Part shown: positions 1 to 51,454 of the stretch, one piece after another
How the letters are laid out: the number at the start of each line of letters is the position of its first letter
How positions within the stretch are numbered: the stretch's first letter is position 1
Origin: Candidatus Nanopelagicaceae bacterium
GTDB lineage: Bacteria > Actinomycetota > Actinomycetes > Nanopelagicales > Nanopelagicaceae
DNA: 51,454 bases
Reading direction: 5' to 3'
NCBI GenBank assembly: GCA_947461995.1
Contig: CANHNH010000001.1
Span: forward strand, 78,913-130,366
The notes under the pieces: generated by a model
What the model saw: the letters and a program-made list of their open reading frames with translations, nothing else
The model's database searches: none
Told to the model about the DNA's origin: nothing
Position numbers and translations under genes: made by a program

Positions 1-995
1 ATTAAATCCTCAGAGCCGAGTAAGCGCATGTTTCGGATGGTTCGGCGCATCATGCGGCGCAATACATATCCACGGCCTTCATTGCCTGGTGTAACACCAT
101 CGCCAATTAACATCGCAGATGTTCGCGCATGATCGGCAACTACGCGAAGAGCAACATCAGATTTTTCATTCTTTCCATACTTAACCCCAGTTAATTCGGA
201 TGCTCGATTTAGAATCTGGGCAGTAGTATCGATTTCATAAATGTTTTCAACCCCTTGTAGCAAGGCAGCCATTCGTTCTAAGCCAAGTCCGGTGTCAATG
301 CTTTTTGCAGGGAGTTCGCCCAGAATTGGAAAATCATTTTTACCCGAACCAGCGCCACGTTCATTTTGCATGAAAACCAAATTCCAAACTTCCATGTAGC
401 GGTTCTCATCTGCAATCGGTCCACCTTCAATTCCGTACTCCGGACCACGGTCATAATAAATTTCAGAACACGGACCACACGGTCCTGGTACACCCATAGA
501 CCAGAAGTTATCGTCCATTCCTCTGCGTTGAATACGATCTAAGGGCAAACCAATTTTCTTATTCCAGATTTGAACTGCCTCATCATCGTCATGAAAAACT
601 GTGACCCATAATTTGGATTCTGGGAAACCATAACCACCATCGGCAACAGGGCGTGTAAGTAAATCCCACGCCAATGCAATTGCTCCCTCTTTGAAATAGT
701 CCCCAAATGAAAAATTTCCACACATCTGAAAAAAAGATGCATGTCGAGTTGTTTTACCTACTTCATCGATGTCCAATGTTCGTACGCACTTTTGAACGGA
801 CGTGGCTCTTTTGTAAGGCGGAGTGACTTCTCCAAGAAAATAGGGTTTGAAAGGAACCATTCCAGCGTTTACTAATAATAAGTTTGGATCATCTGCAATC
901 AGAGAAGCCGAAGGAACAACGGTATGAAGTAAACCTTCGCGATTATCTGATTCGAAAAAGCGCAACCAGCGCGAACGGATTTCTGCAGATTCCAC
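1..995 (-). CDS. alaS: Alanyl-tRNA synthetase, N-terminal part (runs off left edge)
   Basis: Minus-strand reading frame open to the window edge, GTG start at 995: (M)[13 protein letters not shown]...[18 protein letters not shown]...[20 protein letters not shown], typical AlaRS catalytic core. Missing from the ORF track because there is no stop codon in the window. Confidence 0.93.
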
Positions 996-1004
996 GTGGG
1001 CAGA

Positions 1005-1370
1005 TCACTCAGCCTTCTTCTTCTTCTTTGCTCGGCTTTTGCCCATTTGAGCCGCAGAAACCAAAGCCCCAGCAACCTTTAACGCAGGACCACTCTTTTC
1101 TAAAAGCCCCGATGTTGCACTTGTAATTTTCTCAGAAATCTCTTCTACATTCTTTGTAATGCGATTAAAACTTTGTAATGGACCATTTACTAACGACACA
1201 GTTGTATGAACTTCTTCAATTAAAGGAGTTGCCTCATCTGTGACAGCTTTTAGGGAAACTTTCGCTTCATCAATGAACCGGCCAACTCGAATAATGGCGT
1301 AGCTAACGGCAATAGCAATAACTAGGAGTGATGAAGCAGCAATTATCGTCGCAATTCCACCTGGGCCCAT
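1005..1370 (-). CDS. DUF948-like membrane-anchored protein
   Basis: 121 aa, N-terminal TM then amphipathic helix (FIDEAKVSLKAVTDEATPLIEEVHTTVSLVNGPL...), Lys-rich tail; between alaS and aspS as often in actinobacteria. Confidence 0.6.
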   Translation of the reverse strand: MGPGGIATIIAASSLLVIAIAVSYAIIRVGRFIDEAKVSLKAVTDEATPLIEEVHTTVSLVNGPLQSFNRITKNVEEISEKITSATSGLLEKSGPALKVAGALVSAAQMGKSRAKKKKKAE

Positions 1371-1427
1371 GACTTCCTCCTTGTTTTGAGTGCTGAAATA
1401 CCAATGAGACCAGCCTACCCGATTGCC

Positions 1428-3173
1428 TTACTTGGCTCCCTCTTTTGGCGCTCCATCGATTCCACTCTCTTTGCGTTGCGCAGGTGTGATTGGAGTTGGT
1501 GCGCCAGTAAGTGGATCTCCACCACTAGCAGTTTTAGGAAATGCGATAACTTCGCGAATCGAATCTGAATGCGAGAGAAGAGCACACAATCTATCTAGAC
1601 CCAAAGCAATTCCTCCATGTGGTGGCGGACCGTAATTAAATGCCTCGAGCAAAAATCCAAATTTACTTGTTGCTTCTTCATCGCTTAATCCAATTACAGT
1701 GAAAACTTCCTTTTGCATACTGCGATCATGGATACGAATTGAACCGCCACCTAATTCAGTTCCATTGAGAACGATGTCGTATGCATAGGCAAGTGCGCTT
1801 GCAGGATCTTTCGCAAAAGTTTTAGCAAACTCTGGTTTAGGACCAGTAAATGGATGGTGCACTGCAGTCCATCCACCATCATCGGTAGGTTCAAACATCG
1901 GCGCATCAACAATCCACACGAATTCCCAGCGATTGGTATCAATTAAGTTGCAGCGCTTTCCTATTTCAAGGCGAACGGCGCCAAGCAAATTCAGCGATGC
2001 TGTGCGATCTCCTGCAGCAAAAAAGATTGCATCTCCTGGTTTGGCTCCTACATGTGCTGCGATGCCAGCTTGTTCAGAGTCAGTTAAATTCTTAGCAACC
2101 GGTCCACCAAGAGTGCCATCTGTTGCAACAAGAATGTATGCAAGCCCTTTAGCTCCTCGTGCCTTTGCCCAATCTTGCCACGCATCTAATTCGCGACGTG
2201 GAGAATCAGCACCCCCTGGCATAACAACTGCTCCAACATAGGGAGCTTGGAAAACTCTGAATGCAGTACTTGCGAAGTATGAAGTGCAATCAACTAATTC
2301 AAGATCAAAGCGTAGATCAGGTTTATCCGAACCATAACGTGCCATCGCATCTAAATAAGTCATCCGTGGAATTGGTAGTGATATCTGATAATCAAGTACT
2401 TCTTTCCACACCTTTACCAGAATTTTTTCAGCAATCGCCAAGATATCTTCTTGGTCAATGAAAGACATTTCAATATCTAATTGTGTAAATTCTGGCTGTC
2501 TATCTGCTCTGAAATCCTCATCGCGGAAACAACGTGCTATTTGGTAATACTTTTCCATTCCGGCAACCATCAACAATTGCTTAAATAACTGTGGTGACTG
2601 AGGTAAGGCATACCAGCTACCTGGCTGCAATCGCACTGGAACTAAGAAATCTCGTGCGCCTTCTGGAGTAGACCTTGTTAAATACGGAGTTTCGATTTCT
2701 AAGAAAGTTTCATCTTCCATCACTCGGCGAATCGTTGCGGTTACCTTTGAGCGCAATCGCAGGTTAGCGGCAGGACCTTCGCGCCTTAAATCTAAGTAAC
2801 GATATTTCAGACGAACTTCTTCTGATATTTCTACATCTTCGCCGCTATCAACTGGAAACGGTAGTGCTGATGCTTCACTTAATATCGTTACATCATCGCC
2901 CATTACTTCAATGGCACCGGTTGGAACAGCTGAATTTTCATTGCCTGCAGGCCGGGCGAGAACTTCACCAGTTATCTTTAAACACCATTCAGCCCGAAGC
3001 GCTCCAGCGATTTTTTCATCTCTTATAACAACTTGAACCCAACCAGTTGAATCACGAAAATCGATAAACGCAACACCGCCATGATCGCGACGTCTGGCAA
3101 CCCAGCCAGCAAGGGTCACGATCTGGCCAACATGGGATGCTCGAAGCGTTCCGGCTCCGTGTGTGCGTAACAT
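1428..3173 (-). CDS. aspS: Aspartyl-tRNA synthetase
   Basis: 581 aa with class II motifs ([32 protein letters not shown]). Confidence 0.97.
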
Positions 3174-3199
3174 TTAACAGCCTCTATTTCTTAAATAAA

Positions 3200-4471
3200 T
3201 TATTTTTCAGAAACTTTACGTAGATGATTCTGTAAGGAGGTAAGAGTAACCGAAGAAGTCTCGCCCGTGCTCATCTGCTTTAGCTCCACAGTTCCACTTG
3301 AAATTTCACTTTCACCCAGGACGATTACATAAGCGGCGCCACTTTTATCGGCTGCTTTCATTGACCCCTTTAAGGCGCGATCACCAAAAGAAATTTCAAC
3401 TCTAAATCCTGCATTTCGTAACTCTTGGGCGGTCTTTAATGCCGTTGACTTACTCTCATCACCCAGTGGAATTATGAATAAATCAGATGTGAACTCTTGG
3501 TCGAATGAAATCCCCTCAGCATCTGCAGCCAAAACGCATCGATCTATTCCTAAACCAAAACCGATACCAGAAAGCTCTTGACCACCTAACTCAGCCATAA
3601 GTCCGTCGTATCGACCACCGCCGCCTATTCCTGATTGAGCACCCAGTAATTCATGAACAAACTCAAAAGTTGTTCCTGTGTAGTAATCCAATCCGCGGAC
3701 CATTCGAGGATTAATTACAAAATCCACATTCAATACAGCAAGGTGTTGCTGTACCTCTTCAAAATCCTTCAATGATTCAGCAGATAGGAAATCGAGCAAA
3801 AGCGGCGCATCTGTCATCTGCTTTTTTATCTCTTCACGCTTATCATCAAATAAACGCAATGGATTTATGTTCGCTCTTGCGCGCGTTGCCTCATCTAAAT
3901 CCATTCTTTCGATGAATTTAACTAACTCAACTCGGTGCTTTGCTCGTGAATTTGTATCACCTAAAAAAGTAATTTCTAATCGATATTTTTTCAATCCGAT
4001 GGATTTAAATCCTGCATCAGCTATCGCTATAACTTCAGCATCTAACGCAGCATCTTGGATGCCTATTGCTTCAATTCCTACTTGATAAAATTGACGATAC
4101 CGGCCCGCTTGAGGGCGCTCTGCGCGAAAGAATGCGCCGCTGTAATAAAGCTTCGTTGGAAGTTGTCCGCGATCTAAACCATGTTCAATAACTGCGCGCA
4201 TTACTCCGGCTGTTCCTTCTGGGCGAAGAGTTATTGACCGGCCACCACGATCTTCAAATGTGTACATCTCTTTAGAAACAACATCGGTTGATTCACCCAC
4301 GCCACGAGTAAACAATTCTGTGTCTTCAAATACCGGCAATTCAATTAATTCATACCCTGCGCTCTTTGCAGGTTCAAGTAATGCTTGGCGAACTGATTCA
4401 AATTTTCTAGATTGTGGAGGCACATACTCACTCACACCTTTTGGTGCTTGAATTTGATTGCCTTTACTCAT
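3200..4471 (-). CDS. hisS: Histidyl-tRNA synthetase
   Basis: 423 aa, motifs [39 protein letters not shown]. Confidence 0.97.
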
Positions 4472-5139
4472 CGCCTACCCGATTTCTTAGCAGCGTCAAT
4501 CAGGTACGGATTAGTTTTTCGCTCGTGACCAATAGTTGTATCTGGCCCGTGGCCTGGAAGAACTCGAAGATGATCTGCAAGCGTCAATACTTTGTTAACA
4601 AGAGTTTCTTGCATATCGCTACTCGAACCTGAAGGTAAATCAGTACGTCCAATGGCTCCCGCGAACAAAACATCTCCGCTGATCAGTACTTCATCATCGA
4701 TGGCGAACATCAACGATCCTCTAGTGTGACCTGGAGAATGAATTGCACGAAACTTCATTCCTAACATTTCGAGTTCTGCCCCATGTCGCAATTCTCTTAC
4801 ATCACCAGGTTCAACAAAGTTCATTGAGCTTAATGTCGCTAGAAATTCAGAACCATGAGCGCGTTCTGGATGCAAAAGTAATCCTCGATCTTCGCTGTGA
4901 ATGTAGGTAGGAATGCCGTACCCATCACCAATTGGTGCCACCGAGAATGTGTGATCTAGATGTCCATGAGTAATGACTGTGGCAACAGCCTTTAACTTGT
5001 GTTCATTTAAAACCATTGAAACCGTGTCGGAAACATCTGGCATCCCGGGATCTACGATGATGCATTCGCCCCCTGGGGCGTCAGCGATAATCCAGCAATT
5101 CGTTGCGAACATTGGGGCAGCAAAAGAGGTGATGAACAC
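4468..5139 (-). CDS. MBL-fold metal-dependent hydrolase (glyoxalase II-like)
   Basis: THGHLDHT metal-binding motif, [20 protein letters not shown] overlap with hisS. Confidence 0.85.
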
Positions 5140-5343
5140 GGTGATTTCCCTTCAGCTACGCCTATTTATCGAGCCCGCTATGCGGGAAATTTCGCCGCAC
5201 ACATGGGTACAGGGTACCTTTTACCTTCACTAAGCCGCCTGACCAACTCGACTTATGACTCTGTGAAGTTAGATTCATAGATAAGAAGATGACAAGGTCC
5301 AATAGCGAAGATCGAAATCGATTAACGCGCTGAAGGGAAGACC

Positions 5344-6651
5344 ATGTCCGATTTAACTCCAACTCCAGTTTCAATTCCATCATCTGCAGCCTCTGCACTC
5401 ATTGGTGATCCTGCAAAATTTGGTTATGTAGCACCAGATGGAACGGTCTTCGTAAAAACTTCAGCAGGCGATAAGGCTGTTGGTTCATACCCCGGTAAAA
5501 GCGCTGAAGAAGCACTCGCTTATTTTGTAAGAAAATTTGAATCAGTAGCTTCTGAAATTGCACTACTTGCTGCACGCATTACAAGCGGGGCGATGGTTCC
5601 CTCCGATGCGCTCGCTTCTGTTAAAAAACTACGCGATCAAGTCAAAGAAATTAATGCTGTTGGCGATCTAGAAGCACTCGCAAATTCCGTCGAACAGCTA
5701 GAGCCACTCATCGAAGGTCATCGCGGTGCATATGAAGCGAAGAAGGCTGTTGCAGAGGCTGAAAAGGCTGCCAAACGCGCTCAAGTACTCGTTGAAAAAG
5801 AAAAGATTGTTGTTGAGGCGGAATCATTTGCCTTATCCGAGAGTTGGAAAACTACAGGTGATCGTCTTAAAGAACTACTCACAGAGTGGAAATCAGCCCC
5901 TCGTTTAGATAAGAAAACAGATGCTGATTTGTGGAAACGATTTTCGGCCTCTCGAAACAAATTCGATAAACGACGCAGAACGCACTTTGCTAACTTAGAA
6001 GCAACAACCGCCGTCGTAACTGGTGCCAAAAAGAATTTAGTAACCCAAGCTGAACAATTAGCGACATCGACTGAATGGGTTCCAACTGCAAAAGCGTTTA
6101 AAACACTCATGGATCAATGGAAAGCTGCAGGACGTGGCAAGCCATCTGATGATGCCAAATTGTGGGCACGGTTTAAAAAAGCCCAGGATCAATTCTTCCA
6201 AGCTAAGAGTGCGGATCTTGAAAAACGCGAAGTAACAATGGGTACCAATTTAGCAAAACGTGAAGAACTCATCGTGCAAATTGAAGCATTGGTTCCATTT
6301 ACTGACGTCAAAGATGCAAAGAATAAGTTTAGAAATCTAGCTCGCGCGTGGGAAAAAATTGGCATGACTAATCGCGACAAACGTGCAGCACTTGATGCAC
6401 GAGTAAGCAAAGTAGAAGAAGCCATTAAATCGGCCGAAGCAGAAATTTGGCGTAAAACAGATCCAGCTGCCAAAGCTCGCGCGGCAGAAGTTGTCACCCA
6501 ACTGCAAGGGGCAATCGATAACTACGAAAAAATTGCGGCTAAAGCTTCGAGTGCGGGCAACACCAAGAAAGCCACAGAGGCTCTTGAATCTGCTGCAGCA
6601 CGACGCACATGGCTTGAAGAAGCTCAGAAATCATTGGCTGAATTTAACTAA
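5344..6651 (+). CDS. DUF349-domain protein
   Basis: 435 aa with repeated DUF349-like units (W..LL.EWKSA.R..K..D..LW.RF.A.R..FDKRR). Confidence 0.78.
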   Translation: MSDLTPTPVSIPSSAASALIGDPAKFGYVAPDGTVFVKTSAGDKAVGSYPGKSAEEALAYFVRKFESVASEIALLAARITSGAMVPSDALASVKKLRDQVKEINAVGDLEALANSVEQLEPLIEGHRGAYEAKKAVAEAEKAAKRAQVLVEKEKIVVEAESFALSESWKTTGDRLKELLTEWKSAPRLDKKTDADLWKRFSASRNKFDKRRRTHFANLEATTAVVTGAKKNLVTQAEQLATSTEWVPTAKAFKTLMDQWKAAGRGKPSDDAKLWARFKKAQDQFFQAKSADLEKREVTMGTNLAKREELIVQIEALVPFTDVKDAKNKFRNLARAWEKIGMTNRDKRAALDARVSKVEEAIKSAEAEIWRKTDPAAKARAAEVVTQLQGAIDNYEKIAAKASSAGNTKKATEALESAAARRTWLEEAQKSLAEFN

Positions 6652-8810
6652 TTATTGGTTGTTCGATATACGTCGTACACGCCTTCAATTGATCTCACCG
6701 CTGTAAGAACAGCGTCGAGATGTGTGGCATCAGCCATTTCAAATGTAAATCGTGAAATCGCTACTCGGTCTTTAGAAGTGCTCACCGCAGCGCTGAGGAT
6801 ATTTACATGCTGTTCAGATAGCGTTCGAGTTACATCGGCTAGTAAGCGAGCCCTATCTAAAGCTTCAACTTGAATGTTCACCAAGAACAAGCTCGATGCA
6901 CCCTCTTGCCATTTGACGCCAACAATTCGATCGCTCTGATGGGTCCGTAAATCATCAGCGTTAACGCAATCGGATCGATGCACTGAAATACCGTTACCGC
7001 GGGTTATAAAACCCATGATGGAATCTCCCGGAACAGGAGTGCAGCAGCGAGCTAGCTTTACTAATACGTCATCGATACCTTCGACTTTGATCGCACCACT
7101 AGTTCGCTTTGCAACAGGTGCTCCCCCAGGAATGAAATCCATCGTTGGTTCCGGGTGCGAATCTTCAACTCCCATAAATTGAACTAACTTGTCAATGATT
7201 GCAGCAGATGAAACATGTCCATCACCGACTGCTGAATACAAAGCCGAAATGTCCGGGTATCGCAATTCATGAGCGAGTTCGAGCAACGCATGACCTGCAA
7301 AGATTTTCTGCAACGGTAATCCTGCTTTGCGCATCTGGCGGGCTATAGATTCACGACCAGCTTCCACAGCTTCTTCTCTACGTTCCTTGCTAAACCACGC
7401 CTTAATTTTTGAACGTGCACGTGGACTCTTAACAAAATTTAGCCAGTCTCTGGACGGAGCCGCTGTTTCGCTCTTATTAGTAACGACCTCAATTACATCT
7501 CCGTTATTTAAACGCGTATCCAAGGGAACTAATCGGCCGTTGATTTTGGCACCTGCACATCTATTACCAACATCTGTATGAACAGAATAAGCAAAGTCGA
7601 CCGGCGTGGATCCACCAGGTAAGGCAACAACGCTTCCTTTCGGAGTAAAGACAAAAACTTCAGGTGAACCTAAATCGAATCTGAGTGCCTCTAGAAATTC
7701 TGATGGATCCTCAGTTTCTTTTTGCCATTCATGAAGTTGTCGAAGCCACAGCATTTGAGGGGAAGAGGAGTTTGTGTCTGTTCCCTGTTTGTATTTCCAA
7801 TGAGCAGCAATACCGAATTCAGCTCGAGAATGCATCTCGAAGGTTCGTATCTGAATCTCAATTGCTTTGCCATCAGGTCCAATCACGGTCGTGTGAAGTG
7901 ATTGGTACAGATTAAATTTTGGCATCGCTATGTAATCTTTGAAACGCCCCGGAACTGGAGACCAACGAGCATGGATTGAACCAAGTACGGCGTAGCAATC
8001 CTTAACATCGTTGACTAAAACTCTTATTCCAACTAAATCATAAATATCGTTAAAGTCTCTTCCTCGAACAACCATCTTCTGATAAACACTAAAGAAATGC
8101 TTCTTACGCCCTGTAACGCTTGCCTCAATGGAATCCTTCGCAAGATCAGCTTCCACATTTTTTATTACTTCAGCAGTCAGTGCATCGCGTGAAGGGCTTC
8201 GCTCTGCAACTAATCTTGAAATCTCTTCAAATTTCTTAGGCTCAAGTACTGCAAATGAAAGATCTTCTAACTCCCACTTGATTGCGTTCATACCTAACCT
8301 ATGGGCTAGAGGTGCGTATATATCCAGTGTTTCGCGTGCTTTACGTTCTGCGCTTTGCGGATCAACATACTTCCAGGTTCGGGCATTATGTAATCGATCT
8401 GCCAATTTGATTACCAAAACTCTGATATCACGTGACATCGCAACAACCATTTTGCGAACGGTTTCCGCTTCGGCCGTTGGACCGTAACTCAATTTATCCA
8501 GCTTAGTTACACCATCGACAAGCGATGAAATTTCATCGCCAAAATCACTCTTTAATTGAGCTAATGAATATGGAGTGTCTTCTACTGTGTCATGCAAAAG
8601 CGCAGCAATAATTGTTGCATCATTTAATCCCAATTCTGAGAGAATATGCGCCACTGCAACAGGGTGGGTGATGTATTCATCGCCTGATTTGCGTAGTTGG
8701 CCTAGATGGGCGCTCTTTGCAACTTCATAAGCCTTCTCAACCTTTGCTACATCTGATTTTGGATCATGCTCCTGTAAGGAACTGATCAGAGGTTGAAGAA
8801 GTGTGTCCAT
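6648..8810 (-). CDS. relA: Bifunctional (p)ppGpp synthetase/hydrolase RelA/SpoT
   Basis: HDTVED hydrolase motif, YQSLHTTV synthetase motif, TGS and ACT domains. Track start 8882 overlaps secF; internal ATG at 8810 (MDTLLQPLISS) removes the overlap. Confidence 0.95.
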   Translation of the reverse strand: MDTLLQPLISSLQEHDPKSDVAKVEKAYEVAKSAHLGQLRKSGDEYITHPVAVAHILSELGLNDATIIAALLHDTVEDTPYSLAQLKSDFGDEISSLVDGVTKLDKLSYGPTAEAETVRKMVVAMSRDIRVLVIKLADRLHNARTWKYVDPQSAERKARETLDIYAPLAHRLGMNAIKWELEDLSFAVLEPKKFEEISRLVAERSPSRDALTAEVIKNVEADLAKDSIEASVTGRKKHFFSVYQKMVVRGRDFNDIYDLVGIRVLVNDVKDCYAVLGSIHARWSPVPGRFKDYIAMPKFNLYQSLHTTVIGPDGKAIEIQIRTFEMHSRAEFGIAAHWKYKQGTDTNSSSPQMLWLRQLHEWQKETEDPSEFLEALRFDLGSPEVFVFTPKGSVVALPGGSTPVDFAYSVHTDVGNRCAGAKINGRLVPLDTRLNNGDVIEVVTNKSETAAPSRDWLNFVKSPRARSKIKAWFSKERREEAVEAGRESIARQMRKAGLPLQKIFAGHALLELAHELRYPDISALYSAVGDGHVSSAAIIDKLVQFMGVEDSHPEPTMDFIPGGAPVAKRTSGAIKVEGIDDVLVKLARCCTPVPGDSIMGFITRGNGISVHRSDCVNADDLRTHQSDRIVGVKWQEGASSLFLVNIQVEALDRARLLADVTRTLSEQHVNILSAAVSTSKDRVAISRFTFEMADATHLDAVLTAVRSIEGVYDVYRTTNN

Positions 8811-8826
8811 CTGGGACGCAAATAAA

Positions 8827-9882
8827 TTACTTGCGACCTTTACGCTTTGGTTGATTACGTGGACCACGTTTTTGAGTGACATCTTCTGATGGAGCCCCCG
8901 CAGTTGCTAATACCTGTGAATTACCACGCGCGTGCACACGCTTTGCAAGCGCCTTCATTGCAGGTTCACGTTCACGCATTACAGCAAGCAGTGGAGTTGC
9001 AATAAAGATTGATGAATATGCGCCAGTTGCTAAACCAATAAAGAGCGCCAAAGAAAGATCTTTAAGCGTTCCTGCCCCGAGTAAACCAGCACCTACAAAG
9101 AGGATAGATCCAACGGGCAACAGCGCCATGATTGAAGTATTTGCTGAACGGACAAGAGTCTGATTTACAGCCAAATTTGCTGCCTGAGAATAAGTCATTT
9201 TAGACGTTGCAGTTACTGAGCGAGTATTTTCACGGACCTTATCGAAAACAACAACGGTGTCATACAGGGAATAGCCAAGAATTGTTAAGAATCCAATAAC
9301 TGTTGCGGGCGTAACATCGAAACCGACAAGTGCGTAAATTCCAACTGTTATGAATACGTCGTGAATTACCGCAACAATCGCTGCTACCGCCATCTTAGGC
9401 TCGAATGCCATTGCAAGGTAAAGCATGACTACTGCAATAAAACCAATAAGACCATACAAGGCTTTGCGGGTAATTTCTTTACCCCATGATGGTCCAATAA
9501 TCTGAGTATCAATCGAATCGATGCTTACCGCAAAAGTAGATGCCAAGGCATCCTGAAGTGCATTTGACTTCTCTGAAGTAAGTGAACCAGTTTGAATACG
9601 AATCTTGTCATTGCCAACTTTTTGAACAATTACCTCATTCGAAATGCCTGCAGATGCTAACGCCGTATCGGCTTGAGCAACCGTGGATCCAGCCTTCGTC
9701 ACGGTATAGGAAGCTCCGCCTTTAAATTCGATTCCAAGGTGCAACCCTTGCAACGAAAGAGCAGCAATTGAGGCAATAATTAACAATCCAGAGAGTGCAT
9801 ACCAACGTCGACGTTTTCCTATGAAGTCAATAGATGTTTCACCTGAATGGAGTCGACCACCGAGTCCTGAAATTTTAGACAT
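8827..9882 (-). CDS. secF: Protein translocase subunit SecF
   Basis: Adjacent to SecD; GIEFKGGASYTV, GYSLYDTVVVFDKVREN. Confidence 0.95.
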   Translation of the reverse strand: MSKISGLGGRLHSGETSIDFIGKRRRWYALSGLLIIASIAALSLQGLHLGIEFKGGASYTVTKAGSTVAQADTALASAGISNEVIVQKVGNDKIRIQTGSLTSEKSNALQDALASTFAVSIDSIDTQIIGPSWGKEITRKALYGLIGFIAVVMLYLAMAFEPKMAVAAIVAVIHDVFITVGIYALVGFDVTPATVIGFLTILGYSLYDTVVVFDKVRENTRSVTATSKMTYSQAANLAVNQTLVRSANTSIMALLPVGSILFVGAGLLGAGTLKDLSLALFIGLATGAYSSIFIATPLLAVMREREPAMKALAKRVHARGNSQVLATAGAPSEDVTQKRGPRNQPKRKGRK

Positions 9883-9885
9883 TAC

Positions 9886-11409
9886 TTATGCCTCCTTGGT
9901 TGAGTGTGAAAGAGCACCAAGGCTCTTTGGTGATACACCTGAAAGGGCATGACCAGAACTAAAGAAATTTAATCTTGCTAAGTATGTTGTCAATGGTTTA
10001 GTGAAAGCAAAGACCACAAGTAGATCTACAAGAGTTGTCAGTCCGAGAGTGAATGCGAAACCACGTACGCCGCCGACTGCAAAGAAATACAAAAGCACAG
10101 CGGCAATGATAGAAACAAAGTCAGCGACAATAATCGTGCGGCGTGCACGGACCCAGCCTGTTTCAACCGCGGAACGCAATGATCTTCCTTCGCGAACTTC
10201 ATCTCGAATACGCTCAAAATAAACAATAAATGAGTCTGCCGTAATACCGATTGCAACGATCGCGCCAGCGATACCCGCCAAAGTCAGAGTGAATCCAATC
10301 CATTTACCCAGAAGTAAGAAGAATAGATAAACCAAGGCTCCCGCAACCAAGAGTGAACCAACCGAAACGATTCCTAATCCACGGTAATACAAAAGTGAGT
10401 AAAGAAGCACTAAGGCCAAGCCGAGGAATCCAGCAAGCAAACCTGCGTTTAATTGATCTGCTCCAAGAGTTGGAGAAACTTGTTGAACTTCGCCGCGATC
10501 AAATGCCAATGGCAATGCGCCATATTTAAGAACGTTCGCAAGATCTTGTGCTTCTACTTGAGTAAAGGAGCCAGTAATTTGTGCGTTACCCGATGGAATT
10601 GCCTCGTTAATTCGTGGAGCAGAAACAACTAAACCATCCAAAACGATTGCCACTTGATTTTGCGGAGAAGGTAGCGATGTAACTCGGGCAGTAATTGCAC
10701 CGAAGGCTCTTGTACCTTCATCGTTGAAAACTAGTGATACATACCAAGCATTACCACCTTGTTGATCAATGCCTGCTGTCGCTTTTGAAACTTGGCGTCC
10801 CAGAACTTCTGCCTTATCGAGAATATATTTTGAGCCACCATTTCTGTCGCAGGCGATAATTGGGCTATCAGCATTATCGCTGCCAGTCCCCTGGAGATTT
10901 TCTGCTTTGGTGCAATCAAGGGCTGCAAATTGTGCATTCAATTCAGGGGTGACAGCAGCTGCTGGTGTTGCAGTTGAATCTGCAGGCGTAGCCGAAGCGG
11001 CACCTGGCGCACTTGCTAGAACTTGTCTAAATCGCAACTCTGCAGTTTGACCAACGAGTTCTACAACGCGACGTCCTGTATCACCAGGAATTGAAATAAT
11101 AATTTGGCGGTTTGTGCCACTTCCTTGCGCGGCTACTTCACTTTCTGCCACACCTAATGAGTTAACACGTTGGCGAATAATTGAAACAGCTTGATCGATA
11201 GCTTCGGTTGTAACTTTGCCATTTTCGCCGGGAGCAATTCGCGGTTGCAAAGTAACACTCGTGCCACCTCGAAGATCCAATCCAAGTCGAACCGCAGTTG
11301 CTCCTGAAATGAGAACAGATGCAAGCAGAGCCAACATAAGCAGAGCAAGAATTACCAGGGTGCGCCCTGGACGGGCAGCAGCTTTTACGGACTTATTCGA
11401 TGTGGACAT
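9886..11409 (-). CDS. secD: Protein translocase subunit SecD
   Basis: LGLDLRGGTSV, GITADSFIVYFERIRDE motifs. Confidence 0.95.
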   Translation of the reverse strand: MSTSNKSVKAAARPGRTLVILALLMLALLASVLISGATAVRLGLDLRGGTSVTLQPRIAPGENGKVTTEAIDQAVSIIRQRVNSLGVAESEVAAQGSGTNRQIIISIPGDTGRRVVELVGQTAELRFRQVLASAPGAASATPADSTATPAAAVTPELNAQFAALDCTKAENLQGTGSDNADSPIIACDRNGGSKYILDKAEVLGRQVSKATAGIDQQGGNAWYVSLVFNDEGTRAFGAITARVTSLPSPQNQVAIVLDGLVVSAPRINEAIPSGNAQITGSFTQVEAQDLANVLKYGALPLAFDRGEVQQVSPTLGADQLNAGLLAGFLGLALVLLYSLLYYRGLGIVSVGSLLVAGALVYLFFLLLGKWIGFTLTLAGIAGAIVAIGITADSFIVYFERIRDEVREGRSLRSAVETGWVRARRTIIVADFVSIIAAVLLYFFAVGGVRGFAFTLGLTTLVDLLVVFAFTKPLTTYLARLNFFSSGHALSGVSPKSLGALSHSTKEA

Positions 11410-11420
11410 AAGTGCAGAGT

Positions 11421-12473
11421 CTAGGCTTGATTATCTGGTGTGTCGAAAAGGCCAGGAGTTGCCGCTAATTCGGCGGGCGGGGTGCGCCCGATATGGGTCC
11501 AACCCAACGCTGTTGCAATTCGTCCCCGAGAAGTTCGCGCCATAAAGCCATTTCTTACCAGGAAAGGTTCAGCAACTGATTCGACAGTTTCGGTTTCCTC
11601 ACCAACTGCGATGGCAAGAGTTGATAATCCCACTGGTCCCCCATTAAATCTTTCAATCAACGCAGTTAATACTGCCCGATCGAGTCTGTCTAAACCTTTT
11701 TCATCTACTTCATACATCTCAAGGGCTGCCATGGCATGAGCATGAGAAAGTACATTTCCGCCTTGCACTTGCGCGAAATCTCGGACGCGACGGAGCAGTC
11801 TGTTGGAAATTCTTGGCGTGCCACGTGATCGTCCGGCTATTTCTTCAATCGCTTTTGCATCAATTGTGAGCCCTAATAATTTTGCACTTCTGGAGATAAC
11901 AGTTGCTAAATCTTTTTCATCATAAAAATCAAGGTGGGCAGTAAATCCAAAACGATCTCGCAAAGGACTTGGCAATAATCCTGCCCTAGTTGTTGCACCA
12001 ACTAATGTAAAGCGTGGAAGTTGCAGAGGAATCGCTGTTGCTCCCGGTCCTTTTCCAACCACAACATCTACTCGAAAATCTTCCATCGCAAGGTATAGCA
12101 ACTCTTCTGCTGGGCGAGGCAATCTATGAATTTCATCAAGGAAGAGAATCTCTCCTTCAACAAGGGAGGAAAGAATTGCGGCTAAATCACCTGCATGAGT
12201 AATGGCGGGACCGCTTGTAACGCGAATCGGTGTGTTCATCTCACTTGCCAAAATCAGAGCCAGCGTTGTTTTACCCAATCCAGGAGGACCAGATAGCAAA
12301 ATATGATCAGCCGCACTTTCGCGTTTCCGAGCCGCACTAAGTAATACATCTATCTGCTGGCGAACTCGATCTTGTCCAATGAAGTCATTGAGGGTTTTCG
12401 GACGTAGCGCATTTTCTGCAGCTCCATCATCACTTCGAAGTGCTGGTGTAACTAAACGATCATCTGGCGTCAT
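11421..12473 (-). CDS. ruvB: Holliday junction helicase RuvB
   Basis: [39 protein letters not shown]. Confidence 0.97.
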
Positions 12474-13069
12474 TTTTTACCACTCTGCAAGGCCAGTTTA
12501 AGTAATTCGCCCAACTCCATTGCTGCAATTTCTTCTTGTGAAATATCAGATAAAACTGAATTGATTGCGTCATCAGAATCCTTGGCAGAAAAACCTAGAG
12601 ATACAAGTGCACTGGCTAATTGTTCACGCCACACAGGCTGATGTGTTCGCGTATAAGAGCCCTGTCCAAAATCGCTTATTTTAGATTTAAGTTCAAGGAT
12701 TAAACGTTGAGCACCTTTTTTACCGATTCCTGGAACCTTTTCGATTGCAGAAATATTTTCCGTGTTTACGGCATGCGCTAATTCCGAAGGGGTCAATGCG
12801 CCAAGAATGGAAAGCGCAACCTTGGGCCCAATTCCAGAAACTGTTTGAACTAATTCAAATAGCACTCGTGATGGTTCATCGCTAAATCCAAAGAGCGTGA
12901 GGGAATCTTCGCGCACTACAAGGGAGGTAAAAAGATTAGCGTGAGCACCTACAGTCAGGGAAGCGCTTGTATGAGCATTAATCAAAACGTTCATACCCAC
13001 TCCCCCCACTTCAATAATTGTTCTATCGGGAGATAGTGTTTTAACAATTCCGCTTAATGTGGCAATCAT
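12470..13069 (-). CDS. ruvA: Holliday junction DNA helicase RuvA
   Basis: [39 protein letters not shown]. Confidence 0.96.
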
Positions 13070-13599
13070 CTAAGGGAAGCCAATCGTTTCTTTTCCGCGG
13101 CTAGTGCAGTTTTAATTTTAGAGTCCGCTGAACCGCGCCAAATATGGCAAATAGCAAGTGCGAGTGCATCAGCGCTATCGGCTGGTTTAGGAATCTCTTG
13201 TAAATTCAATAATCGTTTAACCATTTCTGATACTTGTGATTTATTTGCCCGTCCTGATCCAGTGACCGCGGCTTTTACTTCACTCGGTGTATGCAAAAAC
13301 ACTGGGACATTCTGTTGGGCAGCGACTAGAAGCGCGATTCCGGCAGCTTGGGCAGTGCCCATCACGGTACGAACATTGTGTTGAGAGAAAACTCTTTCCA
13401 CTGCCATCACATCTGGTGAAAACTTTATAACCCATTCGGTGATACCTGTATGCAATTCGAGTAAGCGAAGATCTAGATCTATATCCGCGGCCGTCATGAT
13501 GACACCAACACCATCGAGTGTTAGAACCGAACCTGGAGTGCCTGACACGATGCCGACTCCGCATCTTGTCAGACCTGGGTCAATACCTAGAACTCGCAT
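13066..13599 (-). CDS. ruvC: Crossover junction endodeoxyribonuclease RuvC
   Basis: [31 protein letters not shown]. Confidence 0.96.
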
Positions 13600-13629
13600 A
13601 GCGCAAGCCTAAGAGGTGGAGAGAAAAAA

Positions 13630-14382
13630 TTAAGCCAGGCTCGCCATTACTTCATCTGATACATCAGCGTTGCTGAAGACATTTTGCACATCATCTAGCT
13701 CTTCAATCGCATCGATAAGTTCGAATACTTTCGTTGCCGATTCAGCATCTAAATCAATGGTCATAGATGGAATAAATGATGAATCAGCCGATTCATAATC
13801 TATTCCGGCACTTTGCAATGCAGTGCGCGCGGTAACCAGATCACTTGCTTCGCAAATAATTTCAAAAGATTCACCATTGTCTTTAACTTCTTCGGCACCA
13901 GCATCGAGTACTGCTTCAAGAATGGATTCTTCCGTGGCACCAGATGCTTTGTTAACAATAATTAAACCTTTGCGGTTAAACAGATATGCAACCGAACCAG
14001 GATCTGCCATTGAGCCACCATTTCGGGTGACTGCAACTCGAACTTCTGATGCCGCGCGATTGCGACTATCTGATAAACACTCAATCATGATTGCGACACC
14101 ATGAGGGCCATAACCTTCATACATAATTGTTTGCCAATCAGCACCGCCGGATTCAAGGCCAGCACCTCGCTTTATTGCGCGTTCAATGTTGTCTGCAGGC
14201 ATCGAATTTTTCTTAGCCTTTGCAACTGCATCAAAAAGTGTCGGGTTGCCTTCCATATCTGGACCACCATTGCGCGAAGCCACCTCAATAGCTTTGATTA
14301 ACTTCGCAAAATTCTTAGCACGTCGACCATCAATGATGGCTTTTTTGTGCTTCGTAGTCGCCCACTTGGAATGGCCGGACAT
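13630..14382 (-). CDS. YebC/PmpR family transcriptional regulator
   Basis: [28 protein letters not shown] signature. Confidence 0.95.
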
Positions 14383-14444
14383 TTAACACCTCACCTGAAA
14401 GTTTGTTTATTCGTGCCTTACTTTATCGCAATCTGAAGATTTCT

Positions 14445-15035
14445 CTATCTGCAAACTTTCTCGAGAAAATACCTATGCACGCTGTAATCATCAGTAATTT
14501 CGGGATGAAACGCCGTAGCTAGTAGATGTCCTTGACGCACGGCAACCACATGAGATTGGCCATCACTACCTTCAATACTGGCCAACACCTGAACATCTTG
14601 GCCAACTTTTTCTACCCATGGCGCCCGAATGAATATTGCGCAAATCGGTGACGCCGAAATTTCGGGAGCCAAGACTTCAGCTTCGAAAGAATCTACCTGG
14701 CGCCCAAATGCATTCCGACGGACAGTTATATCGATGCCACCAAAAGTTTCTTGACCGTCTTTTGCGGCCACGATGTGATCAGCCAACATAATCATTCCGG
14801 CACATGAGCCATAGGTCGGCATGCCTGATGCAATGCGTCTTTTGATTGGTTCAAATACTTCAAAAGTTTTTGCAAGAGAAACAATTGTGGTTGATTCTCC
14901 ACCTGGGATTATTAGTGCATCAACCTTTTCTAACTCTGCTGGAGTTCGAACCTCAACGCCTTGAACACCACACTGCGTTAGAGCATTTAAGTGCTCGCGA
15001 AAATCTCCTTGTAAAGCCAGAACACCAACCCGCAA
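14445..15035 (-). CDS. pdxT: Pyridoxal 5'-phosphate synthase glutaminase subunit
   Basis: [32 protein letters not shown]. Confidence 0.95.
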
Positions 15036-15042
15036 GTGTTAA

Positions 15043-15930
15043 TTACCAACCGCGTTCGGAGAGGCGATGTGGGGCCGGTAGATCTGCAACATTGATACCC
15101 ACCATTGCTTCACCAAGTCCGCGGGAGGCATCTCCCACAATTTTTGGATCGTTATAAAAAGTAGTTGCTTTCACACATGCTGACGCACGACTCTTTGGAT
15201 CACCAGATTTGAAGATACCGGAACCGATGAATACTCCATCTGCGCCCATTTGCATCATGAGTGCGGCATCTGCAGGAGTTGCAATTCCACCCGCTGTAAA
15301 TAGAACAACTGGAAGTTTGCCGTTTGCAGCAACTTCTTTTACTAAATCGTAGGGAGCTTGCATTTCTTTCGCGGCGACATATAACTCATCTTCACGCATT
15401 GACGTGAGTCGACGAATTTCTCCACCGATTTGGCGCATGTGCGTCATCGCATTTGAAACATCGCCCGTTCCTGCTTCACCTTTAGAGCGAATCATTGCCG
15501 CACCTTCATTAATGCGACGCAGAGCTTCTCCTAGATTTGTGGCACCGCAAACAAATGGAACTGTGAAATCCCATTTATTAATGTGATTGGTGTAATCAGT
15601 TGGTGTCAGAACTTCGGATTCGTCGATGTAATCAACACCTAAACTCTGCAAGATTTGTGCTTCAACAAAGTGTCCAATGCGAGCTTTAGCCATCACAGGA
15701 ATAGAAACTGCGGCTTGAATTGCAGCAATCATGTCTGGATCGGACATGCGAGCGACACCACCTTGCGCGCGGATATCGGCTGGAACTCTTTCAAGTGCCA
15801 TCACTGCAACTGCGCCAGCATCTTCGGCAATCTTTGCTTGCTCAACATTGACAACGTCCATGATGACGCCGCCTTTGAGTATCTCAGCCATGCCGCGCTT
15901 AACGCGTGATGTTCCACTTTCCTGTGCCAT
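15043..15930 (-). CDS. pdxS: Pyridoxal 5'-phosphate synthase lyase subunit
   Basis: [35 protein letters not shown] signature. Confidence 0.97.
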
Positions 15931-15961
15931 TACAACTCCCTGTATGAATAGGGGGCTAATA

Positions 15962-17008
15962 CTACTTTGAAGTTGGAGTTGGCGCGCTCGCAGGTTTGCG
16001 CGTGAAATCGGGTTCTTTATCGGTAAGAGCTACCCAAATTTGTCCCGGTGCAAATTTTACTTCTGCCCCAGTTGCATCTGTCCATGTCGTTGGGGATAAA
16101 GAATCTGGGCGGTTCCACGTACCTTCGATCACAGTGCTATCGCGCAGAACGTAGCCTTTACCCGTACCTACAGTTTGAGAAAAGGGAGTGTTCCCACCGA
16201 ACTTATCTCCGTATTCCGAAGGCGTGATTGAAACTAATTGAATCACAAGTGTGGTGGGACCTAAATTCTTACCTAAGTCTGAAAGATCAGGCGCCGAATT
16301 CACATTTAAAAACCAACGACTGCTCGTTTCATCCCATGTTGCGAAATATCTTTGAGCTGGCCAATGCATGGTGACATCGGTAATTTCAAAACCTGTGTTC
16401 TCTAACTTCTCAGAAAAAGTCCAGCCCACATTCTTAGCTGAATCAATTACCGTGGCCTTAATCTTTTCATTAGCCATTAAAGCTTGTGCGTTTAGGAACA
16501 TTGCGTACGGTTGGATTCTGTTTGGATCATTTACATAAAAAGTGGGGCCTCGACGCATTGCTCCCACATCTGAAAGTTTTGCGGCGGCAATAACTGGAAG
16601 TAATTTGTGTTGGGCCCCGCTAAAAGCAAATGCAACATGACCATATTGCGCAAGAAGTTCAATGTCACTGATGCGTGCACTTCTAACAGGTCCTATGCGT
16701 GTCGGAATACTCGATGAGAAAACAGCCGCTAAACGCGTGAGTCCACCTTCTACTTGTTCAATATATACAACATCAGCAAATTCTAAACCGACCTGAGGAC
16801 GGGCATTTGATGTGTCATCTATTTTTACAACAAGTACTGGTCCATTTTCGCCTTCTCGCCCGCTTAAAACATTGGTCTGAATTGGATCCGAAACTAATTG
16901 TGAGACGCTTTGAGTAATTGATGCACACCCTGCAGTACTCAGTACGGCGATATATGCGGCAAGCACAAGTAGAGTTTTGGTTTTAGAGAACATCAGATTC
17001 GAACTCAT
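15962..17008 (-). CDS. DUF3048 domain lipoprotein
   Basis: Lipobox [44 protein letters not shown]...[13 protein letters not shown]. Confidence 0.8.
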
Positions 17009-17486
17009 AAGTTATTGGCAAGGGCGCTGTTCCCGCTAATCGAAAAATGCGAACAATTAATTTTCGACGGACTAAATGCGTTCTGGTGACAGCATCAACA
17101 TGTAAGGCAATTGCGATTCGAACTTTATCGGTTAACTGCGATAATTCGCGGAGTAATACAACTTCTGCAGGTCTCTGACTACTCTGACCATCGGCTAATA
17201 GAAGTCCGAGAGCTCCTGATAACCCACTTTCGGCAACTGAGCGATTTTCGATATTGGCCTCTCGTGCTTGATATGCAGCTGCAGTGAGAAGCATCGCGGA
17301 AGCGGGATCTGCAATTTCACTTCGAGAGATTTCAAGTGCAACCGCTGCACGTCGTTGTAATAAACCATCTAGATTTGCCCAACTCGTTTCGACACGATGG
17401 TGAAGTCGATCTAAACGAGTAGCCAAAAAAGTTAAGTACCAGATAAAAATCAACATGAAGACAATCACGAATACCGAGGTTTTCAT
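16983..17486 (-). CDS. LemA-like single-pass membrane protein
   Basis: N-terminal TM followed by LDRLHHRVETSWANLDGLLQRRAAVALE, LemA-like helix. Confidence 0.55.
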   Translation of the reverse strand: MKTSVFVIVFMLIFIWYLTFLATRLDRLHHRVETSWANLDGLLQRRAAVALEISRSEIADPASAMLLTAAAYQAREANIENRSVAESGLSGALGLLLADGQSSQRPAEVVLLRELSQLTDKVRIAIALHVDAVTRTHLVRRKLIVRIFRLAGTAPLPITYEFESDVL

Positions 17487-18674
17487 TTAATCATCTCCTC
17501 GTTGATCGCGTCCGATAAATCTACTCCAGGCTCGATTTTCTGAAGCGAGCCTAACTTTTTCACCTGAAACCAAAGACATCTCATAAATCGAGAAAATCTG
17601 ATCTGCTACCACTTTCCAATCAAACTGTTGTGCATGTTTTTTCCCAGCTTTACCAAGAGCGATTCTGCGATCATCATTTCGCAACAAATCTATAACTCGT
17701 TTAGCAAGTTCTGTAGAACTTTCTGATTCAAATAGTTCTCCATATTCTCCGTGACTAAGCAATGACTCAAACGCGGGAATATCGCTAGCAACAACGGTAG
17801 CACCACCAGCGAGAGCCTCTGCCAAGATAATTCCGAAAGATTCCCCACCTGTATTTGGTGCGATATAGAGAGAAATAGATGCAAGAAAATTTGCTTTATC
17901 TTGCTCACTAATTTTCCCAAGAAATGTGAATCTTGATCGCAATTGTGGGTCGATGGATTTAATTACTTCCTCTTGATCTCCTGGACCGGCAACAAAAACT
18001 CGAACATCGGGAGCGAATCTAGAAATTATTGGTAACGCGTCAACTAAAACTGATAAACCTTTTCTGGGTTCTTCAAAGCGACCTATAAATCCCAGCGTAT
18101 TTCCTTGCCACTGTGGTTTTGGGACGCCATCTCTATAGCGATCAGCGTAAATTCCATTAGGGATCACAACTGCATCAGTTTCAAGGTGTTCAGTTAACGT
18201 TGCCCGGGCCGCTTCACTCACAGCAATACGAGCAGATAATTTTTCAATAACCGGTTCAAGGATTGGTCCAATTGCAAAAATTGCCTTCTGCCTCTTCGCG
18301 GCGGCATGAAAAGTTCCAACCATAGGTCCCACTGCAGCCCAGCACGCCAACAATGAAATAGAAGGAATTGCAGGTTCGTGTAAGTGCAAAATATCGAAAC
18401 CACCTTGGGCTATCCATTGTCGAACTCTCGCAAAAGCAATCGGCCCAAATAGAACCCGCGCAACTGCCCCGTTATAAGGAATCGCAATTGGCTTGCCTGC
18501 GCTAACAACATATGAGGGAATGCTTGTTTCATCAATCACTGGTGCAAGTACTGAAACATCATGTCCTGCAGCAATTAAAAATTCTGCTAAATCTCGAACA
18601 TGATTTTGAACCCCACCAGGTGTATCCCAGCCATATGGACAAACGATTCCAATTTTAAGAGAACGAGTAAGCAT
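17487..18674 (-). CDS. pimA: GT4 glycosyltransferase, phosphatidylinositol mannosyltransferase (PimA-like)
   Basis: GIVCPYGWDTPGGVQNHVRDLAEFL, GFIGRFEEPRKGL; sits in acyltransferase-pgsA cluster. Confidence 0.85.
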   Translation of the reverse strand: MLTRSLKIGIVCPYGWDTPGGVQNHVRDLAEFLIAAGHDVSVLAPVIDETSIPSYVVSAGKPIAIPYNGAVARVLFGPIAFARVRQWIAQGGFDILHLHEPAIPSISLLACWAAVGPMVGTFHAAAKRQKAIFAIGPILEPVIEKLSARIAVSEAARATLTEHLETDAVVIPNGIYADRYRDGVPKPQWQGNTLGFIGRFEEPRKGLSVLVDALPIISRFAPDVRVFVAGPGDQEEVIKSIDPQLRSRFTFLGKISEQDKANFLASISLYIAPNTGGESFGIILAEALAGGATVVASDIPAFESLLSHGEYGELFESESSTELAKRVIDLLRNDDRRIALGKAGKKHAQQFDWKVVADQIFSIYEMSLVSGEKVRLASENRAWSRFIGRDQRGDD

Positions 18675-19558
18675 TAGATTCGCTCCTTAAAATCTTCATC
18701 AATCCAAATTCGCTGAAGCATGTGCCAATCCTGAGGATATTGATTAATTCCCTTTGCAAAATTATCTGCCGATTTTTGAACCAGTACTGACACTTTCTCT
18801 TCCTGGGTACCGCTCTCTGGGACTTCAATTTCATCAAATGTAATATGTATGCCGCGTTCTGTGTAATTCACAAAAGCAGTCAACAGAATTGCGCCAGTCT
18901 TCACTGCTAACACTGCAGGTCCTGCTGGCATGCGTGCGGGTCCTTCAAAAAATTCCACATCAATTCCTGATTTAGAGAGATCACGGTCAGCGACAAGTGC
19001 CACGAGATGGCCTTCTCTTAACCTCTGTGCCAAAGTTGCTACAGATCTGGAATCCAACGCTAGTACTTCCATACCCATTGCTTGTCGGTAGCGAAGAAAT
19101 TCAAGAAACAATCTTTCAGGTTTGAGCCTTTCTGCAACTGTGACCAAATGAATTCCTTTTAAACAAAAATATGCACCAGCGTGATCCCAATTGCCGGCGT
19201 GAGGTAGCGAAACAATTACTCCCCGTCCACTTGCGATTCCATCTAGTAGCAAATTTTCTCTTGTAACAGTTACTGTGGAGTTGATACGTTCCTTATCCCA
19301 ATTCGGAAATCTAAAAGTGTCACACCAATATCTCATGTACGAAGACATGGCATCTTCAAGTAGTTTTTGCATCTGCAATTGCGAGATCTCTGGTTTTATC
19401 CGAGCCAAATTACTTCCTAGACGTTGAACACTCTTGCCATTGCGCTTTACTAGAAAACTTGCACCTTTTTCAAAGAGAAAATAGGCCAAAGATTCAGGCA
19501 ACGCACGAAATAACTTCCAAGCAAAGATGTACGCCCATCCGATGAGACTTTCTTTCAT
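18674..19558 (-). CDS. Phosphatidylinositol mannoside acyltransferase (lauroyl acyltransferase family)
   Basis: SLPHAGNWDHAGAYF acyltransferase HX4D-type motif; adjacent to PimA-like and PIP synthase genes. Confidence 0.85.
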   Translation of the reverse strand: MKESLIGWAYIFAWKLFRALPESLAYFLFEKGASFLVKRNGKSVQRLGSNLARIKPEISQLQMQKLLEDAMSSYMRYWCDTFRFPNWDKERINSTVTVTRENLLLDGIASGRGVIVSLPHAGNWDHAGAYFCLKGIHLVTVAERLKPERLFLEFLRYRQAMGMEVLALDSRSVATLAQRLREGHLVALVADRDLSKSGIDVEFFEGPARMPAGPAVLAVKTGAILLTAFVNYTERGIHITFDEIEVPESGTQEEKVSVLVQKSADNFAKGINQYPQDWHMLQRIWIDEDFKERI

Positions 19559-19559
19559 G

Positions 19560-20183
19560 TTAAATCGCGCGTTTTACGATTATTAATCGTTGAAGCGTTG
19601 TTATAACGCCAAGTATTGCGAGAACCCATGCACTAATCGAAAGTGCAAAAGGCACGCCTAGTCCATGAAATCCTGTTCCAACTAAAACGATAATCGCTCG
19701 TTCTGTACGCTCGGCAATCCCGCCGCTACAGGAGATACTCATGCTTTCTGCTTTTGCTCGAATATATGAAATTAGCATTCCTGTGATGAGGCACACCAAG
19801 TAAACAATAGATAAACGATCTTGAGTGTCAATTAAATAGATTGCAACGCCACACAAAACAGCTGAATCAGAAACTCTGTCAACAGTTGAATCTAGGAATG
19901 CCCCCCATTTGCTAGATCCCGCGGCACTAATTCTTGCCATAGCGCCATCAAATAAATCGCTGAGCATGAAAACTGTTATAAATAAAGTTCCAACAAAGAA
20001 TTCGCCACGAGGAAAGAAATACAAGGAACTCAAGACAACGCAAAGAGCTCCGATAGCAGTGACTGCATTCGGCGTTAATCCGATTCGTAGGAAGAATCGG
20101 GCCACCGGAGAAATTATTCGCGTGACCGCAGGTTTCAAAACTTCGCTAATCATTGGGTACATCGTAGGCTGAGGCCATGCCAA
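19560..20183 (-). CDS. pgsA: CDP-alcohol phosphatidyltransferase (PI-phosphate synthase)
   Basis: DLFDGAMARISAAGSSKWGAFLDSTVDRVSD: CDP-OH-PT motif DGxxAR...GxxxD..D. Confidence 0.88.
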   Translation of the reverse strand: MAWPQPTMYPMISEVLKPAVTRIISPVARFFLRIGLTPNAVTAIGALCVVLSSLYFFPRGEFFVGTLFITVFMLSDLFDGAMARISAAGSSKWGAFLDSTVDRVSDSAVLCGVAIYLIDTQDRLSIVYLVCLITGMLISYIRAKAESMSISCSGGIAERTERAIIVLVGTGFHGLGVPFALSISAWVLAILGVITTLQRLIIVKRAI

Positions 20184-20761
20184 CTCATAGTTCCGGACTA
20201 CGTATCAGCGTGTACGGGCACCCAAGTGCTCAGCCAGAATCTGTGGCCGACCTATTTGGTGCTACCCACAATTCTGAAGTAGGCGGTTCAGAAGACGTGG
20301 CAATTTTTGTCATTAATCCAAATTCCGGCGTGGACGAAAAAACAATATCTGATTGGGCCGCTCTCGATGAGTACCAAACACCACGATTAATTACCGTGAC
20401 AAATTTAGAAAATGGAGAAGGTGATTTTGACGATGCCGTGTTGCTCGCAAATCGCTTATTTGATCAAATAGTTACGCCATATTTGGTATTACACGATGAT
20501 GCCGGACTGCCCTGCGCACTTATTAGTTTAGAAACGCAAGAAATTATTGATTACTCAACGCTTCCTTCGAAAGTTATTCCTAGTGATGCCGAACATCAAA
20601 CTTTAGTCAGTGAGTTTGTTGCTGAATATAAATCTCATATGGCGGTCATGGGGGAAGAATCTTTTGCAGCTGGCTTACTCTTTCCTGCAATTCCACTGTG
20701 GATTGAAAAAAATATTGGTGTCGATATTGTTAATAAATACCTTTCGCAGATTAGTCGTTAA
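20177..20761 (+). CDS. Small EF-G2-like (elongation factor G-like) protein, apparently degenerate pseudo-GTPase
   Basis: 194 aa aligning by eye with EF-G-like G/G' domains (VAIFVINPNSGVDEKTISDWAALDEYQTPRLITVTNLENGEGDFDDAV...LVLHDDAGLPCALISLETQEIIDYS) but with GHPSAQPE in place of a P-loop and TNLE in place of NKxD. Confidence 0.6.
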   Translation: MPTHSSGLRISVYGHPSAQPESVADLFGATHNSEVGGSEDVAIFVINPNSGVDEKTISDWAALDEYQTPRLITVTNLENGEGDFDDAVLLANRLFDQIVTPYLVLHDDAGLPCALISLETQEIIDYSTLPSKVIPSDAEHQTLVSEFVAEYKSHMAVMGEESFAAGLLFPAIPLWIEKNIGVDIVNKYLSQISR

Positions 20762-21284
20762 CCCAAGCTGCTGAAAGATCGCTACGGGTCTGAGCCAATA
20801 ACTGAGGCAAAACTTTTGTCTGACCAATAATTGGCATGAAATTAGCATCTCCGCCCCAGCGTGGCACTACGTGTTGGTGAATATGGTCTGCGACTCCAGC
20901 ACCAGAAATTGCACCCTGATTCATACCGAGGTTAAACCCTGCAGCGTTCGAAACTTTTCGCAAAGTTTTCATTGCTTGCGTGCTTAATGAAGAAATTTCG
21001 TTTCGTTCAACTTCGGTTAAATCTGTGAGGTCAGCGACGTGACGATAGGCGCAAACTAGAACATGTCCTGCGTTGTAAGGATACAAATTCATGACAACGT
21101 ATGCAGTTTCACCACGATGAACAATTAATCCTTCTTCGTCACTCAAAGATGGAATTGCGCAGAACGGACAAACCACGCTGTTTCCTTCGAGAGGTCTATT
21201 CTCGCCTTTTAAATAATCCATGCGATGCGGTGCCCATAAACGCGACCATGTGTCTGGGATGCCAGCGCCGCCTTCTAAATGCAT
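20751..21284 (-). CDS. HIT family protein (AP4A phosphorylase-like)
   Basis: YNAGHVLVCAYRHVADLTDL; DHIHQHVVPRWGGDANFMP histidine triad. Confidence 0.92.
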   Translation of the reverse strand: MHLEGGAGIPDTWSRLWAPHRMDYLKGENRPLEGNSVVCPFCAIPSLSDEEGLIVHRGETAYVVMNLYPYNAGHVLVCAYRHVADLTDLTEVERNEISSLSTQAMKTLRKVSNAAGFNLGMNQGAISGAGVADHIHQHVVPRWGGDANFMPIIGQTKVLPQLLAQTRSDLSAAWVND

Positions 21285-21287
21285 AAA

Positions 21288-23276
21288 CTAAACCTGAATT
21301 CTTTTTGTCACTGCGTCTTTAATCTCTTTAATGGCATCAGCAACAGGAATACCATTTTTCTGTTCACCATTTCTATATCTAAATGAAACCGCGCCAGCTT
21401 TTTGATCTTCTTCTCCAGCTATGACCATAAAAGGAATCTTTTGCATTTGTGCGTTACGAACTTTTTTCTGCATGCGATCATCGGATGCATCTATCTCGGC
21501 GCGAATTCCAGCTTTTTTCATCTGTGCTATGACTTCAGCTAAATAATCAGCAAACGCATCTGCAACAGGAATACCAACTGCTTGAAGCGGGGCAAGCCAT
21601 GGTGGAAATGCTCCTGCATAGTGTTCAGTTAAAACACCAAAGAATCTTTCGATAGAACCAAATAATGCACGGTGAATCATGACGGGACGTTGACGTGTTC
21701 CATCAGCTGCTGAGAATTCAAGTTCGAAACGTTGAGGCAATTGAAAATCTACTTGAATGGTCGACATCTGCCACGTGCGACCAATGGCATCTTTCGCTTG
21801 TACGGAAATTTTAGGTCCGTAAAAAGCTGCGCCACCTTCATCTAGTACTAACTCTAATTTTTGCGCCTCTGCTGCTTTGCGAAGTGCTTCTGTGGCTTCT
21901 GCCCAGTCCTTGTCTTCGCCGACAGATTTTTCTGGGTTTCGGGTTGAAAGTTCGAGATAGAAATCATTGAGGCCATAATCGCGCAGCAAATTCAGTACGA
22001 AAGTTAATAATGAATCAAGTTCAGTTGGCATCTGATCTTTTGTGCAATAAATATGGGCATCATCTTGTGTGAAACCGCGGGCACGAGTTAATCCGTGCAT
22101 CACACCTGATTTTTCGTAACGATAGACGGTTCCAAATTCAAATAATCGAAGTGGTAACTCACGATAGGAACGTCCGCGTGCACGGAAAATTAAGTTATGG
22201 AAAGGACAGTTCATAGGTTTCATGTAGTACTTCTGTCCTGCTTTTTTAATAGTGCCATCTGGATGATGTTCTTCATCCAAAATCATTGGTGGATACATAC
22301 CTTCGGAGTACCAATCCAAGTGACCCGATGTTTCAAAGAGCGCAGCTTTTGTTAGGTGCGGTGAATAAACAAATTCGTAACCTTCTTCTTCATGGCGAAT
22401 GCGGGAATAATCTTCCATTGCCCGGCGCACAATGCCGCCCTTTGGATGAAAGACAGCCAGGCCAGAACCAATTTCTTCTGGAAATGAAAATAGATCTAAC
22501 TCATTTCCAAGTCGTCGATGATCGCGTTTCTCCGCCTCTGCCAACAACTCGAGGTGAGCATCTAATTCTTCTTGCGTCGGCCACGCAGTTCCGTAAATTC
22601 TTTGCAGCATCGGATTCTTCTCAGATCCGCGCCAATATGCTGCGGCACTTCGCATTAATTTAAATGCGGGAATATGTTTTGTTGACGGTAAATGTGGACC
22701 ACGACATAAATCACTCCACACCGGTTGGCCATCGCGACCTAAATTGTCGTAAATAGTTAGCTCTGCACCACCGACTTCGACGCTTGCTTCATCATCAGCG
22801 CCAGATTTCAAGCCAATAAGTTCACACTTATACGGTTCGTGAGCGAGTTCTTTCAAAGCCTCTTTTTCGGTAGTAACACGGCGCTTAAAACGCTGGCCAT
22901 CCTTAATAATTTTACGCATTGCGGATTCAATTTTTTCAAAATCATCAGGGTTAAAAGGGCGCTCTGGATCAAAGTCGTAATAAAAACCATCTGTAATTGG
23001 TGGACCGATTCCTAACCTAGTTCCTGCAAAAATACTCTGAACTGCTTGAGCCATAACGTGAGCTGTTGAGTGACGCAAAACAGCTAAACCTTCTGGCGAA
23101 GAGATGGTGATTGATTGAATCTGATCGCCGGCAGCTAGGTCGGTCCACAGATCTCTTAGCTCGCCATTTATTTTGCAAACAATTACATCTTTGCGTTCAG
23201 CGAAAATGTGAGTTGGTTTTTGGTCTGCCGCAACGTTAACAGCGACGCCATCAACGATGATTGAGAGCTCGGACAT
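21288..23276 (-). CDS. thrS: Threonyl-tRNA synthetase
   Basis: 662 aa, [39 protein letters not shown]. Confidence 0.97.
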
Positions 23277-23280
23277 GCCC

Positions 23281-24048
23281 CTAGCCTACCGAAGTCCTTA
23301 CGGCCATTTCTCGGATTTGTTGCGCAAATAATTGACTAACTTGTAAATCTGGCAGCACTCGCCCATCAATGCTTGCGACAGGTATCGCAATTTTTAAACT
23401 AGATATAACGATGGCTGCCTGGACATGCGACAGATCATTCGTATCTATTTTTCTGACCTTTACTGGCAAATTTTCCACGACCAATGCACGCATGACCCCA
23501 GGCAAAACACCTTGAATAATTGGCGGCGTGATCCAGAGTCCATCGCTGTAAAAAATAAGATTCGAAACAGCGCCTTCACATACTTCGTGGTTGCTGTTAA
23601 TAACGATCGCTTCGTCGCACCCTTTTTGCTTTGCACCACTCAAGATTTCCAATCTAGATGTATATGGAAATGTTTTGACAGGTACGCCTTTGATATCTAT
23701 TTGCAGTGAATGGGTACAAAGCCTCAAATTATGAGCCAACTCTTCATAAGGTTCATGCGTTGCGATAAACGTGCCATCTTCTTTAAAAAGCAATCGCAAT
23801 CGTCCAACTGGATGTTTCACTTCAGCTAATAGGTGATCTATTGCCATACGTATGCGTTCTTCACCTGGTATGGAAACGCCAACCCTTGCGCCACCATCGA
23901 GAGCTCGCCTCATATGACGATTGAGTGCGTATGGCAACGAATCAACGGTTTTGATTGTTTCAAAAACACCAAAACCATCGGGCCAGTTATCGTCGCCCAA
24001 ACCGTGCGCGCTGGATTCAACTACAGAATCATTGACCCAAATTTTCAT
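23281..24048 (-). CDS. pabC: Class IV aminotransferase / aminodeoxychorismate lyase
   Basis: [30 protein letters not shown]; next to pabB. Confidence 0.82.
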
Positions 24049-25040
24049 GTGATTTTTCCCGATGCAATTTTAATTAATCGTTCAGCCTTCAACTCTGTTT
24101 CTTCCCACTCATCTTCAGCATCGCTGGCCCACGTTATTCCTGCACCGGTTCCAAATTTGATTGCGTCTTCTTCTTTCCAAAAAGTTCTGATCGCAACAGC
24201 TAACTCGCAAGCATTTCCTTCTATCCAACCAATCGCGCCGCAGTAAATTCCACGCTCTATTTCGTGTTCTGCAATTATTTTCACAGCTGAGGATTTGGGC
24301 GCACCGCTTACCGATCCAGGTGCCAGTAAAGGTTCAATGATTTGTTGCCACGATAGATTCTCTTTTAATTGACCCGTTACATCCGATACAAGGTGATCGA
24401 TTCCGGGATGGTGTTCTACATCCAGCAATCGGGGCACATCAATGGACCCATCTTTACAAATTTGTCCTAGATCATTTCTGATCAAATCAACGATCATCAC
24501 GTTCTCGGCTGTGTCTTTACTACCAAACTCTGCACCCCCTGTGCGGCGAGTACCTTTTATCGGAGACGACGTGACGGTGTTGCCTTTTCGCTTAAGAAAT
24601 AGCTCCGGCGAAGCAGAGGCAATTTCTACACCCGGAATTCTCAAATAACTTGCATACGGTGCCGGATTGTTTTGCAAAATCGATGCAAACAATGGTGCGA
24701 GTGAAAAATCCTTGTCGATAGTTGCGCTCAAAGTTCGACAGGCATTTACTTGATAGACCCATCCATTAGATATGTCTTCCTGGATGGCTTTCACATACGA
24801 GACGTACATGTCATGATCCATTGATGATTGAAATTGCGAGGTAACAAATTGCGAATCATTCACTGCAAATTGCGATTCAGAAACATGTGCAAAATTGGCG
24901 CACGTCCACTGGCCTTCAAAGGAAATAGAAACGGCCCAAAAACCATCATTAGTTATTTCGCTGGGATCATGTGTTACTCGCTGCAAACCCGTTGCAAATC
25001 GATTGCCCATCCAAAAGATCGGCTCAACCCCTGCGTTCAT
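24045..25040 (-). CDS. pabB: Aminodeoxychorismate synthase component I (chorismate-binding)
   Basis: SPELFLKRKGNTVTSSPIKGTRRTG, ENVMIVDLIRNDLG, GSVSGAPKSSAVKII. Confidence 0.88.
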   Translation of the reverse strand: MNAGVEPIFWMGNRFATGLQRVTHDPSEITNDGFWAVSISFEGQWTCANFAHVSESQFAVNDSQFVTSQFQSSMDHDMYVSYVKAIQEDISNGWVYQVNACRTLSATIDKDFSLAPLFASILQNNPAPYASYLRIPGVEIASASPELFLKRKGNTVTSSPIKGTRRTGGAEFGSKDTAENVMIVDLIRNDLGQICKDGSIDVPRLLDVEHHPGIDHLVSDVTGQLKENLSWQQIIEPLLAPGSVSGAPKSSAVKIIAEHEIERGIYCGAIGWIEGNACELAVAIRTFWKEEDAIKFGTGAGITWASDAEDEWEETELKAERLIKIASGKIT

Positions 25041-25112
25041 GCGGACAACTTAGTCGTTGCCACCTCACTTTGGCTCTTGCGCACTCATGCGATAGATTTT
25101 GCCCTGCAGTAC

Positions 25113-25185
25113 GCGGACGTAGCGCAGTTGGTAGCGCGGAACCTTGCCAAGGTTCAGGTCGCCGGTTCGAACCCGGTCGTCCGCT
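25113..25185 (+). tRNA. tRNA-Gly (GCC)
   Basis: GCGGACG acceptor pairs CGTCCGC; anticodon loop CTTGCCAAG; T-arm GGTTCGAACCC. Confidence 0.97.
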
Positions 25186-25192
25186 CTGATTC

Positions 25193-25239
25193 ACCGCCAC
25201 TTACACATCTTTACTAATGTAAACGATAAGAGTGGCGGT
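25193..25239 (+). repeat. Inverted repeat / hairpin between tRNA-Gly and tRNA-Cys
   Basis: ACCGCCACT (25193-25201) and AGTGGCGGT (25231-25239), perfect 9-bp complement; inner TACA/TGTA extension. Confidence 0.7.
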
Positions 25240-25247
25240 ATTTCTAT

Positions 25248-25318
25248 GGTGGAATGGCCGAGAGGCGAGGCAAGGGACTGCAAATCCCTCTACACGGGTT
25301 CAAATCCCGTTTCCACCT
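25248..25318 (+). tRNA. tRNA-Cys (GCA)
   Basis: GGTGGAA acceptor pairs TTCCACC; anticodon loop ACTGCAAAT; GGTTCAAATCC T-arm. Confidence 0.97.
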
Positions 25319-25369
25319 CCATTATTTGAAGGGGTGTCCCTTCACCAATAAAAATGAAAGAATTCAACA

Positions 25370-25717
25370 ATGGTGCCACTTGATGAAACACAACGTCCTT
25401 GGGGCCGTTATGAAATTTTGCAAGAAAGTGCAATTCATAAAACCAAATGTGTTTATTTACTCCCAGGAAAACGTTTGTCCTACCAACGCCACCAAAAACG
25501 ATCCGAGCATTGGTTTATTGTTCAAGGCAATGCCGAAGTAACACTTGAAGGAAAGGTTTCACAACTTTCACCCGGTGGAACAATCACTGTTGGAATCGGC
25601 CAACTTCATCGAATCGCAAATGTCGGAACCGAAGAAGTTATCTTCATCGAAGTGCAAACCGGCACCTATTTTGGTGAAGATGATATTGAGCGTATTGATG
25701 ACGATTTCGGTCGCTAA
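25370..25717 (+). CDS. Cupin-domain protein, mannose-6-phosphate isomerase type II-like
   Basis: RPWGRYEIL, PGKRLSYQRHQKRSEHWFIVQGNAEVTL, GQLHRIANVG. Confidence 0.88.
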   Translation: MVPLDETQRPWGRYEILQESAIHKTKCVYLLPGKRLSYQRHQKRSEHWFIVQGNAEVTLEGKVSQLSPGGTITVGIGQLHRIANVGTEEVIFIEVQTGTYFGEDDIERIDDDFGR

Positions 25718-25745
25718 ATTAGCTGTTGTATAGTTCCATCACCTA

Positions 25746-25817
25746 GGACGATTGGCTCAGCGGTAGAGCACCACATTGACATTGTGGGGGTCACTGGTTC
25801 GATCCCAGTATCGTCCA
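25746..25817 (+). tRNA. tRNA-Val (GAC)
   Basis: GGACGAT acceptor pairs ATCGTCC; anticodon arm CCACA-TTGACAT-TGTGG; GGTTCGATCCC. Confidence 0.97.
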
Positions 25818-25863
25818 CGTTATAGATTGAATTTAGAGATGAATTAGAGTGAAGAACACGAAG

Positions 25864-26535
25864 TCATAGTGACAACTTTTTGAAAACTGCTAAATACGCC
25901 GGATGAATTGGCCAAACCTTTGTAAGCATTGCTGGAAAATGCGGAAGATAAGAATCTCGTAATGTTTCAAATCCCTCGGCCTCAAAGAGTTTGCGAACGG
26001 TCTTTCCTGAAGGTCTATAAATGTGAGTTGGATCCGAGTCATAGAGTTTGGAGTACTCCCAGCGAGTTAACCAATTCGAAATTGTTGGCATGTGAACAAG
26101 CACAATGGCTCCAGGTCTTGCTGATGCACTAATTGACTGGATACCTGCAACTGGATTTGATAAATGCTCAATGATGTTAATCGCCAAAATTAGATCAAAC
26201 TTCTGTGAAAAAGGGCTTGAGTCGTGCAGATCTCCTTGTTTAAAAAATCTTTCGGGCTTTCTTCCCCCTGCAACTTCAACTGCATGATGAGCAATATCCA
26301 CTCCACATAAAGTTCGCGCACCTTCAAATGCATCCAAGAGCCATCCATAGCCACATCCGACATCGATTACATCAGATTGTGAAAGTTTGTTGGTGCTGTA
26401 CTTGGCGTAAATGTTAAACAGAATTCTGTCACGCCACTTATCAAACACTGTCTGTTGGGGTTCGCCCTGACTTGAGACTGCACCATAGAGTTGGGAAAAA
26501 TACTCATGACCCGCGGTTTCACGACTTTCTTCCAT
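25864..26535 (-). CDS. Class I SAM-dependent methyltransferase
   Basis: VIDVGCGYGWLLDAFE, FDLILAINIIEHLSNP. Start chosen at ATG 26535 preceded by GGGGAG rather than upstream TTG at 26556. Confidence 0.85.
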   Translation of the reverse strand: MEESRETAGHEYFSQLYGAVSSQGEPQQTVFDKWRDRILFNIYAKYSTNKLSQSDVIDVGCGYGWLLDAFEGARTLCGVDIAHHAVEVAGGRKPERFFKQGDLHDSSPFSQKFDLILAINIIEHLSNPVAGIQSISASARPGAIVLVHMPTISNWLTRWEYSKLYDSDPTHIYRPSGKTVRKLFEAEGFETLRDSYLPHFPAMLTKVWPIHPAYLAVFKKLSL

Positions 26536-26561
26536 CAGTACTCCCCGAGCTTTCAACTAAA

Positions 26562-26668
26562 TTTGGAGAAAACTATCAGGTTCATTGGAATTTACCGATA
26601 GACGCACTGGCGGAGATCGCCACAGTGACAGTGGCGACACTGGTTCGAGTCCGGTGCCGCTCTCCAAA
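26562..26668 (+). ncRNA. tRNA-like structured element (possible degenerate tRNA or novel small RNA)
   Basis: TTTGGAGA/TCTCCAAA 8-bp closing stem, GCGG/CCGC 4 bp, hairpin TCGCCAC-AGTGACA-GTGGCGA, and T-arm-like hairpin CACTGG-TTCGAGT-CCGGTG matching GGTTCGANTCC; no complete cloverleaf. Confidence 0.45.
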
Positions 26669-26677
26669 GTTTTAAAC

Positions 26678-27001
26678 TTAGTGGCTTACTCCCCCAAGAT
26701 TCATAATTACAACTCCGGCAATAATTATCGTCATGCCGATGATGTTTAACTTGGTTAATTCTTGATTGAAAAAAATCATCCCGCCAATTGCTGCACCGAT
26801 AATTCCAAACCCAGACCAAATGGCGTAGGTAATTCCAACATCTATTTTCTTGAGTGATTGGGACAGCAAAGCAAAGGCTGTTAAGTATCCGAAAACAACG
26901 CCAATTGATGGCCACAGTTTTGTGAATCCATCGCTTCGTTTAAGCAACAAAGTTCCGGCAATTTCGGCTGCAATGGCAATAGCTAGCAAGAACCATGTCA
27001 T
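26678..27001 (-). CDS. Small multidrug resistance (SMR/EmrE-like) transporter
   Basis: 107 aa, four TMs, conserved AAEIAGT Glu and YAIWSGFGIIG. Confidence 0.92.
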   Translation of the reverse strand: MTWFLLAIAIAAEIAGTLLLKRSDGFTKLWPSIGVVFGYLTAFALLSQSLKKIDVGITYAIWSGFGIIGAAIGGMIFFNQELTKLNIIGMTIIIAGVVIMNLGGVSH

Positions 27002-27032
27002 GTGTGAATCGTATCCCGACTAATATTGCTAT

Positions 27033-27584
27033 GTGCCCACTAAAGACCCGAGCCGAGAAGCGCATTTTCCCTTAATAGAGAAGAAGTATGGCGAGCCAAT
27101 GAAATATTGGTTCAAAATCATGGCAACAATCAAAGATAAGAAGTACCCAGAGCAGATTGCCCACCTTCGTGAGAATTACGGATTCTCACAAGCGCATGCC
27201 AATGCCCTCGTAATGTTCTCTCGCGGATCAACTACAACACGAAAGTTTGAAACCCCCAGTGATTACTTCAAATCAATTGATCCAGTCCAAGCCAAGACCC
27301 TCAGAAAAGTATTTAGAATCCTGAAGGCGAAGTATCCTGAATTAGAACTTGTTACTGCATGGAATCAACCGATGCTGCGAAAAGGAACTCACTATGTTTT
27401 TGGTGCATCCGTAGCTAAGAATCATATTTTGATTGCACCCTTTGATGCTGAAGTCATAAGGAAGATTGCGCCGCAACTCAAGGGTTACAAAGTTAATAAA
27501 AAAACTGTCGCTGTTCCTAATGATTGGAAAGTTGATGAAAAAATCTTGATCAATATGGTTAAGAGCGCTCTTTCACAAAAGTGA
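27033..27584 (+). CDS. DUF4287 + DUF1801 domain protein
   Basis: N-terminal SREAHFPLIEKKYGEPMKYWFKIM...HANALVMF; C-terminal VTAWNQPMLRKGTHYVFG DUF1801-like. Confidence 0.75.
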   Translation: MPTKDPSREAHFPLIEKKYGEPMKYWFKIMATIKDKKYPEQIAHLRENYGFSQAHANALVMFSRGSTTTRKFETPSDYFKSIDPVQAKTLRKVFRILKAKYPELELVTAWNQPMLRKGTHYVFGASVAKNHILIAPFDAEVIRKIAPQLKGYKVNKKTVAVPNDWKVDEKILINMVKSALSQK

Positions 27585-28326
27585 GGGATTTTTCAAAAAT
27601 TATTTCCATGTCATGATCTAGCGTGGCAACGTGATAACTATTGGTCAGTTCTACTCTTTCCTTATCCTTTGAACTTATCCCCTTAAGAATGATCTCTGTA
27701 TTAGATACCGGAAGCACGTGATCTTCGGTGCTGTGAAAGAGCAGAGTGGGAATCTCTACCTTGCTCAAATGTTCGCGAGTGATTTTGAGCATCTTTGTTA
27801 ACTCATAAATTCCAACAATCGGATTAGCATCATATGCGTATTCAGTGACATTCTTTCGCTTTATGTCATTGCCTACAGCTTTGCGCATTTTTTGAAATTT
27901 AGAGATTACTTTTGCCAGCGTCGGAGTGACAAGCGGAATATGAATCATCGGATTTACCAGAACAATTCCACTGATTTTTTCTTGATGGTTTTCGGTGGTG
28001 TAAAGAGTTAATCCTCCGCCCATAGACAAGCCAAATATGAATATTTTTGTGCATGTCTTTTGGAGTTCACGCAATTCGCTTTCAATCTTGCGCGGCCACT
28101 CTTCCCACTTCACATTATTGAGATCTTCAGGTTTCGTGCCATGGCCTGGCAAGCGCGGGACACGAATTGTGTAACCTTGTTGATGCATAAATTCTGCCCA
28201 CGGACGCATTGATGATGGCGATCCAGTAAATCCATGAATTAAAAGAATTCCGATTTCTTTTGTAGAGCCATTTCCTATTGCGGAAAAGTCTTCTAAATAA
28301 CCCGCAGGTGCGCCTTCTGTTCCCAT
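27559..28326 (-). CDS. Alpha/beta hydrolase (carboxylesterase/lysophospholipase-like)
   Basis: GILLIHGFTGSPSSMRPWAEFM, IFGLSMGGGLT nucleophile elbow, HSTEDHVLPV. Confidence 0.9.
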   Translation of the reverse strand: MGTEGAPAGYLEDFSAIGNGSTKEIGILLIHGFTGSPSSMRPWAEFMHQQGYTIRVPRLPGHGTKPEDLNNVKWEEWPRKIESELRELQKTCTKIFIFGLSMGGGLTLYTTENHQEKISGIVLVNPMIHIPLVTPTLAKVISKFQKMRKAVGNDIKRKNVTEYAYDANPIVGIYELTKMLKITREHLSKVEIPTLLFHSTEDHVLPVSNTEIILKGISSKDKERVELTNSYHVATLDHDMEIIFEKSLTFVKERS

Positions 28327-28348
28327 GCGCGAAAGAGTACGCCGTGAA

Positions 28349-29392
28349 TTAATTTGAGGCTATGTTTTGAGTCAGAGTTGACCAATCGGCAAGTAATTTG
28401 GTGGCTTTCCCAGAGTCAACAGCGTCAATTGCACGCTTCAATCCACTCGCTATTCGCTGATAAATGTCTGCTGAAATATCGCCTTCGAATGCTGCAATTG
28501 CAGCTGCGGCATTTAATAACACAGCATCGCGAGGTGCACCCAGCTCACCGCTAAAGATGGCTCTAGTAATGCGAGCATTTTCTGTTGAGTCTCCACCAAC
28601 GAGAGCGGAAATTGGTGCTGCAGATAAACCAAAATCTGTCGGCTCAATACGATCACTTGAAATTGTGCCACCACCTATGGATAAAACAGATGTTGTGGTT
28701 GCCAAAGTAATTTCATCTAATCCGTCATCGCCGCGAAAAACGAATCCATCAACACCTCGATCGCCAAGCACTTGTGCCATAACTAAATGCATCCGTTCAT
28801 TAGCAACGCCAATTGCCGCGGCTTGCGGTTTTGCTGGATTGGCAAGTGGTCCCAAAATATTAAAAACGGTTGGAACACCCAATTCTTTGCGGACCGCAGC
28901 CGCATTTTTCATAGCTGGATGAAACTTCTGAGCAAAACAAAAACCAATTCCTAACGCTTGCACTGTCTTTTCAACGCCAGCGCCCTCTAGGGAAATATTG
29001 ACACCCAGTGCTTCTAGAAGATCTGCAGCACCTGATTTTGAGGACGATGCTCTATTGCCGTGTTTGACTACCCGAGCGCCAGCGGCTGCAGCCACAATTG
29101 CAGCGGTTGTAGAGATATTTATCGTGTGCGCGCCATCGCCACCAGTACCGACGGTATCAACTGCTCTCTGAGCGATATTTATTGGAGCGCTGTGATTAAA
29201 CATCTCGGAAACAAAGGCGCCAACTTCATCTGAAGTTTCGCCTTTATTCTTTAGCGCTAAAAGAAACGCTGCTAGATCAGAATTCTCTGCACGTCCTTCA
29301 AGAATTTCGCGCATGAACCATTGCGCTTCTGAGATTGATAAATCCAGCCCAGATTCAAGTGATTCAACGGATGATTTCCAACTCGGATTCAT
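28349..29392 (-). CDS. trpD: Anthranilate phosphoribosyltransferase
   Basis: VDTVGTGGDGAHTINIST, KHGNRASSSKSGAAD. Confidence 0.95.
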   Translation of the reverse strand: MNPSWKSSVESLESGLDLSISEAQWFMREILEGRAENSDLAAFLLALKNKGETSDEVGAFVSEMFNHSAPINIAQRAVDTVGTGGDGAHTINISTTAAIVAAAAGARVVKHGNRASSSKSGAADLLEALGVNISLEGAGVEKTVQALGIGFCFAQKFHPAMKNAAAVRKELGVPTVFNILGPLANPAKPQAAAIGVANERMHLVMAQVLGDRGVDGFVFRGDDGLDEITLATTTSVLSIGGGTISSDRIEPTDFGLSAAPISALVGGDSTENARITRAIFSGELGAPRDAVLLNAAAAIAAFEGDISADIYQRIASGLKRAIDAVDSGKATKLLADWSTLTQNIASN

Positions 29393-29412
29393 GAGTGGGT
29401 TTTCTTATGTAT

Positions 29413-29853
29413 TTATGCCGAAGTCAGTGAACCGGTGCGCAATAAATCTGCAACGATACGAGCAAGCGTAAAAGGATCTATCGGATGAATAACTGAGGCT
29501 TCTACTTTTGACCATGCAGCAAGCCATGCGTCTTCTTTGCGACCAGTTATTGCAAGAACTGGTGGGCAGTTAAACACTTCATCTTTGAGCTGACGGGCAA
29601 TTCCAAGCCCACCTTCAGGAGTTGCTTCGCCATCGAGAATAAAAAGATCAATTTTGAAAGTTCCTTCTTGGGACTTGCGATCTATGTATTGACGTAGCGC
29701 TGCGCCGGTAGCGAATTCATGAACTTCGTGTTCAGGCAGATCTTCAGCCACGCGCTTTCCCAAAGCCAGAATTACAGCTGCTCGCACAGAAGTATCATCA
29801 GAATAGATAGCAATTTGCTTCTTCTTAAGCGATGTTCCGTGTGTTAAATCCAT
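29413..29853 (-). CDS. Stand-alone receiver-like domain protein
   Basis: IAIYSDDTSVRAAV...DLFILDGEATPEGGLGIARQL...VLAITGRKED; conserved Lys position is His (SVIHPIDPF). Confidence 0.65.
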   Translation of the reverse strand: MDLTHGTSLKKKQIAIYSDDTSVRAAVILALGKRVAEDLPEHEVHEFATGAALRQYIDRKSQEGTFKIDLFILDGEATPEGGLGIARQLKDEVFNCPPVLAITGRKEDAWLAAWSKVEASVIHPIDPFTLARIVADLLRTGSLTSA

Positions 29854-29904
29854 ACTCGTATCTTATTGTCTGGCAGACCATTTTTAGAGCAAGAATTAGT
29901 AGTG

Positions 29905-29949
29905 ACCCGTTTCACCTAGGAAAGGCGAAAATGCCTCGGGTAACTAGGT
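29905..29949 (+). promoter_or_regulatory. Potential pseudoknot/attenuator-like element upstream of ctaE
   Basis: ACCCG (29905-909) x CGGGT (937-941); ACCTAG (914-919) x CTAGGT (944-949); internal AGGC/GCCT hairpin. The two outer helices cross. Confidence 0.35.
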
Positions 29950-29994
29950 CCGTAGCGGTGGAAGTCGGAGAGGAATGCGGGAATAATCATCCCC

Positions 29995-30618
29995 ATGTCC
30001 ACTGCAGCCACAGCCCACAGAATCTCTCGCCCCAACCTGGTCGCCGTCGGAACCATTGTCTGGCTCTCTAGTGAACTAATGTTTTTCGCAGGATTATTCG
30101 CTATTTATTTCACAACGCGTGCAGTGCAAGGACCATCAATTTGGACAGAATCTGCACAATTATTGAACATTCCTTTTGCGGCAGCAAACACAACCGTTTT
30201 AGTTCTATCCTCAGTAACGTGTCAGTTCGGTGTATTTGCCGCCGAACGTTTTCAAAACAAAAGAACTGGTTCTTTTTTCCAAATAAGTAAATGGGGAATG
30301 CGTGAATGGTTCTCTTTAACATTCCTCATGGGCGCATTCTTCGTTGCAGGACAGATTTATGAGTACGCATCTCTTGTCACTGAAAGTTTGACACTTTCAT
30401 CTACTGCCTACGGATCAATCTTCTACATTGCTACTGGCTTTCACGGTCTGCATGTAACTGGCGGTTTGGTTGCATTTCTCATCGTTTTGCTTCGCGTGGC
30501 AAAGGCTCGACGATTCACACACTCACAAGCAACGACTGCGATTGTTGTTTCTTACTATTGGCACTTTGTAGATGTTGTATGGATCGCACTATTTTCGGCA
30601 ATTTACCTAATCAAATAA
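29995..30618 (+). CDS. ctaE: Cytochrome c oxidase subunit III
   Basis: [49 protein letters not shown]. Confidence 0.96.
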
Positions 30619-30644
30619 TATTTAAGATTACGAAAGGCATGTGA

Positions 30645-31436
30645 GTGAAGCGACTATCTAAGTACCGCAGACATCGTGCGGCTGCGCCTTTGCTGCTCAT
30701 CATTGCTTTGCTAGGTATAGGTACAACTTTTTCAGTTGCAAGTGCCACCCCAAATAAATCCGCATTGGCTTTAGCCCGTTCAGCAATAATCGAAGAAGGA
30801 AAACAAATATTTCTTAAAGGTTGTTCTTCTTGTCACGGACTCAACGCTGAAGGCGGAGCAATCGCTCCATCTTTAATTGGTGTTGGCGCCGCGTCTGTTG
30901 ATTTCCAAGTTGCAACTGGTCGCATGCCGATGGCAGATATGAGCACACAAGCAATGCGTAAAGCTCCCGTGTATTCCCCGCAGGAAGTAGCAGCACTTGC
31001 TGCCTACGTTGCATCCCTGGCACCTGGTCCAGCGATTCCTGGCGATGAATTGCTTAATTACGAACGCGATGGAAGCGTTGCTGATGGCGGAGAACTATTT
31101 AGAAATAATTGCGCGATGTGCCACAACTTTGCTGGCCAAGGTGGAGCTCTAACCCAAGGAAAGTACGCGCCAACAGTGATGGGTGTTGATCCCGTACATA
31201 TTTATGAAGCGATGATTACCGGTCCACAATCAATGCCAGTTTTCTCCGATAAAATTATTACACCTGAAGAAAAATTATCAATTATTAAATGGATAAAATC
31301 GGCAGAGGCAGAACCGGCACTAGGTGGCGCCTCCCTTGGTCGCGTAGGTCCTGTTACTGAAGGTTTGCTCGTGTGGACCCTTGGAATTGGAATATTAATT
31401 GGCATTGCAGTCTGGCTTGCAATGAAGGCGAGATAA
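30645..31436 (+). CDS. qcrC: Cytochrome bc1 diheme cytochrome c subunit
   Basis: Two haem motifs CSSCHG and CAMCHN; C-terminal TM. Confidence 0.95.
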   Translation: MKRLSKYRRHRAAAPLLLIIALLGIGTTFSVASATPNKSALALARSAIIEEGKQIFLKGCSSCHGLNAEGGAIAPSLIGVGAASVDFQVATGRMPMADMSTQAMRKAPVYSPQEVAALAAYVASLAPGPAIPGDELLNYERDGSVADGGELFRNNCAMCHNFAGQGGALTQGKYAPTVMGVDPVHIYEAMITGPQSMPVFSDKIITPEEKLSIIKWIKSAEAEPALGGASLGRVGPVTEGLLVWTLGIGILIGIAVWLAMKAR

Positions 31437-31443
31437 GGAAAAC

Positions 31444-32439
31444 ATGGCACACGAAATCGAAGCGATTCAAGATCCTGGAATTCCGGCTCACGTTCATCGC
31501 AAGGCCGATAATGATCCTGCAGCAGCCAAGCAAGCAGAACGCCAAGTAGCCATTCTCTTTTTATTATCAGCCCTTGGAACGATTCTTTTCATAGTTTCAT
31601 ACGTTGCAATTCCAGAAGATATTTTTGTTTTCATTCCTGTCATGGGAAATACGAATGCGCATCAGTTGTTTTTGGGGTTGGGTCTAGCTTTTTCTCTATT
31701 TTTTATCGGCATGGGTGCGATTCATTGGGCTAAAACTCTTATGCCAGATGAAGAAGTAACTGTGCAGCGTCACGAATTCAGATCTGCCGATGAAGATCGA
31801 GATGCACTTGTTGCAACCGCTAAAGAAGGTGCAGCTGCTGCAGGCCTTGGTCGCCGTTCTTTAATTAAGCGCTCTCTTGGTTTATCCCTTGGCTTAGTTG
31901 GTTTATCCCCCCTTCTTTTGTTGCGCGACTTAGGCCCTCTTCCAGGAGATTCACTCTCAAAGACAAGTTGGAAAGCCGGTACTCGACTTGTAACTGATCC
32001 AGGTGATCGCCCAATTAAGCCAGAAGATCTAGAAGTCGGTGCAGTTGCTCAAGTTCTGCCTGCCATGATTCCAGGACAAGATCACCGAGCCTTGAGTGAC
32101 ATCGGAAAAGACGCTGTGCTACTAATTCGTTTGCGTCCAGAAGAATTTAATTTGGATGCAGAACGTTTGTCATGGACGCATGAAGGAATCATTGCCTTTT
32201 CTAAAATATGTTCTCATATGGGATGTGCTGTTGCGCTCTATGAACAACAGACCAAACATCTGCTCTGTCCATGTCACCAATCAACATTTGATGTGACGCG
32301 CGCGGCAAAGGTTTTATTTGGACCTGCAGCCCGACCACTTCCTCAATTAGCATTAGCCCTGGATTCAGAGGGTTATCTTGTTGCAAAACAATCATTTTCC
32401 GAACCAGTAGGACCTAGTTTTTGGGAGCGCTCATCATGA
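31444..32439 (+). CDS. qcrA: Rieske iron-sulfur subunit of bc1
   Basis: CSHMGC ... CPCHQS Rieske ligands; three N-terminal TMs. Confidence 0.96.
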   Translation: MAHEIEAIQDPGIPAHVHRKADNDPAAAKQAERQVAILFLLSALGTILFIVSYVAIPEDIFVFIPVMGNTNAHQLFLGLGLAFSLFFIGMGAIHWAKTLMPDEEVTVQRHEFRSADEDRDALVATAKEGAAAAGLGRRSLIKRSLGLSLGLVGLSPLLLLRDLGPLPGDSLSKTSWKAGTRLVTDPGDRPIKPEDLEVGAVAQVLPAMIPGQDHRALSDIGKDAVLLIRLRPEEFNLDAERLSWTHEGIIAFSKICSHMGCAVALYEQQTKHLLCPCHQSTFDVTRAAKVLFGPAARPLPQLALALDSEGYLVAKQSFSEPVGPSFWERSS

Positions 32440-34022
32440 CCGCACGTGAACGTATTGCAGGCAACGTTGCTAATTATGTAGATGAGCGAACAGGCGCTGC
32501 GGCTTGGATGAAGAAAAACCTCAATAAGGTTTTCCCAGATCACTGGTCATTCTTGCTAGGCGAAATTGCACTGTACTCATTTATTATTTTGTTGCTCTCT
32601 GGAACATTCTTAACATTCTGGTTTGATCCATCGCAGCGCGAAGTTGTTTATGAAGGTGCATACCAACCTCTTTCTGGCTTGAAGATGTCAGCGGCGTACG
32701 CGTCTACTCTGCACATTTCATTTGAAGTTCGTGGTGGCTTGCTCATGCGTCAGATTCACCACTGGGCAGCACTTTTCTTTATGGTTGCAATTGTTGTTCA
32801 CTTATTGCGTGTGTACTTCACTGGTGCTTTCCGCAAGCCACGCGAATTTAACTGGATCATCGGCGTTGGTCTACTAACACTCGGAATTGTTGAAGGTTTC
32901 CTTGGCTACTCACTGCCTGATGACTTGCTATCAGGTACCGGAATCCGAATCGCCGAAGCCATCATTCAAGCCGTTCCTGTTGTCGGTACCTATATAGCTT
33001 TCTTTGCTTTCGGCGGAGCATTTCCCGGCGAAGCTTTCATTCCGCGAATTTTCACAGTGCACGTTCTCTTGCTTCCTGGAATTTTCTTAGCGTTAATCAC
33101 AGTGCACTTAATGTTGGTCTGGTATCAGAAGCATACCCAGTACCCAGGTCCAGGGCGCACAGAGAAAAATGTGGTTGGTTATCCTCTATTTCCTGTGTAC
33201 ATGGCTAAAGCTGGAGGCTTCTTCTTTATTGTCTTTGGTGTCACAACTTTTATTGCAGCCGTTGCATCTATTAACCCAATTTGGTTATACGGTCCCTATA
33301 CGCCCGGGCAGATTTCTGCAGGATCGCAACCCGATTGGTATATGGGTTGGCTAGATGGTTTAGTTCGAATGGCTCCTCCACTCGAAACACACGCTTTTGG
33401 ACACACTATTTCTTGGAACATTCTTATTCCTGGTCTAATTGTTCCGGGCATCATGTTCACTGGATTAGCTCTGTATCCATTTATCGAAAGTTGGATAACC
33501 GGAGATAAGCGCGAGCATCACTTACTCGATCGTCCGCGAAACGTTCCGAATCGAACAGCAATTGGTGCAATGGCACTAACTTTCACTTTGATTGCCCTGA
33601 TTAATGGCGGAAATGACATCATCGCTCAGCAATTCCACTTAAGCATTAACCAAATCATGTGGTTTAGCCGCATCGGCATACTTGTGTTGCCACCTATTGC
33701 TTTTGTTATCACCAAACGAATCTGTATTTCACTTCAACGTGCAGACCGAGAGCTTGTATTACACGGTAAAGAAACTGGTCGTTTGGTCAGATTGCCTCAT
33801 GGTGAATTTGTTGAAGTTCATGAAGAGATATCACCAGAGAAAAAATGGCTACTTACTTCTCATGAACAAAGTGGAGCCCTAGAATTGCCTGAAATCGATA
33901 AAGCGGGCGTACGTCGCACAGATGCAATACGTAACAAACTTCGTTCACGCATGAGTCAAGCGAATGCAGAAGTAGCGCCTAAGGTTTCTGTGCAGGATCT
34001 CAAGGAGATTGAGCACCACTAA
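32436..34022 (+). CDS. qcrB: Cytochrome bc1 cytochrome b subunit
   Basis: LHISFEVRGGLLMRQIHHWAALFF, GYSLPDDLLSGTGIRI; ATG at 32436 gives ATGA overlap with qcrA. Confidence 0.96.
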   Translation: MTARERIAGNVANYVDERTGAAAWMKKNLNKVFPDHWSFLLGEIALYSFIILLLSGTFLTFWFDPSQREVVYEGAYQPLSGLKMSAAYASTLHISFEVRGGLLMRQIHHWAALFFMVAIVVHLLRVYFTGAFRKPREFNWIIGVGLLTLGIVEGFLGYSLPDDLLSGTGIRIAEAIIQAVPVVGTYIAFFAFGGAFPGEAFIPRIFTVHVLLLPGIFLALITVHLMLVWYQKHTQYPGPGRTEKNVVGYPLFPVYMAKAGGFFFIVFGVTTFIAAVASINPIWLYGPYTPGQISAGSQPDWYMGWLDGLVRMAPPLETHAFGHTISWNILIPGLIVPGIMFTGLALYPFIESWITGDKREHHLLDRPRNVPNRTAIGAMALTFTLIALINGGNDIIAQQFHLSINQIMWFSRIGILVLPPIAFVITKRICISLQRADRELVLHGKETGRLVRLPHGEFVEVHEEISPEKKWLLTSHEQSGALELPEIDKAGVRRTDAIRNKLRSRMSQANAEVAPKVSVQDLKEIEHH

Positions 34023-34660
34023 TAAATTATTATTGCGGCAATAGCAATTAACGCTGCTGCAGTAGCAATGGATCCACTCTTGCCAACTCTTTGGGGTAAG
34101 CCTCTAATAGCGCTCTCGCGGTCTTGATCCATGTCTTTAATCACGTTAATAAAATGTGCTGCGCAACCCAGAATCGCACCTCCAAGCCACATCCACAGAG
34201 GTGGTGTGATTGATTTAGAGATAGCAATACATGAAGGCAACACTGCAAATGCAACTGCGTATGGAAGCGGTGAGAGTACATTAAATTTAAAATAGAAGTT
34301 ATAGGCAACACCACATCCAATGCCCAGCCAGTAAAGCAAGCCACCTTTAAAACCTAAAGGACCCAAGAGGTTTGCCACAAAAGAAAATGGCACCATAAAA
34401 ATCAACCATTTGCGTAAATATGCTTTTGTTATTAATCCAGAAACCAGTGGTTTATTGCTGCGCCCATGGCGTTGGTCATCTGTAAAGTCATAGAGATCAT
34501 TACTCCAGCCAACAACTAGTTGTCCTGTGAAAACGGTGAAAGCAATTACGTATGCCGGGCCTTCCCACCAATAACGCACTCCAAAAGCGAAAGCGATGCT
34601 TGTAACGATTAATGTGGGTATGAAATGCGAGGCCTGTAAAAGCCCACGAAATTTCTTCAT
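34019..34660 (-). CDS. Short UbiA-family prenyltransferase
   Basis: 213 aa; Asp-rich motifs NDLYDFTDD and KDMDQDRES. Confidence 0.75.
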   Translation of the reverse strand: MKKFRGLLQASHFIPTLIVTSIAFAFGVRYWWEGPAYVIAFTVFTGQLVVGWSNDLYDFTDDQRHGRSNKPLVSGLITKAYLRKWLIFMVPFSFVANLLGPLGFKGGLLYWLGIGCGVAYNFYFKFNVLSPLPYAVAFAVLPSCIAISKSITPPLWMWLGGAILGCAAHFINVIKDMDQDRESAIRGLPQRVGKSGSIATAAALIAIAAIIIY

Positions 34661-34685
34661 GATTTCTTAACTGCGAAGTTACTAA

Positions 34686-35090
34686 TTAATGATTTGAAGA
34701 AGTTAAAGGTTTTTCATACTCGGTAACCCAGCCAATTACACAAATAATCAAACTACTCACTGCGATTAACGTGAACCACCAACCGATTATTAAACCTAAA
34801 CCAGTTGCCAGTGCCGATAATCCAGTTGGCAATGGCCACCATGAATGAGGGCTAAAAAATCCTAACTCGCCAGCACCGTCGGAAATCTCTGCCGTTATAT
34901 TGTCTTCTGGAAGTGTTGAACCGATTCGTTTTTGTGTAAACCACACATAGAAACCAATCATGCCGGCAAGACCTGCAGATAGCATCAAGCCGGTAATACC
35001 AAGTGCTTCACCATCTACTTGCCAATAAACAATGGTGATAATTACGTAAAATATTGATAACCCAGCAAAGAGCATCCAATTTGTTTTCAT
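34686..35090 (-). CDS. ctaF: Cytochrome c oxidase subunit IV (actinobacterial CtaF)
   Basis: 134 aa four-TM protein directly downstream of ctaD. Confidence 0.85.
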   Translation of the reverse strand: MKTNWMLFAGLSIFYVIITIVYWQVDGEALGITGLMLSAGLAGMIGFYVWFTQKRIGSTLPEDNITAEISDGAGELGFFSPHSWWPLPTGLSALATGLGLIIGWWFTLIAVSSLIICVIGWVTEYEKPLTSSNH

Positions 35091-35095
35091 AAAAC

Positions 35096-36754
35096 TTAGT
35101 GCCCTTCGGTTTTGATGTGTGGGTGGTGTAAATCAAAAGCTGGGCGCTCACTTGATATGCGCGGCATAGATGTGAAGTTGTGCCGAGGTGGCGGACACGA
35201 TGTTGCCCATTCAAGAGATGAGCCGTAACCCCATGGATCATCAACACCTACAAGTGGACTTTTACGTGTAATCCATACGTTTACAAAGAATGGAATCATG
35301 GAAAGCGCCAAGAGGAATGAACCGATTGTTGAAACTGTGTTCATAAATGTGAAGCCATCGGTTGGCAAGTAATCCGCGTAACGACGAGGGAATCCTTTTA
35401 TGCCAAGCCAATGCTGGATTAAAAATGTTAGGTGGAAACCAAAAAAGAGAGTCCAGAAGTGGATTTTGCCTAGGCGCTCGTTGAGCATACGGCCTGTCAT
35501 CTTTGGCCACCAGAAATAGAATCCAGCGAACATAGCAAAAACCACAGTTCCAAAGAGAACATAGTGGAAGTGTGCGACTACAAAGTAGGAAGCTGAGACT
35601 GCAAAATCAAGTGGTGGCGAAGCCAAAATAATTCCTGTAAGCCCGCCGAATAAGAATGTTACGAGAAAGCCCATAACCCAGAGCATCGGTGTTTCAAATG
35701 TAACGTGGCCGCGCCACATTGTGCCAATCCAGTTAAAGAATTTCACGCCAGTAGGAACACCAATTAAGAAAGTCATAAACGAGAAGAACGGAAGCAACAC
35801 TTGTCCGCTAGCAAACATATGGTGCGCCCAAACAGAGACTGATAAGGCTGCGATTGCAATCGTTGCGGCGATTAATCCCTTGTAACCAAAGATTGGCTTG
35901 CGACTAAATACAGGCAAAATTTCCGTTGCAATTCCGAAGAACGGTAGCGCCAAGATGTACACCTCAGGGTGTCCAAAGAACCAGAACAGATGTTGCCAGA
36001 GCATTGCTCCGCCATTAGCTGGATCAAATAAGTGCGTTCCGTATAAGCGATCTGACTCAAGTCCTAAGAAAGCTACGGCCAAAGGAGGAAATGCTAGTAA
36101 AACAAGGATGGATGTGAGCAAAACGTTCCAAGAAAAAATCGACATACGAAACATCGTCATCCCGGGAGCACGCATTGTAAAAATTGTTGTAATGAAATTT
36201 ACAGCGCCCAAAATTGTTCCGATACCACCGATGGCTAACCCAACGATCCAGAGATCCGCGCCAATTCCTGGTGAATATGTTGAACTAGAAAGTGGAGCGT
36301 AAGCGGTCCAACCAAAGGATGCGGCGCCGCCCGGAGTTAAAAATCCTGCAAAGACCATAATTCCAGAGAAAAGATAGAGCCAATAAGAAAGCATATTTAA
36401 ACGAGGAAAAGCCACATCTGCTGCGCCAATTTGCAGAGGCATAATTACGTTCGCAAATCCAACAAAGAGCGGAGTTGCAAAGAGCAATAACATAATCGTT
36501 CCGTGCATTGTAAAGATTTGGTTGTACTGCTCATTGCTTAAAAATTGCAACCCTGGGCGAGCTAATTCTGAACGAAGGAGCAGTGCCAAGAAGCCACCAA
36601 TTAAGAACCATGCAAAAGTAGTGATGAGATACATGTAGCCAATACGTTTGTGATCCGTAGTTGTAACCCACTTAACGAATGCGTTTCCCTTGCGCGTTGG
36701 CTTTATGCCTTCTGTCGGAAGTTTTAGCGCCGGGCGTTCTGCGTAAGTTGTCAT
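35096..36754 (-). CDS. ctaD: Cytochrome c oxidase subunit I
   Basis: [37 protein letters not shown]. Confidence 0.97.
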
Positions 36755-37503
36755 ACTGTGCTCGCCTTCAGGGTCTCTAGATAATTCTTGTATTCAGATG
36801 GGGTAACAACTTTTACGCTAAATATCATCTGCGTGTGGTTGCGACCGCACAAGATATTGCATCGGCCAGGATAGGTACCCAATTTGTTCGCCGTAAATTC
36901 GAGGTGATTGGTAACGCCAGGAAGATTCTGTATCTGAATCATAAAAGCTGGAATCCAAAAGCCATGTACGACATCGTTAGAGGTAATTGTGAATCTAATT
37001 TTTTCACCTTGAGGTAGATACAGGGTTGGAGGTTGAGCAGGCGTACCGGTCACAACAGCGCCAGAACCAGCTTCCGGATACGCGAATTGCCATGACCATT
37101 GGATTCCTTCAACAGAAATTTCGTGTGCAGGTCCAGTTGTTTTTGCTGTAATCACGTTTTGCTTTTGTAATGTGTATCCGAAAAGAACGGCAACGATTAG
37201 GAACGGGATTACGGTGTAAAGAATTTCAACTGGCACGTTGTATTGAGTTTGCTTTGGAAATTCAGGAGAATCTTTTTTGAGGCGATGAAAAATCGCTGGC
37301 CAAATGATGAGAATAAAAGTGATAACTCCAACAACACCAGCTGCGATCCAAGCTCCTTGCCACAGTGATAGCGACTGATCGTTAACACTAGTTATTCCTT
37401 CTTCAAATCCAAGTCCCGATACCTTAGAACAACCGGTAAGAAACAATGCGGTTGGCACGACAATCCCGGCTAGGGATAAAAAACGCTTATTACGTGCGGA
37501 CAT
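36751..37503 (-). CDS. ctaC: Cytochrome c oxidase subunit II
   Basis: Lipobox FLTGC; CuA region [14 protein letters not shown]; internal ATG at 37503 (MSARNKRF) preferred over track start 37542. Confidence 0.95.
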
Positions 37504-37562
37504 AGGCTTAAGAATAGTGGTGCATTTCCGAAACGCGCTCACCTGCCAGTAGCGTTCATCCG

Positions 37563-38630
37563 GTGGTACGTGTCACAGGAAATTTCCAGAGTGAGAGCCC
37601 TATTCATCTAAAGGCTTTTGAAGTGCTTCAGGCTGCCTTTGAAAACGGTTGGGCAGATCCGGCAAAGCTTTCTCAATCTGGCGCCCGGGCACGTCAATTA
37701 AAAAACAACGCCCTGGAGTCCATAGGCTCTGCTCTATCAATTGAGGTTGATTCAATCGTGCCTGTATCACCCGCTTCGCTTGGATATTTCGTAGGCATTC
37801 AGGGTCTGAATCGAGGTTCTTCATCTTTGATTCATGGAGCCACAGATCGCAAAGATGTGTTCGCAATTGCATCAAAAACTGCTCATCAGCTTCTAAAAAG
37901 TGACCTCACCGGAAAACTGCATTCTGAAAAAACTCAAAGCAAGGGATCGGTTCTTGCGCTTCAAATAGCTAATGCCGAAACTGGTGTGATTCAAGATTGT
38001 CAGGCGATCATCAATGATGTAAAACCCGATCACATTTTTCTTGACGCAACAACGAGTGGAATTCGCGTGCCGCTAATTGATCAATTTTCTACGGCACTTT
38101 TCGATAGCAAATCTTGGTACGGTCCATCAGGACTTGCGTTTTTAGTTTTGAAAAAACCTTCAGAGTGGAGCAATCCCCTGCCTCATCTCAACGCTGCCCA
38201 TCCAAATTTTGATGTTTCGCTACCTCTGCTTCTCGCAGCCGCTGTAGCACTTGAAAATTTCTCTGCAGAAGTAGCGTCTGCAAACACTCAAGCTCGTGAA
38301 TTTAATGAACAACTAAGAAATGCATTTTCGCAATTGGCAGATATAGACATTGCAGGTCAATTGGATTCCAGCCTGCCCCACTTACTCAGTGTTTCTTTCC
38401 TGAATTGCAATGGTGAAGAGTTGCTTCGCGAAATTCAAAACGATGGCTACAGCGTTGACTCGGGCTCAGCTTGCACGGCTGATAACTTAGAGCCAAGCCA
38501 CGTACTGGCTGCCATGGGCGTTCTTACTCATGGAAATATTCGAATCACTATTCACCCAGGCACAACCCAAGAAGAAATTGATGGATTAATTTCTTCTGTG
38601 TCGAAAAACGTGCAACGTCAACGCCGATGA
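37563..38630 (+). CDS. Divergent cysteine desulfurase-like (class V aminotransferase fold) protein
   Basis: DSGSACTADNLEPSHVLAAMG (catalytic Cys loop) and FDSKSWYGPSG where IscS/NifS has SGHKxYGPKG. Confidence 0.78.
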   Translation: MVRVTGNFQSESPIHLKAFEVLQAAFENGWADPAKLSQSGARARQLKNNALESIGSALSIEVDSIVPVSPASLGYFVGIQGLNRGSSSLIHGATDRKDVFAIASKTAHQLLKSDLTGKLHSEKTQSKGSVLALQIANAETGVIQDCQAIINDVKPDHIFLDATTSGIRVPLIDQFSTALFDSKSWYGPSGLAFLVLKKPSEWSNPLPHLNAAHPNFDVSLPLLLAAAVALENFSAEVASANTQAREFNEQLRNAFSQLADIDIAGQLDSSLPHLLSVSFLNCNGEELLREIQNDGYSVDSGSACTADNLEPSHVLAAMGVLTHGNIRITIHPGTTQEEIDGLISSVSKNVQRQRR

Positions 38631-38842
38631 TTGAAATTGATGCTCGTGGATTGCGTTGTCCTCAACCCATTATTGAACTTGGAAAAAAGATCTCAACAAT
38701 GAATAAGGGTGATGAAGTAACTTTACTGTCAGATGACCCAGCAACCGAGCCTGATTTGTCAGCATGGTCGCGCATGACTGGAAACAAGTTTGAGAAAAAA
38801 TCCGAGAGTGTTTTTCTTGTTACGAAACTAAGTGAGCGCTGA
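38627..38842 (+). CDS. tusA: TusA/SirA-family sulfurtransferase
   Basis: 71 aa, IDARGLRCPQPIIELGKKI; overlaps preceding gene by ATGA. Confidence 0.92.
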   Translation: MIEIDARGLRCPQPIIELGKKISTMNKGDEVTLLSDDPATEPDLSAWSRMTGNKFEKKSESVFLVTKLSER

Positions 38843-39797
38843 TTTCCTTCGCTGCGCTTTCGCCATAGGCACCCTTAAACCGCTCAACAAATTGATCTGG
38901 CGTGAATCGATACTCCTGGGTGCCTTTAGTTTCAATGACATACGTTGCAAGCATCGCACCAAGTTGTAGACATCTTTCGTGAGAAAGTCCCCACGCAAGG
39001 CCTGCAATAAAACCTGAACGAAATGAATCGCCCACACCTGTTGGATCTAATTTGGCGCTCTCTTTTGGACACGCAATTTTGATTAGCTCGCCACCCTTTG
39101 TTTCAATACGTGCGCCTTTTGACCCTTGTGTGATGACGCGATGCTTTACGCGAGAAAGAATTTCAGCATCGCTCCAACCAGTTTTTTGGATTGCTAGCGC
39201 AAGTTCGTATTCATTCATAAACAAATATGCGGCACCGTCAATCAGCATCTTAATTTCATGACCTTCCATACGTGCCATTTGTTGAGATGGATCGGCTGCA
39301 ATTGCAATGCCACGGGTTTTTGCAACTTCGCTGTGGCGCATCATCGCTTCTGGATCATCAGGTGAAATTACTATCAAATCCAGTTCGCCAGTTTTTTCCA
39401 TAATCGGTGCTAATTCAATATTTCGCGCTTCACTCATTGCGCCCGGAAAAAAAGAAGCAATTTGATTGAGTTCGGTATCAGTGGTCACCATAAAGTGCGC
39501 AGTAAAAAGATTTTTAGAAATTAATACGTGGCCGGTGTCTACGCCGTGTCGAGAAAGCCACGCCTCGTAATCAGCCCAATCTTTACCGACTGCTGCAATC
39601 AAAATCGGTTTTAAGCCAAGCATTCCCATACCAAAACAAATATTGGCCGCGCATCCACCTCTGCGAACATCGAGGTCATCAACTAGGAATGAGAGTGAAA
39701 CTTTTTCAAGTGAACCTGCAACGAGTGAATCAGTAAATTTTCCAGAGAAGGTCATTAAATGATCAAGACCGACAGAGCCAGCTACACCAATTCGCAT
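38820..39797 (-). CDS. PfkB-family carbohydrate/adenosine kinase
   Basis: GGCAANICFGMGMLG, DPTGVGDSFRSGFIAGL. Confidence 0.92.
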   Translation of the reverse strand: MRIGVAGSVGLDHLMTFSGKFTDSLVAGSLEKVSLSFLVDDLDVRRGGCAANICFGMGMLGLKPILIAAVGKDWADYEAWLSRHGVDTGHVLISKNLFTAHFMVTTDTELNQIASFFPGAMSEARNIELAPIMEKTGELDLIVISPDDPEAMMRHSEVAKTRGIAIAADPSQQMARMEGHEIKMLIDGAAYLFMNEYELALAIQKTGWSDAEILSRVKHRVITQGSKGARIETKGGELIKIACPKESAKLDPTGVGDSFRSGFIAGLAWGLSHERCLQLGAMLATYVIETKGTQEYRFTPDQFVERFKGAYGESAAKEISAHLVS

Positions 39798-39822
39798 GGC
39801 GTGATACTAGTTAACTGATTGC

Positions 39823-40170
39823 TTAGTTAAAAGAATCGCCACAGGCGCATGAGCCTTGGGCGTTTGGATTATCAATTGTGAAACCTTGCTTCTCAATTGT
39901 GTCCACGAAATCAATAGTTGCACCAGATAGATAAGGATCACTCATCTTGTCTGTAATTACCTTAACGGCTCCGAATTCGCGAACAATGTCGCCATCAAGA
40001 TTGCGATCATCGAAATAGAGCTGGTATTTCAAGCCAGAGCAACCACCAGGTTGTACGGCAACGCGAAGATTAAGATCGTCGCGACCTTCTTGTGCTAACA
40101 ATGCAGACACTTTTGATGCTGCGTTATCGGTTAGAAGGATGCCTGCTGTGGTGCTTGTCTCTGTGCTCAT
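39823..40170 (-). CDS. erpA: A-type iron-sulfur cluster carrier (ErpA/HesB-like)
   Basis: QPGGCSGLKYQLYFDD ... GSCACGDSF. Confidence 0.93.
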   Translation of the reverse strand: MSTETSTTAGILLTDNAASKVSALLAQEGRDDLNLRVAVQPGGCSGLKYQLYFDDRNLDGDIVREFGAVKVITDKMSDPYLSGATIDFVDTIEKQGFTIDNPNAQGSCACGDSFN

Positions 40171-40239
40171 GTTTTCTCCCTTTCGAGTACCGGCTAAGCG
40201 TAGCGACCTGCTGGACTCTGCGCGACATGGACACAGATT

Positions 40240-41397
40240 ATGAGAGAGAATGCATCTGTGAATCTGACTGACTTACTACTGCTTGGAAAAGGCAGCGATT
40301 TAGCCAGTGAACGTGGCGTTTCGTGCGATGGCCAATTGCCTGCCGCAAGTGATCCCGAATTAATTGCTCGCGCCAGAGCTGCTCGCAAAGCACTCGGATC
40401 CAGCGTTCTAGTTCTAGGCCATCACTATCAACGAAATGAAGTTATTGAATTTGCCGATATCACGGGAGACTCATTTAAATTGGCAGAAGAAGCGGCTAAA
40501 CAAAGCAGCGTTGAAAATATAATTTTTTGCGGAGTTCATTTTATGGCTGAGAGTGCCGACATTCTAACTTCTGATAAACAAAGAGTAATTCTTCCCGATC
40601 TTGCCGCAGGTTGCTCAATGGCAGATATGGCCACTGCCAATCAAGTAAATAAATGTTGGGATGAACTTTCAAGTATTGGTGTTGCGGAAAAAGTTATTCC
40701 GGTGACGTATATGAATTCATCTGCAGCTATTAAATCTTTTACCGGCGAACATGGTGGAACGATTTGCACCTCATCGAATGCAGAAGCGGCAATGAAATGG
40801 GCATTTACTCAAGGTGAAAAAATTCTATTCTTGCCCGATCAACATTTAGGAAGAAATACTGCAGTGCTCTCGTTAGGACTCACTCTCGATGATTGTGTCT
40901 TATGGAACCCATGGAAACCCATGGGCGGACTTACTGAAGATGAAATCAAGAACGCCAAAGTTATTTTGTGGCGTGGTCACTGCTCAGTTCATGGGCGTTT
41001 TTCAATTGATAGTGTCAACGAAATCCGCAACCGCGTGCCCGGGGTGCAAGTTTTAGTCCATCCCGAATGTACTCACGAAGTTGTGAGTTCTGCTGATCGG
41101 ATCGGATCAACTGAAAAAATAATTCAGATAGTTCAATCATCTCCAGCCGGATCAAAGTGGGCAATCGGCACAGAGCTCAATCTGGTCCAACGAATTTCTC
41201 AAAATAATCCAGACAAAGAGATCTATTTCTTGGATAAGGACATCTGCTATTGCTCCACAATGAATCGCATCGATCTGCCCCACTTGGTTTGGGCTATGGA
41301 ATCCCTCGTGAGCGGCAGAGTTGTGAATCAAATTCGTGTAGCACCTGAAGTGGCTAAGTACGCAAAACTCGCTTTAGAAAGAATGCTCGCTCTATAG
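40240..41397 (+). CDS. nadA: Quinolinate synthase
   Basis: VLGHHYQRNEVIEFADITGDSFKLA, VHPECTHEVV, CYCSTMNRI. Confidence 0.95.
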   Translation: MRENASVNLTDLLLLGKGSDLASERGVSCDGQLPAASDPELIARARAARKALGSSVLVLGHHYQRNEVIEFADITGDSFKLAEEAAKQSSVENIIFCGVHFMAESADILTSDKQRVILPDLAAGCSMADMATANQVNKCWDELSSIGVAEKVIPVTYMNSSAAIKSFTGEHGGTICTSSNAEAAMKWAFTQGEKILFLPDQHLGRNTAVLSLGLTLDDCVLWNPWKPMGGLTEDEIKNAKVILWRGHCSVHGRFSIDSVNEIRNRVPGVQVLVHPECTHEVVSSADRIGSTEKIIQIVQSSPAGSKWAIGTELNLVQRISQNNPDKEIYFLDKDICYCSTMNRIDLPHLVWAMESLVSGRVVNQIRVAPEVAKYAKLALERMLAL

Positions 41398-41399
41398 TT

Positions 41400-41942
41400 A
41401 TGTCCATGTCTAATTCTTCTGATGCTTCTGCGAAAAAAGGTCGTCCAACTCCTAAACGCAAAGAATCACAATCAAAACGAATAGTTTCATCCCTCGCTCC
41501 TGCTTCTTCTAAGTTAGAAAAAAAGCGCGCCCGCGAACAATCCCGTGCGGCTCGAACCGCGTCTCGCGCCGCTTACTTGCGGGGCGAAGAGAGCGCTCTG
41601 CCTCTGCGCGACAAAGGTCCGGCTCGCAAACTCGTAAGAAATCTTGTTGATTCAAGAAAATCTATCGGTGAATATTTTCTGCCAATCATTTTTGTAGTTT
41701 TGTTACTCTCTGTTTTTCCTGTACCTGCCCTGCAGTACGGCGGAATCGCACTTATGTACGTCGTACTCCTAACAGCTGTTGTTGATGGAATTTTTCTATC
41801 TCGAAAGATTAAGCGCGAAGTCCGCAAGCGTTTTCCAGATTCAGCGACCAAAGGTCTTGGACTCTACGGTTGGCTGCGATCAACTCAAATGCGCCGTCTG
41901 CGCACCCCACACCCACAGTTAAAATCCGGAGATAGTTTTTAA
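41400..41942 (+). CDS. DUF3043 domain membrane protein
   Basis: Basic N-terminus KKGRPTPKRKESQ, RAYLRGEESALPLRDKGPARKLVRNLVDSR, two TMs. Confidence 0.85.
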   Translation: MSMSNSSDASAKKGRPTPKRKESQSKRIVSSLAPASSKLEKKRAREQSRAARTASRAAYLRGEESALPLRDKGPARKLVRNLVDSRKSIGEYFLPIIFVVLLLSVFPVPALQYGGIALMYVVLLTAVVDGIFLSRKIKREVRKRFPDSATKGLGLYGWLRSTQMRRLRTPHPQLKSGDSF

Positions 41943-41957
41943 GTATTTTTTAAGAGC

Positions 41958-43052
41958 TTATCTAACGTGGGACTTAACAAAGGGCAGATTTACTACTTCA
42001 GCCTGTGATTCGCGTCCGCGCACGTCGATCACTACAACTGTTCCGAGTGATACCGAAGAATCCAAAAGCGCTAGAGCAACTCCATTTTTTAATGTTGGCG
42101 AAAATGTTCCAGAAGTAACAATGCCTACTTCAATGCCCTCTGAATCCTTAACTTTCATACCAGCGCGAGGAATACCCCGATCCAGAGATTTCAAACCGTG
42201 TAAAAATCTGCGCGGACCATTCGTGCGTTCACTTCGCAGAACGACGTCTCCTGAAAAATTTTCTTTCTTCCATCCCACAGCCCATGATGCATGTGCTTGC
42301 ACTGGAGTGATATCAAGGGAAAGTTCGTGACCATGTAACGGATATCCCATTTCCGTTCTCAACGTATCGCGAGCCCCTAAGCCGCACACAAGGCCATCAA
42401 AGGCGGCGATTGCGGCAACAAGTGCGTCCCAAACTTTTTCTGCGTCTTTCCATAATGGCAATAATTCAAAACCAAATTCACCTGTATATCCAGTACGGCA
42501 CAAAATTACATCACATTGCGCAATCTTCACCTTTGTAAAACTCATGTAATCAATTAAGGATTCAACGCCTAGGGATGCTAAAACTTGCGCTGTTGCTGGA
42601 CCTTGTAGCGCAAGCACTGCATATTCTGTATGTAAGTTTGTAATCGTTATTCCCGGCACTTTTTTAGCTTCCAGGGTTGCAACAACATCGGCTGTGTTCG
42701 ATGCATTTGGAACAAGAAAAATATCATCGGATGAATTTCTATAGGCAATAAGGTCATCAATAACGCCACCATCGTCGTTACACAACATTGTGTATTGAGC
42801 CATGCCATCAGATATTCGATCGAGGTCATTGGTAAGAATTGCGTTAAGAAAATCTAAAGCACCGCTACCTTTTACGCTGGCTTTGCCTAGGTGCGACACA
42901 TCAAAAAGTCCTACACGTTCTCGGACTGCGCTGTGTTCTGCGAGAACGCCAGTGGCTGGATATTCAATGGGCATTAACCAACCACCAAAATCTGCCATCT
43001 TGGCTTGAAGATCCACGTGTTTTTGATGGAGAGGAGAATTTTTCACATTCAC
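41958..43052 (-). CDS. gcvT: Aminomethyltransferase (glycine cleavage T protein)
   Basis: GGWLMPIEY, RVGLFDVSHLGK, CRTGYTGEFGFELL. Confidence 0.95.
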   Translation of the reverse strand: MNVKNSPLHQKHVDLQAKMADFGGWLMPIEYPATGVLAEHSAVRERVGLFDVSHLGKASVKGSGALDFLNAILTNDLDRISDGMAQYTMLCNDDGGVIDDLIAYRNSSDDIFLVPNASNTADVVATLEAKKVPGITITNLHTEYAVLALQGPATAQVLASLGVESLIDYMSFTKVKIAQCDVILCRTGYTGEFGFELLPLWKDAEKVWDALVAAIAAFDGLVCGLGARDTLRTEMGYPLHGHELSLDITPVQAHASWAVGWKKENFSGDVVLRSERTNGPRRFLHGLKSLDRGIPRAGMKVKDSEGIEVGIVTSGTFSPTLKNGVALALLDSSVSLGTVVVIDVRGRESQAEVVNLPFVKSHVR

Positions 43053-43126
43053 AACCTACTCCCACTGCTACAAAAGTTCCTACAACCGATAACCTGTGCG
43101 TCTTGCAGAATTTGAGAAGGAGCACC

Positions 43127-44623
43127 ATGTCCTCGTTGGCACTTACTGACGGCGCCGTGAATAACGGTGTAATTGTCGTCGGGCTTTCATTTAATCCAAA
43201 TAAAGCATCAGCGTTAAGCATTGAATCAGGCTCTCTGACTCTGGATGCAAGAACACTGCTCGCTCAACTCAAAGAGCTCGGAGCAACTGGTAAATCTGAT
43301 GAAATTATCAAAATTCCTGGCACCCGAACAAAATTAATCGTTTTTACTGGATTGGGTCAGACACAAAAAGAGTATGCCCATGAAACTCTTCGTCGTGCCG
43401 CGGGAGCAGCTGCACGTGCTTTGGCCGGAAGTGATGAAGCAACATTTGCCTTGCCAACTGCAAATATTGAAGCAGTTTCAGCGATTGCAGAAGGTGCAGC
43501 ACTTGGCTCCTATGCTTTTGATGAATTCCGCGGCTCAACAAAATCAGAACGAAAATTGCCACTGACAAAGATCGCGATTCACTCCAAATTTACTAAAAAA
43601 ATTGAAGCAAGGAATGGGCTAAAGCGCGCGCAAATAATCGCAAAGTACACGCACTTAGTTCGAGATTTAATCAACACTCCCCCATCGCACCTAACTCCAG
43701 AAACTTTTACGAAAAAGATTGCGGCTGTTGTTAAATCAGCGGGCGGCGCTTCTGCTGGACTTAAAGTTAGTGTTCTCAATGAAAAGCAATTGAAAAGTGG
43801 CGGCTATGGCGGAATTATTGGTGTTGGCCAAGGATCGGCAAATCCACCTCGTTTGCTTCACATTAAATACACACCCAAAAAATCTCTACGTAAATTTGCA
43901 TTCGTGGGTAAAGGAATCACATTTGATACTGGCGGATTAGCTCTTAAACCTGCAGCCGGTATGGAAGCCATGAAATCTGACATGAGTGGAGCAGCGGCTG
44001 TATGCGGTGCGATTCTTGCCATTGCAAATCTAAAACTTCCGGTATCAATCGAAGCATGGGCACCCTTGGCTGAAAATATGGTTAGCGAAAATGCAACTCG
44101 GCCAAGTGATGTCATTACAATTTATGGGGGTAAAACTGTAGAAGTTCTCAATCCGGATGCAGAAGGTCGACTCATTCTGGCTGATGCTCTTGTCAAGGCC
44201 CAAGAAACAAAATCACTCGATGGTCTTATTGATGTTGCAACATTGACGGGGGCACAAGTGGTCGCACTTGGAACCCGAACAAGTGCGGTCATGACAAATA
44301 ATGAAGATTTCAGTGCTCGTTTAATCACTGCAGCCACAGATAGTGGCGAAGCATTTTGGCCAATGCCACTACCTCAAGAATTGCGCGCATCTCTTGATTC
44401 ACCAGTTGCAGATTTAGCAAATATCGGTGAACGAATGGGCGGCATGTTAGTCGCCGGTTTATTCTTAAAGGATTTCGTTAAGCCAGAAGTGCCATGGTTG
44501 CACCTAGATATTGCAGGTCCCGCCTACAACGAATCTGGTGCACACGGATACACCCCAGTTGGTGGCACTGGTGTGGCACTGCGCACACTTCTGTGCTTGG
44601 TCGAAAATTCAATAATTCGGTAA
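43127..44623 (+). CDS. pepA: Leucyl aminopeptidase (M17)
   Basis: GKGITFDTGGLALKPAAGMEAMKSDMSGAAAV, NPDAEGRLILADAL; ATG 43127 with GAGAAGGAG upstream. Confidence 0.95.
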   Translation: MSSLALTDGAVNNGVIVVGLSFNPNKASALSIESGSLTLDARTLLAQLKELGATGKSDEIIKIPGTRTKLIVFTGLGQTQKEYAHETLRRAAGAAARALAGSDEATFALPTANIEAVSAIAEGAALGSYAFDEFRGSTKSERKLPLTKIAIHSKFTKKIEARNGLKRAQIIAKYTHLVRDLINTPPSHLTPETFTKKIAAVVKSAGGASAGLKVSVLNEKQLKSGGYGGIIGVGQGSANPPRLLHIKYTPKKSLRKFAFVGKGITFDTGGLALKPAAGMEAMKSDMSGAAAVCGAILAIANLKLPVSIEAWAPLAENMVSENATRPSDVITIYGGKTVEVLNPDAEGRLILADALVKAQETKSLDGLIDVATLTGAQVVALGTRTSAVMTNNEDFSARLITAATDSGEAFWPMPLPQELRASLDSPVADLANIGERMGGMLVAGLFLKDFVKPEVPWLHLDIAGPAYNESGAHGYTPVGGTGVALRTLLCLVENSIIR

Positions 44624-44644
44624 CTAGCCCGAAGGCTGGCAAGA

Positions 44645-44669
44645 TAGGACAAGGGCGAAGGTTGTCCTA
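44645..44669. promoter_or_regulatory. Perfect 8-bp inverted repeat upstream of lpdA (operator or hairpin)
   Basis: TAGGACAA-GGGCGAAGG-TTGTCCTA. Confidence 0.6.
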
Positions 44670-44701
44670 GTACGTCTTTAGAATCGTGGGAGGTTTACGC
44701 A

Positions 44702-46069
44702 GTGGCTCAATTTGATCTAGTAATCCTTGGCGGTGGAAGTGGCGGTTATGCATGCGCCCTTCGAAGCGCACAACTAGGTCTTTCTGTAGCACTGATCGAA
44801 GCTGACAAACTTGGTGGCACGTGTTTACACCGTGGCTGTATTCCAACAAAAGCATTATTGCACTCAGGTGAAATTGCAGATGGCGCACGCGATGCCAGCC
44901 ACTTCGGTGTGAACGCGCAATTCTTGTCTATGGATATGCCAGCTGTTAATTCATATAAGGATGGCGTAATCGCTCGACTTCACAAAGGGTTGCAAGGTCT
45001 TGTAAAATCAAGAAATATTACGTACATCGAAGGTCACGGTCGTTTGGTTTCTAAAGACACCGTTGAAGTTAATGGCGAAAAATACACAGGTAAAAATGTT
45101 GTACTCGCGACAGGATCGTACGCAAAAACTCTGCCTGGACTTGAAATCGATGGCAAGAAGATCATTACATCCGATCATGCAACAAAATTGGAGTACGTTC
45201 CAAAGAGTGTCATCGTTTTAGGTGGCGGCGTAATCGGCTGCGAGTTTGCATCTGTTTGGAAATCCTTTGGAGCAGAAGTAACAATTATTGAAGGTCTATC
45301 TCACCTGGTTGCACTTGAAGATGAGTCATCTAGCAAGCAACTCGAACGCGCATTTAGAAAACGCGGGATTAATTTTGAACTTGGTGTTCGCTTCAAGTCC
45401 GCTGCGATTAATGGCGAAACTGTAACCGTGACTCTCGAAGATGGAAAAACTTTCACGGCAGATGTTCTCCTCGTCAGTGTCGGAAGAGGACCTGTATCTG
45501 CAAATCTAGGATACGAAGAACAAGGAATCGCTATGGATCGCGGTTATGTATTAGTCGATGATAAGTGCCGCACAAATGTTGCTGGAATTTGGGCGGTCGG
45601 TGATTTAATTCCGACTCTTCAGCTTGCTCATGTGGGGTTCGGTGAAGGAATTCTGGTTGCGGAAGAGATTGCAGGCCTTAATCCAAAAGCAATTAATTAC
45701 GATGGTGTTCCACGGGTTACATACTCTGAACCAGAAGTTGCATCCGTTGGCTTGACGACAGCAATTGCAAAAGAGCGCGGTTACGATGTTGTTGAATTAA
45801 ATTATGACTTAGCTGGTAATGGTAAAGCTCAAATTTTGCGCACAGCAGGATCTGTGAAATTGGTTTCTGCCAAGAACGGACCTGTACTTGGAATTCATAT
45901 GGTTGGTTCTCGCGTCGGAGAACTTCTAGCCGAAGCACAACTAATTTTTAATTGGGAAGCAAGTGCAGACGATGTTGCTCCTCTTATTCATGCACACCCA
46001 ACTCTTTCAGAAGCCATGGGAGAAGCACACATGGCACTGGCCGGTAAACCGCTTCATGCTCACGGATAA
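44702..46069 (+). CDS. lpdA: Dihydrolipoyl dehydrogenase
   Basis: GGTCLHRGCIPTKALLHSGE redox-active disulfide; GTG start with GGGAGG. Confidence 0.96.
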   Translation: MAQFDLVILGGGSGGYACALRSAQLGLSVALIEADKLGGTCLHRGCIPTKALLHSGEIADGARDASHFGVNAQFLSMDMPAVNSYKDGVIARLHKGLQGLVKSRNITYIEGHGRLVSKDTVEVNGEKYTGKNVVLATGSYAKTLPGLEIDGKKIITSDHATKLEYVPKSVIVLGGGVIGCEFASVWKSFGAEVTIIEGLSHLVALEDESSSKQLERAFRKRGINFELGVRFKSAAINGETVTVTLEDGKTFTADVLLVSVGRGPVSANLGYEEQGIAMDRGYVLVDDKCRTNVAGIWAVGDLIPTLQLAHVGFGEGILVAEEIAGLNPKAINYDGVPRVTYSEPEVASVGLTTAIAKERGYDVVELNYDLAGNGKAQILRTAGSVKLVSAKNGPVLGIHMVGSRVGELLAEAQLIFNWEASADDVAPLIHAHPTLSEAMGEAHMALAGKPLHAHG

Positions 46070-46084
46070 TTTAGGGAGAAAACT

Positions 46085-47746
46085 ATGACATTTTCACTAA
46101 CGATGCCTGCCCTTGGCGAGAGCGTGACAGAGGGAACAGTTACACGTTGGCTAAAAGCAGAAGGCGACCAGGTTGCTGTTGACGAACCATTGCTAGAAGT
46201 ATCAACAGATAAAGTTGATACAGAAATTCCTTCACCTGTTGCGGGAACACTTCAAAAAATTATTGTCGGCGTAGATCAAACTGTCGCAGTTGGAGCCGAA
46301 CTTGCAGTTATCGCAGACGGTGCAGCAGCACCTGTTGCACCTGTTGCAACACCAGCTCCAGTTGCGACACCAGCACCTGTAGCGACACCAGCTCCAGTTG
46401 CACCAGTTGCGACACCTGCCCCCGTCGCGCCAGTTGCATCAAACTCTGCTGGAACCATTATTACGATGCCAGCTCTTGGTGAAAGCGTCAGCGAAGGTAC
46501 TGTTACACGTTGGTTAAAAAATGTTGGTGACGCAGTTGCGATGGATGAAGCGTTGCTAGAAGTTTCAACTGACAAAGTTGACACAGAGATTCCATCACCA
46601 GTTGCTGGAACGCTCTTAGCAATTGACGTCTCAGTTGATTCAACTGTTCCAGTTGGTGCACGTCTAGGATTAATAGGTGCTTCTAATGGTGCAGTTGTTG
46701 CAGCGCCAGTTGTTGCAGCGCCAGTTGTTGCAGCGCCAGTTGTTGCAGCGCCAGTTGTTGCAGCGCCCCCTGTTATTTCTGCACCTGCGATTATTCCCCC
46801 TGCAACGGTTGCGCCAAATGCCGATGCTTATGTAACACCAATTGTTAGAAAATTAGCTTCCGAACTCGGCGTCAATCTTTCAACTCTTCAGGGCAGTGGT
46901 GTTGGTGGCCGTATTCGTAAAGAAGATGTTCAGGCTGCTGCAAAACCATCTGTGTCTCAGAGTGCTCCAGTTGCGCAATCCGCTACGACCACTGTTGCTG
47001 CAAAATCACCGACAGTTGTGACATCACCATTGCGCGGAACAACAGTGACAATGTCGCGTCTGCGCAAAGTCATAGCCGCCCGAATGGTTGAGTCTTTACA
47101 AGTAAGCGCGCAGCTCACAACAGTTATCGAAGTAGATGTAACAAAAATTTCTCGCCTACGCGATAGTGCCAAGGCATCTTTTGAAGCACGAGAAGGTGTG
47201 AAACTTTCATTCCTTCCATTTTTTGCCGTGGCAGTATGTGAGGCGCTCAAAGTTCATCCCGTATTAAATTCATCTGTCGAAGGTGATCAAATTACTTACC
47301 ATGGCGCCGAACACCTTGGAATTGCCGTAGATACTGAACGTGGATTATTAGTACCAGTAATTCACAACGCCGGAGATTTAAACATGGGCGGAATTGCTCG
47401 CAAAATTTCTGATCTAGCAGCACGAACTCGAGATAATAAAGTTACTCCAGATGAATTAGGTGGCGGAACATTTACGCTAACAAATACCGGAAGCCGTGGC
47501 GCGCTTTTTGATACTCCGATTATTAACCAACCACAGGTTGCAATTCTTGGCTTAGGTGCAGTTGTGAAGCGACCAATGGTCGTTCGCGGTGAAGATGGTG
47601 GTGAAACAATTGCGATCCGTGCAATGGTTTATTTAGGACTTTCATATGATCATCGCGTCGTTGACGGAGCAGATGCTGCTCGATTCTTAGTAACTCTTAA
47701 AGAGCGTCTGGAACACGGTGCTTTTGAATCGGATCTTGGTCTCTGA
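46085..47746 (+). CDS. sucB: 2-oxoglutarate dehydrogenase E2 (dihydrolipoamide succinyltransferase), two lipoyl domains
   Basis: Two [21 protein letters not shown] lipoyl motifs, E3BD, catalytic [16 protein letters not shown]. Confidence 0.95.
46694..46768 (+). repeat. Five tandem 15-bp repeats encoding VVAAP in the SucB interdomain linker
   Basis: GTTGTTGCAGCGCCA x4 exact plus one copy with a terminal A to C change. Confidence 0.95.
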
Positions 47747-48633
47747 TGCCAACGATGCAACGAGTTGCAATCACCGGAGCATCCGGAATGATCGGAACCG
47801 CACTTGTCGGTCATCTAAAATCTGAGGGTTACACAGTTCAAAAATTAGTTCGTAGGCCAAGTCGCGCGGCAGATGAAATTACCTGGGATCCACAAGCAGG
47901 TACAGTGGATTTAGAGGCACTTACTGGAGTAGATGCGGTTATTCATTTAGCTGGTGCCGGAGTCGGAGATAAGCGCTGGACTAAGAAGTACAAAAGCGAA
48001 ATTCTTAATTCCAGATTGCTTGGAACAACTACAATTGCCAATGCAGTAAATACTGTTAAGCCATCGGTTTTTATTAGCGCAAGTGCAATTGGTTGGTATG
48101 GCGAAACTGGTAATCGCGCCGTGATCGAAACAGATCGAGCTGGCGAAGATTTTTTGGCTGCAGTATGCCGAGAATGGGAAGGCGCAGCTGATCTAGTCCA
48201 AGATGTGCGCACAGTAAAACTTCGCACCGGCCTGGTACTCGATCCAACTGGCGGTGCACTGGGACGCATGCTTCCTCTATTTAGATTTGGTTTCGGTGGA
48301 AAATTGGGAAACGGAAAGCAATGGTGGTCGTGGATTACTTTGCATGATCAAATTCGTGCAATTACATTTGCTCTAGAAAGCAAAATCCAAGGACCTGTAA
48401 ATTTAACTTCTCCGAACCCTGTTACAAATCAAGAATTCACAGCTGGATTAGCTCGCGCACTGCACCGCCCTGCATTATTTCCTGCACCAGCTTTGGCGCT
48501 AAAGATTGCACTGGGTGGATTTTCAACCGAGATTCTAGGTTCTAAAAAAGTAATGCCACAAGCACTACTTGAAGCGGGATTCGTGTTTGACTATCCGCAT
48601 TTAGCAACAGCTCTGACTGCGCTAGTCGACTAA
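47746..48633 (+). CDS. TIGR01777-family NAD-dependent epimerase
   Basis: VAITGASGMIGTALVGHL, RTGLVLDPTGGALGRMLPLFRFGFGGKLGNGKQWWSWIT. Confidence 0.92.
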   Translation: MPTMQRVAITGASGMIGTALVGHLKSEGYTVQKLVRRPSRAADEITWDPQAGTVDLEALTGVDAVIHLAGAGVGDKRWTKKYKSEILNSRLLGTTTIANAVNTVKPSVFISASAIGWYGETGNRAVIETDRAGEDFLAAVCREWEGAADLVQDVRTVKLRTGLVLDPTGGALGRMLPLFRFGFGGKLGNGKQWWSWITLHDQIRAITFALESKIQGPVNLTSPNPVTNQEFTAGLARALHRPALFPAPALALKIALGGFSTEILGSKKVMPQALLEAGFVFDYPHLATALTALVD

Positions 48634-49800
48634 TACAGAAAGAGCAGCCAAGCGTCCAGATAGCAGCGCACCATTTTGAGAGGGCGCACTCTTGTAGTCT
48701 CCAGCTATATAAATGCAATCACGTAGGTGAGAACCAGTTGCACTTTTACTTCGTAATGATGCTAGTGGTAGCGCACTTGGAATTTCATACTTTGCAACTA
48801 GCTTCCAATTTCTGGTATCCACACCATACATAATCGCTAAATGTCTGCGAACTTCAGATTCTGTTGTCGGAAGAATGCTTGTGCTTGAAATCAAATTCTT
48901 GCCAATCGGTGCATAACTTGGCATCATATTTGAGATCACAAGAGTGTTAACCACCGGACCGCGATCTTGGCTATCAATGATGAGAGATTTGCTGGGAGTT
49001 GGTCTGTCCTTAGTTGAGTGATACCACGTGGTACAGCCAACTAATTGAGGAACATCGGTGAGATCTAATAATTGCGCCGCCGTTGTTGCATCCGTAGCTA
49101 CGATAATCGCATCAGCTTCATATTTGCCACGAGAAGTCTTTAATACATTTTTCTTTATGGAGTTTACTTGAACTCCATACTCTATGTTATTAACTCGTGA
49201 AGCCAGCACTTCTGCAAGCACACCCACCCCGCGAACAGGTAATCCCGAATTTCCCTTAACAAAGTGCTTGATTGCAGTTCGTCCATATTCGGCATCAACT
49301 AATAATGGATCTGAGAGAAACACCCCAGTTAAGAAAGGACGAAGCACTCGTTCGTAAGTTTTGCCCAAACCGCTGTTCTTCAGGTCCTCTCCTACGCTTT
49401 GCGCACTTGTTTTCCGAAGTAAATACTTGATCAATCGCATTTTTTCGAGGATAGAACCTGTTTCAGAGTTAAAGACTGAAAACAAGGTTGCACGTGGATC
49501 GCCAATTCGGACTCTTTTCTCATCACGACACACTTCAATAACCGATGATGCAGAAACAAAACCTAATTCCTTGAGTAGCCCTAATTTCTTTATCTCAGGA
49601 TAATTGACATTAATTAATTGAAATCCACGATCGCAAACAAACCCATCAATCACATCACTCGCCACTCGCCCACCAGCACGATCGCTGCTTTCAAGCACGG
49701 TCACCGAAACGCCTTCGTTTTGTAAAGCAATTGCAGCGCTAAGTCCGGCCAGACCTGCACCAACAACAATTACTTTCTTAGGCACGTTCCCCCATTTCAA
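48622..49800 (-). CDS. FAD-dependent oxidoreductase (amine oxidase / phytoene desaturase-like)
   Basis: KVIVVGAGLAGLSAAIALQNEGVSVTVLESSDRAGGRV dinucleotide-binding motif; C-terminal YIAGDYKSAPSQNGALLSGRLAA. Confidence 0.88.
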   Translation of the reverse strand: MKWGNVPKKVIVVGAGLAGLSAAIALQNEGVSVTVLESSDRAGGRVASDVIDGFVCDRGFQLINVNYPEIKKLGLLKELGFVSASSVIEVCRDEKRVRIGDPRATLFSVFNSETGSILEKMRLIKYLLRKTSAQSVGEDLKNSGLGKTYERVLRPFLTGVFLSDPLLVDAEYGRTAIKHFVKGNSGLPVRGVGVLAEVLASRVNNIEYGVQVNSIKKNVLKTSRGKYEADAIIVATDATTAAQLLDLTDVPQLVGCTTWYHSTKDRPTPSKSLIIDSQDRGPVVNTLVISNMMPSYAPIGKNLISSTSILPTTESEVRRHLAIMYGVDTRNWKLVAKYEIPSALPLASLRSKSATGSHLRDCIYIAGDYKSAPSQNGALLSGRLAALSVLVD

Positions 49801-49827
49801 GTCGCTGGTGAAACAGCGGCATAAGAA

Positions 49828-51454
49828 CTAGATCTTGAGTTTGGAAGGCCACCAAATTTTTGGTCCAAGCAAATGAACCAAAGCAGGAACCAGAATTGAG
49901 CGAACAACTAGGGTGTCGAGTAACACTCCAAAGGCCACTGCGAATCCAATTTGAGCTAACGCAACTAATGGGAGTACCCCTAGGACTGTGAAAGTAGCTG
50001 CCAGAACAACACCAGCGGAAGTGATGACTCCACCTGTGACTGTTACGCCCTTTGTCACACCCGCAATGGTTCCGATTTTGATTGCTTCTTCACGCACACG
50101 AGTCATCAAGAAGATGTTGTAGTCAATACCGAGTGCTACAAGGAAGATAAATGTGAAGAGTGGGAAACCAGTATCTGCTCCCGCGAAACCAAAAATGTGG
50201 TTGAAGACAAGCGCAGATACTCCAAGGGTGGCGACAAATGAAAGAATTACTGTGACCAAAAGGACTACTGCTGCCACAATGCTGCGAAGTAGTAGTCCAA
50301 GAATAATTGCAATAAGAAACAGCACAATTGGAATTATCAAATTGCGGTCGTGAGCTGCTACAACATTAAGGTCATAAAAAGTTGCGCTAATTCCGCCCAC
50401 TAGTGATTGTGAATCGATTGTATGAACGGCATCTCGAATCACCGGGACTAAATTACGTCCTTCTTTGGAATCTGCCGGCACATTCAATGTGGCATCCAGA
50501 ACTACCTTGCCATTGATAACTTTTATTGCTGGCATTGGTTGACCCGGTAACACTTGACCATCAACTTCTGGCACAACGCTGGAAACTCCCTCAATTGAGT
50601 TGAGCGCCGCGATCGCTTCGGACACTTTGGATTCCGTAATCAAAATTTGAGTGGGTTGACTCTGTCCGCCTGGGAAATGTTCAAGCAAAACGTCTTGACC
50701 AATTAGCGAATCAGGACGTGATGTGAAGCCTTCTGTTGTTGAAATACCACTTGCTTTGAGAGTTGTGATGAATCCAGCGAAAACCAGAAGAATTACCGTC
50801 GTAACGATTGCAAATTTCTTCGGACTATTCGCTGTTGCATTAGCCACCTTTGACCACAGTCCAGTGAGTTTTTCATCTTTATCATCGTGACGTGGCACCC
50901 TTGGCCAAAATATCCAACGCCCGAATACCACGAGCAATGCAGGTAATAGCGTTAAAACAGTAATCATTGAAGCAACTATTCCAATTGCTCCCACTGGTCC
51001 AAGGCCACGCGTATTACTCAGCTGCGACAAAAGTAGGACAAGTAATCCAAGAGTTACTGTGCTGCCAGAAGCGATAATTGGTTCTACAACCCCACGCCAG
51101 GCAATTTTCATTGCATCAAATCTTGAATCAAAATGGTGAAGTTCTTCGCGGTAACGGGCAATCAACAAGAGTGCATAATCGGTCGCACCACCAATAACCA
51201 ACACCGACAAAATTCCTTGCGACTGCCCGTCCAAAGTTATTAGATCCTGCTTTGCTAGAATATAAATTACAGCGCCGGCGAGTGCTTCTGCTACAAGCGC
51301 CGTGAACAAAGGCAATATCCATAACACCGGTGATCTATACACAACAATTAAAATAAGAGCAACGACACTTAATGTCTTAAGCAGCAAAGTTGAATCAATG
51401 GCGCCAAATGCGCTGAATAAATCTGCAAAAATTGCAGCAAAGCCGGTGACATGA
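49828..51454 (-). CDS. MMPL-family RND-type transporter, C-terminal part (5' end beyond right edge)
   Basis: VIGGATDYALLLIARYREEL and GIDYNIFLMTRVREEA; frame continues upstream of track start as VTGFAAIFADLFSAFGAIDSTLLLKTL to the edge. Confidence 0.92.
   Translation of the reverse strand, partial: HVTGFAAIFADLFSAFGAIDSTLLLKTLSVVALILIVVYRSPVLWILPLFTALVAEALAGAVIYILAKQDLITLDGQSQGILSVLVIGGATDYALLLIARYREELHHFDSRFDAMKIAWRGVVEPIIASGSTVTLGLLVLLLSQLSNTRGLGPVGAIGIVASMITVLTLLPALLVVFGRWIFWPRVPRHDDKDEKLTGLWSKVANATANSPKKFAIVTTVILLVFAGFITTLKASGISTTEGFTSRPDSLIGQDVLLEHFPGGQSQPTQILITESKVSEAIAALNSIEGVSSVVPEVDGQVLPGQPMPAIKVINGKVVLDATLNVPADSKEGRNLVPVIRDAVHTIDSQSLVGGISATFYDLNVVAAHDRNLIIPIVLFLIAIILGLLLRSIVAAVVLLVTVILSFVATLGVSALVFNHIFGFAGADTGFPLFTFIFLVALGIDYNIFLMTRVREEAIKIGTIAGVTKGVTVTGGVITSAGVVLAATFTVLGVLPLVALAQIGFAVAFGVLLDTLVVRSILVPALVHLLGPKIWWPSKLKI

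Follow-up and report, generated by a model that had tools for sequence, protein, structure and literature searches.

In the 51,454-nt stretch of a Candidatus Nanopelagicaceae genome analysed here (the window), a short, strongly folding segment between two genes resembles a tRNA in some of its parts, and the question is whether such a segment is a new RNA, a degenerate tRNA gene or the trace of inserted DNA. A sequence-only reading had offered a decayed tRNA-Val copy, an integration scar and a tRNA-derived small RNA as possibilities. When the sequence was checked, every string named in that reading, including the repeats and hairpins, lay where it had been placed. The intergenic gap of 142 bp that it gave is correct if the neighbouring methyltransferase gene starts at ATG 26535, and shrinks to 121 bp if the start is TTG 26556. 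The relevant features are as follows.

25746–25818, + strand: intact tRNA-Val(GAC), anchor of the insertion hotspot (ARAGORN; Rfam, 67.9 bits)
25864–26556, - strand: accessory SAM methyltransferase (Methyltransf_23, Pfam), inserted cargo; start TTG 26556 or ATG 26535
26550–26609, no strand assigned: methyltransferase flank, 5' of the gene; holds the TTTGGAGA arm; common to G027 and partly to G001
26596–26666, + strand: probable decayed tRNA-Val copy (the element), best supported at 26610–26656 (D-loop to T-arm) and weak at its 5' end
26617–26637, + strand: 7-bp hairpin TCGCCAC-AGTGACA-GTGGCGA, the anticodon arm equivalent by sequence and alignment
26638–26656, + strand: T-arm CACTGG-TTCGAGT-CCGGTG; CACTGGTTCGA also stands, without a change, in the tRNA-Val T-arm at 25792–25802
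26678–27001, - strand: small multidrug resistance (SMR) gene (Pfam)

Similarity to tRNA-Val(GAC)

The local alignment score between the element and the tRNA-Val(GAC) about 0.9 kb upstream was 48, against a mean of 15.3 and a maximum of 28 for 2000 dinucleotide shuffles, none of which reached 48. In the rest of the 51-kb window, with the tRNAs and the element removed, no tRNA-Val score was above 26. The resemblance to tRNA-Val(GAC) that had been noticed earlier is thus real and far beyond chance, and it is specific as well as significant, as expected of a tRNA pseudogene or remnant: when 49 distinct tRNAs, some of them from other families, were compared, the Val isoacceptors took the first and second ranks. 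These scores support a decayed tRNA-Val copy.

The best-aligned stretch is 26596–26666, with tRNA-Val as the top partner. In the anticodon arm, CCACAGTGACA of the element matches CCACATTGACA of tRNA-Val(GAC) in the local alignment, and with the T-arm left out the stretch 26602–26637 still scores 27 (3 of 2000 shuffles). Since both the segment 26570–26609 and the 3' end of the element (26649–26668, compared with the last 17 nt of tRNA-Val) match no better than chance, the homology is secure, as judged from the alignments, at about 26610–26656. A class II origin from tRNA-Leu or tRNA-Ser, to which AGACGCACTGG and the long hairpin had drawn attention, was rejected with scores within the shuffle range.

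The divergent 3' end is also what might be expected if the element were the scar of a different incoming tRNA, that is, another tRNA-Val lineage or isoacceptor carried on the inserted DNA, and not a copy of the host tRNA-Val. The T-arm string CACTGGTTCGAGTCC of the element does occur in the tRNA-Val(CAC) of actinobacteria from other families, and the preserved T-stem pairing CACTGG/CCGGTG could reflect descent from such a lineage and not decay of the host tRNA. However, tRNA-Val(GAC) is the best partner overall (48–49 against 41), and the anticodon-arm part is closer to the GAC tRNA than to the CAC tRNA, so that we consider an incoming tRNA unlikely. Searches that treated the 3' terminus of the element as the exact end of a foreign tRNA gave no viral matches; a longer pattern gave no genome matches, and a shorter one gave three matches in unrelated bacterial MAGs, where no tRNA was called. 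A search of phage DNA with the element returned only short chance matches.

Folding and the outer stem

A working tRNA gene was sought in the element by two programs. ARAGORN called three tRNAs upstream (Gly, Cys and Val) and none in the element, and an Rfam cmscan with all models, including the tRNA model RF00005, returned nothing there up to E = 10, even when 156 bp were searched alone; the latter agrees with the earlier statement that no valid tRNA is present. That no D-arm or U33 loop can be drawn was likewise borne out: there is no D-stem, and position 33 in the loop AGTGACA of the 7-bp hairpin is G, and therefore the hairpin is not a working anticodon loop. The 5' acceptor strand of the element is not complementary to GCCGCTC. 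In summary, neither the RF00005 score nor the cloverleaf of a functional tRNA gene was found in the element.

As RNA, the whole folded segment reaches -39.6 kcal/mol (z -3.45; 0 of 200 shuffles as good), and the reverse strand also folds better than its shuffles (z -3.05), which the many inverted repeats of the segment would lead one to expect. Perfect inverted repeats of at least 8 bp were found in 78 of 1000 shuffles of this segment (about 8%), and 64 of 790 tiles of the 51-kb window have one too; the length of the 8-bp TTTGGAGA/TCTCCAAA outer stem is unremarkable.

The comparison with relatives bears directly on this stem, which had been drawn as part of a two-helix, acceptor-like structure. 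The flank of the same methyltransferase in G027 matches the window at 26550–26609 with 82% identity over 60 bp. Where the element begins to differ from this flank in the window, G027 has CACTGATTCGATCCCAGAATCGAGCAC, a shortened 3' half of tRNA-Val and thus a shorter scar, and after it a nitronate monooxygenase gene and the FMN-binding gene. Because the match with G027 stops at 26609 and gives way to CACTGATTCGATCCCAGAATCGAGCAC, the TTTGGAGA arm is, on this alignment, part of the methyltransferase flank. G001 and G027 both retain the arm but lack its partner TCTCCAAA, and among the 121 genus genomes searched the 3' part of the element occurs in the source genome alone; for these two reasons the acceptor-like stem as drawn is probably fortuitous. 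The compensatory changes that had been suggested as a check on the outer stem have no counterpart in G001 and G027, which lack the TCTCCAAA arm, and covarying stems were not found in the relatives, where the element has no other homologue.

A small RNA with a function, tRNA-like or tRNA-derived, maintained by selection and folded by the outer stem and the inner hairpins, would account for the fold z-score of -3.45 and for the retention of the T-arm pairing despite base changes. Such an RNA would hardly be expected to have an outer stem that lacks its 3' arm in both G001 and G027, a 3' part that, among the 121 genus genomes, only the source genome has, no Rfam match and a reverse strand that folds nearly as well. 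Furthermore, no terminator was found in the element region, and the single promoter-like match there is fewer than in the shuffles. We regard this reading, the third of the earlier proposals, as very improbable, and slightly less probable again is the idea that the displaced tRNA-Val copy has been retained between the SMR and methyltransferase genes as a leader or as a small RNA of tRNA shape. A protein-coding reading was also rejected; an open frame crosses the element, and nothing supports coding.

tRNA-Val(GAC) as an insertion site

In close relatives the backbone of this region consists of tRNA-Gly, tRNA-Cys, cupin, tRNA-Val, the FMN-binding gene, SMR, DUF4287, hydrolase and trpD (genes without a Pfam call were named by reading their sequences). 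When the window is compared with six close relatives, homology ends at the 3' end of tRNA-Val and is back exactly at the SMR stop codon; between these points the window carries the methyltransferase and then the element, and no FMN-binding gene. The break-points and the scar of G027 place the element at the far edge of DNA that was inserted at a tRNA 3' end. The methyltransferase is present in 6 of 121 genus genomes. The sequence of tRNA-Val(GAC) is identical in most genus genomes, and the cargo straight after this tRNA varies: G013 has a TPR-type protein there, G151 a nitroreductase-like gene, G078 a membrane protein, and G001 the methyltransferase together with a kinase-like gene. In G001 (locus L043, reverse complement of about 8430–8475), the tRNA-Val end ATCGTCCACGTA is repeated about 30 bp on, which makes another short scar.

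A genus-wide search with tRNA-Val found extra partial copies, mostly running from nt 28–50 to nt 70–75. In about ten genomes (G020, G145, G065, G118, G104, G122, G103, G142, G157 and G087) a second copy, partial, decayed or full, lies 0.3–6 kb downstream of the intact one on the same strand; that of G122 is full-length with 87% identity. In G065, tRNA-Val is followed by a Phage_integrase gene (PF00589), then by cargo, and last by a direct repeat of 26 bp from the tRNA 3' end. Related integrases adjoin tRNA-Val in G070 and G131, so that a tyrosine-integrase gene stands beside tRNA-Val in three genomes, and the full layout with the 26-bp repeat is found in one.

Several of these loci deserve mention in their own right. 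In G104 (L147, contig C16) two full-length tRNA-Val(GAC) copies, both perfect and about 1.9 kb apart, stand on either side of an ABC transporter gene, which indicates that some elements carry or duplicate the whole tRNA. In G145 (L144), tRNA-Val and its 32-bp repeat enclose a 4.4-kb island that encodes a substrate-binding, ATPase and permease set and a TetR-like regulator. Repeated zinc-ribbon-like motifs are seen in cargo proteins of G065 (L145; DUF4379) and of G118 (L146; a protein of similar appearance). The sequence CCAAGTAGGAATTTCTACTAGTTGTGGAACATGATCTATAT is common to G149 (L153) and G025 (L155), about 40 bp 5' of the tRNA-Val scar and leading straight into it, with a similar one in G145 (L144); it may be the attachment arm of a single element family. 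AATTTCTAC...GTGGA resembles a Cas12a-type repeat, possibly by chance.

Chance resemblance of a palindrome-rich spacer with a T-arm-like string, to which generic T-arm strings and the commonness of 8-bp inverted repeats in the window might lend some weight, is the least credible of the explanations, given a score higher than that of any shuffle or any non-tRNA part of the window and a position where relatives carry tRNA-Val scars.

Most likely, then, the element is a decayed tRNA-Val(GAC) copy at the distal end of a one-methyltransferase island inserted at the 3' end of tRNA-Val. This explanation is founded on the resemblance of the element to tRNA-Val, on the break-points of the insertion and on relatives in which the same hotspot shows direct repeats. 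The break-points at the tRNA-Val 3' end and the SMR stop codon, together with the scars in relatives, also speak for the integration scar proposed earlier, and the decayed copy and the scar are probably the same thing. Recombination at the 3' end of tRNA-Val by a tyrosine integrase, such as some of these elements carry, would have given a working tRNA at one border and a tRNA fragment at the opposite one; the integrase would then have been lost, and the displaced copy would have decayed without function. Besides the preserved T-stem pairing, two observations stand against the decayed copy. Its last 17 nt are unlike tRNA-Val, although fresh scars in relatives conserve the 3' end best, and the repeat in the window does not include the tRNA 3' terminus, as repeats in relatives do; a divergent incoming tRNA end or a later rearrangement is a possible cause. 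In addition, no integrase of the G065 type was found in the source genome, the assembly of which (0.9 Mb) is 61% complete. Since scars recur at tRNA-Val across the genus, the element is most likely an ordinary trace of mobile DNA and not a new RNA.

Relation to known tRNA-bordered insertions

These results make tRNA-Val(GAC) a recurrent insertion site for cargo of one to a few genes in a genus of tiny-genome actinobacteria, where old insertions leave tRNA-like debris that is easily mistaken for new RNAs. The flexible genomic islands of Candidatus Actinomarinales are known to contain small cassettes that are inserted at tRNAs and end in a direct repeat of the tRNA (PMC7771536). The present case differs in its tRNA, Val(GAC), in the strong decay of the repeat and in the lineage, which appears to be a freshwater acI-type genus. 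Recurring repeats of the tRNA-Lys 3' end occur in an additive island of Candidatus Methylopumilus (PMC10872708), which belongs to another phylum and uses another tRNA, whereas the window has one decayed copy only. Tycheposons, in the description given in PMC10872708, are tRNA-bordered cargo elements with a tyrosine recombinase; going by that description, G065 and G104 show parts of the layout, and the island in the window has a single cargo gene and no recombinase; we do not claim membership. Decayed tRNA copies or integration scars at tRNA hotspots are a known phenomenon in streamlined aquatic bacteria, and the element is an old example.
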